Shown here one piece after another: positions 1 to 64,000 of a DNA stretch of 64,000 nt (positions are counted from its first letter, which is position 1; the number at the start of each line of letters is the position of its first letter). A model generated the notes under the pieces. It searched no databases. It was not told where the DNA came from and was given only the letters and a program-made list of their open reading frames with translations. The stretch covers positions 310,001 to 374,000 of the forward strand of contig NFUV01000001.1 in assembly GCA_002127295.1 (NCBI GenBank), given 5' to 3'. The DNA comes from Chitinophagaceae bacterium IBVUCB2 (lineage in GTDB: Bacteria > Bacteroidota > Bacteroidia > Chitinophagales > Chitinophagaceae). A program made the translations under genes and the position numbers.

Positions 1-1
1 A

Positions 2-259
2 ATTCAGCGTAACCTGATGCACACTGATTTTATGCAGCTGAAGAAAATATTTATGAAGTATCCGCAAATAAAGGTTTGCCTAAGCGGTCATATTCATTTA
101 CAGGACGAAATAGATTACCTGGGTATAAAGTACTATTGTAACGGCGCTATAAGTGGCAATTGGTGGAAAGGAAGTTTCCAGGAATTTGCCCCTGCATATG
201 CTGTCATCGAATTGTATGATGACGGTTCTTCCAAAAGAACAATGGTGAAATACGAATAG
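2..259 (+). CDS. Metallophosphoesterase, C-terminal fragment
   Basis: The reading frame is open from the first bases of the window, so this is the 3' end of a gene that begins upstream. The visible 85 or so residues carry a GHIH motif (LSGHIHLQDE), the typical last metal-binding motif of calcineurin-like phosphoesterases, followed by short beta-strand-like segments. The N-terminal metal ligands lie outside the window, so substrate and localisation cannot be judged. The ATG at 17 is only an internal methionine. It ends 31 bases before the next gene on the same strand. Confidence 0.7.
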   Translation: MQRNLMHTDFMQLKKIFMKYPQIKVCLSGHIHLQDEIDYLGIKYYCNGAISGNWWKGSFQEFAPAYAVIELYDDGSSKRTMVKYE

Positions 260-290
260 AAACTTTACTTTACCCTCTTATATTACTAAT

Positions 291-1328
291 ATGCGATTGA
301 TTTCTGTTCCCCTTGTTGCTGCATTTTTAATTTTATTGCCTATCGCCGCACTTGCACAAACCCCAACTATCGAAATACTTACTTCCGGCACCAAAACAAG
401 TATCCGGGGTTTAAGTGTGGTTAACGACAATGTAGTATGGGTAAGTGGAAGTAATGGCATGGTGGGCCGTTCTAACAGTGGCGGAAAAAACTGGAGTTGG
501 TTTACAGTTAAGGGTTTTGAAAAAACAGAATTCAGAGATATTGAGGCCTTTGATGCAAGCACTGCCATTATTATGGGAATTGAAAAACCTGCCTGTATTT
601 TAAAAACAACAGACGGTGGTGAATCCTGGAAAATAATGTATGAGAGTAATGCCAAAGGAATGTTTTTGGATGCGATGCATTTTTTGGGTAGAGAATGGGG
701 TATGGTTATAGGCGACCCGGTAGATGGAAAAGCTTTTATTGCGGCAACTGTCAATGGCGGAGAAAGCTGGCAGGAATGGGCCGCTGATAAAAGACCTACC
801 CTCGATTCAGGTGAAGCATTTTTTGCTGCGAGTGGAACCAACATCCGTTTTTTCAGAGACAATAATTTCTTTCTCGTAAGTGGCGGAACAAAATCAAGAT
901 TATTTACGGAAAAATCCAATTCGGTATTGCCAATTATACAGGGCAAAGAATCTACAGGTGCTAATTCCGTAGCAGTGTATGATAATGGTAATTTAAAAGG
1001 AAGTAAAAAAATAATAGTAGTGGGTGGTGATTTTAGCAAGGACAGCTCAGTTTCCACTCTCAAAAATTGTTTTATGAGTAATGATGGTGGCAAAACATGG
1101 AAGGCTCCAAAAGTACCCCCGCATGGTTATAGAAGCAGCGTTGAATTTTTATCAATTAAAGATATAATGGCCTGCGGCTTAAATGGTGTTGATTATTCGT
1201 CAAACGGTGGCAAAGAATGGCAATGGATAAGCAAAGAAAGTTTTAATGTATGCAGGATCGCAAAATTGGGTACTGCCATTTACCTGGCTGGCAATAATGG
1301 TAAAGTAGCAAAAATTAATTGGCGATGA
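291..1328 (+). CDS. Exported YCF48/BNR-repeat beta-propeller protein
   Basis: 345 residues with a clear signal peptide (residues 1-23, ending ALAQ). The body contains repeated GGxxW-type turns (NSGGKNWSW, TDGGESWKI, VNGGESWQEW, NDGGKTWKA, SNGGKEWQW), the hallmark of BNR/YCF48-like beta-propellers. In Bacteroidota such proteins are often named oxidoreductase or photosystem-II-stability-like, but no enzymatic residues are visible, and a photosynthetic role is not expected here. It probably acts in the periplasm or on the cell surface. It is followed after 20 bases by a methyltransferase on the same strand. Confidence 0.75.
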   Translation: MRLISVPLVAAFLILLPIAALAQTPTIEILTSGTKTSIRGLSVVNDNVVWVSGSNGMVGRSNSGGKNWSWFTVKGFEKTEFRDIEAFDASTAIIMGIEKPACILKTTDGGESWKIMYESNAKGMFLDAMHFLGREWGMVIGDPVDGKAFIAATVNGGESWQEWAADKRPTLDSGEAFFAASGTNIRFFRDNNFFLVSGGTKSRLFTEKSNSVLPIIQGKESTGANSVAVYDNGNLKGSKKIIVVGGDFSKDSSVSTLKNCFMSNDGGKTWKAPKVPPHGYRSSVEFLSIKDIMACGLNGVDYSSNGGKEWQWISKESFNVCRIAKLGTAIYLAGNNGKVAKINWR

Positions 1329-1348
1329 AACTTACACACCCGGAATAA

Positions 1349-2020
1349 ATGTTTAAACGATTTTTCCAACAACTGAAATTTAAGGCCTTGGCCCGCCAGC
1401 TACGTAAACCCAGCGGGGCAATGGGCAAAAAGGTTGGCCACATGATGAATAAGGCCAATGCCTTCCTTTATGATTTTGCTTTTGAGTGTATGAAAATATG
1501 TAAGGGTAATGCAGTTCTTGAAATTGGCTTTGGTAATGGTAATTTCTTTGAAAGACTTTTTGCCCAGGCCAGTGACCTGCAGGTTAGCGGAATTGATTTT
1601 TCTGAAACAATGGTTAAGGCTGCAAGAATAAATAATCAAAAACTTATTACAACGGGAAAACTACAACTGCATCATGGCAGCAGCGATCAACTTCCCTTTG
1701 ATAGCAATAGTTTTGATAAAATTTTTTGTATCAATGTAGTTTACTTCTGGGATGATCCAATACCACATCTGAAGGAAATAAAACGGGTGTTAAAACCCGG
1801 TGGCAAGTTCTATACAATCATCAGAACCAAAGAAAGTATTGAGCAAATGCCATTTACCCGGTATGGTTTTACTTCCTATACCGTTGATAGCTGGAAAAAT
1901 TTAGTGAATGAAAACAACCTACATTTCGTTGATGTTATACCAGTAGATGAACCCGAAATATTATTCAAAGGCAACAGCATCCGGTCCAGGTCACTTTGTT
2001 TAGTAACAGAAAAAAAATAA
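1349..2020 (+). CDS. Class I SAM-dependent methyltransferase
   Basis: 223 residues with a methyltransferase fold of the Methyltransf_11 kind. Motif I (VLEIGFGNGNF, about residues 56-66) binds S-adenosylmethionine. GIDFSETMV follows as the acidic end of strand beta-2, FDKIFCINVVYFW as motif IV, and LKPGGKFYTI as the post-IV motif. It has no signal peptide, so it is cytoplasmic. The substrate cannot be told from the sequence. It stops 5 bases before the end of the convergent peroxiredoxin-like gene, with no separate terminator visible. Confidence 0.8.
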   Translation: MFKRFFQQLKFKALARQLRKPSGAMGKKVGHMMNKANAFLYDFAFECMKICKGNAVLEIGFGNGNFFERLFAQASDLQVSGIDFSETMVKAARINNQKLITTGKLQLHHGSSDQLPFDSNSFDKIFCINVVYFWDDPIPHLKEIKRVLKPGGKFYTIIRTKESIEQMPFTRYGFTSYTVDSWKNLVNENNLHFVDVIPVDEPEILFKGNSIRSRSLCLVTEKK

Positions 2021-2024
2021 CCGG

Positions 2025-2615
2025 TTATAAATTATCAAGCAATTCTTTAACGCTGGGCCTTTTTTTATAATCCTGTTCAAAGAAGCGGTAGGTAATAGTA
2101 GATTCCTTATCTATAATGTAAACAGCAGGAACAGGAAGATATTTGCCATTTGTTCCATTGTTTTTCTCTATATCAATACCGGTGTTGCGATAGCGGGTCA
2201 CTGTATTTTCCGGAACCTCAAATTCCACATCATAGGCTTTCATTATCTTCATATCCTTATCGTAAAGTACAGAATACTGAGCTTTTGTTTTTTCGAGTGT
2301 TTTGGAAACATTTTCCGGCATTTCCGGAGAAACTGCTACCAGTGTTGCACCCTTATCTGTAATAAACTGGATCGAATCCTGCAATCTTGATAATTGCTTA
2401 TTGCAATAAGGACACCACTGCCCCCTATAAAAAACCAATATCACTTTTCCTTTTTTCAACAGGTCTTTTAATTCCACATCGGCACCATATTGGTTTTTAG
2501 CTTTAAAATTGGGTGCTTTTGATGAAATGAATAACCCTTCCGGGGCTTCTTGTGCAGAAGCTACCATTAAAGCAAGAAGCACACAAGCGAAACATATAAA
2601 TTTTTTCATACCCAA
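2025..2615 (-). CDS. Exported AhpC/TSA-family thiol peroxidase (thioredoxin fold)
   Basis: 196 residues with an N-terminal signal peptide (about residues 1-21). The thioredoxin-like core contains RGQWCPYCNKQL, giving a CPYC pair at Cys68 and Cys71. In the AhpC/TSA redoxin family such cysteines reduce peroxides or disulfides. Later segments (TLVAVSPEMPE, VPAVYIIDKE with the cis-Pro loop) agree with this fold. Export and the CxxC pair suggest periplasmic peroxide detoxification or thiol handling rather than the cytoplasmic AhpC role. An alternative start two codons in (2609) is also possible. Confidence 0.75.
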   Translation of the reverse strand: MGMKKFICFACVLLALMVASAQEAPEGLFISSKAPNFKAKNQYGADVELKDLLKKGKVILVFYRGQWCPYCNKQLSRLQDSIQFITDKGATLVAVSPEMPENVSKTLEKTKAQYSVLYDKDMKIMKAYDVEFEVPENTVTRYRNTGIDIEKNNGTNGKYLPVPAVYIIDKESTITYRFFEQDYKKRPSVKELLDNL

Positions 2616-2629
2616 TGTTATTTAAGAGC

Positions 2630-2637
2630 CAAAATTA
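2630..2637 (-). promoter_or_regulatory. Possible -7 box (TAATTTTG) of the thiol peroxidase gene
   Basis: Read on the minus strand this is TAATTTTG, an exact match to the Bacteroidota -7 consensus TAnnTTTG, 15 bases before the start codon. No good TTTG -33 box is seen at the right distance, so the call is weak. Confidence 0.25.
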
Positions 2638-2738
2638 TAGCCTGCTGAAAACTTTTATGGTCATCGAAATGACGATTAACATAAAATTATTTTTTCCTTA
2701 TTTTTGAAATCTTTAAACTTTACCAAAACTAACCCAGT

Positions 2739-2999
2739 ATGGCCAGTCATTCCGATAAATTCTTAACAAAACTTCTTTTTGGCTTTGCTGCAGTAATCGC
2801 CAGTGTTTTTGTAATTGTATTTGCCTGCTTTGAAAGAACAAAAGAAGATGAGTGGTATGGCTGGGGTTTAGTTGCATCTACCCTTTTATGCACCGGGTTG
2901 TATCTCTTGCTTAGTGCCTTTGTTCATAAGGTAAAATCAGATTTCAGTCGCCGCCAAAAATCAAAAGAGCAACAACGAACAAAACCAGGTGTTGAGTAA
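2739..2999 (+). CDS. Small two-helix membrane protein, function unknown
   Basis: 86 residues. Two hydrophobic segments (about residues 11-28 and 42-62) flank a short acidic, Trp-rich loop (TKEDEWYGWG). The tail is strongly basic (KVKSDFSRRQKSKEQQR), which fits a cytoplasmic C-terminus. I do not recognise a family. It is the only gene on the plus strand between two minus-strand genes, so it probably has its own promoter: TATTTTTG at 2699-2706 matches the -7 consensus. Confidence 0.6.
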   Translation: MASHSDKFLTKLLFGFAAVIASVFVIVFACFERTKEDEWYGWGLVASTLLCTGLYLLLSAFVHKVKSDFSRRQKSKEQQRTKPGVE

Positions 3000-3010
3000 G
3001 CATGTAATAC

Positions 3011-3349
3011 TTACCCGAATTTTTTACTGAACATAAAGTAAACCGCTCCCAGCAAAAAAGCAAAACTGATCAGGTATCGCCAGTGAAAAGGTTCTTTCAG
3101 GTAGAGTACCGCAAAAAAACCAAACACCACCAGAGTAATCACTTCCTGTATCATCTTTAACTGAAAGCCGGACAATCCTTTTGCATAACCGCTTTTATTA
3201 GCTGGAATCATCAGCATATACTCAAACAACGCAATAAACCAGCTTATAGCAATGGCTTTCCAAAGCGGCCATCCTTCCTGCTTTAAATGATAATACCAGG
3301 CAAATGTCATAAAGATGTTGGAGGCGATGAGGAGCAGGATTGTATTCAT
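3011..3349 (-). CDS. DMT-family small membrane protein (DUF486)
   Basis: 112 residues with four predicted transmembrane helices. The order and wording (IASNIFMTFAWYYHLK, ISWFIALFEYMLMIPANKSGY, LKMIQEVITLVVF, LISFAFLLGAVYFMF) match the DUF486 family, small relatives of drug/metabolite transporters. Length is typical for the family. No substrate is known for the family. Its 3' end lies 12 bases from the convergent small membrane protein gene. Confidence 0.8.
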   Translation of the reverse strand: MNTILLLIASNIFMTFAWYYHLKQEGWPLWKAIAISWFIALFEYMLMIPANKSGYAKGLSGFQLKMIQEVITLVVFGFFAVLYLKEPFHWRYLISFAFLLGAVYFMFSKKFG

Positions 3350-3373
3350 ATTAAAATGATTATGAATGAAAAT

Positions 3374-3402
3374 AAAAAAAGTCTGGCATTAACCAGACTT
3401 TC
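3374..3402 (-). terminator. Rho-independent terminator after smc
   Basis: Inverted repeat AAGTCTGG / CCAGACTT with a 7-base loop (GCATTAA region). On the minus strand it ends in a run of seven T, just downstream of the smc stop codon. Confidence 0.7.
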
Positions 3403-3448
3403 AATTTATTTGAGCTAATTCACAATTAAGCATTTCAGAATTCCCCAA

Positions 3449-6400
3449 TTAATTCTGCTTCTCCAAGTTCCTGAAGTCCACACTCACCAATTTACTTACA
3501 CCCGGCTCCTGCATCGTTACACCATAAATTACATCCACCGTACTCATCGTCATTTTATTGTGGGTTACAATAATGAACTGTGAGTTATCACTGAACTGGC
3601 GGATCATATTGGTAAACTTGCTGACGTTGGCATCATCCAGCGGTGCGTCAACCTCATCCAAAATACAGAACGGTGCAGGTTTGATTAAATAAATAGCGAA
3701 CAATAAAGCTGTAGCCGTCAAAGTTCTTTCTCCACCGCTCAACTGCGTTAATGAGGATGGACGTTTCCCTTTAGGTTTTGCTATAACATCAATTCCACTT
3801 TCAGAAATATTCTCCGGGTCTTCCAATACCAGGTCGCACTGATCATCTTCTGTAAAGAGTGATTTGAATACTTTATTGAAATTAATTCGTACCTGGTTGA
3901 ATGTATCCAGGAATTTTTGATTCGCTGTTACTTCTACCTCTTCTATAGTTTTTAATAAACTGTCTTTCGCATTTACCAGGTCAGTTTTTTGTTCTACGAT
4001 GAAGTCATAACGTTTTTTCATCTCCGTAAATGCTTCAATGGCAGTTGGGTTTACCTCACCCAGGTTTTCCAACCGCTTTTTCATGCGGTCTGCTTTCTCC
4101 TGCAATTCTTCTACTGGTACTTCACCACTCCTTTCCTCGCCCAAAATATCTTCTAACACAATGCGAAACTCCACATTCAACCTTTCTTTCATGCCTGCTA
4201 ATTGCAGTTTCAATTCATTCAGCCTATCCTTGATGGCAGTAAGCATGTATTCAATCTGCTCTTTTTCTTTTACCTGGTGGCGGATAGCACTTTCTTTCTC
4301 AGCCAACTGGTTACGGAAATTATAATAGGCCTGGTCCGCTTCATTCAAATTTACTTCTTCAGTCTCTTTATTCTTCATCAACTGCAATAAACCTTCTTCT
4401 ATTTCTGTAAGTGATGTAGAAGATTGCTCAATGCTAAACACCGTATCAGTAAGATGAGAAGTATTGCTTTCTATCTGTTGCTTCAGGTCGTTGAGTTGGT
4501 TCGTTTTAAAATCCAGCTCTTGCTTTAAACCACTGATTTTACTTTGTTGCTTGCTTACATTCAGGTTGAATTCATTGAACTGCCTGTTTGCTTCATTGTA
4601 AGCACTGTCTGCCTGGCGGAAAGTTTCTTCTGCTTCGGCAAGTTTATTCGAATTCATCTGCAACAACTCATTGAACTCCCCCAATTGGTTTCTAACACCA
4701 GCTACTGACTCATGTGTTTGTTGCATTTGCAAAGCCAATTCTTCCAAACGGTGCTGGCTGTTGGTTTGCAGCGAATGCAGGTTCTCTAATTTGTTATGAA
4801 GGGAAAAAACCTCATTGGTCAGTTGTTGTATTTCTCTTTCAGTTTCTCTTACAGCATTTTCTCTCAGGTCTTCGTTAAATGCAATTACTTCATTGTGGCG
4901 GCTCTGAATTTCAGAACGCAATGCTTCCACTACTGAATCTTGTACAGCAATTTCCTCTTGCAGTTTTTCCAGGTTCTTTGCACGGCCAATTTTCTTCCCT
5001 TCAATTAAGCCTACACTACCGCCTGTTAAAGAATATTTTCCTTTTACGTACTTGCCGTTCTTTTCAATCACCACAAAGCCATTGCTGTTTTGCAAGGCGT
5101 CTTCACTATCAGCAATAAACACATTGCCTAATAAATGTTCGGCAAGTTTTTTATATTTTTCATCTACTTCTACTACACTCAAGGCTGGGATTGCACCTTC
5201 TAATGAGTGAGAAGAAACATCAGCACCACCGCTATTTACTTTGTCCAGTAAAAAGAAATTTGCTTTCCCTTTTTTATTCTCATCCAGTAAATGAACAGCT
5301 TGTAAACCTTCCTGCAAATCATTCACCACATAATAGCTGAGGTATGGTTCCAATACATTTTCTAATGCAGTTCTGTATTCTTCATTTACATACAACACAT
5401 CGGAAAGAATAGGTGAGCTATGATTCCAGTTAGTATTGTTATGTAAAAACTTTACTGAATCAGGATAACCTTCCATTGAATCGATCATGCTTTTCAACAA
5501 GTCATGCTCATTCTTCTTGGAATCAAGTTTTCGGTTTTCTTCTGCCAAGTTATTGCGAAGAAGATCCAATACAGATTGTGTTTGCAAAATCTGCTCTTTG
5601 GTATTATCCTGGTGATGTTGCAACTGCTCCAGGTCAACCTTCTTAATACCCAGTTCTTTTTCTTTCAGTATTCTGTCGCTGTCCAGATGATGGCGTTGAT
5701 CCTCTCTATGCTTCCTCTCCTCTTCCATTTGACCAATCACCCGTTGTAAGTTCTGAACCGATGTATCAGCTACTGCTACTTTTTTCTCCGCATCAAACTG
5801 GCTGCGTTGTATTTGCTGGTATTCACTGCGCAAAGAATTTAGCGACTCTCTTTTTTCATCCAGCACTTCTTTCTTCGCATTCACATCGCTATTCAACTGA
5901 GCCAATTGTTCATTCAGTTTTTCCAGCGACTTCTCTTCTTCCTCTACCTGCATGTTGGTAAAGCCGATACTTTCCTCAATACCTTTCAGATTGCCTTCTG
6001 CCTTTTGCAAAAAATCTTTCAGGCTGGTTTCTTTTTCTTTCAGGTGCTCCAAACGCTGCGCCGACAGATTCTTTTCATTCTCTTTGGTACGAACTGTTTG
6101 CACCATTTCATTGAAAGCATGCTGCATAGTTTGCAACTGTCTTTCCTTTTCTACAAATTCTAATTTTTGTTGTTCAAGTGCGGCTTCCTCTGTTCCTATC
6201 TCCGCTTCTATTTTAAATTTCTTATCCGTTTCTGCTTCCTGTTGTTCGTTCAGTTCTTTGTAGGTAAGATTGAATCCTTCTAATGATGCTTTTGCTAATT
6301 CAATACTTATTTCCCGGTAATCTTTTTTGATCTCGTGGTATTTCTCCGCCTTTTTAGCCTGGCTTTCCAGTGCCTTTAGCTGGTTATTGATCTCAAAAAG

Positions 6401-6982
6401 CAAATCTTCGATACGGGCTAAATCACTTTCTGTAGCTTCCAGTTTTTGCTTGGCTTCCTTTTTACGGGTTTTGTAAATAGAAATCCCGGCGGCCTGTTCC
6501 AGCATTTTACGGCGGCTATTATCCTTATCCTTGATCAGGTCGTCCACCATATCCAGTGCAATGATGGCATATGAGTCGGTACTTATACCTGTATCCATAA
6601 ACAGGTTCTGAATATCCTTCAACCGGCACTGAACATCGTTCAGGCGGTATTCACTTTCTCCGCTTTTATAAAATTTACGGGTAACTGTTACGGTGCTAAA
6701 TTCGGTCGGCAGCAGGTTCTTGGTATTTTCAAACGTAAGGCTAACCTCCGCAAGTCCGCTGGCACTGCGGGTTTTAGAGCCATTGAATACCAGGCTGTCG
6801 AGATTTTCACTACGAAGCTGACTGATCTTTTGTTCGCCAATAACCCAGCGAATGCTATCCACAATGTTGGATTTGCCACAACCGTTCGGCCCTACAATGC
6901 CGGTAATATTATCGTCAAAACTTACTACGGTTTTATCAGCAAAACTCTTGAATCCCTTGATTTCTAAACTTTTTAATCTCAC
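3449..6982 (-). CDS. smc: Chromosome segregation ATPase SMC
   Basis: 1177 residues, the normal SMC length. The N-terminal ATPase half carries Walker A GPNGCGKSN (residues 31-39). Two long coiled coils flank a hinge at about residues 505-660 (MEGYPDSVKFLHN onward). The C-terminal half carries the ABC signature LSGGERT at 1081 and Walker B with D-loop ILDEVDAPLDDAN from 1107. SMC dimers with ScpA/ScpB organise and segregate the chromosome using ATP. No scpA or scpB is next to it. It has its own terminator and is not obviously in an operon. Confidence 0.97.
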   Translation of the reverse strand: MRLKSLEIKGFKSFADKTVVSFDDNITGIVGPNGCGKSNIVDSIRWVIGEQKISQLRSENLDSLVFNGSKTRSASGLAEVSLTFENTKNLLPTEFSTVTVTRKFYKSGESEYRLNDVQCRLKDIQNLFMDTGISTDSYAIIALDMVDDLIKDKDNSRRKMLEQAAGISIYKTRKKEAKQKLEATESDLARIEDLLFEINNQLKALESQAKKAEKYHEIKKDYREISIELAKASLEGFNLTYKELNEQQEAETDKKFKIEAEIGTEEAALEQQKLEFVEKERQLQTMQHAFNEMVQTVRTKENEKNLSAQRLEHLKEKETSLKDFLQKAEGNLKGIEESIGFTNMQVEEEEKSLEKLNEQLAQLNSDVNAKKEVLDEKRESLNSLRSEYQQIQRSQFDAEKKVAVADTSVQNLQRVIGQMEEERKHREDQRHHLDSDRILKEKELGIKKVDLEQLQHHQDNTKEQILQTQSVLDLLRNNLAEENRKLDSKKNEHDLLKSMIDSMEGYPDSVKFLHNNTNWNHSSPILSDVLYVNEEYRTALENVLEPYLSYYVVNDLQEGLQAVHLLDENKKGKANFFLLDKVNSGGADVSSHSLEGAIPALSVVEVDEKYKKLAEHLLGNVFIADSEDALQNSNGFVVIEKNGKYVKGKYSLTGGSVGLIEGKKIGRAKNLEKLQEEIAVQDSVVEALRSEIQSRHNEVIAFNEDLRENAVRETEREIQQLTNEVFSLHNKLENLHSLQTNSQHRLEELALQMQQTHESVAGVRNQLGEFNELLQMNSNKLAEAEETFRQADSAYNEANRQFNEFNLNVSKQQSKISGLKQELDFKTNQLNDLKQQIESNTSHLTDTVFSIEQSSTSLTEIEEGLLQLMKNKETEEVNLNEADQAYYNFRNQLAEKESAIRHQVKEKEQIEYMLTAIKDRLNELKLQLAGMKERLNVEFRIVLEDILGEERSGEVPVEELQEKADRMKKRLENLGEVNPTAIEAFTEMKKRYDFIVEQKTDLVNAKDSLLKTIEEVEVTANQKFLDTFNQVRINFNKVFKSLFTEDDQCDLVLEDPENISESGIDVIAKPKGKRPSSLTQLSGGERTLTATALLFAIYLIKPAPFCILDEVDAPLDDANVSKFTNMIRQFSDNSQFIIVTHNKMTMSTVDVIYGVTMQEPGVSKLVSVDFRNLEKQN

Positions 6983-7129
6983 GGTTTTCTTGTTTAAATG
7001 GGTTTAAGTCAGGCGGCGAATTTAAGCTAAACAAACACAAAATCCGGTTTGGCTATCAGGCAGTTATTCACAATGATGTGGTAAAAATGTGAGTAGAAAA
7101 TGGCAGGGTGAGCCGCAACTTTATGCTAT

Positions 7130-7423
7130 CTACTTTACAGCGAGCAGATCTACTTTTTCTATGAAGGGAGTAGAAGTCAGTAAATCTGGTGCTTTTTCCA
7201 TCAAAGCTTTTGCTATCGCTCCATTCAGATGTATATCCCTATCTGCATCATTTGCAAAAGTATCGAAAATTGCAAATGTAGATTCCGTAATGCGTATTGC
7301 ATACCAGCTTTCAGTACCGGTTTCCTCAAGAGCAAGCGGCAGTGCACTTTGAAGAAATTTTTCAAGTTCTTTTTCTTTACCTGGTTTTGCTTGCAGGCGA
7401 ACTAATAAACCTTTATTGACCAT
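7130..7423 (-). CDS. Antibiotic-biosynthesis-monooxygenase-type (ABM) small protein
   Basis: 97 residues, the typical length of one ABM ferredoxin-like domain. It starts with LLVRLQAKPGKEKELEKFL and continues with ESWYAIRITESTFAIFDTFANDADRDIHL, the pattern of putative quinol monooxygenases of the YgiN/LsrG kind. These work as cytoplasmic dimers. The substrate is unknown. It is transcribed towards smc but separated from it by about 150 bases without recognisable features. Confidence 0.75.
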   Translation of the reverse strand: MVNKGLLVRLQAKPGKEKELEKFLQSALPLALEETGTESWYAIRITESTFAIFDTFANDADRDIHLNGAIAKALMEKAPDLLTSTPFIEKVDLLAVK

Positions 7424-7546
7424 AAAATTGATTGGGGTTTTATATACACACCTATAAATCGTGCCGCTTTTTTCCTAACTAACCTTGCTTTGTCTTTGCA
7501 AGGCATACTATTTGTAAAACAAATAAGCACTATAAATTATTAATTA

Positions 7547-8500
7547 ATGAACCTGATAGATTTTATTCTTGCATTTGTTTTTATACTGGCAATACTTGCA
7601 GGATGGAGCCGTGGGTTTATCCGTGGGTCTCTTGATCTTCTTTGCTTTGCCGGAAGTATTATCGCTGGTTATGTATTTTATCCCTACACCGCTAAAGGAC
7701 TTGAAAAAATATTTTCACTTGGTACCTGGTTGCTGCCAGTTGCTTTTTTGTTAACAGCACTTATTGCAAGACTTATAATTGGATTCGTTGCAAAATTTAT
7801 TATTCGCTCTATTCCGGATGAAGCAAATGACAATGGCATCAATAAATTTTTAGGCATTATTCCCGGTGCTGTAAATGGTTGGTTATATGCTGTTATCATT
7901 TCTTCACTTTTGCTATCACTTCCGTTAAAGGATAGTGTTACCACGAAGACAAGGGATAGCAGGTTTGCCGGTAAACTGGCCATGCAATCGGAATGGGCAA
8001 ACCGTAAACTTGCACCTGTATTTGGTGATGCTATCAGGCAAACAATGAATAGTTTAACTGTTCATCCTCAATCGGGGGAAAAAGTTTCTCTTTCATTCAC
8101 CTATGATAAAGCTGTAGAACGGCCGGCACTGGAAGCAATGATGCTGCAATTGGTAAATAAAGAAAGAACCGCAAGAGGGCTAAAACCTTTAAGAGCTGAC
8201 CCTGAAATGACATTGGTTGCCAGGGCCCATTCAAGAGATATGTTTAAGAGGGGGTATTTTTCGCATTATGCACCAGATGGAAAAGATCCTTTTCAGCGGA
8301 TGAGAGAAGCGAATGTAAAATTCTATAATGCCGGAGAAAATTTAGCTTTAGCTCAAACAGTTGAAATTGCCCACACTAACCTGATGAATTCTCCCGGTCA
8401 TAAAGCCAATATCTTACGACCTGAATTTGGCCGGCTTGGGATCGGTATTTTGGATGGTGGCTATTACGGATTGATGATTAGCCAGGAATTTAGAGATTGA
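7547..8500 (+). CDS. CvpA-like membrane domain fused to a CAP (SCP/PR-1) domain
   Basis: 317 residues in two parts. Residues 1 to about 125 hold four hydrophobic helices with the CvpA pattern (FILAFVFILAILAGWSRGFIRG, later GIIPGAVNGWLYAVII). Residues 195-317 are a CAP domain: LVNKERTARGLKPLRADPEM, RAHSRDM (His228), YFSHYAPDG (His240), AGENLA (Glu264) and SPGHKANIL (His285). CvpA was named from colicin V production. CAP domains are usually exported and bind sterols, peptides or act as proteases, so this one is likely presented outside the membrane. Partners are unknown. The CHAT gene starts 89 bases downstream. Confidence 0.85.
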   Translation: MNLIDFILAFVFILAILAGWSRGFIRGSLDLLCFAGSIIAGYVFYPYTAKGLEKIFSLGTWLLPVAFLLTALIARLIIGFVAKFIIRSIPDEANDNGINKFLGIIPGAVNGWLYAVIISSLLLSLPLKDSVTTKTRDSRFAGKLAMQSEWANRKLAPVFGDAIRQTMNSLTVHPQSGEKVSLSFTYDKAVERPALEAMMLQLVNKERTARGLKPLRADPEMTLVARAHSRDMFKRGYFSHYAPDGKDPFQRMREANVKFYNAGENLALAQTVEIAHTNLMNSPGHKANILRPEFGRLGIGILDGGYYGLMISQEFRD

Positions 8501-8589
8501 TTCTAAATTCTTTTACATTATAGGCATCGGAGAACATTCATCCATTTCTAGTCAGATAGTTTTTATATTAGCAACATTAACCGGCACAA

Positions 8590-9990
8590 ATGTTTATCCC
8601 AAAAAGGCAATGGCTTCTTCTGGCCTTAACTTATTTTATTACTATAGCTGTAAATTCCCAGCCACGCAAAACAGCTACAACTGAGCAGGAAATTCTTAAA
8701 ATTTATGAGGCCCAATTAAAATCAGTCTACCAGGCACGGGGTATGTCGGATAATGAAATTGAAAAATATTTGGCCGGAGGTAAAGAAGGGACTGCCACAC
8801 TAACCGATTTTTCATTTGAACTACGCCAGCTTTATTCTTACACAATGGCACCAAAATTAGCTGTACTATTTTATCTTTTCAATAAGGACACACTCTATCG
8901 TTACTTCATAACTCCCGGCGCTATACTTGAAAAAAAGAAAATTGCCATTAAAAAAGCCGTCCTGGAGAAACTAAATATAGATGTATATAATTCTCTTGAT
9001 ATTTATAGACAGTCAACAAGCAGGGCTCCCCGTATAAGAGGATTAAAGCCCACAGTAAAAAAGCCCCCTGGTGGAATAAGTTTTGAAGAAGCTATACAAA
9101 AAGCCACTTCGATATTGCTACCTGAAAGTTTTGATGAACGATATGAGCACTTAATTGTGATTCCTGCTTTTTCTATCGGCGCATTTCCTTTTCAATTATT
9201 ACAACCGTATAAAGACAGCAGTTATTTAATCGACAAATGCAGTTTCAGCATTGCGCCGAGTTTACTCGACCTTGTGGCCATTCGAAAAAGAATGATCAAT
9301 AAACTAAAGGAAACAAGCGGCGTAAACCTTGTTGAATATGAAAAAATACCATTTACACTGGAAAAACCATTGTTTATTTCTAACCCTTCTTATCCTGTCA
9401 CTAACAAATATTTTTTTCCTGATTTGCCGGGTGCAAAAAAGGAAATAGCAGGTAATATTCCTTTTGCTAAAGAATATACCTTGCTGGAAGGAAAGAATGC
9501 TACCAAAGCAAATGTGCTTAATAAGATCAGGCATGCTGATGTTGCATATTTTGCCACACATGGCATGTCAAGTGATATAAATCCATTGGATAATAATTTG
9601 CTGGTATTGGCAGGTGAAAAAGACCCTTTTCTTACAGCCCGAAACATCATGTCGTTAAGAGACACTAATTATACTGACCAATATAGTTTTCCCAAGTTAA
9701 TAGTATTATCTGCGTGTCAAACAGGGTTGGGAAAATCAATGGAAGCGGGTATTACTGCCGGCCTTGCCCGGTCATTTTTAGTGGCGGGTGCCAACCAGGT
9801 TATTATGAGTTTATGGAATGTAGATGACAATGCAACTGCTTACTTGATGAATAGATTTATATTTCATCTTCAAAATAACAACTCCTACTGCCCTTCTGAA
9901 CCATTAAGACTTGCACAATTGGAAACAAGAAAAAAATTTAAACATCCTTCACAATGGGCCAGTTTTTCTGTATTTGGAGTTAACTATTGA
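8590..9990 (+). CDS. Exported CHAT-domain (caspase-like) peptidase
   Basis: 466 residues with an N-terminal hydrophobic signal (about residues 8-24). The middle is helical without clear TPRs. The C-terminal half is a CHAT domain: IPAFSIGAFPFQLL, VAYFATHGM with His324, and IVLSACQTGLGKSMEAG with Cys376, the expected His/Cys dyad, followed by LARSFLVAGANQVIMSLWNVDD. CHAT peptidases belong to the caspase clan. Most carry long TPR arrays; this one does not. The signal points to the periplasm or membrane, where its target is unknown. It lies between the CvpA-CAP gene and a small unknown gene. Confidence 0.85.
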   Translation: MFIPKRQWLLLALTYFITIAVNSQPRKTATTEQEILKIYEAQLKSVYQARGMSDNEIEKYLAGGKEGTATLTDFSFELRQLYSYTMAPKLAVLFYLFNKDTLYRYFITPGAILEKKKIAIKKAVLEKLNIDVYNSLDIYRQSTSRAPRIRGLKPTVKKPPGGISFEEAIQKATSILLPESFDERYEHLIVIPAFSIGAFPFQLLQPYKDSSYLIDKCSFSIAPSLLDLVAIRKRMINKLKETSGVNLVEYEKIPFTLEKPLFISNPSYPVTNKYFFPDLPGAKKEIAGNIPFAKEYTLLEGKNATKANVLNKIRHADVAYFATHGMSSDINPLDNNLLVLAGEKDPFLTARNIMSLRDTNYTDQYSFPKLIVLSACQTGLGKSMEAGITAGLARSFLVAGANQVIMSLWNVDDNATAYLMNRFIFHLQNNNSYCPSEPLRLAQLETRKKFKHPSQWASFSVFGVNY

Positions 9991-10067
9991 TTTTTTAAAA
10001 GCTATATTCTTTTCCACATAAATTCCATTTGGCACAGTTTTTTGCTTACTGTATACAAATCAACTGT

Positions 10068-10271
10068 ATGACCCGCTACTACTCGGCCAATGCCGCAAAA
10101 AAACTGGCACTTAAATTTATTCTGGACAATATCGATTACAAGAAAAAGTGTCTCTATCTACAAGAAATTATTGCAATGGGGAAAGAAGATCATCTTTGGT
10201 TACAGGCGTTGACATCATTTTTTGATACCCCAATGAAGACAAATTCATTTCGGTTACTAAGTAAGAATTAA
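10068..10271 (+). CDS. Small hypothetical protein
   Basis: 67 residues from ATG at 10068 (MTRYYSANAAKKLALK). The frame is open further upstream to 10029, but that extension reads like translated leader. The product is rich in Lys and Leu with probable helices and no signal peptide. I recognise no family. It sits 77 bases after the CHAT gene and 91 before the response regulator, all on one strand. It could be a short regulator or chance coding. Confidence 0.4.
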   Translation: MTRYYSANAAKKLALKFILDNIDYKKKCLYLQEIIAMGKEDHLWLQALTSFFDTPMKTNSFRLLSKN

Positions 10272-10362
10272 TTCAACTTTTTACACTTCAACATACATCT
10301 ATTTTAGGTTTTCCCTTTTGTTTCCAGAATTGATGGCTTATTTTACAATACAATAAGCAAGA

Positions 10363-11040
10363 ATGAAAATTTTGGTAATAGAAGATGAACCCGCCATGAG
10401 GGAAACTATGGTGCAATCGCTGCAACAAGAACAATATGTTGTTGAATTCGCTGCCGATTTTTATTCCGCTCAAGAAAAGATTGGCATATATGAATACGAT
10501 TGCATACTTCTGGATATCGGCCTTCCGGGTGGCAATGGACTTACGCTGTTGAAAGAATTAAAAAAAGAAAATAAAGCTGAAGCCGTCATCATAGTATCTG
10601 CAAAAAATTCTTTGGAAGATAAAGTAAAAGGTCTTGACCTAGGTGCAGATGATTACCTGGCCAAACCTTTTCATCTTGCAGAGTTGCATGCAAGAGTAAA
10701 ATCTGTTTTAAGAAGAAAAAAATTAGATGGGAACAGTTTAATTAGTATCAATAATTTAAAAATTGATACAGGGCTAAGAACTGTATGGGTTGATGAAAAA
10801 GATTTGCCACTTAACCGGAAAGAATACGATGTCCTGCTCTATCTCATTACTAATAAAAACCGACTGGTCAATAAATCTGCTTTGGCAGAACATGTGTGGG
10901 GTGATTATATTGATGAGGCCAATAGCTTTGATTTTATCTACTCACAGATAAAAAACTTGCGAAAAAAATTAAAGGATAGTGAGGCCGCAATTGAAATCCA
11001 GGCGATCTATGGAGTAGGTTATAAATTAACCGGCGAATGA
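10363..11040 (+). CDS. OmpR-family response regulator
   Basis: 225 residues. The receiver domain (1-115) has the acidic pair in VIEDEP, phospho-acceptor Asp51 in LLDIGLPGGNG, Ser79 in IIVSAK and Lys101 in YLAKPFH. The C-terminal winged helix (about 125-225) shows LNRKEYDVLLYLITNKN and VWGDY...VYGVGYKL-like ends (AIYGVGYKL). It is a DNA-binding transcription factor. It overlaps the following histidine kinase by four bases (ATGA), which indicates translational coupling and a cognate pair. Confidence 0.95.
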   Translation: MKILVIEDEPAMRETMVQSLQQEQYVVEFAADFYSAQEKIGIYEYDCILLDIGLPGGNGLTLLKELKKENKAEAVIIVSAKNSLEDKVKGLDLGADDYLAKPFHLAELHARVKSVLRRKKLDGNSLISINNLKIDTGLRTVWVDEKDLPLNRKEYDVLLYLITNKNRLVNKSALAEHVWGDYIDEANSFDFIYSQIKNLRKKLKDSEAAIEIQAIYGVGYKLTGE

Positions 11041-12299
11041 AATTACTTAACTATACATCTGCCTATTTTGCCGGTATTTTATTGGTTATTATTTCCATCT
11101 GGGCGGTAGTTTTCTATTTTGTAATGCTGGATGAAATATATGACAGTATTGACGATGGTCTTGACAACCAAAAAGGGTTGGTTATAGAAAAATCAACGAT
11201 TGATTCGACGGTGCTTTTCAAAAACAATTTTGACGAAAGCGATTATTCTATACGGGAAATACCTGCTGCATTAGCCATAAACTCCCAGGATGAATATATT
11301 GACACTATGATGTATATGCAGAATGAGAAAAGTGAAGAGCCGGTAAGGTTATTAAAAACTGTTTTCCTGCAAAATGGCAAGTACTATCGTTTACTTGTAG
11401 CAACATCCATGGTGGAAGAAGATGACCTGACCGCACAACTGTTTTACTCCATATTGTGGTTATATATTGGCTTGGTCAGCACCATAATAATCTTTAATAA
11501 TTTTCTGCTTAAAAGAGTATGGAGCCCCTTTAACCATTTATTGAAACAATTAAAAAAGTTCAGACTGGAAAAACCACAGCCTATTACTATTACCAAAACA
11601 AATATTGATGAGTTTAGATTGCTAAATGAAACCATACAAAAGCTATTGCAACAGAATATAGATACTTACACCAGTCAAAAACAATTTATTGAAAATGCAT
11701 CCCATGAACTACAAACACCACTAGCAATTAGCATTAACAAATTAGAAGCATTGGCTGAAACAGGTGATTTACAGGAAAAACAATTAAAGCTTGTAGCTGA
11801 TGCTTTGGATAACCTGGAGCGGCTTACAAGATTGAATAAATCATTATTACTTCTTTCTAAAATTGAGAACAAACAATTTAGTGATGTAAAGAGGGTTAAT
11901 ATTAATCAGCTGGTGAAAAAAGTGGTAGCAGATTTTGAAGATCAATCCGTTTACAATAATATTAGTATAACCATTGATGAAAAAGATAATTGCTTACAGC
12001 ACATGAATGAAGACCTGGCGGTTATAATGATAATTAATCTCGTAAAAAATGCAATCCAGCACAACTTGCCTGGGGGTATGATACATATAACTATCACCAA
12101 CCACTCACTTTCGGTTGAAAATTCAGGCAAGGGCACAGCGCTGGATACTGAGAAAATATTCAATCGTTTCCATTCGGAGGAGCCCTCTCAGGTTTCTACA
12201 GGATTAGGACTTGCCATTGTAAAAGCAATTACCGTATTGTATAATTTTAAATCCTCTTACCATTTCAACCAAAAGCATATTATATCTATTCACTTTTAA
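11037..12299 (+). CDS. Membrane sensor histidine kinase
   Basis: 420 residues. Transmembrane helices at about 9-30 and 136-157 enclose a periplasmic sensor of about 105 residues with no recognised domain. The H-box is FIENASHELQTPLA with His223. The N-box is NLVKNAIQHN (Asn338), and the G-box is STGLGLAIVKA (388-396). The C-terminus is slightly short after the G-box but complete. It is the partner of the overlapping OmpR-type regulator. The stimulus is unknown. The two genes downstream encode an exported PepSY-like protein and a membrane-anchored SdiA-regulated-type protein, possible targets or accessories. Confidence 0.93.
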   Translation: MKLLNYTSAYFAGILLVIISIWAVVFYFVMLDEIYDSIDDGLDNQKGLVIEKSTIDSTVLFKNNFDESDYSIREIPAALAINSQDEYIDTMMYMQNEKSEEPVRLLKTVFLQNGKYYRLLVATSMVEEDDLTAQLFYSILWLYIGLVSTIIIFNNFLLKRVWSPFNHLLKQLKKFRLEKPQPITITKTNIDEFRLLNETIQKLLQQNIDTYTSQKQFIENASHELQTPLAISINKLEALAETGDLQEKQLKLVADALDNLERLTRLNKSLLLLSKIENKQFSDVKRVNINQLVKKVVADFEDQSVYNNISITIDEKDNCLQHMNEDLAVIMIINLVKNAIQHNLPGGMIHITITNHSLSVENSGKGTALDTEKIFNRFHSEEPSQVSTGLGLAIVKAITVLYNFKSSYHFNQKHIISIHF

Positions 12300-12419
12300 G
12301 TTTTAACATACCTCTGTAACTATCTAATACGATTTTAATCCCCCAACCTTTTTATTCCCATTTCTTTCCCGATTTGTATTTGAGCTTTGTATAATAATTA
12401 GTCATCCTAAAATTAATAT

Positions 12420-12881
12420 ATGAGGCTTACACTTCTTTTCGCTGTTGCAATTTCAACTTGCCTTCTCTCCTGCAGTCAGGATATACCTGCCAGTAAAGTA
12501 CCGTCTGTAGTGCTAAATACTGTTCAATTAAAATTTCCCGGTTCTACTTCAATCGAATGGGAGAAAAAAAAGAGTCAGTATGAAGCAGAATTTAATATTG
12601 ATAGTACAGAGCATAACGTATTTATAAATGAAAACGGAGAAGTCATATGGTATAAAACTAAAATTAAAGAAACTGTACTGCCGCCACAAATAATCTCAGC
12701 AATTACCAGGGAGCAACAAGGTTACACAATAGATGAAATTGAAAAAATCAGTACAGGTGACTCCACTTATTACCTGGTAGAAGTCGAATTAAAAGGCAAA
12801 AAAGATAAAGAATTGCTGTATGCTTCTGATGGAACAAGTATTCAAAATATTGAATTATTGAAATTATTTAATGTTAAATAA
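12420..12881 (+). CDS. PepSY-like lipoprotein (DUF2874-type)
   Basis: 153 residues with a lipoprotein signal; the lipobox is LLSC, giving a lipidated Cys at about residue 18. The rest resembles the putative beta-lactamase-inhibitor-like PepSY proteins of Bacteroidota: IPASKVPSVVLNTVQLKFPGSTSIEWEKK followed by two similar beta-rich halves (YEAEFNIDSTEHNVFINENGEVIWY and YLVEVELKGKKDKELLYASDG). Such proteins are often found beside two-component systems. It follows the kinase by 120 bases and precedes the SdiA-regulated-type gene by 11 bases. Confidence 0.75.
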   Translation: MRLTLLFAVAISTCLLSCSQDIPASKVPSVVLNTVQLKFPGSTSIEWEKKKSQYEAEFNIDSTEHNVFINENGEVIWYKTKIKETVLPPQIISAITREQQGYTIDEIEKISTGDSTYYLVEVELKGKKDKELLYASDGTSIQNIELLKLFNVK

Positions 12882-12892
12882 AAACTACACGT

Positions 12893-13885
12893 ATGGAACC
12901 GATACATGATTTTGGCAAAGAAGCCATGGAAAGAGAGGAACTAAGAATTCAAAAAAGAAAAAAAATGAAAAAAATATTTAGATCGGTCTTGTTGCTATTG
13001 CTTGCTTCCAGTATAATTTTTTTATGGAGTGATATTAAAAATGTAGTTGCATCTTCCTCAAAAAAGGAAAAGGCTAAATCCGGAAAGAAAGTTACCGAGC
13101 AGGCTGAAATAACAGAACCGGCATCTGCAGGTATTATTATTGCAAAAAAGTGGGATCTGCCAAAGGCGCTAACCGAAGTATCTGGTCTTGCCAATATTGA
13201 TGATATGCGTTTTGCCTGTGTTCAGGATGAACAAGGAACTGTCTTCATATATAACACTGCTTCTGAAACCATAGAGAAAGAAATATCTTTTGCCGGCCCG
13301 GGAGATTATGAAGGAATTACTCTTGTAAATGAAACGGCATGGGTAGTTCGGGCTGACGGCCATTTATATGAGATCGATAATATAAAGGCTACTAAGCCTG
13401 CCGTGAAAGAATATAGCACACACCTTACAATTGATCATAATATTGAGGGACTTTGTTATGATAAAAAGAATAATCGTTTATTAGTAGCCATAAAAGATGC
13501 AGAGCCCTCCAGCCCAGACTACAAAGGCATTTATGCTTTTGATTTAGCTACCCGTATAATGGCAAAGGAGCCTGTTTTTAAAATAGATTTATTAAATCCA
13601 ATTTTCAACAACGGTACTTCAAAGAAGAATAAAGGTGGGGGAATAATGCCTTCGTCAATTGGCATTCACCCTGTTACTGGCGATATGTATGTAACGGATG
13701 GCAGAAAGGCAAAATTGCTAATAATGGATTCAGCTGGCAATATTAAAAAACTTTATCAGTTAAACAGCAATGAATTTGCACAGGCGGAAGGAATTACATT
13801 TAAACCAGATGGCAAAATGTTTATTTCTAATGAGGGTCCAAAAAAACCTGCTAACATTTTACATGTTGAAATTGCAGTAGAATGA
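12893..13885 (+). CDS. Membrane-anchored SdiA-regulated/esterase-like beta-propeller protein
   Basis: 330 residues. A basic N-terminus is followed by one transmembrane helix (about 29-46) and a Lys-rich linker. The exported domain (from about 85) reads ALTEVSGLANIDDMRFACVQDEQGTVFIYN, GDYEGITLVNETAWVV, NIEGLCYDKKNNRLLVAIKD and IHPVTGDMYVTDGRKAKLL, which fits the SdiA-regulated family (six-bladed propeller, related to phytase-like esterases). Enzyme activity is unproven for the family. It is probably co-transcribed with the PepSY-like lipoprotein and ends before a strong shared terminator. Confidence 0.75.
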   Translation: MEPIHDFGKEAMEREELRIQKRKKMKKIFRSVLLLLLASSIIFLWSDIKNVVASSSKKEKAKSGKKVTEQAEITEPASAGIIIAKKWDLPKALTEVSGLANIDDMRFACVQDEQGTVFIYNTASETIEKEISFAGPGDYEGITLVNETAWVVRADGHLYEIDNIKATKPAVKEYSTHLTIDHNIEGLCYDKKNNRLLVAIKDAEPSSPDYKGIYAFDLATRIMAKEPVFKIDLLNPIFNNGTSKKNKGGGIMPSSIGIHPVTGDMYVTDGRKAKLLIMDSAGNIKKLYQLNSNEFAQAEGITFKPDGKMFISNEGPKKPANILHVEIAVE

Positions 13886-13932
13886 TTTCATAAATGATGC
13901 CCTGCCCTATAGCTGCTTTAATGACAAGAAAA

Positions 13933-13968
13933 AAATAAAGCCCCGTTATTATAACGGGGCTTTATTTT
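13933..13968. terminator. Bidirectional terminator between convergent genes
   Basis: Long stem AAATAAAGCCCCGTTAT / ATAACGGGGCTTTATTT with T-rich flanks on both strands. It serves the SdiA-regulated-type gene on plus and the exported hypothetical on minus. Confidence 0.85.
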
Positions 13969-13977
13969 AATTATTTC

Positions 13978-14685
13978 TTAATAGCTGTTGTAGTATTCAA
14001 CCAATTTAATCGCTTCCTCCTTTTTGTGGCAACGAAGACCATTTAAATAAGAATAGTCGGTCATTTTTTTATCGTTTCCAAAAACATCCAAAATCATTGA
14101 ACATTTTTTTGTGCCTTTATACATGTTTTTTACAGAGACAGAATAAAAATAAACTTCCTTATCAACATCAAATTGCATTTTGGGTTCTCCATTAAAAACT
14201 TTTACATCGGTTTTTCTGGCAGTGAATTTTTCTAGCAATCTTACTTTCGATCCATCTACCAACACTCTAAAGAATACATCTTTATTGGGTGTAAAGCCTG
14301 AAATAAAAATGTTGCCATTGTAAGGAGAAGCCGGGTCTTTAATCTCTATTTCACGTACCTTGGACAATAACATTCTTTCCTTTCCTTCTCCATCTCTAAA
14401 ATGTATTTTATTATCGTACACATTTACTCTAACTGTTACATTTTCATACACTCTATTATTATCTAGCCTGATTCGGGCTTTCATCCATTCCTCTGTTATA
14501 AACGGTGAACCATCAGCATTTTTAAACTCATTTTGCACCACTCTGCTGTAACCACCGCTGGCAACATACTCCTCCTGAAAATCTCCGGTTGTAATAGGTA
14601 ATGAATCGTTTAAATCGGTATTGCTTTGTGCATTCAATGACATCAGTACTCCAAAGACATATAAAACGGTTAATAAAATTCTCAT
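13978..14685 (-). CDS. Exported hypothetical protein
   Basis: 235 residues with a signal peptide (about 1-19, ending LNAQ). The mature part has alternating beta strands (RIRLDNNRVYENVTVRVNVYDNKIHFRD, KVREIEIKD, NGNIFISGFTPNKDVFFRVLVDGSKVRLLEKF). I recognise no family with confidence. Proteins of this general shape are common in Bacteroidota as outer-membrane or periplasmic factors. It is monocistronic, with 287 bases of AT-rich DNA upstream. Confidence 0.6.
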   Translation of the reverse strand: MRILLTVLYVFGVLMSLNAQSNTDLNDSLPITTGDFQEEYVASGGYSRVVQNEFKNADGSPFITEEWMKARIRLDNNRVYENVTVRVNVYDNKIHFRDGEGKERMLLSKVREIEIKDPASPYNGNIFISGFTPNKDVFFRVLVDGSKVRLLEKFTARKTDVKVFNGEPKMQFDVDKEVYFYSVSVKNMYKGTKKCSMILDVFGNDKKMTDYSYLNGLRCHKKEEAIKLVEYYNSY

Positions 14686-14972
14686 GATTAATTTAAAATG
14701 CTTTTATGAAATAATGAGAACAAATATAATATGAAATAGAATTATCCCTTGCACCTTTATTGTATTAATAGCAAGAAACTCAACAAATTATTAACAAAAG
14801 ATCGAAATGATATTATTTAATAATGCTATGTTTATCAAATTATCCTAAAAATTGGCTTACTCCACACATTAAAAAGTATACTATTTGCAGATTGAGCCAG
14901 TTTGGAGCAGAAATTGTCTCATAATTACACTTATTGTATTTTTATGTCTTACAACACCTTAAACACTTATTA
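14686..14972. other. AT-rich divergent intergenic region
   Basis: 287 bases between two divergent genes. It is very AT-rich. A TACTATTTG sequence at 14879-14887 resembles a -7 box with one extra base; no clear -33 partner is seen. No RNA gene or repeat is apparent. Confidence 0.4.
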
Positions 14973-16631
14973 ATGAAAATGAAGATTTTTTGTACAGCCG
15001 TATTTATAACGCTGTTGATTAGCTGCAACAGCAATAAAGAGGTTACCCCCACCGAAGGAGAAGTTGAAAATGTAGATGCCCTTTCGGATGCCAAATCGAT
15101 AGCCAAGAAAATTACCGATCGGGATTACAGTGTCACTAAAGAAAATGCTTATAACGATATGTTCCTCGATAGTATGGCAATGGAACGATATATAGTCAAC
15201 AGGGAATTGGCCGATAAAAAGATTGCTAACCGTATTCGAAGTTTTTATAATGCCCGTAATTATCAATATGCCTGGTTTTCAACAACAGGGCTAACGGAAC
15301 AAAGCCGTTTTTTCTGGAATCAATACGACTATGCAGTTACACATTTAAAAGATACTACCATTGCCAACAGCAGTTTTTACAAACAGGCGGAGCGGTATCT
15401 TAATATGGAAAAAATGACTGCCAACACGAGTGACAGCCTGATCAGGGATACTGAATTCGGATTTACCGAACATTTTATCAGGTTTATCAACAGCACTTAT
15501 GAAAAGGGTTATGTAAAAAGAAAAGAACAGGAAAAATTTGTACCCATTAAAAAGGTTGATCCCCTAATAATGGCAGATTCTTTATTGAATAAAAAACATA
15601 AGGACGAAAAATACTATGAAGATGTAAACGAAATGTATGCTGCTCTAAAAAAAGAGTTGCAGTTATACTACACCCTGGCCAAATCAGGGGGTTGGCCAGT
15701 AATTACAGCGAAAGCACCGATAAAAATTGGTGCCACAGATCCGTCAATCTCCCTTATTAAAAAAAGACTGCAACAAACTTTGGATATGCCGGGAGCAGAT
15801 ACCAGTGCTGTTTTTACTGATACATTAGAGCTGGCAGTCAAGAAATTTCAACAGCGGCATGGTTATAAACAAGATGGAATCATCTCTGCCAGCATTTTAA
15901 AGGATATGAATGTTCCTGCCCGCCAACGGTTAATGGAAATACTATTAAATATGGACAGAATGAGATGGATGCCACAAAAACCAAAGGGCAACCTTATCAT
16001 TGTTAATCTTCCTGAGTTTATGCTGCATGTGTATGATGGGGATAAAAAATTATTTGACATGGTCGTAGTCGTGGGCAAAGTGGGTAACAATACCATGATG
16101 TTTAATGGTGACCTGAATCAAATTTATTTTAGCCCTTACTGGAATGTGCCGCAAAGCATTATTAAAGAGGAAATATTGCCTGCCATTGCAAAAAATCCCA
16201 ATTACCTGGAGAATAAAAATATGGAAAGGGTTGGCGGAGGCATTCGCCAGAAACCAGGTCCTGGTAATGCATTGGGAAAAGTAAAGTTTATTTTCCCTAA
16301 TAGCTTCAATATGTATTTTCATGATACACCTTCTAAAAGTTTGTTTGGGCAAGATAAAAGAGCTTTCAGCCATGGCTGTATAAGATTGAAAGAGCCACAA
16401 AAGATGGCAGAATGGTTATTAAGAAATGATCCGAAATGGCCTACAGAAAAGATCGTGGAGGCTATGAACCAGACAACAGAAAAAGGGGTTAAGTTGAAAG
16501 ATCCGGTACCGGTATTTGTTATTTATTATACAGCTTGGGTGGATAATACTGGTCAGTTGAATTTCAGAGATGATGTCTATAAACATGATAGCGAATTGAT
16601 AGCAAAAATGTTTACTACTTCTTCTAAATAA
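14973..16631 (+). CDS. L,D-transpeptidase lipoprotein (YcbB-type)
   Basis: 552 residues from the ATG at 14973; upstream in-frame ATG at 14934 adds 13 residues that do not fit a signal. The N-terminus (MKMKIFCTAVFITLLISCNS) is a lipoprotein signal. A long helical region is followed by a peptidoglycan-binding domain (AVKKFQQRHGYKQDGIIS) and a YkuD catalytic domain ending in FSHGCIRL, the nucleophilic Cys at residue 469. YcbB-type enzymes make 3-3 cross-links in peptidoglycan from the periplasmic side. It is followed by its own terminator. Confidence 0.92.
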   Translation: MKMKIFCTAVFITLLISCNSNKEVTPTEGEVENVDALSDAKSIAKKITDRDYSVTKENAYNDMFLDSMAMERYIVNRELADKKIANRIRSFYNARNYQYAWFSTTGLTEQSRFFWNQYDYAVTHLKDTTIANSSFYKQAERYLNMEKMTANTSDSLIRDTEFGFTEHFIRFINSTYEKGYVKRKEQEKFVPIKKVDPLIMADSLLNKKHKDEKYYEDVNEMYAALKKELQLYYTLAKSGGWPVITAKAPIKIGATDPSISLIKKRLQQTLDMPGADTSAVFTDTLELAVKKFQQRHGYKQDGIISASILKDMNVPARQRLMEILLNMDRMRWMPQKPKGNLIIVNLPEFMLHVYDGDKKLFDMVVVVGKVGNNTMMFNGDLNQIYFSPYWNVPQSIIKEEILPAIAKNPNYLENKNMERVGGGIRQKPGPGNALGKVKFIFPNSFNMYFHDTPSKSLFGQDKRAFSHGCIRLKEPQKMAEWLLRNDPKWPTEKIVEAMNQTTEKGVKLKDPVPVFVIYYTAWVDNTGQLNFRDDVYKHDSELIAKMFTTSSK

Positions 16632-16649
16632 AGAGCAGCCCTTATTATT

Positions 16650-16680
16650 AAAAAGCCCGGTATTAACCCGGGCTTTTTAA
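16650..16680 (+). terminator. Terminator of the L,D-transpeptidase gene
   Basis: Stem AAAAAGCCCGG / CCGGGCTTTTT with a short loop (TATTAA) and T-rich tail, 19 bases after the stop codon. Confidence 0.85.
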
Positions 16681-16823
16681 TAAATATATTATAGGATCGC
16701 CTATTCCTCCCCTATTCTCTGCCACTCATCCAAAAAATTATCTGTTTAGAAACCCAAAGCAGCAGTTTTAAAAGAATTAATGCCATATATATACCGGCTG
16801 TCCATTCCAAAATTATTTCTGGT

Positions 16824-17132
16824 ATGATCAGGTATATCATGTCTTTTAAAGTGCCACCCGACAAACAAATTGCAGTACAAAAAGTAATTGACACTTATTT
16901 TGGCGACCTCTATAAAAATGGGCCGGGTGGCATGCGTAGTCAATGTTATTCTGACAATAATGATGATTGCAGCTTTGTACACCTGAAGAGTTTTAAAAAA
17001 GAAGCTGTAGCCAACCAACATTTCAAATCACTTACTTTCAGAGAATATATACAACAACTATCGGCATTGTGTAACTGCTACCCCCGGTTTTCACGACTTC
17101 AGCAAGAGCAAACATTTGAGTCCATTTATTAA
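16824..17132 (+). CDS. Small ABM-like dimeric alpha/beta-barrel protein, putative
   Basis: 102 residues; ATG at 16839 (MSFKVPPDKQ) is an equally good start. It opens with a beta strand (RYIMSFKVPPDK) followed by an amphipathic helix (IAVQKVIDTYFGDLYKNGPG), then a strand (FVHLKSF) and a helix ending in REYIQQLSALC, a layout like dimeric alpha/beta-barrel (ABM) proteins. No catalytic residues can be named. It contains several cysteines (CYS, DDC, LCNC). It stands alone on its strand, upstream of the stress-protein pair. Confidence 0.55.
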   Translation: MIRYIMSFKVPPDKQIAVQKVIDTYFGDLYKNGPGGMRSQCYSDNNDDCSFVHLKSFKKEAVANQHFKSLTFREYIQQLSALCNCYPRFSRLQQEQTFESIY

Positions 17133-17250
17133 GAATTATGGCCTATCGGTATAACGGGGAAAACTTTTAAATTTTTCTTTCAAATCCTGTAAATTTAAGC
17201 CTCGTTAACTAACCCAGCCGGGGCAACCGGGCTATAAAAGAATTTGCAAT

Positions 17251-18036
17251 ATGCACAAAGTCATCATTCCTATTGACTTTTCTGAGACATCGTTGAATGC
17301 TGCCCGCTTTACAGCGCAGATGCTTGCGGGTAAAGAAAATGCAACAGCAATTATTTATAATAATTATGAATCGGAAGATGACCTGGATATTTGTCATAAT
17401 TACCAGGAAAGCCTTAAAAGAGAGTTTTACAGGGCCGGGGTTAAAAATGTAGAATGTGAGTATGAAATGGGTGGCGACCTGATTGAAAATATTACACGGC
17501 TTGCGCATACCATCCGTGCTACCATGATAGTGATGGGTATTACAGGAAAATCAGCTATTCGCCAGGCCATGTTTGGAAGTAATACATTAAAGCTGATTGA
17601 TAAGAACCTTTACCCGGTAATGATAATTCCCCCTGACGCTGTTTATAAAGGAATAAATAATGTGGCTTTTGCATCTGATTTTAAAAATGTAGAAGCCCAC
17701 ACTCCTGCCCCGCTGATCAGTTCCGTATTGAAAATTTTCAATCCCAAGCTGCATATCGTTAACGTAAACAAACAACACTATGTTTCGTTAACAGAAGAAA
17801 TGGAGATGGAGAAAAATAAACTGGCGGGTATGTTCGGCGACTTTACGACCGAGTTTTATTTTATCACCATGAATGACTTTTATGAAGCAATGGATAATTT
17901 TGTAAAAGATTATAATATTGATGTATTGATAACAGTGCCGAAACACCAGAGTAATTCTACATCGTTATTTAAAACCACACATACAAAACGTTTAGCCTAC
18001 CATAGCCATATTCCTATATTGGCAGCGCATGAATAA
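17251..18036 (+). CDS. Universal stress protein, two-domain (first of a tandem pair)
   Basis: 261 residues containing two USP folds. The N-terminal half starts VIIPIDFSETSLNAARF and carries the nucleotide-binding motif GITGKSAIRQAMFGSNT (G-x2-G-x9-GS), so it probably binds ATP. The C-terminal half (from about 140) lacks the glycine motif and ends in THTKRLAYHSHIPILAAHE. UspA-type proteins are cytoplasmic stress responders. It is closely similar along its whole length to the next gene, a clear tandem duplication. Confidence 0.9.
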   Translation: MHKVIIPIDFSETSLNAARFTAQMLAGKENATAIIYNNYESEDDLDICHNYQESLKREFYRAGVKNVECEYEMGGDLIENITRLAHTIRATMIVMGITGKSAIRQAMFGSNTLKLIDKNLYPVMIIPPDAVYKGINNVAFASDFKNVEAHTPAPLISSVLKIFNPKLHIVNVNKQHYVSLTEEMEMEKNKLAGMFGDFTTEFYFITMNDFYEAMDNFVKDYNIDVLITVPKHQSNSTSLFKTTHTKRLAYHSHIPILAAHE

Positions 18037-18065
18037 TACCAATAAATGACGTACTTAATGCACAA

Positions 18066-18095
18066 TTTAGCCTTACGGTTTAATTCGTACATTTG
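18066..18095 (+). promoter_or_regulatory. Probable promoter of the second universal stress gene
   Basis: TACATTTG at 18088-18095 matches the -7 consensus TAnnTTTG exactly. TTTA at 18066-18069, 18 bases upstream, is one base off the -33 TTTG. The start codon is 37 bases downstream, so the second gene can be transcribed alone. Confidence 0.45.
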
Positions 18096-18132
18096 CAATC
18101 CATTGAAAAGCTTAACCCCGAAAATTTAAACT

Positions 18133-18918
18133 ATGCAAACAGTTATTGTTCCTGTTGATTTTTCTGATACATCGCTCCATGCAGCCCGCTATGCTGTGCA
18201 ACTTCTTACCGGGCATTACGGTGCTAATATGATTCTTCATCATGTTTATGATAAACCTTCTCTTGCTGTTGAAGCAACACAAAAGTTGGAAGACCTTAAA
18301 GCTGAATTATCAAGCCTGGGTACTGTAAAAACAACCTGTCTTGCTGAAGAGGGTTCTGATTTTATTACGGAACTCGATAAATTGGCCCGTCATCAGCAGG
18401 CCGATTTAATAATAATGGGAATTACCGGCCGTACAGCAATCGGTCAAACTTTTATCGGTAGTAACACATTGAAAATGGTGGATCAAAAAGTTTGCCCAAT
18501 ATTGATCGTACCTGCTGATGCAAAATACCAGGAAGTAAAAAATGTATTGCTTACGTCAGATTATAAAAATGTACAGGCATCTACACCTTCCGTACCGATC
18601 AAGAAAATACTAAAAACATTTCAACCAAACCTGCATATAATGAATGTGGATAGTGAACATTATGTAGCAATAACGGAAGAATACCAGGCAGAAAGAGCTA
18701 AGCTAAAAGAAATGTTCAGCGACTTTAATCCTGAATTTTATTTTCTGGGATTGCATAATGTAGATGAAGCTATCAACCAGTTTGCACATGATAAAAATAT
18801 TGATTTGCTGATTGTTATTCATAAAGAGCAAACACTGTTATCAAAATTGTTTGTAAAAAGCCACACTAAAAAGCTGGCTTATCACAGTTCGATACCTGTT
18901 TTAGCCTTACATGAGTAA
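18133..18918 (+). CDS. Universal stress protein, two-domain (second of a tandem pair)
   Basis: 261 residues, same length and layout as its upstream neighbour: VIVPVDFSDTSLHAARY at the start, ATP motif GITGRTAIGQTFIGSNT in domain 1, and a degenerate domain 2 ending SHTKKLAYHSSIPVLALHE. The core lines up residue for residue with the first copy, but the surfaces differ a lot, so the duplication is not recent. The 96-base gap holds its own promoter and it is followed by a terminator. Confidence 0.9.
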   Translation: MQTVIVPVDFSDTSLHAARYAVQLLTGHYGANMILHHVYDKPSLAVEATQKLEDLKAELSSLGTVKTTCLAEEGSDFITELDKLARHQQADLIIMGITGRTAIGQTFIGSNTLKMVDQKVCPILIVPADAKYQEVKNVLLTSDYKNVQASTPSVPIKKILKTFQPNLHIMNVDSEHYVAITEEYQAERAKLKEMFSDFNPEFYFLGLHNVDEAINQFAHDKNIDLLIVIHKEQTLLSKLFVKSHTKKLAYHSSIPVLALHE

Positions 18919-18948
18919 GAAATAGCATTAAAATGGCTACTTGACGAC

Positions 18949-18985
18949 ACGGGAACAAATAACTAACTTTGTTCCCGTTTCTTTT
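18949..18985 (+). terminator. Terminator after the universal stress genes
   Basis: Perfect 11-bp stem ACGGGAACAAA / TTTGTTCCCGT with an 8-base loop and a T-rich tail (TTCTTTT). Confidence 0.85.
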
Positions 18986-19147
18986 ATGAACCATATATCA
19001 AAAAAATCAGGTCTCATTTATTCATTTGCCGAGCAATCATTGCCCGCCAATTTTTACATACCGGATTAATTACCTTTTTTTCCACTTATTTAGCTGCCAT
19101 ACTATTTCCGGGAACTATTCCGGCTCCTTTACTTAACGATTGTTTAT

Positions 19148-20095
19148 ATGAAAAATATTAAAATCATTGAAGTGCCTTCTGAAATTGGTGCAGGTACCCG
19201 TGGTGCCAGCCTTGGTATAGAAGCCATAAAAATTGCTGCCCTGGATTTTATGAGCAACTTCTTTATACACTTCCCTTCAGAAAAAATACAGGTAGAAAAT
19301 AAACTGCTTTATGAGCCAATTGAATCGCCTTATGCCAAAAGAATAAAGGGCATCGCTGCTATTTATGAGAGATTGGGAAAATCAGTATGCGATTCCATGA
19401 AAAATAATTTTTTTCCGGTTGTTTTAAGTGGTGACCATAGCACTTCGGCGGCAACTATTGCTGGTATTAAAATGGCAAAGCCTAAAAGTAAACTGGGTGT
19501 AATATGGATTGATGCGCATGCTGACTTGCATACGCCTTATACCACACCTAGTGGCAATATACATGGTATGCCGATGGCTATATCTATCAATAAAAATAAT
19601 GAAGATTGTGCCGTACATGATATTGACGATGAAACAAGCAAACAATGGGAATACCTAAAGAATATTGGAAAGATTGCCCCAAAGGTTTTGCCGGAAGACG
19701 TAGTATTTATTTCTTTGCGGGACTACGAGAAAGAAGAACGCTACCTGATTGAGAAGCATGACATGAAAGTTATCACCACCAAGGAAGTAAGAAGTAAGGG
19801 TGCTGAGAATGTGGTAAGAGCTGTGTTACGTTACCTCAGTGATTGCACAGATATATACATTTCATTTGATGTTGATAGCCTTGACTCTTCAATTTCAAAA
19901 GGCACAGGCACACCGGTGGGAAATGGCCTCAAAGAAAGAGAAGCGGAAGATTTGATCAGCAAGTTTATGCAGAACAGGAAAGTTTGCTGTTTTGAAATAA
20001 CGGAAGTAAATCCAACATTGGATAAAGAAAACCTGATGGCTGAAATTGCATTCAATATTTTACAGCGTAGTGTAAATGTGCTGATGATGAATTAA
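19148..20095 (+). CDS. rocF: Arginase-family ureohydrolase, probably arginase
   Basis: 315 residues. The start IIEVPSEIGAGTRGASLGIEAIK is arginase-like. Manganese ligands are visible: GDHS with His97, DAHAD with Asp122, His124 and Asp126, and FDVDSLD with Asp241 and Asp243. GTGTPVGNGL (253 onward) is also typical of arginases. The enzyme hydrolyses arginine to ornithine and urea in the cytoplasm. Agmatinase or formiminoglutamase are less likely alternatives. No urease or ornithine pathway genes are nearby. It overlaps the convergent TPR gene by four bases. Confidence 0.82.
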   Translation: MKNIKIIEVPSEIGAGTRGASLGIEAIKIAALDFMSNFFIHFPSEKIQVENKLLYEPIESPYAKRIKGIAAIYERLGKSVCDSMKNNFFPVVLSGDHSTSAATIAGIKMAKPKSKLGVIWIDAHADLHTPYTTPSGNIHGMPMAISINKNNEDCAVHDIDDETSKQWEYLKNIGKIAPKVLPEDVVFISLRDYEKEERYLIEKHDMKVITTKEVRSKGAENVVRAVLRYLSDCTDIYISFDVDSLDSSISKGTGTPVGNGLKEREAEDLISKFMQNRKVCCFEITEVNPTLDKENLMAEIAFNILQRSVNVLMMN

Positions 20096-21390
20096 AGCGT
20101 TTGCAATTTCTCTTCAATTTGTTTGGTGGCAACAGGCCCTAGCTCGAATGAGCTTTCCAGGCATTCCTGCAATAAACTTTTTGCTTCCTGCTTTTTACCG
20201 TTAGCCGCATAAATAAAAGCAGTATGCATAGTAGCATCAGGTTCAAAAGTTAGTTTATGAACATAGCTTTTGGAAAATTCCATTGCCTTTGCAATATCTC
20301 CTTTGTTATAATAGACCCAGGCCATCCAATCGCAGGTTTCCGGGGTAAAGCGATTCTTTAATTCTTTTTCTGCAATGGCAAAAGCTTTGTCATAATCTTT
20401 AAATTCCTCCGTGTAAATCTCTAGCAGGTATTTATTATACATATCGCCATAACCGGGTTTTGTAACAGTAGTTACAAATTCATTAATTAATTTTTTCTTT
20501 TCGACTTCGTTACCTTCTGTTTCAGCTATTTGCGCCAATACCAACTTTAAGTCTGGCATACTTGTTTGCGAAAGTATATATTCAAGAATGTGTTTAGCTT
20601 CCGTTGTATTATTATCATGTGCATATGCAATCCAGGCAATTCCTTTCAAACAGTATAAATTGGCAGGATCTTTTTCCAATACCTCTAAATAACCCTTATA
20701 TGCTTCTTCTATTCTTCCTGCATGTCCATACATATCAGAGAGATTAGACAATGCCCAGCAATAAAGGCTTTTCTTTTTATCTTTTACTTTAGCAAAAGCT
20801 TGTTCCATTAAAACAATGGCAGCATCCAGGTTTCCTTTATGATCTTCCCATTTTGCTTTGCGGATAAGATAATCGAACGCAGTTTTGTCTTTTAAACTTT
20901 CGAGACTGGTATAGGCTTCTTTATATCTGCCTAATTCCATGTTAGCATCAAACTCCAACAATCGAATTGTGTATTTGTCGCCTTTGGCATTCTCAGCAGC
21001 TTCACTAAATGATGCAGCCTGCAAAAACTGGTGTTGTGCAATAGCATTTTGAGAAAGCGAATACAGAATTTCCGGGTCCGCATTATTAAGTTTAGCTGAA
21101 CTTCTTTTTAAGAGTGCATCTCCTTTTTGCAAACTTTCAATGCTACCGTCTGTTCTGAACAAACGCAGGTAATTGCTCGCCAACTCCAGCATATACACAT
21201 AGCTGCCAGTATCGCTTTGTAGTTTTTGTTGCCAGAAAGTTATTTCGGAATTTATTTTTTCAACCGCTGTTGCTACAAGCCCTTCTTTTAAATAAAAATT
21301 GTAATCACTGGTATTAGTAATAGTCTTTTTATTGCTGCAAGAAGCAAAAAAGAAAACTAATATACTTATTATAAATAAATTCCGGATCAT
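20092..21390 (-). CDS. TPR lipoprotein
   Basis: 432 residues from ATG at 21390. An upstream in-frame ATG at 21423 would be translated through a terminator hairpin, so it is rejected. The N-terminus is a lipoprotein signal with lipobox FASC. The rest is helical with TPR-like repeats (YCWALSNLSDMYGHAGRIEEAYKGYLEVLEKDP region, EYILSQTSMPD, AWVYYNKGDIAKAMEFSKSY). It is likely an outer-membrane-anchored periplasmic scaffold. It lies just downstream of two DUF4331 genes on the same strand and opposite a TonB-dependent receptor. Confidence 0.75.
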   Translation of the reverse strand: MIRNLFIISILVFFFASCSNKKTITNTSDYNFYLKEGLVATAVEKINSEITFWQQKLQSDTGSYVYMLELASNYLRLFRTDGSIESLQKGDALLKRSSAKLNNADPEILYSLSQNAIAQHQFLQAASFSEAAENAKGDKYTIRLLEFDANMELGRYKEAYTSLESLKDKTAFDYLIRKAKWEDHKGNLDAAIVLMEQAFAKVKDKKKSLYCWALSNLSDMYGHAGRIEEAYKGYLEVLEKDPANLYCLKGIAWIAYAHDNNTTEAKHILEYILSQTSMPDLKLVLAQIAETEGNEVEKKKLINEFVTTVTKPGYGDMYNKYLLEIYTEEFKDYDKAFAIAEKELKNRFTPETCDWMAWVYYNKGDIAKAMEFSKSYVHKLTFEPDATMHTAFIYAANGKKQEAKSLLQECLESSFELGPVATKQIEEKLQTL

Positions 21391-21406
21391 AGCAATAATA
21401 TTAATA

Positions 21407-21443
21407 TAAACACCGGGCAGCAAAATGCTTCCCGGTGTTTATA
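21407..21443 (-). terminator. Hairpin terminator between DUF4331 gene and TPR lipoprotein gene
   Basis: Stem ATAAACACCGGG / CCCGGTGTTTAT with a 13-base loop. It lies directly after the stop of the small DUF4331-type gene on minus and upstream of the TPR gene start, so it may attenuate read-through. Confidence 0.7.
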
Positions 21444-21447
21444 TGTA

Positions 21448-21999
21448 TTAGAAAGGAGCTGCAAGGAAAGGGAAAGCAGGCAAAAATGCCTTATCGTTGG
21501 TGTTTACATTATCCCGGATTAATCCAGGGTTAGTAGGACTACCTGTCAACGCATTGGGGCCGCCAAAAATTAATATCAGTTCCACATCAATTACATCATC
21601 AGCTAATGCTCTGCCAGACAATGTATTTGCGGGTACCCCATCAAAGAATGTAGTTGTACCATTCATTTTTACATTCAAGACGTCAGTTACAAGTAGGCTT
21701 GTAAAAGCAGCTTTATCTTGTCCAAGTGCATTCTGAGTATACCCAAACCCTGTCAGCACACTCTGAAACTGTGCATTAAAAGCTGCATTCATTGCAGAAG
21801 GAATAGTTGTATTGAATTCATTTTTTCTCGCAGCGCCAACAAATACTGTATTAACTGCTGGTCTTGCCATTTGGTCGTTTTGTGTAAAGGTACCAGACGT
21901 ATCAAAAGTGGATTCATTATCATCGTTTTTGTCGCAGCTTGTAAGTACAATACCTGCTACAAAAAGGGATAAGATTGTAAATTTATTTATCCGTATCAT
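21448..21999 (-). CDS. DUF4331-type lipoprotein (C-terminal-half-like)
   Basis: 183 residues with a lipoprotein signal (lipobox VLTSC). The mature part resembles the second half of DUF4331 proteins: DQMARPAVNTVFVGAARKNEFNTTIPS, then LLVTDVLNVKMNG, and ADDVIDVELILIFGG. The preceding gene encodes the first half of such a protein, so the two may act as separate chains of one functional unit. DUF4331 has no established function. The start lies 31 bases after the stop of the upstream DUF4331 gene. Confidence 0.75.
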   Translation of the reverse strand: MIRINKFTILSLFVAGIVLTSCDKNDDNESTFDTSGTFTQNDQMARPAVNTVFVGAARKNEFNTTIPSAMNAAFNAQFQSVLTGFGYTQNALGQDKAAFTSLLVTDVLNVKMNGTTTFFDGVPANTLSGRALADDVIDVELILIFGGPNALTGSPTNPGLIRDNVNTNDKAFLPAFPFLAAPF

Positions 22000-22029
22000 A
22001 AGTTCTATATTTTATCGGTAATTAAAAAA

Positions 22030-22716
22030 TTATTTAGATTTTGTTTCGCCCCACACATTGATGGTTGCAGCAGCACCCAGCAACGTTTTTGGAACTTCTA
22101 CTACGATAGACATCACATTGGTTCCTTTAAATGTGTCGTTTGCAGGATCGGCAACTGTTCCTGCATGAAAGCCAGTAGCTGTACCCGCAAGAATTTCTCT
22201 AAATCTTACCAGGTCAAAAAAGAATGGATCATCTCTTGGGCCTGCAAAAGCTCTTGTGCCATTACTGTTAGCGCCAATATTTACAGTAGCAGATGAATAG
22301 GCTGTTACATTTACTTCTGTTAATGGAGCACTTGTCTTTACCATACTTACTGTACCGGGTGTACCCACGGCCACAGGACCATATACTCTCATCTTACCAT
22401 TTTGTACCAGGCATTGAATTACCAGGTCTTCCACATTATCACCCGTATTATCAATGTTGAACTCATACATTACATTGGAAGGAAAAGCAGCTGTTGCAGT
22501 AGCACCAGGAGATAATAACCCTTGCGTATTTAATACTAATACCATTTTGCTATTATCAGCAGGACTTTGAAATGCATAAATGTCTGTGATGTCATTTCCC
22601 GGACTGGTACTACCTGGTCCTGTTACTGCAGGTGCATCAATATGGTCTGCTGCCATAATGATTCCACCGGCAAGCACCACACCCATTAAACCACCTAAAA
22701 GAAGTTTCTTTTTCAT
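22030..22716 (-). CDS. DUF4331 family exported protein
   Basis: 228 residues with an N-terminal hydrophobic signal (KKLLLGGLMGVVLAGGIIMA). The mature protein starts ADHIDAPAVTGPGSTSPGNDITDIYAFQSP, the family hallmark, with the His-Asp rich start that may bind metal (inference). It ends NVWGETKSK, where longer DUF4331 proteins continue into a second half that here is encoded by the next gene. It diverges from a TonB-dependent receptor gene 221 bases away. Confidence 0.85.
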   Translation of the reverse strand: MKKKLLLGGLMGVVLAGGIIMAADHIDAPAVTGPGSTSPGNDITDIYAFQSPADNSKMVLVLNTQGLLSPGATATAAFPSNVMYEFNIDNTGDNVEDLVIQCLVQNGKMRVYGPVAVGTPGTVSMVKTSAPLTEVNVTAYSSATVNIGANSNGTRAFAGPRDDPFFFDLVRFREILAGTATGFHAGTVADPANDTFKGTNVMSIVVEVPKTLLGAAATINVWGETKSK

Positions 22717-22893
22717 AATGAAGATTTGTTTAAATAATTAATTAGATAAGGGTAGTGATCAACAATAATAATATGTATCGTACCCTGTAAGTTTTAAGTT
22801 CCGTTAACAAATACGAGGGGTGGTCAAATCTGGATTGGCAGCTGATAAGAAAAAATAAAAACAACAATCAAAAAAATTCCAACAGAATAAAAA

Positions 22894-22911
22894 CTGTGGT
22901 TTACACTACAG
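22894..22911. promoter_or_regulatory. Imperfect inverted repeat, possible operator
   Basis: CTGTGG-tttaca-CTACAG, one mismatch in the arms, 27 bases before the TonB-dependent receptor start. The remaining 200 bases between the divergent genes are AT-rich with no clear promoter match. Confidence 0.25.
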
Positions 22912-22937
22912 CGTAGATAAAGAAGTAAAAAACCAAC

Positions 22938-25193
22938 ATGGCAACCAAACTATTTCTTATCCTATTTATAAGCATCTTATCTGTAGATAGTTTTTCCCAA
23001 AAGGGGAATATAGAAGGTTTGATAACAGATGCTGATTCCAGAACCCCTTTAAATGGGGCTACTATTAACATTGCGGGCAATAAAGGGGATAATTCTGACA
23101 TGTTTGGAAAGTTTAGTATTCCCGCAGTTAATCCCGGCTCATATGAAATAATTGTATCGCATGTTGGTTACAAAACAGAAATTATACCGGTAGAAATAAA
23201 GCCCAATCTTATTTCCTCCATTAATGTAAATCTTAGAAAATCAAATCTTGATCTTTCTGAAGTTAGAGTTGACAGTAAGAAATCAAGCGGTATTAGTAAC
23301 ATTGGTGCAGTTGATATTAGATTAAGACCTGTTAATAATTCGCAAGATGTGCTTCGCATTATACCCGGCCTCTTTATTGCGCAACATGCAGGAGGTGGTA
23401 AAGCAGAACAAATATTTTTACGGGGCTTTGATATTGACCATGGAACTGATATTGCAATAACTGTTGATGGGATGCCAGTTAATATGGTAAGCCATGCACA
23501 TGGACAGGGATATGCAGATCTTCATTTCCTGATTCCTGAAACAGTGGAAAAAGTAGGCTTTGATAAAGGCCCTTATTTTACGGGGAAAGGTAATTTAGCA
23601 ACATCAGCTTATGTTGATTTTTCAACTAAAGATTTTTTAGATAATAACATTATTAAAGTGGAAGCCGGTCAATTTAATACGCAGCGGCTAATGGGAATGG
23701 TGAAATTATTTAATAAAACAACAGAAAAACATCGTCAGCAATTTTATGTCGCCTCAGAATATTCATCTACAGATGGATATTTTGAAAGCCCACAGGACTT
23801 TCATCGTTTCAACCTGATGGGAAAATACAACGCCTGGTTTGGCAATCAATCTCAATTAACAATTACCGCTTCTACTTTCGATAGTAAATGGCTGGCTTCC
23901 GGTCAAGTGCCTGATCGAGCTATACGAGCCGGTATCATCAATCGCTTTGGAGCAATAGATAATACTGAGGGAGGAAATACAAGTAGAACCAATGTAAGTG
24001 TGAAATTCAATAAACAATGGAAAAGCAATTGGAAAACTACCGATCAGCTTTATTTTAGCCGGTATAAATTTAACCTGTACTCGAATTTTACTTTCTTTTT
24101 GGACGATGCTATGAATGGAGACATGATACAACAGCAGGAAACAAGAAATATTTTTGGTTATACAACCACCGCTGGTAAATCATATTTATTGGGTAATAAA
24201 AAAGCAATTATAGATTTTGGTGCAGGTTTTCGGTACGATGATGTGATGGATATAGAACTTGCAAAAGCAAACAGAACTACTTTTTACAATAGTATTCAGA
24301 AAGGTGATGTGAAAGAATTAAACTCTTTCCTTTATGTTAACCAAAATATAGAACTGAGTGATAAGTTTAGTTTGAATACAGGTTTGCGCTACGATCATTT
24401 CATTTTTAAGTACAAAGACGAACTGGCTGGTGCTACTGATTTTTCAAAACAAAAAAAAGGTACAGTTAGTCCTAAACTAAATATCAGTTATTCTCCCAAT
24501 CAAAAAGTAAAGCTATACCTGAATAATGGCATCGGTTTCCACTCCAACGATACAAGAGTGATTCTGAATAATGCCGCCGAAGATATTTTGCCGAAAGTAT
24601 TTGGCTCTGACCTGGGTGTGATTCTGAAACCTACTAAAAACCTGATCCTAAAAACTGCTTTATGGCACTTATACTCAGAGCAAGAGTTTGTATATGTAGG
24701 TGATGCTGGTGTGGTGGAACCAAGTGGCAAATCAAGAAGAATGGGAATTGATTTTTCAGCCCGTTATCAATTTAATAAATGGTTATTTGGTGATCTTGAT
24801 GTTAATCTTACCAAAGCAAGGGCAATCGGAGAAGCTAAAGGGGAAAATTTTATTCCACTGGCACCAGCTTTTACAAGTATTGGGGGATTAACTGCCAAAA
24901 CTAAAGATGGTTTCAGCGGATCTCTTCGTTATCGTTTTATTGATAGTCGCCCGGCAAATGAAACAAATTCGGTAAGAGCTGATGGCTATATATTAATTGA
25001 TATGGTTGCTGCATACCGGTTGAAAAAATTTGAATTCACTTTATCGCTTGAAAATCTATTAAACAGAGAATGGAGAGAAGCACAATTTGATACAGAATCA
25101 AGATTGCAGTTTGAACCCAACCCGGTTTCTGAAATTCATTACACTCCGGGCTCACCAAGATTTTTTAAAGCAGGGGTTAGCTTTATATTCTAA
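22938..25193 (+). CDS. TonB-dependent outer-membrane receptor
   Basis: 751 residues. Signal peptide (1-20, ending SFSQ), then a carboxypeptidase-D-like beta domain (GNIEGLITDADSRTPLNGATINI...VSHVGYKTEI), a plug domain (DVLRIIPGLFIAQHAGGGKAEQIFLRGFD and DGMPVNMVSHAHGQGYADLHFLIPE), and a barrel ending in Phe (FFKAGVSFIF). The plug contains a His-rich loop, SHAHGQGYADLH, which may contact a metal or metal complex (inference). No SusD partner is present, so polysaccharide uptake is less likely. It faces the DUF4331/TPR genes and ends overlapping the convergent reductase gene by four bases. Confidence 0.92.
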   Translation: MATKLFLILFISILSVDSFSQKGNIEGLITDADSRTPLNGATINIAGNKGDNSDMFGKFSIPAVNPGSYEIIVSHVGYKTEIIPVEIKPNLISSINVNLRKSNLDLSEVRVDSKKSSGISNIGAVDIRLRPVNNSQDVLRIIPGLFIAQHAGGGKAEQIFLRGFDIDHGTDIAITVDGMPVNMVSHAHGQGYADLHFLIPETVEKVGFDKGPYFTGKGNLATSAYVDFSTKDFLDNNIIKVEAGQFNTQRLMGMVKLFNKTTEKHRQQFYVASEYSSTDGYFESPQDFHRFNLMGKYNAWFGNQSQLTITASTFDSKWLASGQVPDRAIRAGIINRFGAIDNTEGGNTSRTNVSVKFNKQWKSNWKTTDQLYFSRYKFNLYSNFTFFLDDAMNGDMIQQQETRNIFGYTTTAGKSYLLGNKKAIIDFGAGFRYDDVMDIELAKANRTTFYNSIQKGDVKELNSFLYVNQNIELSDKFSLNTGLRYDHFIFKYKDELAGATDFSKQKKGTVSPKLNISYSPNQKVKLYLNNGIGFHSNDTRVILNNAAEDILPKVFGSDLGVILKPTKNLILKTALWHLYSEQEFVYVGDAGVVEPSGKSRRMGIDFSARYQFNKWLFGDLDVNLTKARAIGEAKGENFIPLAPAFTSIGGLTAKTKDGFSGSLRYRFIDSRPANETNSVRADGYILIDMVAAYRLKKFEFTLSLENLLNREWREAQFDTESRLQFEPNPVSEIHYTPGSPRFFKAGVSFIF

Positions 25194-26086
25194 TCTGCAA
25201 AAGTTTTTTTTAGTCCTTCCGCAAAAGAGATCGGAGAATAGCCTAATTCCTGTTTTGCCTTATCAATAATAAATCCTGTTTTGGCAGGTCGCTTTGCAGG
25301 TTGTCTAAATGTTTCTGCTGTTACTTTTCTGATAAGTGATTTGTTTAATCCCAGATAGTCGGCTGTTTTACAACTCATTTCGTAAGGTGTTAAAATGTCT
25401 TCTCCTGACAAATGATAAATCCCTGTTGCTTTCTTTTCAATTATTGCCATAATACCCGCTGCCAGATCTTCTACAAATGTTGGTGTACGTACCTGGTCAT
25501 TAAAAACACTATACTCCTCTCCTTTTTCAAGATTTTCTTTTATAACTGTCAATAAATTACCACGGCCTGAACTTGGTTTTCCATAAACCAGCACTGTTCT
25601 TACAATAGCCCAATCGTATTCATATTCCTGTACTGCATCTTCTGCTTCTACTTTAGTTTTACCATAAAAATTAACCGGGCCTCTGTCATCCTCTTCTTTA
25701 TACATTCCTGTTAGTCCATCAAAAACAAAATCAGTTGACACAAAAACAAAAAAACTTTTTTGTTCTTCTGCATTGAGTAACAAGGTTACTGTTCCTTCCA
25801 CATTTGTTAGGTAGGCTTGCCATTGCTGTTGTTCGCAATCGTCAGGTTTACTCATTGCTCCTGCATGAACGACTACTGTCGGTTTTATTTTTTTGAACAC
25901 ATCATGCACAACAAAGGGATCGCAAAAATCCATGGAGATGTATTGAAAATGCACATTGTCACCAAAAGGAAGTCTGCACTCACCTTTTCCTGTTGCCACC
26001 ACGGTATGTCCTTTTTTAAGCAATTGAGCAGTTAGATAATGACCTAAAAAACCATTAGCACCAGTTATTAAAATTGTCATATTCAA
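25190..26086 (-). CDS. NAD(P)-dependent reductase of the RmlD/SDR type
   Basis: 298 residues. The N-terminal Rossmann motif is TILITGANGFLGHYL. The substrate side includes VSTDFVFDG and FYGKTKVEAE, giving the Tyr-x3-Lys pair. The fold and length match dTDP-4-dehydrorhamnose reductase (RmlD). The genes for the rest of a dTDP-rhamnose pathway are not nearby, so a related role on another nucleotide sugar or small ketone is possible. It is cytoplasmic and appears monocistronic. Confidence 0.8.
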   Translation of the reverse strand: MNMTILITGANGFLGHYLTAQLLKKGHTVVATGKGECRLPFGDNVHFQYISMDFCDPFVVHDVFKKIKPTVVVHAGAMSKPDDCEQQQWQAYLTNVEGTVTLLLNAEEQKSFFVFVSTDFVFDGLTGMYKEEDDRGPVNFYGKTKVEAEDAVQEYEYDWAIVRTVLVYGKPSSGRGNLLTVIKENLEKGEEYSVFNDQVRTPTFVEDLAAGIMAIIEKKATGIYHLSGEDILTPYEMSCKTADYLGLNKSLIRKVTAETFRQPAKRPAKTGFIIDKAKQELGYSPISFAEGLKKTFAD

Positions 26087-26101
26087 AAATAGGCAGAATA
26101 A

Positions 26102-26136
26102 AAAAATCCTGCTTTACAATTTGTAAAACAGGATTT
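26102..26136 (-). terminator. Terminator after the prolyl oligopeptidase gene
   Basis: Stem AAATCCTGCTTTACAA / TTGTAAAACAGGATTT (one mismatch), followed on the minus strand by a T run, 17 bases after the stop codon. Confidence 0.75.
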
Positions 26137-26152
26137 AAATAAGTAAATAATT

Positions 26153-28297
26153 TTAAAATGCTTTTTTCTCTGTGGGTTTTGCTGGTTGAAACTTTGGTGT
26201 TAATCCCATATTGTAAAAAGTGAAAGAGTAAATATCCGCAGCGGTTTCTAATCCTTTTTTAAGATTACTGGCGCCGTGCCCGGAGTTTACATCAATTCTA
26301 ATTAACGCTGGATTAGATCCTTTGTAATGTTCTTGCAAAGTGGCTGCATACTTAAATGAGTGAGCAGGTACTACCCGATCATCATGGTCTGCGGTGGTAA
26401 TTATAGTAGCTGGATAGTTTAAACCAGGCTTAATATTATGAATCGGTGAATAGGTAATCAGGTTTTTAAAATCTGCTTCATTTTCACTGCTACCGTATTC
26501 AGCCACCCAGTTCCAACCGATGGTGAATTTTTGAAAACGCAACATATCCATTACACCTACTTGCGGAATAGCTACTTTAAATAAATCCGGACGCTGGTTA
26601 ATAACAGCACCAACCAATAACCCTCCATTAGAACCACCTTGTATGGCCAGGTAGTTACTGGAAGTATATTTTTTAGCTACCAGAAATTCTCCCGCTTCTA
26701 TAAAATCATCAAATACATTTTGCTTTTTATTCCGCATTCCTGCTTCATGCCATTTTTCGCCATACTCACTACCCCCTCTAATATTTGCAATGCAAAATAT
26801 CCCCCCTTGTTCCAGCCAGGTAATTCTTGAAGGAGAAAAAGAAGGATTGCTGCTAATATTAAAACCACCATATGCATATAAGATGGTTGGATTCTTACCG
26901 TTTTTTTCCGTTCCTTTTTTATAGGTAATAAACATAGGAATTTTTGTTCCGTCCTTACTTGGATAAAACACTTGCTCCGTAACAAAATCTTCAGGATTAA
27001 ATTTTACTTCTGGCTTTCTGAAAACAGTGCTTTTGCCTGTGGCGATATCGTAGCGATAAATAGTTGGCGGAAATGTGATAGAGGTAAAAGTGTAGAAAAC
27101 AAATTTGTCATCTTTTTCTCCGCCAAATCCACCCGCAGTGCCTAATGCGGGTAATTCGACCTCTCTTTCCAGCTTCCCATTAAAATCATATACATACACC
27201 CGGCTGGTTACATCTTTAAGATAAGTGATAAAAATCTTACCCCCTGCTGTAGTTATTGAAGAAATGTTTTCAGGCTTCTCATCAATAATGGTTTTCCAAT
27301 TTTCTTTTTGAGGATTTGCAGGATCAAGCAAAATTACTTTTTGATTTAAAGCTCCATCGTTAGTTGACATGATGAACTTGCCATTAACTTCATCAATAAA
27401 ACTATAATCATAATCCCCTGCTTCTTTTATAATTGGTTTGAACTTTTTATCTGCGGATTTACTGTCGTAATACCAAAGTGCATTACCGTCTTTTGCTTTC
27501 CCCCTATCAGAAATGTTTAACAAAATAAATCTTTCGTTCTCGTCGGTAAATACATTATGAAAACGCTGTGCATTGGCAGGGTCTTCATACACCAATACGT
27601 CCTTATCCTGAGATGTTCCAACTTTATGATAATAGACCTGGTGATTTTCGTTTTTTGTAGATAACTCTTTTCCCTTTTCCGGTGTTGGATATCGGCTATA
27701 GAAAAACCCATCCCCCTGCCATGCAGCGCCGGAAACCTTTACCCACTCCAATGAATCTGGTAAATATTTTAATGTTTTCATATCCATTACATAATAAGTA
27801 CGCCAATCACTTCCACCTTTTGTTTTGCCTACAACTGCATACTTACCATCTTTTGACAATGAAAAAGCTCCCAGACCTGTAGTTCCGTCTGCAGAAAATT
27901 TATTTGGGTCAAGCACTATTTCTGGTTTTCCATCTAACCCTTTCTGGCGGTACAAAATACTTTGATTCTGTAACCCGTCATTCTTGGAGTAATAGAAATA
28001 CTCATGCTTCCTGGAAGGAGAAGAGTATTTGGGATAATTATTTATTTCTTCTAACCGCTTCAACCAATCGGCACGGTATGAGATTTTATCAAGGTAACCG
28101 AACGTTACTTTATTTTGTTCCGTTACCCATTGCTTTGTTTCCTCACTACGATCATCTTCAAGCCAACGGTAGGGATCGGCTATTTTGGTTCCGTGGTAAT
28201 CTTCAATTACATCTGTTTTTTTAGTTGCGGGATATTGTAATTGCGCTGTAACAACGAGTGGTAGCAAAAAAAGAAAGCAATAAATCGCCTTTTTCAT
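26153..28297 (-). CDS. Prolyl oligopeptidase family serine peptidase (S9A)
   Basis: 714 residues with a signal peptide (1-18), so exported. An N-terminal seven-bladed propeller (about 70-420) caps a C-terminal alpha/beta-hydrolase. The nucleophile is Ser556 in QGGSNGGLL, the acid is in ADHDDRVVP (about 639-640), and the base is His674 in NSGHGAS. Length matches the family (about 690-710). It cleaves short proline-containing peptides, here in the periplasm. It has its own terminator. Confidence 0.95.
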   Translation of the reverse strand: MKKAIYCFLFLLPLVVTAQLQYPATKKTDVIEDYHGTKIADPYRWLEDDRSEETKQWVTEQNKVTFGYLDKISYRADWLKRLEEINNYPKYSSPSRKHEYFYYSKNDGLQNQSILYRQKGLDGKPEIVLDPNKFSADGTTGLGAFSLSKDGKYAVVGKTKGGSDWRTYYVMDMKTLKYLPDSLEWVKVSGAAWQGDGFFYSRYPTPEKGKELSTKNENHQVYYHKVGTSQDKDVLVYEDPANAQRFHNVFTDENERFILLNISDRGKAKDGNALWYYDSKSADKKFKPIIKEAGDYDYSFIDEVNGKFIMSTNDGALNQKVILLDPANPQKENWKTIIDEKPENISSITTAGGKIFITYLKDVTSRVYVYDFNGKLEREVELPALGTAGGFGGEKDDKFVFYTFTSITFPPTIYRYDIATGKSTVFRKPEVKFNPEDFVTEQVFYPSKDGTKIPMFITYKKGTEKNGKNPTILYAYGGFNISSNPSFSPSRITWLEQGGIFCIANIRGGSEYGEKWHEAGMRNKKQNVFDDFIEAGEFLVAKKYTSSNYLAIQGGSNGGLLVGAVINQRPDLFKVAIPQVGVMDMLRFQKFTIGWNWVAEYGSSENEADFKNLITYSPIHNIKPGLNYPATIITTADHDDRVVPAHSFKYAATLQEHYKGSNPALIRIDVNSGHGASNLKKGLETAADIYSFTFYNMGLTPKFQPAKPTEKKAF

Positions 28298-28340
28298 ACA
28301 TCAAATTTTAGTGACACTAAAGATAAATGAATATGGCAGT

Positions 28341-28369
28341 AAAAAAAGACCTCCTATACAGGAGGTCTT
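28341..28369 (-). terminator. Terminator after the exported hypothetical gene
   Basis: Stem AAGACCTCCT / AGGAGGTCTT with loop ATAC, ending on the minus strand in seven T. Confidence 0.8.
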
Positions 28370-28390
28370 GAGAGAGGATAAATGTATCTT

Positions 28391-29134
28391 TTATTCCTTT
28401 ATTACAGTTGGTGCGCCTTCAGAAAGCCAGGTTGCAAATATTTCAGATACTTTCCATTCCTTTCCGGCATAATTCCTGGGTCTTGCAATCATATAATCGA
28501 AAAATTTTATTACATCTGCCTCCATACATTCGGCCATAACATACAAGGTTTTCTGTCCTTTGTAATCACCTTTCTGAATTAATACATCCATCGATGGGTT
28601 TTCCTTAAGAAAATATTCACCGGTAAAACGAATGTCACGGACAATTGAATCCATAAGTTTTCTTTCATCTTCTTTGCTCCATTTTAAAAAAATATTGTAT
28701 CGGTCGTAAAGAGAATTTTCATATACATCCTGCAACCGGATAAAATGTGCAGCAAGTTTTGGTAATTGCCCAGTGTGGATATTCGTCTTCTCCATAAATG
28801 TATACAACAGATCGCCTTTCGTTATTGGAAGGCTGCTATTATTTTTATTTATCGCAAAATAATAATAGTTGCCTTTGATAAGCTGGCATTTACCATACCC
28901 TTTTTGAATAGCAGTGGCCGCCGAGCTTTCATACAATCCATATAATAATCCTATCTGCTTATCTTTTAGTTTAAGATTCTCCGGCATTTCAATTTGTACC
29001 AATTTTGTGCTATCATCTAGATCAAGCATATAATCAGTTATGGGAAATGCCCGTAATATTTTATTGGCCGTATCGATTTGTGCAAATGAAGTTGCCCCAA
29101 CTAAAAGCATCCAAAAAAGCATATACTTTTTCAT
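28391..29134 (-). CDS. Exported hypothetical protein
   Basis: 247 residues with a signal peptide (1-19, ending SFAQ). Visible segments include DSTKLVQIEMPENLKLKDKQIGLLYGLYES and KGDYKGQKTLYVMAECMEADVIKFFDYM. I recognise no family. It is monocistronic, with a terminator, and lies divergent to the glycolytic pair with 185 bases between. Confidence 0.55.
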   Translation of the reverse strand: MKKYMLFWMLLVGATSFAQIDTANKILRAFPITDYMLDLDDSTKLVQIEMPENLKLKDKQIGLLYGLYESSAATAIQKGYGKCQLIKGNYYYFAINKNNSSLPITKGDLLYTFMEKTNIHTGQLPKLAAHFIRLQDVYENSLYDRYNIFLKWSKEDERKLMDSIVRDIRFTGEYFLKENPSMDVLIQKGDYKGQKTLYVMAECMEADVIKFFDYMIARPRNYAGKEWKVSEIFATWLSEGAPTVIKE

Positions 29135-29229
29135 ACTATAAATTTAATAGTACAACATACGTTCGTATCCTGCTATATTATATCCGTGCAAAAGGGTATT
29201 ACTGTTAAAGAAAATGGAATTGAGAAACT

Positions 29230-29302
29230 TATATTTGTAGGATAGCAAACCAACCCTTCGAATGTGTCTAAAGTACACATACAAAATAAAACCATATTTT
29301 TG
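29230..29302 (+). promoter_or_regulatory. Two candidate -7 boxes for the pfkA-pyk operon
   Basis: TATATTTG at 29230-29237 and TATTTTTG at 29295-29302 both match TAnnTTTG exactly. Neither has a clear TTTG 19-20 bases upstream, so the two may be alternative weak promoters. The distal one would give a leader of about 75 bases. Confidence 0.3.
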
Positions 29303-29319
29303 CTAGCTTAAAGTCAATA

Positions 29320-30303
29320 ATGGAAAAAAAAGTTACCAAGATAGGCGTTCTAACATCGGGCGGAGATTCGCCGGGGATGAATGCCGCAATCAGAGCTGTT
29401 GTAAGAACAGGTCTTTATCACGGATTGGAGGTTTATGGAATTATGCGTGGTTACCAGGGCCTGATAGAGGATGATATCAATAAAATGGACTCCCGTTCGG
29501 TTGCTAATATTATACAACGTGGCGGCACCGTTCTAAAAACTGCCCGTTGTAAAGAATTCTTTGAATATGAGGGCCGAAAAAAAGCCTATGATAATCTTGT
29601 AAAAAGAGGGATCAATGGTCTTGTGATCATTGGTGGCGATGGTTCGTTTCGTGGCGCTGTTAAATTCAGCCAGGAGTTTGATATTCCATGTATAGGAATA
29701 GCCGGTACAATAGATAAAGATATCCAGGGAACTGATTTTACCATTGGTTTTGATACAGCAGTAAATACTGCCGTTGAAGCAATTGATAAGATCAGGGACA
29801 CCATGGATGCACACGACAGAATTTTCATCATTGAAGTAATGGGCAGAGATGCCGGATATATTGCTTTGCACAGTGGTATCGCTACGGGAGCAGAAAATAT
29901 TCTCATTCCTGAACGAAAAACAGATATGGATGATATTGTTGCTTCGTTGCTGGAAAAAGAGAGACGCAAAAAATTAGTGAACCTTATTGTAGTAGCTGAA
30001 GGTGATGATTATGGCGGGGCAAATGAAGTACAAAAAGTATTGAAAGAAAAATTGCCGAAAGCTGAAATAAGAGTTTGCATATTGGGTCATATACAAAGAG
30101 GCGGCTCTCCCACTTGTATCGATAGATTAATTGCAAGTCGTATGGGTTATCATGCTGTAGAAAGTTTGCTGGAAGGAAGACATAATGTTTTTGTGGGCAT
30201 CCAGAATAACAAAATGCATTACATACCATTAGAAAATGCAGTAAAGAATAAAGGAAAGATCAGTGAGGAATGGATGAAGATCGTTAAGATATTAGCTAGT
30301 TAA
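29320..30303 (+). CDS. pfkA: ATP-dependent 6-phosphofructokinase
   Basis: 327 residues. The ATP loop is GVLTSGGDSPGMNAAIR (9 onward), and GGDGS lies at 105-109. The catalytic Asp132 is in AGTIDKDIQGTD, where the more common form is GTIDNDI; the Asn-to-Lys change is outside the catalytic Asp. The enzyme phosphorylates fructose-6-phosphate in glycolysis. It is followed by pyruvate kinase 14 bases downstream, so the two key irreversible glycolytic steps are co-expressed. Confidence 0.96.
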   Translation: MEKKVTKIGVLTSGGDSPGMNAAIRAVVRTGLYHGLEVYGIMRGYQGLIEDDINKMDSRSVANIIQRGGTVLKTARCKEFFEYEGRKKAYDNLVKRGINGLVIIGGDGSFRGAVKFSQEFDIPCIGIAGTIDKDIQGTDFTIGFDTAVNTAVEAIDKIRDTMDAHDRIFIIEVMGRDAGYIALHSGIATGAENILIPERKTDMDDIVASLLEKERRKKLVNLIVVAEGDDYGGANEVQKVLKEKLPKAEIRVCILGHIQRGGSPTCIDRLIASRMGYHAVESLLEGRHNVFVGIQNNKMHYIPLENAVKNKGKISEEWMKIVKILAS

Positions 30304-30317
30304 AATTATAAAAGAGA

Positions 30318-31808
30318 ATGGCGAAACACTCCCAAAAGTATTATCATGAGCAAATGGACCGTGAAGCTGGCCTTGAGCATAAGATTCACCGAACCAAAAT
30401 TGTAGCAACTGTTGGACCTGCCTGTGATACTTACGATAAATTACTTGAATTAGTAAAAGCAGGTGTTAATGTATTCCGCTTGAATTTTTCGCATGGTTCG
30501 CATGAAGACAAAGGAAAAATCATTGAGCATATCCGTACCATTAATAAAACCGAGCCGTTTAATATTGCCATACTTGGTGATCTGCAGGGACCAAAATTAA
30601 GAGTAGGTGAAATAGAAAACGGCACAATGGAAATTGAGCCCGGAGATATTTTGACTTTTACGAATGAAAAAGTAATAGGCAACAAAGAAAGAATTTATGT
30701 TTCCTACCCTAATCTGCACGATGATGTAACTATTGGAAATACCATCCTTATCAATGATGGCAAATTAGAAGTAAAAGTAAAAGAGGTATTAAAGAATAAT
30801 GATGTGCGGGTAGAAGTTACCATGGGGGGAACTCTATCTTCCAAAAAAGGAATTAATCTTCCCGATACAAAAATCTCATTGCCGGCATTAACAGAGAAAG
30901 ATATTGTAGACCTTGAATATATCATAGATCAAAAATTAGACTGGGTTGCACTTTCGTTTGTTCGCAGTGTAAAAGACCTCGAAGATCTGCGTAGCCGTCT
31001 TGATAAAAGAGGCAGCAAAACAAAGATCATTTCCAAGATTGAAAAACCTGAAGCATTAGAAAACCTGCGTGATATTATTGTGGAATCAGACGCAGTAATG
31101 ATTGCCCGTGGAGATCTGGGTGTAGAACTTCCTGTAGAAAAAATCCCTTTGTTGCAAAAGCAGATCATCCGGATGTGTTTACACAGGGCCAAACCAGTTA
31201 TTGTGGCCACACAGATGATGGAGAGTATGATTGAGCTGAATAAGCCGAACAGGAGTGAAATTACAGACGTAGCTAATGCTGTAATTGAGGGAGCCGATGC
31301 AGTAATGCTAAGTGCTGAGACAGCAGCAGGTCATCATCCTACACTGGTAGTAGAAACAATGCGCAAAATCATTATTGAAGTTGAAAAATCCGGGTATAAT
31401 TATAACAGAGAAGATGAATTGGTGCCTCAACCTCACTCCCCCTCTTTTTTAAGTGATGCCATCTGCTACAATGCCTGTAAGCTGGCCAGAGATGTGAATG
31501 CCGATGCATTGATCGGTATGACGCAAAGTGGTTATACAGGTTTTGTATTAAGCAGCTATCGCCCAAAAGCTCCATTGTATATTTTTACCAAAGAACGTTC
31601 ACTGGTAAACCAATTAACATTAAGCTGGGGTGTACGGGCCTTTTATTATGATGAAGAAGAAAGTTTAGATGATATTATATTTGACCAGATAGATATTCTT
31701 AAACAAAGGATGTTTATCAAGAGTGGCGATATTGTTATCAATACAGGAAGTACGCCAATCGATCTGCATTTACCAACGAACACAATAAAGATCACAACAG
31801 TTGACTAA
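30318..31808 (+). CDS. pyk: Pyruvate kinase
   Basis: 496 residues. The TIM barrel starts HRTKIVATVGPACDT and contains VFRLNFSHGSHEDK and IARGDLGVELP, with Lys in ISKIEKPEAL contacting phosphoenolpyruvate. MMESMIELNKPNRSEITDVANAVIEGADAVMLS is the family signature. The C-terminal regulatory domain (about 360-496) is present. It converts phosphoenolpyruvate and ADP to pyruvate and ATP. It is the second gene of the pfkA operon. Confidence 0.97.
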   Translation: MAKHSQKYYHEQMDREAGLEHKIHRTKIVATVGPACDTYDKLLELVKAGVNVFRLNFSHGSHEDKGKIIEHIRTINKTEPFNIAILGDLQGPKLRVGEIENGTMEIEPGDILTFTNEKVIGNKERIYVSYPNLHDDVTIGNTILINDGKLEVKVKEVLKNNDVRVEVTMGGTLSSKKGINLPDTKISLPALTEKDIVDLEYIIDQKLDWVALSFVRSVKDLEDLRSRLDKRGSKTKIISKIEKPEALENLRDIIVESDAVMIARGDLGVELPVEKIPLLQKQIIRMCLHRAKPVIVATQMMESMIELNKPNRSEITDVANAVIEGADAVMLSAETAAGHHPTLVVETMRKIIIEVEKSGYNYNREDELVPQPHSPSFLSDAICYNACKLARDVNADALIGMTQSGYTGFVLSSYRPKAPLYIFTKERSLVNQLTLSWGVRAFYYDEEESLDDIIFDQIDILKQRMFIKSGDIVINTGSTPIDLHLPTNTIKITTVD

Positions 31809-31811
31809 ATA

Positions 31812-31840
31812 AAAAGCCCGGACAACGCCGGGCTTTTATT
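31812..31840. terminator. Bidirectional terminator after pyk
   Basis: Stem AAAAGCCCGG / CCGGGCTTTT with a 6-base loop and T-rich flanks on both strands. It separates pyk from the convergent DUF1080 operon. Confidence 0.85.
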
Positions 31841-31856
31841 TTTCGTTGTATTCACT

Positions 31857-32615
31857 TTATAATTTCTTGATCATTACATTCCTGTACCATACTGTATTAC
31901 CGTGATCTTGTAATCCAATCTTGCCTTTTTTATACATACCGAAGTCAGGCATTTTTGCAAACTTACTGCCGGCTACCATTTTCTTCCAGTTATCATCCCA
32001 CATGGTAGTAGAAACAACATTCTCACCATTAAGGAATAAATCAAGTTTCCCGTTTACACATTTTACTTCTGCCTGGTTCCATTCACCATGGGGCTTAACT
32101 GTTTCTTTTGAACAGGAGATAAGATCATATAAATCTCCTGCCCGGTGTTTTATGATTTTTGCATCTGCGTGGCCTGCATTATCCAAAATCTGCATTTCGG
32201 GTGCAGTTTCCCATCCCCATTTATATTTTGTTGTGTCTTCATGCACATAAAACATAATTCCGCTGTTGCCATCCTTAGCAATCTTCCATTCAAGTTTCAA
32301 ATGAAAATTTTCAAATGAAGAATCTGTTACAATATCACCTCCTCCTTTTATCTGCCAGTCCACTCTTTCGGTAGTATCAAGATAGAAAGTTCCATCTGCT
32401 ACTTTCCATGCACTACCAACCGAATCTCCTCCATACTTATGCCAGCCACTCATCGTTTTTCCATCAAACAATAATTGCCAGCCATCTTTCTTTTGTTCTT
32501 CGGTTAAAATTTCCATTGCTTTTTCTTTGGGCTCTGCTTCAGTGGGTGCTGAATTATCGTAACAACCTGCTGTGATAACTGAAACAGCTAATGCAGTTGC
32601 AAAAAATTTTATCAT
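31857..32615 (-). CDS. DUF1080 lipoprotein (3-keto-disaccharide hydrolase family)
   Basis: 252 residues with a lipoprotein signal (lipobox TAGC, near residue 18). The beta-jelly-roll domain opens GWQLLFDGKTMSGWHKYGGD and continues with FENFHLKLEWKIAKDGNSGIMFYV, GWETAPEMQILDNAGH and HGEWNQAEVKCVNGKLDLFLNG, the DUF1080 pattern. Family members cleave 3-keto-glycosides, probably at the outer membrane or in the periplasm. It is the last gene of a four-gene leftward operon (7 bases after the cytochrome c gene). Confidence 0.85.
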   Translation of the reverse strand: MIKFFATALAVSVITAGCYDNSAPTEAEPKEKAMEILTEEQKKDGWQLLFDGKTMSGWHKYGGDSVGSAWKVADGTFYLDTTERVDWQIKGGGDIVTDSSFENFHLKLEWKIAKDGNSGIMFYVHEDTTKYKWGWETAPEMQILDNAGHADAKIIKHRAGDLYDLISCSKETVKPHGEWNQAEVKCVNGKLDLFLNGENVVSTTMWDDNWKKMVAGSKFAKMPDFGMYKKGKIGLQDHGNTVWYRNVMIKKL

Positions 32616-32622
32616 CGCTTGT

Positions 32623-33015
32623 TTATTTTTTAAGTAGTAAAATATATTTCACCATTGCTTCTGCATCTTCCTTTGATAAACTAGCATGCGGTGTCATAAA
32701 AACTTCGCCCCAAACTCCCTTACCACCATTAATTATTTTTCCCGCAAGATGTGCTACAATGGTATCGCCGGCCGCAGCATATTTATTTGCCACATCCCGG
32801 TAGGATGGTCCTGTTAAAGGTTCATCTACTTTATGACAGGTGAGGCAATCGCTTCCTGCAATAAGTTCCAATCCTTTCTGATACACAGGATTTTTTGATA
32901 CATCCTCTACAGCTGTTTCTTTTTTATCACTGCCACTATCGGCTTTTTTGTCTTCGCCGCCGCCACAGCTTGTTAGAAATGTGACCACTGCAAATGAGAT
33001 AATAATTTTTTTCAT
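32623..33015 (-). CDS. Small class I cytochrome c lipoprotein
   Basis: 130 residues with lipobox FLTSC. A Lys/Asp/Glu-rich linker precedes a heme c domain: CLTCHK binds the heme, and the axial Met is probably in EVFMTPHASL. The size fits a periplasmic electron carrier. In this locus it is the likely electron acceptor for the GMC dehydrogenase encoded on the other strand. It lies 7 bases before the DUF1080 gene and 43 bases after the TIM-barrel gene. Confidence 0.9.
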   Translation of the reverse strand: MKKIIISFAVVTFLTSCGGGEDKKADSGSDKKETAVEDVSKNPVYQKGLELIAGSDCLTCHKVDEPLTGPSYRDVANKYAAAGDTIVAHLAGKIINGGKGVWGEVFMTPHASLSKEDAEAMVKYILLLKK

Positions 33016-33058
33016 GTATAATTTATTATTAATGGCAATTTACAATTAAAAAAGGGTT

Positions 33059-34114
33059 CTAGTCCAAGCCCAAAATATTTCTGTTGAGTTTTGTATTTGG
33101 GGGGACAGCTGCAAAGTCATCAAATGCTTTTTCTGTAACACGAATGATATGCTGCTGAATGAACTCTGCTCCTTCCCTCGCACCATCTTCCGCATGTTTG
33201 AAACAACACTCCCACTCCATTACCGCCCAACCGGTAAAATCATATTGCGTTAATTTGCTAAAGATGGATTTAAAATCTACCTGGCCATCACCCGGACTGC
33301 GGTAACGACCTGCCCTGTTTACCCAACTCTGGTAACCACCAAATGTTCCCTGTTTACCGGTGGAGTTAAACTCTGCATCCTTTACATGAAAAGCTTTAAT
33401 TCTCTCATGATAAAAATCGATGTATTGCAAATAATCTAATTGCTGCAGCACAAAATGAGATGGATCGTACAACAAACAAGCTCTTTTATGATTATTTACT
33501 TCTTTTAAAAACATTTCATAGGTAACACCGTCAAACAAATCTTCGCCGGGATGTATCTCATAACAAACATCCACTCCGCACTCGTCAAAATAATTCAGGA
33601 TAGGCATCCATCTTTTTCCCAGTTCTTTGAAACCTTCTTCTACTAATCCGGCTGGCCGTTGCGGCCATGGGTGAAATGTATGCCATAATAAGGAGCCACT
33701 AAAAGTAGCATGTGCATTTAATCCCAGGTTCTCAGATGCCTTTGCACCATACTTAACTTGCTGTACGGCCCATTCTGTTCTTGCTTTTGGATTGCCTCTG
33801 AGTTTTTCGGGAGCAAATCCATCAAACAAGACATCATAAGCCGGATGAACAGCCACTAACTGGCCTTGCAAATGCGTCGACAATTCAGAAATCTCTAAGC
33901 CGCAATCATTGACGATTCCTTTTATTTCATCGGCATACGTTTTACTTTCAGCCGCCTTTTGTAAATCGATACAACGATCATCCCAAGTTGGTATTTGCAC
34001 AGCCTTATACCCTGTTGCTTCTGCCCACAGGCAAATCGATTTTAGGTTATTGAAAGGTGCTGCATCACCCATGAATTGTGCTAAAAATATGCCGGGCCCT
34101 TTTATAGTTGTCAT
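33059..34114 (-). CDS. Sugar phosphate isomerase/epimerase-type TIM-barrel protein
   Basis: 351 residues without a signal peptide. The TIM barrel shows VDVCYEIHPGEDL, RACLLYDPSHFVLQ, IKAFHVKDAEF and WAVMEWECCF, supplying the Glu, Asp, His and Glu ligands of the xylose-isomerase-like divalent metal site. It is cytoplasmic. In this operon, between an oxidoreductase and a cytochrome c, it may act on an oxidised (keto) sugar as an isomerase, epimerase or lyase (inference). Confidence 0.82.
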   Translation of the reverse strand: MTTIKGPGIFLAQFMGDAAPFNNLKSICLWAEATGYKAVQIPTWDDRCIDLQKAAESKTYADEIKGIVNDCGLEISELSTHLQGQLVAVHPAYDVLFDGFAPEKLRGNPKARTEWAVQQVKYGAKASENLGLNAHATFSGSLLWHTFHPWPQRPAGLVEEGFKELGKRWMPILNYFDECGVDVCYEIHPGEDLFDGVTYEMFLKEVNNHKRACLLYDPSHFVLQQLDYLQYIDFYHERIKAFHVKDAEFNSTGKQGTFGGYQSWVNRAGRYRSPGDGQVDFKSIFSKLTQYDFTGWAVMEWECCFKHAEDGAREGAEFIQQHIIRVTEKAFDDFAAVPPNTKLNRNILGLD

Positions 34115-34150
34115 TTAAGATTGATTATTGATTATTGATTTTGAAAAACT

Positions 34151-35311
34151 TTATTCTTCCATTGAAATCCATTTTGCAGCACTCTTACCACTTTCTATTA
34201 CTTTTTCTATAAATAACATTCCCCGTAACCCATCTGTGTATCCAGGAAAATCCAACCACTCTTCTTTTGGTTTTTCTCCATTTAATTGAGCCTGCACACA
34301 TAATGCAAAATTCCGGTAATGATTGGCAAATGCTTCCAGATAACCTTCAGGATGACCGGCTGGTGTACGACAATTATGTGCAGCTATGGAACTAAGATAG
34401 CCAGTTCCGGCCCTCCAAACTTCTGCAGGCTTGTCAAGCCATTTTACTAATAGAGTATTCGGATCTTCCTGCTTCCATTCCAGGCCGCCCTTTTCCCCGT
34501 ACACTCTTATCTTAACATTGTTTTCTTCACCGGCTGCAACTTGTGTAGCTATCAAAACTCCGCTGGCACCATTCTCATACTTTAATAATACGGCGCCATC
34601 GTCATCTAATTTTCTTCCTTCTACTACTACATTTATATCAGCACAAAGCTTTGCTGTCTTTAATCCGCTTACATATTCTGCGAGATTAAATGCATGTGTA
34701 CCGATATCTCCCATTGCACCAGCGATTCCGCTTTTCGTTGGATCTGTTCTCCAGGCTGCCTGTTTATTATCATTGCTTTCAAGGAAACTACTTAACCATC
34801 CCTGCGGATATTCTACATAAATCTTTCTTATTGCACCAAACTTGCCACTTAAAACTTGCTGCCGTGCTTCCTTCACCATTGGATAACCGATATAAGTATG
34901 AGTAAGGCAAAAGTATTTTCCGCTTTGTTTAATGGCCTGGTCTAATTCTTTTGCTTCATTCAAATCAAAGGTCATTGGTTTATCCAATACCACATGAAAC
35001 CCATTTTCTAAAGCAAGCTTCGCAGGAGCAAAATGAAGGTGATTAGGTGTAACGATGCTTACAAAATCCATTCTTTTATCTATGGGTAATTCAGCTTCTC
35101 TTCTTATCATTTCTTTATACGACCCGTAAACCCTTTCGGGTAAAAGATGTAAATCTTTTCCGGCTTGTACTGATTTTTCGGCATCACTGCTAAAAGCACC
35201 ACAAACCAATTCTATTTGACCATCCAGGGCGGCGGCTATACGATGTACTGCACCAATAAAAGCTCCCGGCCCGCCTCCAACCATCCCCATTCTTAATTTC
35301 CTGTTTGGCAT
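34151..35311 (-). CDS. Gfo/Idh/MocA-family oxidoreductase
   Basis: 386 residues. The N-terminal Rossmann domain starts LRMGMVGGGPGAFIGAVH, then VSIVTPNHLHFAPAKLALENG and LDKPMTF with the conserved Lys. The C-terminal alpha/beta domain includes GDIGTHAFNLAEYVSG with a typical His. These enzymes oxidise or reduce sugar hydroxyls using NAD(P). In this locus it may interconvert a 3-keto sugar and the parent sugar in the cytoplasm (inference). It is the first gene of the leftward operon. Confidence 0.88.
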   Translation of the reverse strand: MPNRKLRMGMVGGGPGAFIGAVHRIAAALDGQIELVCGAFSSDAEKSVQAGKDLHLLPERVYGSYKEMIRREAELPIDKRMDFVSIVTPNHLHFAPAKLALENGFHVVLDKPMTFDLNEAKELDQAIKQSGKYFCLTHTYIGYPMVKEARQQVLSGKFGAIRKIYVEYPQGWLSSFLESNDNKQAAWRTDPTKSGIAGAMGDIGTHAFNLAEYVSGLKTAKLCADINVVVEGRKLDDDGAVLLKYENGASGVLIATQVAAGEENNVKIRVYGEKGGLEWKQEDPNTLLVKWLDKPAEVWRAGTGYLSSIAAHNCRTPAGHPEGYLEAFANHYRNFALCVQAQLNGEKPKEEWLDFPGYTDGLRGMLFIEKVIESGKSAAKWISMEE

Positions 35312-35313
35312 TT

Positions 35314-35323
35314 CAAACGTTTG
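35314..35323. promoter_or_regulatory. Perfect palindrome CAAACGTTTG, possible operator
   Basis: Ten-base palindrome with a central AACGTT, the kind of core seen in LacI/GalR-family operators. It lies 3 bases upstream of the oxidoreductase start within the divergent region of the sugar locus. Confidence 0.35.
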
Positions 35324-35346
35324 TTATTATTATGATATAAAAAATG

Positions 35347-35359
35347 TGTTCCAAGAACA
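35347..35359. promoter_or_regulatory. Inverted repeat TGTTC-CAA-GAACA, possible operator
   Basis: Perfect 5-base arms around a 3-base spacer, in the 125-base region shared by the leftward oxidoreductase operon and the rightward transporter. It could bind a dimeric regulator that controls both sides. No regulator gene is encoded in the locus. Confidence 0.35.
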
Positions 35360-35436
35360 TTATCTGAATTTAAAAATAGTACATTTAGTTGTTTAATACA
35401 TTTTTCAAAACTAACGATTCAACCAACAGTTTGCAT

Positions 35437-36651
35437 ATGAAATCTACGACCCGTGTTCAGCTATCTATAATGATGTTTTTGGAATTTTTTATTTGGGGAG
35501 GATGGTTTGTGACATTGGGAACTTTTTTAGGCACAAATCTCCAGGCAGATGGAGGTAAAATTGGCGATGTTTTCTCCACGCAATCATGGGGAGCTATCAT
35601 TGCTCCATTTATTATCGGTCTTATTGCAGACAGGTACTTTAATGCAGAAAAAATTCTTGGAGTTTTACATATTCTGGGTGCAGGTTTAATGTATATGATG
35701 TATAGTTCGGAGAATGTTACTGTATTCTATCCTTATGCACTTGGTTATATGATTCTTTATATGCCTACACTGGCATTAGTTAACTCTGTTTCTTTTAATC
35801 AAATGAAAAATCCTGAAAAAGAGTTTTCGATCATCCGGGTTTTTGGAACATTGGGTTGGATCGTTGCGGGTTTGCTTATCAGTTATCTTTTTCATTGGGA
35901 CTCACAAGAGAACACTGCAAAGGGCCTCTTAAAAAACACCTTCCTTTTATCTGGCGCTGCTGCATTGCTGCTTGGTTTATTCAGTTTTACCCTGCCAAAA
36001 ACACCGCCTGCAAAATACTCCGGAGAAAAAGTTAGCATAGGACAAATTTTAGGATTGGATGCACTTAAATTATTAAAGGATAAAAATTTCCTGATCTTCT
36101 TTATTGCCTCAATTCTCATCTGTATTCCACTGGCATTTTATTATCAAAATGCCAATTCATTCCTGTCTAATGTTGGCATGTCAAACCCCACGGGTAAGAT
36201 GACTATCGGGCAAGCATCAGAAGTTTTGTTCCTATTAGCACTTCCTGTTTTCTTTTCAAAATTTGGATTTAAAAAAACGATTCTTGTGGGAATGCTTGCC
36301 TGGGCCTTACGATATGTATTGTTTGCTTTTGGCAACGCTGGCGAGCTGAGTTTTATGCTACTGTTAGGAATTGCCCTGCATGGTATTTGCTATGATTTCT
36401 TTTTTGTATCCGGGCAGATCTACACTAATTCAAAAGCTGGTGAAAAATATAAGAGTGCTGCACAGGGTTTGATAACATTAGCAACCTATGGTGTAGGGAT
36501 GCTTATTGGGTTTAAGATAGCAGGAATTATTACAGACAGCTATAAAACTGCAGATGGATTTGATTATAAAATGATCTGGTTAATTCCCGCAGCCATTGCT
36601 GCCGCAGTATTTTTATTATTTGCCGTTTCATTTCGTGACGAAAAAAAATAA
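35437..36651 (+). CDS. NupG-type nucleoside/sugar:H+ symporter (MFS)
   Basis: 404 residues from the ATG at 35437; the ATG at 35389 adds 16 polar residues not typical of the family. The start MKSTTRVQLSIMMFLEFFIWGGWFVTLGTFL is the NupG-family N-terminus. Twelve hydrophobic segments follow, with IADRYF in the first cytoplasmic loop. NupG-type proteins import nucleosides, but many Bacteroidota members sit in sugar loci. Here it probably imports the sugar or keto-sugar products. It is 7 bases before a Tat TIM-barrel gene. Confidence 0.85.
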   Translation: MKSTTRVQLSIMMFLEFFIWGGWFVTLGTFLGTNLQADGGKIGDVFSTQSWGAIIAPFIIGLIADRYFNAEKILGVLHILGAGLMYMMYSSENVTVFYPYALGYMILYMPTLALVNSVSFNQMKNPEKEFSIIRVFGTLGWIVAGLLISYLFHWDSQENTAKGLLKNTFLLSGAAALLLGLFSFTLPKTPPAKYSGEKVSIGQILGLDALKLLKDKNFLIFFIASILICIPLAFYYQNANSFLSNVGMSNPTGKMTIGQASEVLFLLALPVFFSKFGFKKTILVGMLAWALRYVLFAFGNAGELSFMLLLGIALHGICYDFFFVSGQIYTNSKAGEKYKSAAQGLITLATYGVGMLIGFKIAGIITDSYKTADGFDYKMIWLIPAAIAAAVFLLFAVSFRDEKK

Positions 36652-36658
36652 ACCCATT

Positions 36659-37552
36659 ATGGCTAACAATTCTTCTCGTCGAAAATGGCTGAAGCAAGTA
36701 GCTGCAGGATCACTGGCTGTAACGGCTTTTCCTTCACTGAATAGTTTTGCTACAGCGAATGAAGAATTTGAACCAAACTTAAAAGGCAACATTAATCATT
36801 CCGTCTGCCAATGGTCATACGGTTTTTTATCACTCGATGAATTATGCCTGCTGGTAAAAAAACTGGGATTTGGAGCCATTGATCTGATTGGCCCTAAGGA
36901 TTGGCCGACCTTAAAAAAACATGGCATTGATTCCTCTATGTGTAATGGAGCACAAATAAATTTGGTAAAAGGCTGGAACGATAAGCAATATCACTCAACA
37001 CTGATAAAAAATTACCTGGAACATATAGAATTAGTGGCTGCGGCGGGATATAAAAATCTTATTTGCTTTAGTGGCAACAGGAATGGTATGGATGATGGAG
37101 TTGGGCTGAAAAATTGTGTAGAAGGTTTGAAACAGATCATGAGCCTTGCTGAAAAGAAAGGTGTCATTATTCAAATGGAATTATTCAACAGCAAAGTTGA
37201 CCATAGGGATTATATGGCCGATAAAAGTGCATGGGGTGTGGAACTTTGCAAACAGCTCGGCTCTCCTAACTTCAAGCTATTGTATGATATTTATCACATG
37301 CAAATAAATGAAGGCGATGTGATAAGAACGATAAAAGATAATCACCAGTATTTTGGTCATTATCATACGGCTGGTGTACCTGGCCGGCATGAAATTGATG
37401 AAACACAGGAATTGTTTTATCCTGCTATTATGAAAGCAATTGTTGAGACAGGCTTCAAAGGCTATGTGGCGCAAGAGTATATTCCAACGGGAAAAGACAG
37501 TAAAGAAAAAATTGCAGCCTTGAAAAAAGCGATTAAGATTTGTGACGTTTAG
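36659..37552 (+). CDS. Tat-exported hydroxypyruvate-isomerase-like TIM-barrel protein
   Basis: 297 residues from ATG at 36659; the frame is open further upstream inside the transporter gene, but the Tat signal fixes the start. Twin-arginine motif SRRKWLK, then a hydrophobic stretch ending at about residue 30. The barrel shows GVIIQMELFNSKVDHRDY, FKLLYDIYHMQINEGD, FGHYHTAGVPGRHEIDE and GYVAQEYIPTG, with the Glu, Asp, His and Glu metal ligands. Family members are called hydroxypyruvate isomerase-like. Export suggests it acts on a periplasmic sugar derivative. It is co-transcribed with the transporter. Confidence 0.85.
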   Translation: MANNSSRRKWLKQVAAGSLAVTAFPSLNSFATANEEFEPNLKGNINHSVCQWSYGFLSLDELCLLVKKLGFGAIDLIGPKDWPTLKKHGIDSSMCNGAQINLVKGWNDKQYHSTLIKNYLEHIELVAAAGYKNLICFSGNRNGMDDGVGLKNCVEGLKQIMSLAEKKGVIIQMELFNSKVDHRDYMADKSAWGVELCKQLGSPNFKLLYDIYHMQINEGDVIRTIKDNHQYFGHYHTAGVPGRHEIDETQELFYPAIMKAIVETGFKGYVAQEYIPTGKDSKEKIAALKKAIKICDV

Positions 37553-37766
37553 GGAGAGTAGGGAGTCTTTAGTCAGGAGTCGGGAGTATTTCCGCTGTTG
37601 GAAATGTTGATTTATATTGGAGTATTTGCAAATGCTGAGGAGTGGACAGAATGATGAAGAGTGCGACACAACCGGGCTGATAGTAGATATGTAGTTGACA
37701 AAATAAAAATCGGGAAACAGGTATCTCAATTATTAATTACAATTATTAATTCTTAATTTTTTTCAA
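37553..37766 (+). other. Intergenic region with degenerate oligonucleotide repeats
   Basis: 214 bases with no gene. It starts with repeated GGGAGT/GGAGTC words (37552-37590) and ends with repeated AATTATTAATT words (37725-37760). No terminator hairpin is clear. Confidence 0.4.
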
Positions 37767-39449
37767 ATGGCAGACAACAACACCTATGATGCAATTGTAA
37801 TCGGTTCTGGTATAAGTGGCGGATGGGCCGCAAAAGAATTGACCGAAAAAGGTTTGAAAGTGATCATGCTGGAACGTGGCCGCAACATTGAGCATATTAA
37901 AGACTACGTAAATGCCAACAAGAGTAGCTGGGAATTTCCACACCGTGGTGGAAGAACACAGCAAATGATTCAAGATTACCCGGTACTGAAAAGAGATTAC
38001 CCGTTAAATGAAACAGTGCTTGACTATTGGGTAAAGGATAAAGAAAGCCCCTATACAGAAGTAAAACGTTTTGATTGGTTCCGTGGTTATCATGTGGGCG
38101 GACGTTCCTTAATGTGGGGCCGACATAGCTATCGTTTTAATAAATGGGATTTTGAAGCGAATGGAAAAGAAGGCATTGCTGTTGACTGGCCTATTCGCTA
38201 TGATGATCTTGCTCCCTGGTATAGTCATGCAGAAAAATTTGCAGGCATACAAGGTAGCAGAGAAGGATTAGATGTATTACCTGATGGTGATTTTATGCCG
38301 GCAATGGAATTGAATTGTGTAGAAATAGATGTGAAGAAAAGAGTGGAAGCACATTACAAAGACATGCGGAAATTTATTAATGCCCGCACAGCTAATATTA
38401 CAGTACCACACCATGACAGAACTAATTGCCAGTACCGTGATAAATGCTGGAGAGGTTGCCCGTTTGGTGGATACTTCAGCACACAATCAGCAACATTACC
38501 TGCTGCGATGAAAACGGGTAACCTTACGCTTCGCCCCTTCTCTATCGTAACAAAAATTTTATATAATAAAGACAAGAAAAAAGCAACAGGTGTTGAGATA
38601 TTGGATGCAGAAACAAACCAGACCTATGAATACAAAGCAAAAATTGTTTTTGTATGTGCCTCTTCATTTAATTCTACCTGGGTATTGATGAATTCTGCAA
38701 CGGATGTATGGGAAGGTGGACTAGGAAGCAGCAGTGGCGAATTGGGACATAATGTAATGGATCATCATTTTCGTTGCGGGGCAAGCGGAACTGTGGAAGG
38801 ATTCAATGATAAATATACTTATGGCCGCAGACCAAGTGGTGTGTATGTACCAAGATTCAGAAATGTATATAATGATAAACGGGATTATGTTCGTGGCTTT
38901 GGCTACCAGGGTGGTGCAGGCCGTGGCCGTGGTGTTGAAGTAGCAGAGTTTACTATCGGTGCCAGTTTGAAAGAAGCCATGAGTATCCCAAAAGATAATT
39001 GGGGCTTTGGGATAACTGCATTTGGAGAAATGCTTCCATATCATGAAAATAAAATCTCCCTGGATAAAACAGTAAAAGATAAATGGGGCTTACCGGTTCT
39101 TGCCATGGATGTTGAAATAAAAGAGAATGAAAAGAAGATGCGTATTGACATGATGAATGACGCCAAAGAAATGCTGGAAGCCGGTGGTGTAACAGATGTA
39201 AAATCTTATGACCATGGCTACCATGTAGGAATGGGCATACATGAAATGGGAACAGCCCGTATGGGCCGAGATCCAAAAACTTCTGTACTGAATGGTAATA
39301 ACCAGGTATGGGATGCGCCAAATGTATTTGTAACCGATGGTGCTTGCATGACATCAGCATCCTGTGTAAATCCATCATTGACCTATATGGCATTGACAGC
39401 AAGAGCGGCAGATTTTGCAGTGAACGAACTAAAAAAACAAAATCTCTAA
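37767..39449 (+). CDS. GMC-family oxidoreductase, dehydrogenase large subunit
   Basis: 560 residues. FAD-binding start DAIVIGSGISGGWAAKELTEKG, then LERGR. The C-terminal active-site region has HVGMGIHEMGTARMG and ASCVNPSLTYMAL, giving the His and Asn typical of GMC dehydrogenases. It lacks a signal peptide. The next gene encodes a small subunit with a Tat/lipoprotein signal, so the two likely fold together and are exported as one complex (inference). Such pairs with cytochrome c oxidise sugars, for example gluconate 2-dehydrogenase or glucoside 3-dehydrogenase. Confidence 0.92.
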   Translation: MADNNTYDAIVIGSGISGGWAAKELTEKGLKVIMLERGRNIEHIKDYVNANKSSWEFPHRGGRTQQMIQDYPVLKRDYPLNETVLDYWVKDKESPYTEVKRFDWFRGYHVGGRSLMWGRHSYRFNKWDFEANGKEGIAVDWPIRYDDLAPWYSHAEKFAGIQGSREGLDVLPDGDFMPAMELNCVEIDVKKRVEAHYKDMRKFINARTANITVPHHDRTNCQYRDKCWRGCPFGGYFSTQSATLPAAMKTGNLTLRPFSIVTKILYNKDKKKATGVEILDAETNQTYEYKAKIVFVCASSFNSTWVLMNSATDVWEGGLGSSSGELGHNVMDHHFRCGASGTVEGFNDKYTYGRRPSGVYVPRFRNVYNDKRDYVRGFGYQGGAGRGRGVEVAEFTIGASLKEAMSIPKDNWGFGITAFGEMLPYHENKISLDKTVKDKWGLPVLAMDVEIKENEKKMRIDMMNDAKEMLEAGGVTDVKSYDHGYHVGMGIHEMGTARMGRDPKTSVLNGNNQVWDAPNVFVTDGACMTSASCVNPSLTYMALTARAADFAVNELKKQNL

Positions 39450-39496
39450 AAACCCAAACTCTAAACTCTTAATTCTAAACTCTCAACTCTTATAAT

Positions 39497-40135
39497 ATGG
39501 ATCGTAGAGAACTTTTAAAAATGATAGCTGTGCTTACCGGCGGTGTTGTTATCGGCGGTGAAGTTTTTTTGACTGGTTGTAAAACCGCTGGTAAAACAGA
39601 TGCTGGTTTTACAGTAGCCAATATCAGTTTGCTGGATGAAATCGGCGAAACAATAATCCCCGCAACTAATACGCCGGGTGCTAAAGCTGCCAAAGTAGGT
39701 GAATTCATGAAAGTGATGGTAACAGACTGTTATACACAAGAACAGCAGACTGTATTTACTAATGGGCTCTCCAACTTTGAAGAAGTCTGTAAGAAAGCAA
39801 CGAACAAATCATTTATGGAGCTGTCTGCACAGGAACGTCATGACTTTTTAGTAATACTGGAAAAAGAAGCCAAGGCTTTTGATACAAAAGTGGAGGCAGA
39901 AGATAAAATTGAAAGAGAGACACTTGAAAAAGCGAATAGTACCAAGTTATGGAAGGATCAAAAAGAATTTATGGGTTCGCCACGGCATTATTATACAATG
40001 ATGAAACAATTAACCTTATTAGGGTTCTTCTCTTCTGAAACAGGAATGAAAGAAACCTTACGCTTCTTACCGGTGCCGGGTAAATATGATGGTAATGTGC
40101 CTTATGTAAAAGGTGAAAAAGCCTGGGCTGAATAA
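39497..40135 (+). CDS. Gluconate 2-dehydrogenase subunit 3 family protein
   Basis: 212 residues. MDRRELLKMIAVLTGGVVIGGEVFLTGC combines a weak twin-arginine start with a lipobox (LTGC, near residue 28). The domain shows ISLLDEIGETIIPATNTPGAKAAKVGEFM and ends GFFSSETGMKETLRFLPVPGKYDGNVPY, the family pattern. It is the small Tat-borne subunit of the GMC dehydrogenase encoded 47 bases upstream. It would anchor the complex at the membrane. The gap between them contains the short repeat of 39450-39496. Confidence 0.88.
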   Translation: MDRRELLKMIAVLTGGVVIGGEVFLTGCKTAGKTDAGFTVANISLLDEIGETIIPATNTPGAKAAKVGEFMKVMVTDCYTQEQQTVFTNGLSNFEEVCKKATNKSFMELSAQERHDFLVILEKEAKAFDTKVEAEDKIERETLEKANSTKLWKDQKEFMGSPRHYYTMMKQLTLLGFFSSETGMKETLRFLPVPGKYDGNVPYVKGEKAWAE

Positions 40136-40161
40136 TTATTCATTTATAATACTTAAGTATC

Positions 40162-41040
40162 ATGGATCATAGCAGAAGAAAATTTATAAAAATAAGCGGC
40201 GGCATCACAACAGGATTTGCATTAAGCGGTTTGGCCGGACTTTCATTTTTTGATGGTTGTGACAAAGCGACCGGATTAAAGGATTTCGGCCTGCAATTAT
40301 ATACGCTGCGTGATGATATGCCGAAAGACCCTAAAGGAGTGTTGCAACAGGTAGCTTCTTTTGGTTACAAGCAAATCGAAAGCTATGAAGGAGCCAAAGG
40401 TATGTTTTGGGGAATGAGCAATACCGAATTTAAAAAGTATATGGATGAACTGGGAATGAAGATTGTTGCGAGTCATTCAGATATTAATAAAGACTTTGAA
40501 AAGAAAGCTGCCGAAGCCGCTGCCATTGGTATGAAGTATTTGATATGTCCATGGCTGGGCCCTCAAAAATCATTAGATGATTATAAAAAAGCCGCTGACA
40601 ACTTTAATAAAAAAGGTGAAATATGTAAGAGCAATGGTATTCGCTTCGCTTATCATAATCATGACTATTCTTTTAAAAAGATAGATGGACAAATACCACA
40701 GGAAGTGATGATGAATGCTACAGATGCATCATTGGTAGATTATGAACTGGATATGTATTGGGTAGCAACTGCCGGAGAAGATATAGAAGCATGGTTAAAA
40801 AAATATAAGAATCGTTTTCGCTTGTGCCATGTAAAAGACCGGAGCAAAAACCCCGGCACCAATAATGGTCAGAACTCGGTTGATCTTGGTACTGGTTCTA
40901 TCAACTGGCCATCTGTTTTAAAAACTGCAAAAGAGAATGGTATGGAATATTTTATTGTAGAGCAGGAATATTATGCAGGGACTACGCCGTTGAAAGCGGT
41001 GGAGGCAAATGCGAGGTATATGAAGGGGTTGGTTTTATAG
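40162..41040 (+). CDS. Tat-exported sugar phosphate isomerase/epimerase-type TIM-barrel protein
   Basis: 292 residues. Twin-arginine motif SRRKFIK, then a hydrophobic region ending FFDGC, which may be lipidated. The barrel has FGLQLYTLRDDMP at the start, IRFAYHNHDYSF, YELDMYWVATAGED, FRLCHVKDRS and YFIVEQEYYAGT, with the expected metal ligands. It is the third TIM-barrel protein of this locus and the second one to be exported. It likely processes the periplasmic keto sugar made by the GMC complex 26 bases upstream (inference). Confidence 0.85.
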   Translation: MDHSRRKFIKISGGITTGFALSGLAGLSFFDGCDKATGLKDFGLQLYTLRDDMPKDPKGVLQQVASFGYKQIESYEGAKGMFWGMSNTEFKKYMDELGMKIVASHSDINKDFEKKAAEAAAIGMKYLICPWLGPQKSLDDYKKAADNFNKKGEICKSNGIRFAYHNHDYSFKKIDGQIPQEVMMNATDASLVDYELDMYWVATAGEDIEAWLKKYKNRFRLCHVKDRSKNPGTNNGQNSVDLGTGSINWPSVLKTAKENGMEYFIVEQEYYAGTTPLKAVEANARYMKGLVL

Positions 41041-41102
41041 ATTAAAATCTTTATCAAAAAAGTATTTTAGCTACCGCTAAAAATTTTTATAAAACTAAAT
41101 TA

Positions 41103-41801
41103 CTAATTCCCAACACTAGAAATAGCATCATAATCCCATAACCTTTTTAATTTAAATTCTTCATCTATGAGTTTGAGTATTTCGACAATACTTCTCACTT
41201 CCAAATGTTTACTAAATCCAATTTCAGGATTTGTATAACGATAAGCACGGTATAGGTTTTTTGTCGCTATTTCAACAAAAATCACATCATCATGTGAAGC
41301 GTCTGTTACCTCATACCCCGAAATTTCATTCTCATCGGGTAAATGCATGATATTTAGTGCAAACAACTTACTTATCAGCTCATTGACTTGATTCCCAGAA
41401 ATTTTATTTGTTATTTCACGGCTCGGCAAATACCACTCCCAATATTCTGGTTTATCAGTTTTTTTCAAACTGTGATTGGGAGAATATTGAATCTCAGAAA
41501 TCTCAACTCTCCATTCGGTTTTTGCATTTTCAAGAACAACTACTCTATCCCCTATTCCTGCTACCGAAGACCATATTCTTATTTGAATTGAATCAAAGCC
41601 TTTATAGAGTGGTACAAATCCAAGTTGATTGGTGCGAAATTTCATTTTGTTATATAATATAGAATCAACCGCCCCATTCCTATTTGGAATTTGAAACTTA
41701 AAAATATTTGCGTTATCAGATATATCATTCCTTTTTGAAGGAGTGTGATTTTCACAAGAAACAATATAACTAACAGATATTATAAGTAAAATTAATTTCA
41801 T
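41103..41801 (-). CDS. Lipoprotein of unknown function
   Basis: 232 residues with a lipoprotein signal (lipobox YIVSC, near residue 16). The mature protein holds IQIRIWSSVAGIGDRVVVLENAKTEWRVEISEIQ and EWYLPSREITNKISG. No family is recognised. The DNA is more AT-rich than its neighbours, which may mean a transferred or fast-evolving gene. Its start overlaps the stop of cutC by four bases, so it is translated downstream of cutC. Confidence 0.6.
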   Translation of the reverse strand: MKLILLIISVSYIVSCENHTPSKRNDISDNANIFKFQIPNRNGAVDSILYNKMKFRTNQLGFVPLYKGFDSIQIRIWSSVAGIGDRVVVLENAKTEWRVEISEIQYSPNHSLKKTDKPEYWEWYLPSREITNKISGNQVNELISKLFALNIMHLPDENEISGYEVTDASHDDVIFVEIATKNLYRAYRYTNPEIGFSKHLEVRSIVEILKLIDEEFKLKRLWDYDAISSVGN

Positions 41802-42541
41802 AAATTAATCAATGTGTTCTTTAATAATTTCACCTCCCCCACCTCAATCGAATTATTCATATAACTCTCCGCAGAATCTTTAAAACCCGGACGTATAAAA
41901 CTCATCTTGCTGGAAGCCTTTCCCCGTAATGAAGAATGAAACTCGGTACAACCAGTTTTCTCCGCCAGCATTTTAATATTTTCTTTTCTGACACCGCTGC
42001 CTGGCATAATGATAATTCGTTCGGCAGCTTTCTTATTTAATTCAGCAACTAAATCAACACCATCCACAACAGATGGTTGCTGACCGGAAGTCAAAATTCT
42101 TTCGCAGCCAATTTCAATCAGTTCTTCCAATGCAGTAAAAGGGTCTTTACAGCGGTCAAATGCCCTATGAAAAGTAACCCCTAACGGATAAGCTGCTTCT
42201 ACTAATTGTGCAGTTCGTACCATGTCAATAGTGCCATCCATATTCAGCAAGCCAATCACTACGCCATCACAACCTAATTGCTTGCACAATTTCACATCGT
42301 GTAACATTATTTCAAACTCATCTTTGCTGTATAAAAAATCACCGCCTCTTGGTCGTATAATGGGGAATAAGGAAACTGCAAATGCTTCCCTGCATTGTTT
42401 GATCGTTCCGAATGATGGGGTTGTTCCGCCTTCAGCCAGGTTGGCGCATAGTTCTATCCTGTCTGCACCACCTTCTACTGCTGATTTAGTGGTGGAAAAA
42501 TCTGACGTAGCAATTTCAATAATGTATTTTTTTTCTTCCAC
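41798..42541 (-). CDS. cutC: Copper homeostasis protein CutC
   Basis: 247 residues. A TIM barrel starts with IEIATSDFSTTKSAVEGGADRIELCANLAEGGTTPS, the CutC signature, then IIRPRGGDFLYS, GVVIGLLNMDGTIDM, TFHRAFDRC and ILTSGQQPS. The family is annotated as copper homeostasis, but the direct copper role is debated. It is cytoplasmic. It lies 7 bases after the glycosylasparaginase gene and overlaps the downstream lipoprotein gene. Confidence 0.92.
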   Translation of the reverse strand: MEEKKYIIEIATSDFSTTKSAVEGGADRIELCANLAEGGTTPSFGTIKQCREAFAVSLFPIIRPRGGDFLYSKDEFEIMLHDVKLCKQLGCDGVVIGLLNMDGTIDMVRTAQLVEAAYPLGVTFHRAFDRCKDPFTALEELIEIGCERILTSGQQPSVVDGVDLVAELNKKAAERIIIMPGSGVRKENIKMLAEKTGCTEFHSSLRGKASSKMSFIRPGFKDSAESYMNNSIEVGEVKLLKNTLINL

Positions 42542-42548
42542 GTTGCTA

Positions 42549-43595
42549 TTATTTTTTAGGATAGATGCTTTTTGCTGTTACCAGTTTTTCCATATCATTT
42601 GTCTTAATGGCATACTGAAAACCGCTATGAATTGAATAAGCACCGACCTGTCCTTTTTTATTGACCGCAAGAAATGCCACCTGTATATCCATTGCTTTCG
42701 GGCCTTTTATTTTGATGATACGTTCAACAATTTTTTTACAGGCTGCCTCTGGCGATAATCCTTGCCGCATTAATTCAACCACCGAATGTGAACCTGCCAC
42801 CCGAATCACATCTTCTCCTTGCCCGGTAGCAGTACAGGCACCTACTTCATTATCTACATACAGCCCTGCACCAATGATAGGAGAATCACCCAACCGTCCC
42901 CGTATTTTAAAACCTGCACCACTGGTAGTACAACTGCCGCTAAGATTTCCGTTGGTATCCATTGCCACCATACCAATGGTATCATGGTTCCAATCTCCAT
43001 TGTCTAATTTGTATGGTGCAAAAGGCCCATGATCTTTTTTATTCTCAATATTAATAGCAGGTGGTTTATACTCTGATTTTTTTAACCAGTTCTCATAATT
43101 CTTTTCAGCATCCTTCGACAATTTTTGTTCTTCCAGTTTAAATCCTTCAGCTACTGCAAACTGTTGTGCGCCGCTTCCTACCAACATTACATGTGGTGTT
43201 TTTTCCATTACTCTTCTTGCAACGGAGACGGGGTGTTTTATTCTTTCCAAAAAAGCTACACTGCCACAATTAAAATTTTCATCCATAATGCAGGCATCCA
43301 ATGTTACAAATCCATCCCGGTCAGGATTAGCACCTAATCCCACACAGCAATTTTGTTCATCTTCTGTTACCATCACTCCTTTTTCCACTGCATCCAAAGC
43401 CCGGCCTCCGTTGCCCAATATTTCCCAGGCACCTTTATTGGCCCGCAAACCTGCATCCCAGGTTGAGATCACTATCGGTTTCCCTTTTATGTTCTCTACC
43501 GTTTCCGCTGCTAACAACTTACTGCCCAGTGCACTTGCGAAACCGGTAAAAGCTGACGCTTTTATAAACTTTCTCCTGTTGATCATGTTGTTCAT
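42549..43595 (-). CDS. Tat-exported N4-(beta-N-acetylglucosaminyl)-L-asparaginase
   Basis: 348 residues from ATG at 43595 (MNNMINRRKFIKAS); a start at 43619 would add 8 residues. A Tat-type signal (NRRKFIK plus hydrophobic stretch) points to the periplasm. The Ntn-hydrolase autocleavage site is NHDTIGMVAMD, where Thr becomes the nucleophile. GFKIRGRLGDSPIIGAGLYVDN and TGQGEDVIR follow. The enzyme cleaves GlcNAc-Asn bonds from glycopeptides. Amino-sugar genes lie 5-8 kb downstream. It heads an operon with cutC. Confidence 0.92.
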   Translation of the reverse strand: MNNMINRRKFIKASAFTGFASALGSKLLAAETVENIKGKPIVISTWDAGLRANKGAWEILGNGGRALDAVEKGVMVTEDEQNCCVGLGANPDRDGFVTLDACIMDENFNCGSVAFLERIKHPVSVARRVMEKTPHVMLVGSGAQQFAVAEGFKLEEQKLSKDAEKNYENWLKKSEYKPPAINIENKKDHGPFAPYKLDNGDWNHDTIGMVAMDTNGNLSGSCTTSGAGFKIRGRLGDSPIIGAGLYVDNEVGACTATGQGEDVIRVAGSHSVVELMRQGLSPEAACKKIVERIIKIKGPKAMDIQVAFLAVNKKGQVGAYSIHSGFQYAIKTNDMEKLVTAKSIYPKK

Positions 43596-43693
43596 GTTGA
43601 TATGTCCGAAATTAAGCATCAGGCACAGTATTTAGGTATAGAACAAGGAATATTAATCCCCACAAAACCTTAACAAACTGTGCAGAATAAATA

Positions 43694-43725
43694 TTTGATG
43701 TTTAAACATTGATTATATATCTTTG
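43694..43725 (+). promoter_or_regulatory. Consensus promoter of the FMN reductase gene
   Basis: TTTG at 43694-43697, a 20-base spacer, and TATCTTTG at 43718-43725. This is the standard Bacteroidota promoter, 19 bases before the start codon. Confidence 0.6.
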
Positions 43726-43744
43726 TGTAACAAAATAAGAAATT

Positions 43745-44311
43745 ATGAAAATCGAAATAATATCAGGCAGCCCACGGATCAACAGTATCACCCGCCGTGC
43801 AGCTTTACACCTGAAAAACTGGATCTCTCAAAACACTTCTCATGAAGTGAAAATTATAGATATGAAAGACTGGGCTGTACCAGCAGTTCAATCCGTTTGG
43901 GTTTCATTGGATAAAGTGCCAGTTGAATTTCAGCCCTTGGCAGAAAGAATTTTTAATGCAGATGCATATATATTAGTAACGCCGGAATATAATGGCAGCT
44001 ACTCTCCTGCCCTTAAAAATCTGTTAGACCATTTTCCAAAACGTCATCATAAACCTTTTGGAATTGTAACCGCTTCGCCGGGTGCAATGGGTGGAATGAG
44101 AGCTTCGCAACAATTGCTACTGTTGGTCCCTGCATTGTTTGGTATCACATCCCCTTATATGTTAGTAATACCAGCAGTAGATAAAAAGTTCAGTCCTGAT
44201 GGCGATCTGTTGGACGAGAGTTTTCACAATGCCGTACATAATTTCGTAACAGAGTTTTTATGGTTGTCTGAAAATGTAGTGGAAACCCCGGTAGAAAGTC
44301 TTAAAGTTTAA
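43745..44311 (+). CDS. NAD(P)H-dependent FMN reductase family protein
   Basis: 188 residues. Flavodoxin-like fold: IEIISGSPRINSITRRAALHL binds the FMN phosphate, DAYILVTPEYNGSYSPALKNLLDHF is the family signature, and FGIVTASPGAMGGMRASQQL follows. These flavoproteins reduce FMN, quinones or azo compounds in the cytoplasm. Two pirin genes follow downstream on the same strand, suggesting a redox or stress unit (inference). Confidence 0.9.
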   Translation: MKIEIISGSPRINSITRRAALHLKNWISQNTSHEVKIIDMKDWAVPAVQSVWVSLDKVPVEFQPLAERIFNADAYILVTPEYNGSYSPALKNLLDHFPKRHHKPFGIVTASPGAMGGMRASQQLLLLVPALFGITSPYMLVIPAVDKKFSPDGDLLDESFHNAVHNFVTEFLWLSENVVETPVESLKV

Positions 44312-44322
44312 AATTCACGAAC

Positions 44323-44429
44323 CCCTAAAGGGAGAGTGCAATTTGTATTTGATGTGAAATTTTACAAACAATATTTTTTTAACATAATAAGCTCCTGGAT
44401 AAAATGCAATTTCAAATCTCCCTTTAGGG
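44323..44429. repeat. Inverted repeat in the FMN reductase-pirin gap
   Basis: CCCTAAAGGGAGA at 44323-44335 and its perfect complement TCTCCCTTTAGGG at 44417-44429, 13 bp, with 81 bases between. Each arm also holds its own small palindrome (CCCTAAAGGG or CCCTTTAGGG). The word TGCAATTT appears in both halves. It resembles a small degenerate repeat element. Confidence 0.5.
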
Positions 44430-44482
44430 AATAGGAGACTTGCACTTTAGTAAATATAGCAGGGGTATAAAAGGAGTTCACA

Positions 44483-45199
44483 ATGAAAACCATTCTTCAC
44501 AAAGCCAACACAAGAGGCCATGCAAATCATGGATGGTTAGATTCTTATCACACATTTAGTTTTTCAGGTTATCATGATCCGGAAAGAGTTCATTTTGGTG
44601 CATTGCGTGTATTGAACGATGATACTGTTTCAGGAGGGATGGGTTTCGGCACCCATCCGCATGACAATATGGAGATCATCTCCATTCCTACCAGTGGTGA
44701 CCTGGAGCATTTTGATAACATGGGTAACAAACAAGTTATCCGGCAGGGTGATGTACAAGTAATGAGTGCAGGTACCGGTATACAACATGGTGAAAAGAAC
44801 AAAAACCATGATAAACCGGTAAAATTTTTCCAGATATGGGTTTTCCCCAATACCAAAAATGTAACGCCACGCTACGATCAAAAAAGTTTTGCTGATGCAG
44901 ATAAACATAATCAATTATTGACAGTTGTATCTCCCATCGGTACTAATGATGGTGGTGTTCAAATTCACCAGGATGCCTGGTTTAGTTTAGGGAAGCTTGA
45001 TAAAGACTTTACAACATCATATCAATTGAAGAATACAGGTAACGGAGTTTATGCATTTATCATTGAAGGTGATGTAACGATCAATGGCCAACAACTCAAC
45101 CGCAGAGATGGATTAGCAATTACTGAAACTGAACTATTAGATATAAAAGCTGATAGCAATGCTGAAATATTATTAATGGAAATTCCGCTCTTAAAATAA
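44483..45199 (+). CDS. Pirin family protein (YhhW-type, quercetinase-like)
   Basis: 238 residues. Cupin metal site visible in THPHDNMEIISIP (two His), LEHFDNMG and GTGIQHGEKN. It opens with TRGHANHGWLDSYHTFSFSGYHDPERVHFG, the YhhW signature. E. coli YhhW oxidises quercetin; cellular roles are unclear. It is cytoplasmic. A second pirin gene begins 13 bases downstream, so the two form an operon. Confidence 0.9.
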   Translation: MKTILHKANTRGHANHGWLDSYHTFSFSGYHDPERVHFGALRVLNDDTVSGGMGFGTHPHDNMEIISIPTSGDLEHFDNMGNKQVIRQGDVQVMSAGTGIQHGEKNKNHDKPVKFFQIWVFPNTKNVTPRYDQKSFADADKHNQLLTVVSPIGTNDGGVQIHQDAWFSLGKLDKDFTTSYQLKNTGNGVYAFIIEGDVTINGQQLNRRDGLAITETELLDIKADSNAEILLMEIPLLK

Positions 45200-45212
45200 A
45201 GGAGACATTACT

Positions 45213-46088
45213 ATGAGCAACAAAAAAACAATAGAAGCAATTATAGCACCCCCAGCTCCTCACATGGTTGGTGATGGTTTCCGGGTACACAATTTTTTCC
45301 CCGGTGGACAAATTGATAAAAGAAGAATGAGTCCATTCTTTATGTTAGACTATGGTTCAAAGATCGAATTCACTCCTTCTGTTGAACCAAGAGGTGTAGG
45401 CGTTCATCCGCATGCCGGTTTTGAAACAGTGACGATCGCTTATCATGGTAAAATTGCACACCACGACAGTGCCGGCAACAGCGGTATAATTGGCGAAGGC
45501 GATGTACAATGGATGACTGCAGGCTCTGGACTTTTACACAAAGAATACCATGAAGAGAACTTCAGTAAATCCGGTGGACTATTTCAAATGGTACAACTTT
45601 GGGTAAACCTTCCTGCAAAAGATAAAAAGACAACACCTAAATACCAGGAAGTAACCAACAAAATGATGGGCCGGCATTACTTAGCTCATAAAGAAAGTTT
45701 CATTGAAGTGATTGCTGGTGAGTTTAACGGTACTAAAGGTGCGGCCACAACTTTTACACCCATTCAGGTGTATAATGCAAAATTGAAAAAAGGAAGTAAA
45801 GTAACACTTAACTTTCCTGCAAACTATAATACTGGCTTATTGGTAATTGAAGGTGCTGCAAAATTTAACGACAACGATATTGCAACCGATCATTTTGCTT
45901 TATTCAAAAACGAAGGTGAGGAAATAGAAATAGAAGCAATAGAAGATACCATCATACTTGTTCTTTCTGGTGAACCGATCAATGAACCTATTGCCGCCTA
46001 CGGCCCTTTCTTAATGAATACCTGGGCAGAAGTAGAAGAAGCAATTGAATCAGTGAGCAGGGGGAAATTTGGAGTGCTGGAAAACTAA
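45213..46088 (+). CDS. Pirin family protein with pirin C-terminal domain
   Basis: 291 residues. VHPHAGFETVTIAYHGKIAHHDSAG, GDVQWMTAGSGLLHKEYHEE supply the cupin His/Glu ligands. The C-terminal half (about 175-291) is the pirin_C domain with GLLVIEGAAKFN and VLSGEPINEPIAAYGPFLMNTWAEVEEA. It is longer than the upstream pirin. Pirins are iron-binding and sense or respond to redox state in several bacteria. It is followed by a non-coding stretch with short repeats. Confidence 0.92.
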   Translation: MSNKKTIEAIIAPPAPHMVGDGFRVHNFFPGGQIDKRRMSPFFMLDYGSKIEFTPSVEPRGVGVHPHAGFETVTIAYHGKIAHHDSAGNSGIIGEGDVQWMTAGSGLLHKEYHEENFSKSGGLFQMVQLWVNLPAKDKKTTPKYQEVTNKMMGRHYLAHKESFIEVIAGEFNGTKGAATTFTPIQVYNAKLKKGSKVTLNFPANYNTGLLVIEGAAKFNDNDIATDHFALFKNEGEEIEIEAIEDTIILVLSGEPINEPIAAYGPFLMNTWAEVEEAIESVSRGKFGVLEN

Positions 46089-46157
46089 ATCAATCGTTAG
46101 TGGTGAATAGTCAATGAAGTCTTATACTTTCGGAAACTATTCACCATTGAAAATTCT

Positions 46158-46634
46158 CTATTGACCTTTCGACTCTATAAACTTTATCAGATTCTTTCTC
46201 GCATTTTGCTGGATCTTTCTTTTCATAAAACCTGTCCAGCCTAATAAAACTCCTTTAAAGCCCAATGCCTGTGCAGCCCATGTACTCAGTTTGAATGCAT
46301 CGCTGTGTTCAATAATTTTTCCATCTTTCAGTTTCATAAAGGCTTTGATCTTATTTACCACTTTTCTTCCAGTTTTGGAGAAAGTGTATGTTGCTATCCA
46401 ATTGCAGGTCGCATATTCTTCATCCAATTCCTGGATATTTGAAAACGTTAGTGAAAAATCCCTGGCATTCTTACAAAGCATTTCCCACATTGCTTTTGCC
46501 TCATCCCCACGCAGCAAACCAAAAGCCGGGTCGTTGAAAACAATATCATCACTGTAGCAGCTATTCATGGTTTGATGATCCAGCTTCTGAAAAGCGGTAT
46601 AAAACTGGGTGATAACCTGCACATTCGATTGCAT
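46158..46634 (-). CDS. NTF2-like (SnoaL) protein
   Basis: 158 residues. ITQFYTAFQKLDHQTMNSCYSDDIVFNDPAFGLLRGDEAKAMWEMLC is a standard SnoaL/NTF2 start with the acidic pocket residues. The second half reads CNWIATYTFSKTGRKVVNKIKAFMKLKDGKIIEHSDAF, then a basic tail. It is cytoplasmic. Members are small isomerases, hydrolases or ligand binders; this one cannot be assigned a substrate. It is monocistronic. Confidence 0.8.
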   Translation of the reverse strand: MQSNVQVITQFYTAFQKLDHQTMNSCYSDDIVFNDPAFGLLRGDEAKAMWEMLCKNARDFSLTFSNIQELDEEYATCNWIATYTFSKTGRKVVNKIKAFMKLKDGKIIEHSDAFKLSTWAAQALGFKGVLLGWTGFMKRKIQQNARKNLIKFIESKGQ

Positions 46635-46689
46635 AAATAAGCTATTAGTGATTGGAGATTAGTAAATTTAGAACTTCAAATCAACTTTC

Positions 46690-48570
46690 ATGCGAAAAAT
46701 TGCCGCCTCCCTCCTGCTTACTTTATTTGTAACAATTGTAGTTGCCCAAAACGAACAGGATTCTGCCTGGATACGGGACAACTTTACCAAGCTGGAACAA
46801 ACCATTCCAATGCGTGACGGCATTAAGTTGCACACCGCTATTTATATGCCGAATGATAAAAGTGAGAAGCATCCTATTTTAATGGTACGTACACCATACT
46901 CTTGTGCACCTTATGGAAAAGATTTTTCTGCCCGACTTTGGACTGGTCATTGGAGATATTATGCAAGAGAAAATTATATTATCGTAATACAAGATGTAAG
47001 AGGCCGGTGGATGAGTGAAGGTGAGTTTGTTGATGTTCGTCCTTTCAATAAAAATAAAACAGGCAATGAAATTGATGAAGCCAGCGATACCTACGATGCA
47101 ATTGACTGGATGGTAAAAAATATTCCGAACAACAATGGCAACGTAGGGGTGTTTGGAATTTCTTATCCTGGTTTTTATTCCACGATGGCCGCCGCATCAG
47201 GACATCCTGCCTTAAAAGCTGTAAGCCCGCAAGCACCGGTTACAGATTGGTTCATGGGAGATGACTTCCATCACAATGGTGCATTTTTTCAAATGGATGG
47301 ATTTAGTTTCTATTCCGGTTTTGGAAAACCAAGACCAAAACCTACCACCGTTGGCCCCACTGGTTATACTTTTCCTATCCGGGATAATTATAAATTCTAT
47401 TTAGAAAACACATTGCCGGAATTAATGCAGCATATGAAAGACAGTGTTGCATTTTTCAAAGACTTATATGCACATCCCAACTACGATGCCTGGTGGCAGG
47501 CAAGAGATGCCCGCAGAGCCATGCATAATATAAAACCAGCTATGTTAACTGTTGGAGGATTGTTTGATGCAGAAGATTGTTTTGGTGCCTGGAATTTATA
47601 TAAGGCTATCGAAAAGCAAAACCCGACAACTAATAATAAGATTGTTATGGGTCCCTGGTATCATGGGCAATGGGCCAGTAATGATGGAACACAATTAGGA
47701 AATGTAAAATTTGAAAGTAATACCTCACAATGGTATCAAAACAATATTGAGATCCCTTTCTTTAATTATTACCTGAAAGGAAAAGGTGAAGACCCTAAAC
47801 TTTCGGAAGCCACTATTTTTTTTACCGGAGAAAATAAATGGAGAAAATTAGCACAATGGCCACCATCAGGCAATGGCAGAGATATTTATTTGGCAAAAGA
47901 TGGAATTCTTTCCTGGAATATGCCAGGCTCTCAAACCAGTTTTTCTGAATACATCAGTGACCCCGCTAACCCCGTTCCTTACACGGAAGATGTACATTTT
48001 AGAAGAACAAGAGAATACATGACCGACGACCAACGCTTTGCATCAAGAAGACCCGATGTGCTAACTTTTGAAACATTTCCTTTAGAAGAAGATCTTACAC
48101 TGGCCGGGCCTGTTATCGCAAATTTAAAAGTCAGCGTTTCCGGAACAGATGCGGACTTTGTTGTAAAAGTGATTGATGTATTTCCTGATGATTTTAAATA
48201 TCCCGGAACCATGCAAGCGGCTGGTCGCACAACCGGCGGACCATACCCGATGGATGGATACCAGATGCTGGTACGGGGGGAAATTATGAGAGGAAAATTC
48301 AGAAATAGTTTTGAAACACCGGTTCCATTTAAACCTGGTAAAATTGAAACCGTAAAATTTGAATTGCCTGATGTTGCACACACATTTAAAAAAGGGCATC
48401 GCTTAATGATCCAGATACAAAGCAGTTGGTTTCCACTGGCTGATAGAAACCCGCAACAGTTCATGAATATTTATGAAGCAACAGATGCTGATTTCAAAAA
48501 AGCAACCATCCGGATCTATCATGATGCAGCGAATACGTCAACAATATTCTTACCCATTCTTAGAAATTAA
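46690..48570 (+). CDS. Exported CocE/NonD-family hydrolase (X-Pro dipeptidyl-peptidase S15 type)
   Basis: 626 residues with a signal peptide (1-19, ending VVAQ). The hydrolase domain has VPMRDGIKLHTAIYMP-like start (IPMRDGIKLHTAIYMP), VIQDVRGRWMSEGEF and the nucleophile Ser158 in VFGISYPGFYS. The C-terminal jelly roll (from about 450) begins LTFETFPLEEDLTLAGPVIANLKVS. Family members cleave esters such as cocaine, or acyl amides; the substrate here is unknown. It precedes the GH20 gene by only 6 bases. Confidence 0.9.
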   Translation: MRKIAASLLLTLFVTIVVAQNEQDSAWIRDNFTKLEQTIPMRDGIKLHTAIYMPNDKSEKHPILMVRTPYSCAPYGKDFSARLWTGHWRYYARENYIIVIQDVRGRWMSEGEFVDVRPFNKNKTGNEIDEASDTYDAIDWMVKNIPNNNGNVGVFGISYPGFYSTMAAASGHPALKAVSPQAPVTDWFMGDDFHHNGAFFQMDGFSFYSGFGKPRPKPTTVGPTGYTFPIRDNYKFYLENTLPELMQHMKDSVAFFKDLYAHPNYDAWWQARDARRAMHNIKPAMLTVGGLFDAEDCFGAWNLYKAIEKQNPTTNNKIVMGPWYHGQWASNDGTQLGNVKFESNTSQWYQNNIEIPFFNYYLKGKGEDPKLSEATIFFTGENKWRKLAQWPPSGNGRDIYLAKDGILSWNMPGSQTSFSEYISDPANPVPYTEDVHFRRTREYMTDDQRFASRRPDVLTFETFPLEEDLTLAGPVIANLKVSVSGTDADFVVKVIDVFPDDFKYPGTMQAAGRTTGGPYPMDGYQMLVRGEIMRGKFRNSFETPVPFKPGKIETVKFELPDVAHTFKKGHRLMIQIQSSWFPLADRNPQQFMNIYEATDADFKKATIRIYHDAANTSTIFLPILRN

Positions 48571-48576
48571 TAAAAT

Positions 48577-51051
48577 ATGCGTTTAATAATAAGCTTTCTA
48601 TTTATTATGCTGAGCAATATCTCTGTTGCTCAGAAAAAAAAATTGACGATAATTCCCTGGCCATTAGCGGTAAAACAAACGGAAGGAAGTTTTATTTTAA
48701 AAAATAAAGTCACCGTGTATTGCAGTTTTCCAAAAGAAAATAAGGAGCCAATATTACAATATTTCAAAAATGAGTTGAAGAAGAATTACAATATTGATAT
48801 TTCTTTTGTAGCAAAAGAACAAGCTGCAGACATAACCTTCAATATGCAGCGGATGCCAACCGGGGGAAAACCCGCATACAAACTGGAAGTAACTAACAGG
48901 GGTATCATTATTAGCAGCAATTTTACTGAACCGGCTTTTCATGCTATACAAACATTTTTCCAATTGTTGCCAACCAATCCAACAGAGAAAAAAGAAATAC
49001 CGTTTGTTGAAATATTTGACCATGCCCGATTTGAATACCGTGGTATGCACCTTGATGTCAGCCGTCACTTCTCCCCTATTTCATTTATAAAAAAATATAT
49101 TGATTATCTAGCTTATCATAAACTCAATACATTTCATTGGCATTTAACAGACGACCAGGGTTGGCGTATCGAAATAAAAAAATATCCCAAGCTTACTTCA
49201 ATCGGCAGTAAAAGAAATGGTACCATCATTGGCCGTTATCCCGGCACCGGCAGCGATAACAAACCTTACGGTGGCTTTTATACTCAAGAAGAAATAAAGG
49301 AAGTAGTACGATATGCGAAAGAACGTTTTATTGATGTAATCCCGGAAATTGAAATGCCTGGTCATGCAAGTGCTGCTATTGCTGCGTATCCTGAGCTGAG
49401 TTGTTTCCCGGAAAAACCAACGGAGATACCAGCCAATATGATCTCGAAGAAAAGTGTGGAAGAACAAAAAAATGGCCGCATCAAATTAGTACAGGAAACA
49501 TGGGGAGTATTTGATGATGTGTTTTGTGCAGGTAAAGAAGAAACATTTACTTTTTTACAACATGTAATTGATGAAGTGATGCCGTTATTCCCTTCAACTT
49601 ATTTTCATATTGGCGGGGATGAATGTCCAAAAACACATTGGAAGATATGTCCCAATTGCCAGCAGCGAATGAAAGAAAATAATTTAAAAGACGAACATGA
49701 ATTGCAAAGCTGGTTTGTGCAACGAATAGAAAAATACCTGAACAGCAAAAACAAAATACTCATTGGCTGGGATGAAATATTAGAAGGTGGTCTTGCACCC
49801 AATGCAGTCGTTATGAGCTGGCGGGGTGAAGCAGGCGGCATTGAAGCAGCCAAACAAAAACATAAAGTGATAATGACGCCAGGCAATCCGCTTTACTTCG
49901 ATCATACACAAAGTGAGAATGAGGACTCCGTTACAATAGGTGGTTATAACCCTATAGAAAAAGTTTATGCGTATGACCCGATACCAAAAGAACTAACAGT
50001 AGAAGAAGGAAAATATATTCTCGGGGCACAAGCCAATTTGTGGAGAGAGTACATTACGAATGAAAAGAAAACGGAGTACATGATCTTCCCCCGTATGGCA
50101 GCTTTGAGTGAAGTGTTATGGACTAAAAAAGAAAATAAGAGCTGGGAGAGTTTTGAAAAGCGTTTACAGGAACAGTTTAAAAGATATGATTTGTGGAAGA
50201 TGAATTATAGTAATGCATATTATGATTTGAAGGCTACCGTAATTCCAACAAATGATTATAATGGAGTACAATGGAAATTGGAATCTAAGTACTCAAGAAA
50301 AAATTATGAATACTCTTCAATTGTTACAAGAGAGGAATTTGTATATACAAGAGATACAGTTGTATATGATACGGCAATGCGCTATGATGAAAAAATTGTA
50401 TCAAAAGTAACTAGCTATGTGGTTACAAAAAATGAGAAAAAAGCAGGTGAAAAAGGAATTAAACAAAGTCCTCATTACAATAACAATGATACTTTATCAA
50501 TCATCAAAATAAATGAATCAAAAAATGTTAGTGCATGGCAAACGTTACATCATGTAAAAGGCCGTGCCATAGAGCAACAATTCCATTTCAACAAAGCCAC
50601 AGGCAAAAAAATAATTCTCGCCAATCAACCTTCAAAAAATTATCACGGCGATGGGGCTTTTACATTAGTGAACGGAGTGCAAAATGAAAAAGGAACTGCC
50701 AAATCAAAAGAGTTTTTAGGTTTTAGTGGTGATGATTGTATAGCAACCATTGATTTGGGAAAAGAGGAAAATATATCATTAGTCAAAGTCCATTACCTGC
50801 ACCAGACCGGTAGTTGGATTTATAAACCGTCTGCTGTAATGATTTTTATATCCCCCAATGGAATCGATTTTACTCCTGTCCCTTTATCTAATCCAACCAT
50901 TGCTAATAATGAAGCTGTCTGCCAATTTATAAAACCATTAAATGCCCGTTTTGTAAAAATTCAGGTGGCGAATTTTGGTGTAATAACAGCCGGTAACCCG
51001 GGTGAAGGCAACAAAGCCTGGTTGTTTATGGATGAAATTGAAATCAATTAA
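48577..51051 (+). CDS. Beta-N-acetylhexosaminidase (GH20) with C-terminal discoidin-like domain
   Basis: 824 residues with a signal peptide (1-18). A GH20b domain (about 20-145) precedes the barrel, which begins EYRGMHLDVSRHFSP and NTFHWHLTDDQGWRIEIKKYP. The catalytic pair is Asp348-Glu349 in FHIGGDECPKTHW. The C-terminal part (about 680-824) reads DCIATIDLGKEENISLVKVHYL, a discoidin/F5-8C-type fold for sugar binding. It removes terminal GlcNAc/GalNAc outside the cytoplasm. It precedes the GlcN-6-P deaminase gene, so released GlcNAc can be used. Confidence 0.95.
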   Translation: MRLIISFLFIMLSNISVAQKKKLTIIPWPLAVKQTEGSFILKNKVTVYCSFPKENKEPILQYFKNELKKNYNIDISFVAKEQAADITFNMQRMPTGGKPAYKLEVTNRGIIISSNFTEPAFHAIQTFFQLLPTNPTEKKEIPFVEIFDHARFEYRGMHLDVSRHFSPISFIKKYIDYLAYHKLNTFHWHLTDDQGWRIEIKKYPKLTSIGSKRNGTIIGRYPGTGSDNKPYGGFYTQEEIKEVVRYAKERFIDVIPEIEMPGHASAAIAAYPELSCFPEKPTEIPANMISKKSVEEQKNGRIKLVQETWGVFDDVFCAGKEETFTFLQHVIDEVMPLFPSTYFHIGGDECPKTHWKICPNCQQRMKENNLKDEHELQSWFVQRIEKYLNSKNKILIGWDEILEGGLAPNAVVMSWRGEAGGIEAAKQKHKVIMTPGNPLYFDHTQSENEDSVTIGGYNPIEKVYAYDPIPKELTVEEGKYILGAQANLWREYITNEKKTEYMIFPRMAALSEVLWTKKENKSWESFEKRLQEQFKRYDLWKMNYSNAYYDLKATVIPTNDYNGVQWKLESKYSRKNYEYSSIVTREEFVYTRDTVVYDTAMRYDEKIVSKVTSYVVTKNEKKAGEKGIKQSPHYNNNDTLSIIKINESKNVSAWQTLHHVKGRAIEQQFHFNKATGKKIILANQPSKNYHGDGAFTLVNGVQNEKGTAKSKEFLGFSGDDCIATIDLGKEENISLVKVHYLHQTGSWIYKPSAVMIFISPNGIDFTPVPLSNPTIANNEAVCQFIKPLNARFVKIQVANFGVITAGNPGEGNKAWLFMDEIEIN

Positions 51052-51097
51052 CTGGCATAAACCTGCAAAAAGCCGCACAAACCTTCAAATAAATTTT

Positions 51098-51105
51098 TAT
51101 CTTTG
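51098..51105 (+). promoter_or_regulatory. -7 box (TATCTTTG) of nagB
   Basis: Exact TAnnTTTG match 16 bases before the start codon. No TTTG at -33 is present. nagB may thus be transcribed separately from the hexosaminidase gene. Confidence 0.4.
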
Positions 51106-51121
51106 TACTTAAATACGCACT

Positions 51122-53050
51122 ATGGCCAAAAAAGCTGCGACTGCTAACTTCGCTGATAGTTTTGAAAAAATTCCTGTTCAAATTTTTCCTGACCAAAAAG
51201 AGGGGTCCGTCTCTGTTGCCCGCCAAATCGCTGATTTCATCCGGGATAAACAAAAGAAAAAAGAAAAATGTGTATTGGGATTAGCCACCGGTTCCACACC
51301 CAAATCTTTATATGCAGAATTAGTGCGCCTGCACAAAGAAGAAAAATTAAGCTTCAAAAATGTAATCACTTTCAATCTTGATGAATATTACCCGATAGAT
51401 AATGTGGCGTTGCAGAGTTATAATCGGTTTATGAAGAACCAGTTGTTTGACCATGTCGACATCAACCCCAAAAATATTCATATCCCGAATGGTGAAATAA
51501 AGAAAGAAGATATTAAAGAACATTGCCGCCAATACGAAAAAATGATAAAGGACGCAGGCGGTATTGATTTACAGATTTTAGGTATTGGCAATAACGGTCA
51601 TATAGGTTTCAACGAACCGGGGTCGGGCATTTATTCCAAAACAAGATTGATCAACCTGGACAACTCAACCCGCATTGCTAATGGATATGAGTTTGCCAAT
51701 ATTTCGCAGGTACCACGCCTGGCAATAACGATGGGCATCAATACTATCCTTCAATCTAAAAAAATAATATTAATGGCCTGGGGGAGCAGCAAAGCCCCGG
51801 TTATAAAAAAAGCAGTGGAAGATGATGACACAGAACACATACCCGCCTCTTTATTGCAGAATCATGATGATGTAACTTTTATAGTAGATGAAGCAGCAGC
51901 AGCGGAATTAACCCGCAATAAATCTCCCTGGCTTACGGGAGATTGTGAGTGGTCGAAAAAAATGATCAAGAAAGCTGTAGTGAATATGGCGTTGAAATTA
52001 AAAAAACCGGTATTAAGTTTAACCAATAGCGATTACAACGAATACGGACTAAGTGATTTGTTGGTAGAGAAAGGTGATGCGTATGAAATAAACTTACAGG
52101 TTTATTATATGCTGCGTGATACTATCACTGGTTGGCCCGGAGGAAAACCGAATGTAAATATTCCTGCGCATCCAGAACGTTCATCACCGTATCCCAAAAA
52201 AGTGATCATCTTCTCCCCTCACCCGGATGATGATATCATCAGCATGGGTGGTACATTTCAACGTTTACATGACCAGGGACATGATGTGCATATTGGGTAT
52301 CAAACAAGCGGCAACATTGCTGTAACAGATGAGTTTGTTACTCGTTATCTTGATTTTGCTGTTGGCTTTGAAGAAATAGCCGGCATCAATACCAGCAAAT
52401 CCGGAAAGATACTGGCTGACGCAAGAAAATTTTTAGCAAGAAAAAAATCAAACCAGGTTGATACGCCTTCTATCCGTTCCATAAAAGGATTGATAAGAAG
52501 AGGTGAAGCAAAAGCAACTTGTCGCTATGTTGGTATACCAGATGAGAATATTCATTTTCAAAATCTCCCTTTTTATGAAACAGGGACGATCGAGAAAAAA
52601 CCAATGAGTGAAAAAGATATTAAAATAACTATCGAACTACTCCGTAAAATACAGCCGCAACAGGTTTATTGCGCCGGCGATTTTGCAGATCCGCATGGTA
52701 CACATATAGTTTGCTTTAATGTTGTATTAGAAGCCTTAAAGAGAATAAAAAATGATGGTGATGAATGGATCAGCGATTGCTGGCTTTGGTTGTACAAAGG
52801 TGCCTGGCAAGAATGGAATATTGAAGAAATAGAAATGGCGATACCCATGAGTCCTGACCAGGTATTAAAAAAGCGTTTCGGTATTTTCATTCATCAATCA
52901 CAAAAAGATATGGTGCCTTTCCAGGGAAACGATTCAAGAGAATTCTGGCAACGAGCCGAAGAAAGAAATGAAGACACCGCAAACTTATATGCTGACCTTG
53001 GTTTAACGCATTATGCAGCAATGGAAGCTTTTGTAAGATGGCATTATTAG
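51122..53050 (+). CDS. nagB: Glucosamine-6-phosphate deaminase fused to a PIG-L/LmbE domain
   Basis: 642 residues. The NagB domain (about 20-275) has LATGSTPKSLYAEL, NLDEYYPI with the base Asp87, and GIGNNGHIGFNEPGSG with His160 and Glu165. The Asp of the E. coli GNDGH motif is Asn158 here. The C-terminal domain (about 355-640) starts VIIFSPHPDDDIISMGG with the zinc motif HPDD at 367-370, and ADPHGTH follows. It converts GlcN-6-P to fructose-6-P and ammonia. The PIG-L part could be an N-deacetylase, giving a two-step enzyme (inference). The length is usual for Bacteroidota fusions. Confidence 0.93.
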   Translation: MAKKAATANFADSFEKIPVQIFPDQKEGSVSVARQIADFIRDKQKKKEKCVLGLATGSTPKSLYAELVRLHKEEKLSFKNVITFNLDEYYPIDNVALQSYNRFMKNQLFDHVDINPKNIHIPNGEIKKEDIKEHCRQYEKMIKDAGGIDLQILGIGNNGHIGFNEPGSGIYSKTRLINLDNSTRIANGYEFANISQVPRLAITMGINTILQSKKIILMAWGSSKAPVIKKAVEDDDTEHIPASLLQNHDDVTFIVDEAAAAELTRNKSPWLTGDCEWSKKMIKKAVVNMALKLKKPVLSLTNSDYNEYGLSDLLVEKGDAYEINLQVYYMLRDTITGWPGGKPNVNIPAHPERSSPYPKKVIIFSPHPDDDIISMGGTFQRLHDQGHDVHIGYQTSGNIAVTDEFVTRYLDFAVGFEEIAGINTSKSGKILADARKFLARKKSNQVDTPSIRSIKGLIRRGEAKATCRYVGIPDENIHFQNLPFYETGTIEKKPMSEKDIKITIELLRKIQPQQVYCAGDFADPHGTHIVCFNVVLEALKRIKNDGDEWISDCWLWLYKGAWQEWNIEEIEMAIPMSPDQVLKKRFGIFIHQSQKDMVPFQGNDSREFWQRAEERNEDTANLYADLGLTHYAAMEAFVRWHY

Positions 53051-53097
53051 AATTTCGTTTTTCTCCTTACATTTATAGCACTAAAAAGAAAATTACT

Positions 53098-53850
53098 ATG
53101 GCATTATTGAAATCCAGCAACCCTGCCCTGCAGGAAAAATCTTACCAGGGAACAATTTTAGAAGGAATAGCTACTGGTGAAGAAATGACCCTAAAAGGCA
53201 CTATGAATAAATTTGGAGTGCTTATGATGTTAATGATTGGCTCTACCCTTTTAGCCTGGAGCTAGTTTTATAAAGGAAGCGATCCTAAGCCATTAATGAT
53301 GATTGGTGTTTTTGGCGGTTTGGCTGTAGCCCTTGTGATGATGTTTAAAATGAAATGGGCAACTTTTCTTGCACCGGTGTATGCAATACTAGAAGGCCTG
53401 TTTGTTGGTTCTGTTTCTGCAATATATAATTACACCTATCCGGGACTTCCTATTCAGGCTGTTGCATTAACCCTATTGGTTACTTTGATCATGTTCCTTA
53501 TTTACAGGTATCGCATTATTAAAGTTACCAGCAAACTCAGAACAGTTGTAGTAGTAGCTACGGCTGCCATAGGCATATTCTATCTTATTCAATGGCTTAC
53601 TTACTCCATTGGCGGCTCTGCAATTGCTACTTCTTTAACCAGCGAATCAACTCCGCTTAGTATTGGGTTTTCAATATTGGTTGTAGGCTTAGCAGCTTTC
53701 AACCTGCTGCTAAATTTCGATACTGTTGAGAAAGGGGTGGAAATGAGAGCTCCAAAATATATGGAGTGGTATAGTGCTTTTGGTCTATTGGTTACCATCG
53801 TATGGCTCTATTTGGAATTACTTCGCTTACTTTCAAAGCTTAAAGACTAA
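53098..53850 (+). pseudogene. Bax inhibitor-1/YccA family membrane protein, broken by one in-frame TAG
   Basis: From ATG 53098 the frame reads MALLKSSNPALQEKS...KFGVLMMLMIGSTLLAWS, then TAG at 53263-53265, then continues in the same frame with FYKGSDPKPLMMIGVFGG to the stop at 53850. The C-terminus, VEKGVEMRAPKYMEWYSAFGLLVTIVWLYLELLRLLSKL, is the conserved end of the family, so the rest of the gene is intact. The product would have about 250 residues and seven helices. One substitution (e.g. CAG or AAG to TAG) explains the break. Sequencing error, recent nonsense mutation or read-through are the alternatives. A downstream ATG at 53296 could restart a shortened protein. Confidence 0.85.
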
Positions 53851-53863
53851 TCAAATCGTACAA

Positions 53864-53896
53864 TAAAAAAAGCCCCAGAAGTTCTGGGGCTTTTTT
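53864..53896. terminator. Bidirectional terminator between Bax-inhibitor gene and tRNA-Arg
   Basis: Stem AAAAAAGCCCCAGAA / TTCTGGGGCTTTTTT, T-rich on both strands. It directly abuts the 3' end of the tRNA on minus. Confidence 0.85.
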
Positions 53897-53897
53897 G

Positions 53898-53971
53898 TGA
53901 CCGCGTCAGGATTCAAACCTGAAACCTTCTGATCCGTAGTCAGATGCTCTATTCAGTTGAGCTACGCAGCC
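53898..53971 (-). tRNA. tRNA-Arg(ACG)
   Basis: 74-base cloverleaf on minus. Acceptor GGCTGCG pairs with CGCGGTC (two G-U pairs). D-stem GCTC/GAGC, anticodon stem TCTGA/TCAGA with loop CTACGGA (anticodon ACG), and T-stem TCAGG/CCTGA with loop TTTGAAT. The discriminator is A. CCA is not encoded (the next bases are CAA), so it is added later. ACG in arginine tRNAs is normally edited to ICG. Confidence 0.93.
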
Positions 53972-54040
53972 ATCCAATTTTGAGATTGGACGGCAAATAT
54001 AGGGCAAAAAAAGTAACCTGAAAAACGTAGTGGATACTTC

Positions 54041-57000
54041 TTATTTATTCCTCCAATTGGGTATATACTTATCCAGCAAATCCTGGAAATCTTTAAATCC
54101 CATCAAGCCTGACAAATCAGGGTCAGTCAAAAGATTGTCTACATTTTTGTAGCCCCGTTCGTAAGCCTGTTTCAAGTAAGTAATCGCTGGTGCAGGTTTA
54201 TTATTTAGCGCATAGCTGCAAGCTAATTGGTAATAAGTTTTGCCTTTCGTCGGGTCGTTTCGAATTGCTTTTTCTAAATATTCAATTGCCAATGTATACC
54301 TGGCCATTGAATGATACACTAACCCAAGGTTAAGCGAAGTATTATGCGAACTTGGATCAAGCCTTTCCGCCTTACTTAAATAGATCAATGCGGAATCATT
54401 CATCTCTATTTTCATATAAATAGATCCGGTTTCTGTATACGCATTAGTATAGTTCGGATCAGCCTGTATAGCTCGTTTGAAATAAAATATTGCCGAATCA
54501 TATAGTTTAATATCGTCGAAGAAACTACCAATAGCAAAATAGGCTTGGGGACCCGGGTCTGTTCTTTTAAATAGTTGTTTTTTAAAATAAAAGGCAGCCG
54601 AATCATACTGCTTTTGTTGCCTGAAAACATTTGAAATATTAGACCAGATTATTGGATTCTCACTATCCAGTCGCATTGCTTTTTGCAAACTAACCTTTGC
54701 AGAGTCATACATCTTCATTCCAAGGAAAACAAGTCCCATATTACTCATGTATTGAGAATTAAATGGATCTTTTTGCACAGCTTTCCGGATATACCAACGG
54801 GCAGAATCATATCTTTTCTGTGAATAGAATGCCATTCCCATATCATTCATAAAGGATGAACTATTCACATCCAATAAGGATGAACCTTTAAGGAAATTAG
54901 TTACTGAGTCCAGCTGATTTTGCTCCCTGAATATTTTAAGAATATTATTTGATGCAGGTTTATAATCCGGCCTCACATTTAATGCTTTTCTGAAATATAA
55001 TTTAGCCGAATCATAATTCTTTTCTTGTCCATAGATTACTCCCAAATTATTCAATATAGAAGGATTGCCCGGTTCTGCCTTTATTGCCTGTTGAAAATAG
55101 TAATACGTTGAGTCCGGACGTTTAAGTTCTTTATAAACCAAACCAATATTAATTAATGCAAAGGCTGAATATGGATTAGCTTGCAAAGCCCTTTGATAAT
55201 ATAAATTGGCGGAATCGTATTGTTTTAATGCGAAACTTGCCCTGCCAAGATTATTATAGGCTTCTTCATAATTAGGATCAAGCGCCGCTGCCATGCGATA
55301 ATACACTTTGGCAGAATCAAATTCTTTCAGGTCTTTATAAAAATTGCCGATAAATACATTTACAATAGATTTATCCTGGTAATTATCAAAAGCTTTGGAA
55401 TAATAAATCCTGGCAGAATCATACTCCTTTGTTGCAAAGAATGTTTTACTTAAACCGTTATATGAATTAATAAACTTAGGGTTTGCCTGAATACTTTGTT
55501 TAAAATACGGGATCGCTTCGCCATAATTTTTTCTTCCATAATTAACCCATCCAATATTACTACTGGCATAAGGATTGGATGGGTCTAACCGTAGTGCTTT
55601 TTCATAATAGCTAATAGCAGAATCCCCTTTTGACAACGAATAATAATAGTGCCCAAGATCAACATATGCATCCGCATTGTCAGGATCAACATCTATGGAC
55701 TTGTTATAATATTTAATAGCAGAATCAGGACGATTCAATGTTTTGTATGCAAATGCTAATGTCACATATGGATACCTCCACTTAGGCGCTGCTATGATTG
55801 CTTTCTTAGCATAAAAAATTGAACTATCGATCCGGTTATTATCCAGGTGAAGGGAAGAAAGTGTGTTAAGGATATAAGCTGCATTCTTATCGGATGCATA
55901 TGCCGTATAAGCATATTGAAAAGCATTTTTAATGTCGACTAATTTCCTGCTACGACCAAAATAGCCCCGTGCTTTAAAAAAATACATTCTTCCTTCAAGT
56001 GACTTTGCAAATTCAGGATCATCAACACGAATGATTTCAATGGCTTTTTCAAGCATATTTCCTACTTCAAAAAACTCCTGTTGTGCCACTTTTTCCATTC
56101 GGTTAAAGCTGGTCACTACCTCATCAGTTATATCCTCCTCTTCTATCTGTGCCCGTAATTTTTGAATAGAAGAAGCATCCTTACAATCCAGGTAGAGATT
56201 TATTTTACTTTGTGCAAAGTTGATAAACTCAACCGCCAATGTTGACTGCGCATCAATAGTGTAAGAATTCCCCGGAAATTTTTTAGCTAACAAATCATAA
56301 TAATATTCCGCAGACGAAGTGCCAATGAGTTTGCTTTGTTTTACGGCATTATTAAATAAATTGTACGTCTCTATTAATATGGTATCGGCAGGGCCAAACT
56401 TTGCCAGGCCCCTGCTTTTGAACTTTCCACCTGAGATGGCTGAATTACCCGGCCCCTTGGACTGCAATTTTTTATTTTGTAACCATTTTCTCAAATACTC
56501 CGGGTCAACAATACTTACAACCTGGCTATTATTTTCGGTACAACAAAAAACCGGGTCTTGTTTTCTTTTAAACTGTTGCTGCGCTATTACAGGTACATTT
56601 CTATCTACATATTTTTTTATCTCTTCCACGGTAATTTTATTATCAACCGTACCCATTGAATCTGCCATGCCACTTAATCCATCAATAAGATAATAAGTGA
56701 ATAAACCGTGTCCATTACCGATAGTTGCGTCTTCCAGCGACTCTTGCCCGGCGCCGGTGGCCAGCATGATGATCTCACCTACTCTTTTTTCTGAAATCGC
56801 TGAATTTAAGAAACCTTGTCCTTCTGTTCCGCCAGGTAGTTCGCCACTTCTACAGGCATCCATGATGAAATAAACTTCAACTCCTTTTGCTGTTTCTTTA
56901 GCAATTTTTAGTTTAAGATTATACAATTGCACAGCACCTCCTACCAAATAATTGTTTTTATCTCCCGCCGGATTGCAGTCATATGTCAGGTAAAAAAACT

Positions 57001-57385
57001 GTTCCTCATCGATAGCATCGCCATGGCCAGCCAGGTAAATAAAAAGCCGATCCCCTTTTTGCAGCTTTTTTACTTTAAGCCAGTTAAACCCTTTGGTATA
57101 GAAATTTGCCAGCGTAGCCTGCTCATTGAGCAAGGTGTAAATGTTATCTTCTGAAAGTTTACCACCCCCGGGAGACTTGAGATAATCCCTAAACATTTCG
57201 GCGTCTTTATCTGCAAATGACAACGGCTTTACATATTTGTAGGAGGATATGCCCATGATCATGGCAAAAGTCTGAGGGCCTGCAATGGTAGTATCTCTTG
57301 GTTTTGGCGGGGCTTGTGCTATAATAGCATTTGCTGATGCCAGAAATAAAAGGCATACAATAAGTATGGATAAGGAAATTCGCAT
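54041..57385 (-). CDS. Secreted caspase-like peptidase with a long TPR array
   Basis: 1114 residues. Signal peptide (1-24). The caspase (peptidase C14) domain at about 36-280 has FIYLAGHGD with His121 and YFIMDACRSGELPGG with Cys178, the catalytic dyad, plus acidic residues typical of metacaspase-like folds. A linker of helices follows (about 310-510). The C-terminus holds about 17 TPR-like repeats from about residue 495, each with a YDSAxxYY signature, ending in LMGFKDFQDLLDKYIP. TPRs bind partner proteins, so the peptidase is likely controlled by or targeted to a partner. A consensus-like promoter lies upstream. It is divergent from the CHASE2 and FecR-like genes. Confidence 0.93.
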   Translation of the reverse strand: MRISLSILIVCLLFLASANAIIAQAPPKPRDTTIAGPQTFAMIMGISSYKYVKPLSFADKDAEMFRDYLKSPGGGKLSEDNIYTLLNEQATLANFYTKGFNWLKVKKLQKGDRLFIYLAGHGDAIDEEQFFYLTYDCNPAGDKNNYLVGGAVQLYNLKLKIAKETAKGVEVYFIMDACRSGELPGGTEGQGFLNSAISEKRVGEIIMLATGAGQESLEDATIGNGHGLFTYYLIDGLSGMADSMGTVDNKITVEEIKKYVDRNVPVIAQQQFKRKQDPVFCCTENNSQVVSIVDPEYLRKWLQNKKLQSKGPGNSAISGGKFKSRGLAKFGPADTILIETYNLFNNAVKQSKLIGTSSAEYYYDLLAKKFPGNSYTIDAQSTLAVEFINFAQSKINLYLDCKDASSIQKLRAQIEEEDITDEVVTSFNRMEKVAQQEFFEVGNMLEKAIEIIRVDDPEFAKSLEGRMYFFKARGYFGRSRKLVDIKNAFQYAYTAYASDKNAAYILNTLSSLHLDNNRIDSSIFYAKKAIIAAPKWRYPYVTLAFAYKTLNRPDSAIKYYNKSIDVDPDNADAYVDLGHYYYSLSKGDSAISYYEKALRLDPSNPYASSNIGWVNYGRKNYGEAIPYFKQSIQANPKFINSYNGLSKTFFATKEYDSARIYYSKAFDNYQDKSIVNVFIGNFYKDLKEFDSAKVYYRMAAALDPNYEEAYNNLGRASFALKQYDSANLYYQRALQANPYSAFALINIGLVYKELKRPDSTYYYFQQAIKAEPGNPSILNNLGVIYGQEKNYDSAKLYFRKALNVRPDYKPASNNILKIFREQNQLDSVTNFLKGSSLLDVNSSSFMNDMGMAFYSQKRYDSARWYIRKAVQKDPFNSQYMSNMGLVFLGMKMYDSAKVSLQKAMRLDSENPIIWSNISNVFRQQKQYDSAAFYFKKQLFKRTDPGPQAYFAIGSFFDDIKLYDSAIFYFKRAIQADPNYTNAYTETGSIYMKIEMNDSALIYLSKAERLDPSSHNTSLNLGLVYHSMARYTLAIEYLEKAIRNDPTKGKTYYQLACSYALNNKPAPAITYLKQAYERGYKNVDNLLTDPDLSGLMGFKDFQDLLDKYIPNWRNK

Positions 57386-57413
57386 AAATTAGACCTACTA
57401 AAATACGGATTTA

Positions 57414-57444
57414 CAAAGGAATGTCAACTTTTGCGACAAGCAAA
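57414..57444 (-). promoter_or_regulatory. Promoter of the caspase-TPR gene
   Basis: On minus: TTTG (57441-57444), 19-base spacer, TTCCTTTG (57414-57421), which is one base off TAnnTTTG. It lies 29 bases before the start codon. Confidence 0.5.
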
Positions 57445-57571
57445 ATACCTGCGGACTCAATTAATAAGGATTGCTATGTAAGAGATTGAGTTAAAATACT
57501 GTAAAGTTGCAACCAGTAGGACCATAACCAAATCATAACAATTAACCAACAACCAGCACACCACCACCTGC

Positions 57572-58819
57572 ATGAAAAAGCCATTGCATAAGCACATCGG
57601 CGGTCAAGCCAAAAAAGTAGGCAGCCATTTTACCAAATACCTGTACGAAAGGGACACTATTTTTGCGACCATTTGGGTGTTTCTGTTTATTGTAGTACTG
57701 GGTTCTATTCCACTTAACCTTGGTGTTATCAATCCTATTAAACTGAGTTTGAAAGATTTCGATTCCAATGACCTTAGCTATTCAAAACTGGGGAAAGGAT
57801 CTGATACCAAAATGGACTCCAACATCGTAATAGTCAATATAGGCTATGCAGATAGAGAAGTTCTATCCATGATGATTGATAAAGCAGCAACCATGAAGCC
57901 TAAAGTAATGGCATTAGATGCTTACTTTTCCGGGCCAAGAGAGCCACACCAGGATTCACTATTATCGGAAACGTTCCAAAAGAATAAGAACCTCATAGTC
58001 GCAACAGTATTGAATTTAAGTGGAGAAGATGGCGACACAGTCTCGCTTACAGGCAATTATATTAATACCGCTTCGAAATATGCTTTTGTAAATATTTTCA
58101 ACGACTCCCTATCTACAATTCGTTCTTACGAACCATTTTTCGACGATTATGCCAAAAAAAGGTACAAATCTTTTTCTTCCGCGGTAGTTGAAGCATATGA
58201 CCCGGCGGCTTACAAAAAATTAGAAAAAAAAGGCACCAGCAAGGTTATCATCAATTATTCCCGCAACTTAAAGAAATACCAGCTTATTGAGTATGAAGAC
58301 TTATTAGCAGACAATGTAGCAAGTTCTGCAATTGAGGGAAAAATTGTACTGTTTGGTTATATCAACGAAGATCCTAACGATATATCGGATAAGAAATTTA
58401 CTCCCATGAACAGCAGGTATTATGGGAAATCAATTCCAGACATGAATGGGATTGTAGTTCATGCCAATATTATTTCTATGGCATTGGAAGATAACTACAT
58501 AAAAAAGTTACCTTCGTGGGCAAATCTGCTTATCGCAGTGCTTGTGTGTTGGTTACACATGTCTTTTTTCGTCCGTTATTACCTTGAAAGCCATATCTGG
58601 TTCCATTTAGTAGCAAAAATCGCCCAGGTTGCCTCCGCAATATTTTTTGTATGGCTAGGCATCTATTTGTTTGATAAGTATCGTCTAAAGGTAGACCTTA
58701 AGTTAAGTTTATTGGTTATTGTGCTGGCAGTGGATGTGATATATTTTTACGAAGCATGGGCTGTATGGATGCATAAAAAATTTAATTATAAAACGGTGTT
58801 TAAACCGCACCACCATTAA
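57572..58819 (+). CDS. CHASE2-domain membrane protein without output domain
   Basis: 415 residues. One transmembrane helix near the N-terminus (about 33-52), then a large extracytoplasmic CHASE2 domain (about 60-305): IVIVNIGYADREVLSMMIDKAATMKPKVMALDAYFSGPREPHQDSLL, later SAIEGKIVLFGYINEDPN and SRYYGKSIPDMNGIVVHANIISMALED. Three helices follow (about 310-395), the standard end of CHASE2. A kinase, cyclase or other effector usually follows CHASE2; here only a short tail (HKKFNYKTVFKPHHH) is present. The sensor must signal through partners. The FecR-like gene starts 43 bases downstream. Confidence 0.9.
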   Translation: MKKPLHKHIGGQAKKVGSHFTKYLYERDTIFATIWVFLFIVVLGSIPLNLGVINPIKLSLKDFDSNDLSYSKLGKGSDTKMDSNIVIVNIGYADREVLSMMIDKAATMKPKVMALDAYFSGPREPHQDSLLSETFQKNKNLIVATVLNLSGEDGDTVSLTGNYINTASKYAFVNIFNDSLSTIRSYEPFFDDYAKKRYKSFSSAVVEAYDPAAYKKLEKKGTSKVIINYSRNLKKYQLIEYEDLLADNVASSAIEGKIVLFGYINEDPNDISDKKFTPMNSRYYGKSIPDMNGIVVHANIISMALEDNYIKKLPSWANLLIAVLVCWLHMSFFVRYYLESHIWFHLVAKIAQVASAIFFVWLGIYLFDKYRLKVDLKLSLLVIVLAVDVIYFYEAWAVWMHKKFNYKTVFKPHHH

Positions 58820-58862
58820 AATAACCATTCAAAATTCGAACACAAACCTTAAACCTCAAAAG

Positions 58863-59768
58863 ATGAAAAAGTATCTATTCCTTATCCTCCTTTTCTGTAG
58901 CGCCGTCGCAGTTTCCGGGCAGGGCAACAGTTTTTTGTTGTACAGCTTTAAAGGAAATGTTTCTGTGGTAGAAAACAAAGTAGAAAGCAAGGCAAAAGTT
59001 GGCAAAACACTTACAAGCACCGCCACTATTAAAGTTCCCGCTGGTTCTGCAGTTACGTTAATTTGTAATGAAGCAGCTATGTTTACTATTGGTAAACCCG
59101 GCACTTATGCATTAACTATGTTTGGCGATTCTTGCCGTGTAAGCAGCAATTCTGTAAGTGCCAATTATGTAAAATATGTGTGGGCGCAAATGACAAAACC
59201 AAGTGGTTCTGCAGGCAGTAATCGCAAAGCTTATATGAATACTGTTGGTGCTGTAAGCCGTAATATCAATAACGTTTGGATTGATACCCGCCTTGATACC
59301 GTTAACTACTCCGGATTGGTAAATGATTTCCCGTTATCATGGAAATCTTACGCAGATGCTAAAGAGTTTGAATTTTTGCTATATAATACTGACAATATAA
59401 GTGCTCCTTTCTTTACAACTTATGTTTCAAAATTAAAAATCCCGGTTAAGGATTTTTCAAAAAAGATTAAGCCTGGAACCAGTTATTTCTGGACAGCTGC
59501 CATCAAAGGTGAAGTAAATGAAGAGCTGAAAATATTTAATTATGTTTCCAAAGAAACATTTGCCGTAATTCTTGATAACATTAAAAAGCAAGGTGCTGCA
59601 TTTGAAGCGCCGGCTGAACAGGCATACCGTATTGGTTTTATGCTGGAAGATGCACACTACCTGGCAGAAGCACTGGAATACTACAACAAAGCCGCTGCAC
59701 TTGATACAGCTAATGCTTTGTACAGAACTACATTAATGTCTTTCAAAAAAGATTACGAAATAAAATAA
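58863..59768 (+). CDS. Exported FecR-like protein with C-terminal TPR motif
   Basis: 301 residues with a signal peptide (1-20). Residues about 25-85 read LYSFKGNVSVVENKVESKAKVGKTLTSTATIKVPAGSAVTLICNEA, which resembles the FecR beta domain (value, charge, scale and polymer-forming turns). The middle is unassigned. The end (LEDAHYLAEALEYYNKAAALDTANALYRTTLM) is a TPR-like helix pair. It may be a periplasmic adapter for the CHASE2 protein or the caspase-TPR protein (inference). It is followed by its own terminator. Confidence 0.7.
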   Translation: MKKYLFLILLFCSAVAVSGQGNSFLLYSFKGNVSVVENKVESKAKVGKTLTSTATIKVPAGSAVTLICNEAAMFTIGKPGTYALTMFGDSCRVSSNSVSANYVKYVWAQMTKPSGSAGSNRKAYMNTVGAVSRNINNVWIDTRLDTVNYSGLVNDFPLSWKSYADAKEFEFLLYNTDNISAPFFTTYVSKLKIPVKDFSKKIKPGTSYFWTAAIKGEVNEELKIFNYVSKETFAVILDNIKKQGAAFEAPAEQAYRIGFMLEDAHYLAEALEYYNKAAALDTANALYRTTLMSFKKDYEIK

Positions 59769-59794
59769 ACCGTTAAAACGGGAGATCCTTATTC

Positions 59795-59822
59795 AATCCC
59801 GCCAAATGGCGGGATTTTTTAT
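59795..59822 (+). terminator. Terminator after the CHASE2/FecR-like operon
   Basis: Stem AATCCCGCC / GGCGGGATT with loop AAAT and a T run. Confidence 0.85.
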
Positions 59823-59886
59823 TTATGTATGGTGATTAAAATATGTATGGTTTGCTTAGTTTTATTGCCTGATAATAAAAAAAATC

Positions 59887-61200
59887 ATGAAGAAAATTAT
59901 TGTAAATGCTTTTTTATTGCTTGCTGTTACAACACAGGCGCAGATGAAAGCAGGTGATGTAAAATCATTCACCCTGAAAAACGGGATGAAATTTTTAGTA
60001 GTGGAAGACAATTCCATTCCCAATGCCAACATGTATCTTTTTTATAAAGTAGGCAGCCGGAACGAATACCAGGGTATTACTGGCCTATCACATTTTTTTG
60101 AACACATGATGTTCAATGGTGCAAAAAAATATGGCCCTAAAATGTTTGACCAAACAATGGAGTTTAATGGTGGCGCCAACAATGCTTACACCAGGGAAGA
60201 TGTAACCGTTTATACCAATTGGTTCCCTTCTTCCGCTACGGAAGTAATTTTTGACCTGGAAGGTGACCGTATTTCCAGCTTAAGCATTGATCCTAAAATC
60301 GTAGAAAGTGAAAGAGGAGTTGTATTAAGCGAAAGAAGTACAGGCTTGGAAAATTCTCCGTGGCAATTACTATTTCAAACCGCACAGGGAGTTGCTTTTT
60401 TAGAGCATCCTTACCATTGGCCCGTTATAGGTTATGAGGATGATATGAAAAACTGGAAGCAGGAAGACCTGGAGAGATATTTTAAAATGTACTATGCCCC
60501 GAATAATTGTGTAACAGTTATTTCCGGCAACGTAAAATTTGATGAAATTAAAAAGTTAGCCGAAAAATATATTGAGCCGATCCCGGCACAACCAGAACCA
60601 CCAAAAATCAATATAGTAGAACCACCTCAAACCGGCGAAAGAAGAGTGATGATGCAAAAAGATGTTGCTACTCCTTACCTCGGTATTGCCTGGCATGTAC
60701 CTAACGCAAAGCATGAGGACTATTATGCTTTGACTATCCTTAGTGATATTCTTGCCAGCGGACGTTCATCAAGATTATACAGCTCATTGGTTGATAAACA
60801 ACAATTAGCCACACAAATATTTACAAACTTTGGAGAGAGCTTCGATCCTACCCTCTTTATTATTGCAGCTGTAGCAGCTAAAAACGTAAATGAAGCTGAC
60901 CTGGAAAAAGCTATTTATGAAGAAGTGGAAAAAATAAAAAAAGATGGTATTACCGAAACAGAGTTACAAAAAATAAAAAATCAGAAGCTGATGGAGTTTT
61001 ATGGCCAGGTAGAAACCATCAATGGCAAATCCAACAATATTGGTACCTATGAAGTATTCTTCGGTGATTATAAGAAAATGTTTGATGCCCCTGCTGCCTT
61101 TAATAAGGTAACGGCCGATGATATAAAAAGAGTTGCAGCTAAATATTTTACCAAAATCAACCGGACAGTAGGCATACTAAAATCAAATACTGCGGAATAA
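59887..61200 (+). CDS. M16-family zinc peptidase, active subunit
   Basis: 437 residues with a signal peptide (1-19). The inverted zinc motif HFFEH lies at 69-73 in GLSHFFEHMMFNG, and the third ligand Glu is in ESERGVVLSER. The second half carries the non-catalytic M16 domain. These peptidases degrade peptides in the periplasm. The next gene, 19 bases downstream, encodes a partner without the motif, as expected of a two-chain M16 complex. Confidence 0.93.
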   Translation: MKKIIVNAFLLLAVTTQAQMKAGDVKSFTLKNGMKFLVVEDNSIPNANMYLFYKVGSRNEYQGITGLSHFFEHMMFNGAKKYGPKMFDQTMEFNGGANNAYTREDVTVYTNWFPSSATEVIFDLEGDRISSLSIDPKIVESERGVVLSERSTGLENSPWQLLFQTAQGVAFLEHPYHWPVIGYEDDMKNWKQEDLERYFKMYYAPNNCVTVISGNVKFDEIKKLAEKYIEPIPAQPEPPKINIVEPPQTGERRVMMQKDVATPYLGIAWHVPNAKHEDYYALTILSDILASGRSSRLYSSLVDKQQLATQIFTNFGESFDPTLFIIAAVAAKNVNEADLEKAIYEEVEKIKKDGITETELQKIKNQKLMEFYGQVETINGKSNNIGTYEVFFGDYKKMFDAPAAFNKVTADDIKRVAAKYFTKINRTVGILKSNTAE

Positions 61201-61219
61201 ACTACTAAAAGAAATTTTT

Positions 61220-62617
61220 ATGCGATTAATAAATAAACTATTCCTAATAGCTATTACAGTTTGTATGACGGGCCAACTGAATGCACAATCATACAAGTTG
61301 CCACCGTACGAAAAATTTAAATTGAAAAATGGCCTGACTGTTTACCTGATGGAGCAGCATGAAGTGCCTGTTATCAATGTTTCAGTTATTCTTCCGGCAG
61401 GTGCTATTTATGATGGGGAAAAGGCTGGCCTTGCATCATTAACTGCAACGGCTTTAAAACATGGCACAAAAAATTACGATAAAATAAAACTAGACGAAGA
61501 ATTAGATTTTCATGGCGCCTATATCAGCACCTCCGCTTCAAAGGAATCAACAAGTCTTTCTGCAAAAATGGCAGCAAAGGACAAAATTAAAATACTAACT
61601 CTTTTAAAGGAAGTACTGTTAGAGCCATCATTTGATGCAGCAGAGTTTGATAAAGAAAAGAAAAGAACCTTACTGGGCCTGGAGCAACAAAAAGAAAGTC
61701 CCCGTTCGGTAATTGGTTCTTACTTCGACAAGTTCTTATACGGCAACCATGTTTATGGAAATGAAGTACAAGGAAAAATCTCCACCGTTACTCCCTTAAC
61801 TACTGACGATTTAAAAAAATTCTATTCTGAGAATTATCTGCCAGAAGGTTCTGCTATTTCCATTGCCGGAGATTTTAACAAAGCAGAAATGAAAACATTA
61901 ATTACCAATTTATTTTCATCCTGGAAAAAAGGGACAAAACCTCAGGTAAATCTTGCCTCACAGCCGATAGCAAAACCGGCTAAACAACAAGTGTTGCTGG
62001 TTAATAAAGATGATGCTAAAGAAACTACTTTCTATATAGGTGCACCGGGTATTGCCCGCAATAATCCAGATTATGTTTCTATTGATGTGGTTAATACGTT
62101 GTTTGGCGGTCGCTTTACTTCTATGCTTAATGATGAACTTCGGGTAAATACTGGCTTAACATATGGTGCCCGCAGCAGTTTCAATGCCTTGAAAAACGGG
62201 GGATCTTTTGCTATTTCTACTTTTACCGCTGGTAAAACTTCAGAGCAGGCAATCGATAAAGCGTTGGAAGTATTGAATAAATTACATTCAAACGGCATAG
62301 ACGAACAATCACTAACATCAGCAAAGAACTATGTAAAAGGACAATTTCCTCCCCGCTTTGAAACGGCTGGTCAGTTAGCCGGCCTAATGACACAGATGTT
62401 CTGGTATAATTTTGACGAGTCGTTCATTAATAATTTTGAGAAAAACGTAAATGATCTGACGTTAGATAAAGCAAAAACAATCATTGCAAAATATTTCCCT
62501 AAGGACAAATTGCAATTTATATTGGTGGGTAAAGCTGCTGATATAAGAAAGATTGCCGAAAAATATGGCCCTGTTAAAGAAGTTGAAATAAAAGAAGAAG
62601 TGAAAAAAGGATTTTAA
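61220..62617 (+). CDS. M16-family peptidase-like protein, inactive partner
   Basis: 465 residues with a signal peptide (1-22). The fold is that of M16, but the place of HxxEH reads GLASLTATALKHG and lacks the His and Glu ligands. The C-terminal half has TGLTYGARSSFNALKNGGSFAIST with the conserved R/Y region that shapes the active-site pocket. It should pair with the active chain encoded upstream, in the manner of mitochondrial processing peptidase. It is followed by a terminator. Confidence 0.9.
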   Translation: MRLINKLFLIAITVCMTGQLNAQSYKLPPYEKFKLKNGLTVYLMEQHEVPVINVSVILPAGAIYDGEKAGLASLTATALKHGTKNYDKIKLDEELDFHGAYISTSASKESTSLSAKMAAKDKIKILTLLKEVLLEPSFDAAEFDKEKKRTLLGLEQQKESPRSVIGSYFDKFLYGNHVYGNEVQGKISTVTPLTTDDLKKFYSENYLPEGSAISIAGDFNKAEMKTLITNLFSSWKKGTKPQVNLASQPIAKPAKQQVLLVNKDDAKETTFYIGAPGIARNNPDYVSIDVVNTLFGGRFTSMLNDELRVNTGLTYGARSSFNALKNGGSFAISTFTAGKTSEQAIDKALEVLNKLHSNGIDEQSLTSAKNYVKGQFPPRFETAGQLAGLMTQMFWYNFDESFINNFEKNVNDLTLDKAKTIIAKYFPKDKLQFILVGKAADIRKIAEKYGPVKEVEIKEEVKKGF

Positions 62618-62636
62618 TCAATCCTTTGAAAAGATG

Positions 62637-62666
62637 AAACCTCCTGTGTTCAGGAGGTTTTCTTTT
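62637..62666 (+). terminator. Terminator after the M16 pair
   Basis: Perfect stem AAACCTCCTG / CAGGAGGTTT, loop TGTT, tail TCTTTT. Confidence 0.85.
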
Positions 62667-62702
62667 ATAAGTAGTTATTATCTTTAAGCTTATTAGTTAA
62701 AT

Positions 62703-63176
62703 ATGAAAGTTCATCTTTGGAGTATCGGCAAAAATCATGAGCCACATGTAAAATTGGGAATAGAGGATTTTACCAACCGCATATCCAAATACTTTAAAGT
62801 AGAATGGAATATTATTGCGACACCTAAAAATGCAGGCTTACTTAATGAAGCAGACCTGAAGAAAAAAGAAGCTGAGATCATAATGAACTTACTCACAAAA
62901 GATGATTACCTGGTGGCGCTGGATGAACGGGGAAAGCAAATGAGCTCAGAAGCATTGGCTGGTTTTATACAGCAACGGGCAAACGAAAGTATAAAACGGG
63001 TAGTTTTTTTAATTGGCGGAGCTTATGGGATTGATGAAGCCGTTTTAAAAAGAGCTGATTATAAATGGAGCTTGTCGCAGTTGGTTTTCCCACATCAATT
63101 AGTACGATTGATTTTGGCAGAACAGATCTACCGTGCCTGCACTATCCTGCGGAACGAAAAATATCATCATAGCTGA
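62703..63176 (+). CDS. rlmH: 23S rRNA pseudouridine-1915 N3-methyltransferase RlmH
   Basis: 157 residues, the normal size for this SPOUT methyltransferase. VALDERGKQMSSEALAGF, FLIGGAYGIDEAV and the C-terminal knot WSLSQLVFPHQLVRLILAEQIYRAC...KYHHS are diagnostic. It methylates the pseudouridine at position 1915 in helix 69 of 23S rRNA, in the cytoplasm, on assembled ribosomes. It precedes a rhomboid gene by 27 bases. Confidence 0.96.
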   Translation: MKVHLWSIGKNHEPHVKLGIEDFTNRISKYFKVEWNIIATPKNAGLLNEADLKKKEAEIIMNLLTKDDYLVALDERGKQMSSEALAGFIQQRANESIKRVVFLIGGAYGIDEAVLKRADYKWSLSQLVFPHQLVRLILAEQIYRACTILRNEKYHHS

Positions 63177-63203
63177 TTGCCTTAAACAACTTATTTTTAA
63201 AGC

Positions 63204-63857
63204 ATGAATAGTATCGACAGCCCTATCACCCTTGCATTGATTGCGACGAATGTAATCTTCTCCCTTATTGCAATGAGTAACCAGGAAATAAAATCCAAAG
63301 CCATCATGTGGCCCTATGGTGTAAAACGCTACAACCAATTTTACCGTTTCATCACCAGTGGTTTTATTCATGCAGATTATATGCACCTTTTCTTCAACAT
63401 GTTTACATTGTATTTTTTTGGAAGAGTTGTTGAAGCCTATTTTTCGATGTATGGGCTTGGTGGAAATATTTCGTATATAGTTCTTTATTTTCTGGGTTTA
63501 ATTGCATCTGACTTACCAACCTATTTCAAATACAAAGACGATTACAATTATTTATGTTTGGGTGCTTCGGGGGCTGTGTCGGCAGTTGTATTTGCTGCTA
63601 TTGTTTTCAATCCATGGGGTAGTATTTATCTTTTTGGTGCATTAAAACTATCTTCTTTTCTATATGCAATTTTATATATTGTCTATTGTGTATACATGTC
63701 GAAAAAAGGGGGTGACAACATAAACCATGATGCTCACTTATGGGGAGCATTGTTTGGTCTTGGTTTCACCATTGCATTAATTGCGGCTTTACAGCCAATG
63801 TTGTTAGAATTAATTTGGGAAGAAATAAAAAATCCCAGCCTATTCGGCAAAGGTTAA
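63204..63857 (+). CDS. Rhomboid-family intramembrane serine peptidase
   Basis: 217 residues with six predicted helices. [13 protein letters not shown] (His61), the nucleophile Ser122 in LGASGAVSA, and the base His178 in [11 protein letters not shown] are all present, so it is probably active. It cleaves transmembrane helices of substrate proteins. The 3' end overlaps the convergent gene by 18 bases. It follows rlmH and may share its transcript. Confidence 0.92.
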
Positions 63858-63998
63858 TTGCAACCGCAGAACTTCTTTTGTTTTATCGGTTACTTTATAC
63901 CGGTCATCTATACGATGGTTAACTACCCAGACAATGCGTTGATTGCTTTCTAATACCCAGGCATTCTCTTTTTCAGTCCTGGATAATTTCTGGTCAAT
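63840..63998 (-). CDS. tilS: C-terminal end of tRNA(Ile)-lysidine synthase, partial
   Basis: 52 residues are visible in frame up to the window edge; the gene continues beyond. The segment [32 protein letters not shown] and the Leu-rich end match the TilS C-terminal domain. TilS makes lysidine at position 34 of the AUA-reading tRNA-Ile. The last 18 bases overlap the rhomboid gene tail to tail. The assignment rests on the C-terminal part only. Confidence 0.6.
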
Positions 63999-64000
63999 AA

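Follow-up and report, generated by a model that had tools for sequence, protein, structure and literature searches.

A caspase-TPR gene, a CHASE2 gene without an output domain and a FecR-like gene lie side by side in Chitinophagaceae bacterium IBVUCB2, and their linkage beyond close relatives is well supported. The recurrence of the three genes, together with natural fusions among their products, points to a largely undescribed form of protease control outside the inner membrane. We base this on the sequences themselves, on intact catalytic dyads, on conserved co-location and on two kinds of fusion, all of which were observed directly. A sequence-only reading had treated the genes as a signalling module with the peptidase or the FecR-like protein as effector; conservation and fusions speak for a module but not for the caspase as its fixed effector, since the caspase proved exchangeable.

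The window, which is the whole stretch of 64,000 nucleotides that was analysed, carries the caspase-TPR gene on the minus strand (54041..57385, 1114 aa) and the other two genes on the plus strand. The divergent caspase and CHASE2 reading frames are separated by an intergenic region of 186 bases (57386..57571, no strand), in which a script found no TAnnTTTG-type promoter motif on either strand. The CHASE2 gene (57572..58819, 415 aa) is followed after 43 bases by the FecR-like/MtxA-like gene (58863..59768, 301 aa), which therefore lies next to a CHASE2 gene, as an MtxA-like gene should. The list of open reading frames thus bore out the three gene positions and the divergent gap given by the sequence-only reading. 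M16 genes were observed behind the FecR-like gene.

The caspase-TPR protein, which matched the Peptidase_C14 and TPR families, was aligned with 12 relatives. Its caspase domain (residues 40–285; 56531..57268, minus strand) matched Pfam Peptidase_C14 at E 4.2e-12, scoring 46.7 bits where the cut-off is 21.4. The His-Cys dyad of family C14 is present at the residues named earlier, His121 (codon 57023–57025) and Cys178 (codon 56852–56854, both minus strand), which were invariant in 13/13 rows (the window protein and its relatives). Of the 51 caspases found at CHASE2 loci, 50 retain the dyad, and the remaining one is truncated by the end of its locus. The count of about 17 TPRs also held up. Residues 503–1076 (54158..55879, minus strand) form regular helix pairs in the structure model and contain Pfam repeats, and the protein carries 14 DSx motifs, mostly in 34-residue steps. 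The model was good in the repeats; the catalytic domain was largely below pLDDT 50, and the model was not used there. A sequence search of solved structures with the caspase profile gave no match at E 0.01. A putative signal peptide at residues ~1–24 (57314..57385, minus strand), called from sequence and hydropathy with no dedicated predictor, suggests export, and hydrophobic N-termini were also found on caspases of other CHASE2 loci. According to the abstract of PMC6426788, bacterial caspases (family C14) carry out proteolysis after basic residues.

The CHASE2 protein was assigned through PF05226, its sole Pfam family (residues 94–328; 57851..58555, plus strand), at E 7.3e-24 and with 85.1 bits against a curated cut-off of 26.3. 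CHASE2 receptors usually, although not universally, carry a fused cytoplasmic output domain behind their transmembrane helices. The window protein has the helices of a receptor, as far as hydropathy can tell, with one peak before the CHASE2 loop (loop residues 51–313) and three after it (residues ~314–398; 58511..58765, plus strand), and it ends right behind them, as had been proposed. Only 22 residues remain behind Tyr393 (16–65 across a 25-row alignment), no output domain follows the helices, and Pfam detected no histidine kinase domain. Searching solved structures by sequence with the CHASE2 profile gave no match at E 0.1.

The FecR-like protein was harder to place. Neither Pfam at E 0.01 nor NCBIfam returned a family for it, and PF04773 (FecR) was matched at E 0.05 by neither the window protein nor any of 32 aligned rows; only a profile of FecR-like relatives also reached a true PF04773 protein, in locus L146. 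Proteins of the FecR family are known for a sigma-factor partner of the FecI type. The structure model (mean pLDDT 89.1, pTM 0.56), which was considered alongside a 36-row alignment, comprises an N-terminal beta domain (residues 20–95; 58920..59147, plus strand), an Ig-like domain and C-terminal helices (residues 138–301; 59274..59768, plus strand), and the latter two resemble MtxA. A fold search matched the C-terminal half to the MtxA structure 4z29, which agrees with an Ig-like and TPR fold. No FecR structure was among the fold-search matches listed, an absence that excludes nothing. The sequence profile matched mainly TPR proteins among solved structures; the TPR part is small, with four helices in the model and a single weak TPR match (residues 252–282, E 0.036). 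The label FecR-like/TPR therefore survives in spirit, because remote profile links and the structure model favour it, but without a Pfam or NCBIfam family of its own and with a minor TPR part. Export of this protein is predicted.

Within the genus, the divergent caspase gene adjoins CHASE2 in 15 of the 16 testable genomes and the FecR-like gene does so in 17/17; where genomes were searched for both CHASE2 and the FecR-like protein, the two coincided. Across the order, the FecR-like gene lies at most two genes downstream in 29/32 CHASE2 loci, and a caspase gene is present in 27/32. A caspase was found at 27/31 loci against 1.06 expected and no more than seven in 100,000 simulations, figures that must be read with the relatedness of the genomes, which makes the loci non-independent, with a caspase profile partly built from these loci and more sensitive than the Pfam count behind the expectation, and with two caspases per genome added by hand to that count. 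The neighbourhood is consequently not confined to close relatives. That the arrangement reflects only inherited gene order among related genomes, without a functional link, is close to refuted: housekeeping neighbours are conserved too within the genus, but rlmH and the rhomboid gene occur in L074–L078 and in no other locus tested while the module stays, and fusions exist.

The caspase is the variable member. Outside the order, the FecR-like gene accompanies 19 of 24 output-less CHASE2 loci but a caspase only 6/24, the 18 loci without one being counted within the stretch read, some of it on short contigs. Genus member G020 keeps CHASE2 and the FecR-like gene with no close caspase. Among CHASE2-cyclase controls, taken from other families and not normalised for caspase density, a caspase was found at 2/21 loci, and a cyclase is present in each of the 21 long CHASE2 proteins examined. 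These observations partly bear out the possibility, raised at the outset, that CHASE2 proteins are linked elsewhere to other effectors, and they identify the CHASE2-FecR-like pair as the steady unit. Caspases in the CHASE2 loci of the order fall into several clades in the same arrangement, so CHASE2 and the FecR-like protein make up the constant core, with the caspase as a partner that recurs but can be exchanged. Other peptidases were also seen. An HExxH TPR protein is present in 19/32 order-level loci, so there may be partners besides the caspase. A papain-like gene was observed in L112, and M16 genes beside CHASE2 in L120–L123 and L126. A pair of M16 peptidases between the FecR-like gene and rlmH was considered as a fourth module part and dropped, as it was not found in L007, L008, L010, L011 and L013.

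Natural fusions join the proteins in pairs. CHASE2-FecR-like fusions occur in G533, G717 and G719, which represent three genera, and FecR-like-caspase fusions in three genomes (G602, G713 and, in truncated form, G714); in G602 and G713 the CHASE2 gene immediately precedes the fusion. We propose, at roughly even chances, that CHASE2 acts as an inner-membrane receptor with the FecR-like protein as its adaptor, and that the two together control the exported caspase. We infer the export, topology, contacts and direction of control that this requires, along with the proteolytic activity, its substrates and the signal. The periplasm would contain the caspase, the mature FecR-like protein and the loop of CHASE2, whose cytoplasmic part would be reduced to short tails. 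Docked onto that loop, the FecR-like protein would make direct contact with the caspase; the protease would be released or activated when the CHASE2/FecR-like complex changes, and its TPR array would select substrates. Because a caspase accompanies only 6/24 loci outside the order and G020 lacks a close one, the pair must have some other mode of action as well.

That last point speaks for a competing explanation, which we regard as unlikely but the most serious of the alternatives: the CHASE2-FecR-like pair may be an all-purpose envelope sensor that signals elsewhere, to a different partner in the membrane or cytoplasm that contacts the conserved helices and tails, while the caspase would be among several exported peptidases that have settled in the island but are not under the pair's direct control. 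The loci without a caspase fit it, as do the HExxH TPR proteins, the papain-like gene and the M16 genes in the window and elsewhere, and in the genus alignment the CHASE2 helices and C-terminal tail are more conserved (0.77–0.87) than the loop (0.63). FecR-like-caspase fusions beside CHASE2 and the enrichment over caspase density argue against it. Less probable still, the caspase may act upstream, setting the sensor by a cut in the CHASE2 loop or in the FecR-like protein, in a manner that would resemble regulated proteolysis of anti-sigma factors. FecR-like residues ~110–140 are poorly ordered, with basic residues invariant in a 16-row alignment, as a cleavable linker might be; however, the motif M-x(2-4)-[GA][AS]V-x-R of these residues is equally frequent outside the order in FecR-like proteins without a nearby caspase (10/18) and with one (3/6), and in only 5/33 order-level proteins with a nearby caspase. 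A caspase cut site in the linker was dropped as evidence, since the motif occurs regardless of whether a caspase is near. It appears quite improbable that the caspase serves to kill the cell itself or its competitors, with the pair as its guard: the passages available from PMC3501461 and PMC7475262 discuss bacterial caspases in relation to programmed cell death, but Pfam and NCBIfam gave the three proteins no match to a toxin or defence family.

The receptor-adaptor proposal was compared with known systems through the available passages of each source. In magnetotactic bacteria (PMC4439547) the MtxA gene precedes a CHASE2-adenylate cyclase gene; MtxA is likewise exported, combines Ig-like and TPR parts and has a CHASE2 gene as its neighbour, but there CHASE2 carries a cyclase and the gene order is reversed. 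The BiofilmReg operon of Burkholderia (PMC5192318) comprises a response regulator, a LysM-FecR protein and a CHASE2 histidine kinase, and so also pairs an exported FecR-domain protein with a CHASE2 receptor; its output, unlike that of the window protein, is a fused histidine kinase, and the word caspase is absent from the text available. Caspase domains are coupled to CHASE2 in a Trichodesmium fusion and in EACC2-caspase-CHASE2 proteins (PMC3501461 and PMC8195603), there in the same chain and by prediction cytoplasmic in Trichodesmium, whereas the window caspase is separate, putatively exported and accompanied by a FecR-like partner. Section 13 of PMC3501461 names neither CHASE2 nor FecR. The Lap system (PMC13090378), with the receptor LapD, the periplasmic cysteine protease LapG and a retention module able to contact the protease, is similar in outline if an inner-membrane receptor gates a periplasmic cysteine protease here too, which is our proposal. 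However, proteases of the LapG type share a transglutaminase-like fold, and the ligand of LapD is c-di-GMP. Pfam detected neither kind of domain here: the window peptidase matches C14, and the CHASE2 protein has no other Pfam family. Finally, the CHASE2 cyclases CyaD1, CyaD2 and CyaK of Sinorhizobium (PMC13001267) are driven through an envelope protein, the outer-membrane NsrA, but their output is cAMP, and FecR is absent from the text available. No description of the three-part module was found among the literature matches listed, which covered titles, the starts of abstracts and passages.

The recurrent pair and the natural fusions show which proteins to test against which. We suggest, tentatively and leaning somewhat towards doubt, that the output-less CHASE2 protein is the membrane half of a Bacteroidota-wide form of signalling that need not signal into the cytoplasm and that, with a FecR/MtxA-like adaptor, both senses and acts on the inner membrane's outer face by gating interchangeable exported peptidases, caspases foremost. 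If the gating holds, a caspase-type protease and its receptor would meet in the periplasm, as opposed to the predicted cytoplasmic caspase of the Trichodesmium protein in the passages available from PMC3501461. The module would then parallel LapD-LapG by convergence, using a protease domain of animal type, and exported bacterial caspases would gain both a regulator and a function other than cell death.

The module comprises a caspase-TPR gene (54041-57385, minus strand), a CHASE2 gene (57572-58819, plus strand) and a FecR-like gene (58863-59768, plus strand). The intergenic distances are 186 bases between caspase and CHASE2 and 43 bases from CHASE2 to the FecR-like gene, and these ORF positions bear out the three-gene layout proposed by the sequence-only reading. 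Using Pfam, the caspase showed a C14 domain above the cut-off and numerous TPRs, and His121 and Cys178 were invariant in all 13 rows of a caspase alignment that included the window protein. CHASE2 was also above its Pfam cut-off, with four hydropathy peaks and 22 residues beyond Tyr393. For the FecR-like protein, neither Pfam (E 0.01) nor NCBIfam gave a family match. Two M16 peptidase genes lie downstream of the FecR-like gene (59887-62617), and CHASE2 is likewise adjoined by an M16 gene in loci L120-L123 and L126 of another family.

A protein search identified CHASE2 in 18 of 58 genomes, every one from the window genus. It was missing from 17 of the 35 genus genomes in this set, mostly small ones (1.5-2.6 Mb), the exceptions being G015 (4.4 Mb) and G019 (3.4 Mb). 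Profile searches found a FecR-like match in 18 of 39 genus genomes, which were the genomes with CHASE2, minus G005, where a contig end falls inside CHASE2, plus the added genome G331, which contained both genes. The added genomes G330, G332 and G333 lay outside the CHASE2 search, and all three were without a FecR-like gene. A divergent caspase adjoined CHASE2 in 15 of the 16 genus genomes with sufficient contig (those of G012 and G025 being too short). The sole exception was G020, which has a Bax-inhibitor gene in the caspase's place and a top genome-wide caspase match of only 142 bits. Among 20 named-record loci, which overlap in part with the 58-genome set, the caspase was present in 18/18 testable loci and the FecR-like gene in 19/19. 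Genus-level linkage alone proves little, because housekeeping neighbours are also conserved in the genus. One locus contained a second FecR-like copy in tandem (L010:10224-11126; 46% identity with the window protein). The window's own genome encoded an additional short CHASE2 ORF of 176 aa that stops before the helices (G000:C1:866034-866552; L003:8029-8559), and a BLAST search of the surrounding 17 kb with the window proteins revealed neither a caspase nor a FecR-like gene.

Across the order, CHASE2 profile matches were found in 29 of 298 genomes, representing 15 of 140 genera with the window's genus counted. The remaining 32 CHASE2 places, which come from 28 genomes other than the window's, were all read and counted, including the short relatives L102 and L105 and the 4.5-kb contig L097. 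A FecR-like gene lay no more than two genes downstream of CHASE2 in 29 of the 32 loci, counting a weak match of 18.6 bits in L104; L102, L103 and L105 had none within the next two genes. Caspases were present in 27 of the 32 and absent within loci L080, L083, L097, L102 and L105. Based on Pfam caspase counts per genome, which are less sensitive than the profile used in the loci, with two caspases per genome added by hand, 1.06 of 31 loci were expected to hold a caspase, compared to 27 observed and a simulation maximum of 7 (100,000 runs); L097 was left out as its genome is absent from the Pfam count, and the 31 loci are not independent because several genomes share a genus. Among loci searched for rlmH and a rhomboid gene, conserved genus neighbours of the module, both were found in L074-L078 only; the module therefore outlives its surroundings.

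The order-level loci held 42 caspases, spread over 27 loci. An H/C dyad was present in 50 of 51 caspases of the CHASE2 loci, the remaining one being truncated by the locus end. Hydropathy indicated a hydrophobic, signal-like N-terminal stretch in most of 37 caspases checked, whose start sites were set mechanically and two of which belong to the genus. In a tree covering 52 caspase domains, with weak deep forks and some long branches, several well supported clades were resolved near CHASE2. These included the TPR type of the Chitinophagaceae (7 rows, one a paralogue from elsewhere in the window genome), 8 rows from two families (DUF4384 near its cut-off in two of three members tested), L082, L112, L113 and L114 from four families, and 9 rows of family f18. 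The arrangement has therefore been kept, or reached, with different caspases. The nearest paralogue of the window caspase (G000:C1:464788-465693; L137:8720-10921) matched it at 74% over 238 columns. This 733-aa protein has an outer-membrane barrel match in place of the TPR array, its gene sits downstream of a co-directional gene run, and many genus genomes hold similar genes. Six caspase-domain matches fall inside 20 kb of the same genome (G000:C1:1074536-1094376).

A wide CHASE2 profile matched 127 of 395 phylum genomes, and the ORFs were of two kinds, one of ~390-460 aa ending after the helices and one of ~710-920 aa, with a cyclase domain in 21/21 of the longer ORFs tested. Outside the order, 26 places were read, 25 of them at E <1e-50 plus a single place taken from a plasmid record. 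The gene caller called CHASE2 in 24 of these 26, missing it in L121 and L125, where a FecR-like gene is present. A FecR-like gene was downstream of, or fused to, CHASE2 in 19 of the 24 loci, and a caspase lay within the stretch read in 6 of the 24, several contigs being short. None of 21 CHASE2-cyclase loci, hand-picked from the longer list, had a FecR-like gene directly downstream, and two had a caspase, ~4.6 kb distant. FecR-type matches occurred elsewhere in 13 of the 21, mostly one to two genes upstream and often weak; the one tested, in L146, was a true PF04773 protein. FecR-type partners therefore accompany both kinds, whereas caspases occur mainly with the output-less kind. In L124 and L130, a tandem CHASE2 pair precedes a single FecR-like gene.

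Natural fusions join the partners in two ways. In G602, the protein directly downstream of CHASE2 (648 aa) begins with a signal-like stretch and carries a FecR-like part at 1-161, a caspase domain at 162-390 in which GHG and DACFSG are present, and a match to an outer-membrane barrel. The same fusion follows CHASE2 in G713 (72% identity) and is truncated by the contig start in G714, giving 3 of 10 genomes searched in its family, all of a single genus. Single chains of CHASE2 and FecR-like (741-755 aa) occur in G533, G717 and G719, which belong to three different genera and are 3 of the 8 members of their family that were searched. Fused protein pairs of this kind are usually proteins that act together, and the strongest individual hint that adaptor and protease may be in contact comes from the FecR-like-caspase fusion.

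A fixed pairing of CHASE2/FecR-like with a caspase is opposed by the outside-order loci, 18/24 of which lacked a caspase in the stretch read, by G020, and by other peptidases. HExxH TPR proteins were found in 19 of the 32 order-level loci, and 25 of these 26 proteins keep an intact motif; the single one scanned with Pfam had an M48 match below threshold. L112 also encodes a papain-like, predicted exported peptidase (10682-12049; PF00112, E 3.2e-12) between the FecR-like gene and the caspase, with a DUF4384 match below threshold.

The individual parts and the receptor-adaptor pairing are already known. Caspase-CHASE2 coupling is known in single-chain form (PMC3501461, PMC8195603), the caspase of the Trichodesmium protein being predicted cytoplasmic (PMC3501461). 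In contrast, the caspase here is a separate, predicted exported protein accompanied by a FecR-like adaptor, and no description of this combination with an output-less CHASE2 was found among the literature matches listed. The Lap system offers a precedent for protease control on the outer face: its periplasmic cysteine protease is held by a membrane receptor and is also contacted by the substrate's retention domain (PMC13090378). Given a CHASE2 protein without output and two partners predicted to be exported, the simplest reading is that the caspase would be controlled on the outer face of the inner membrane.
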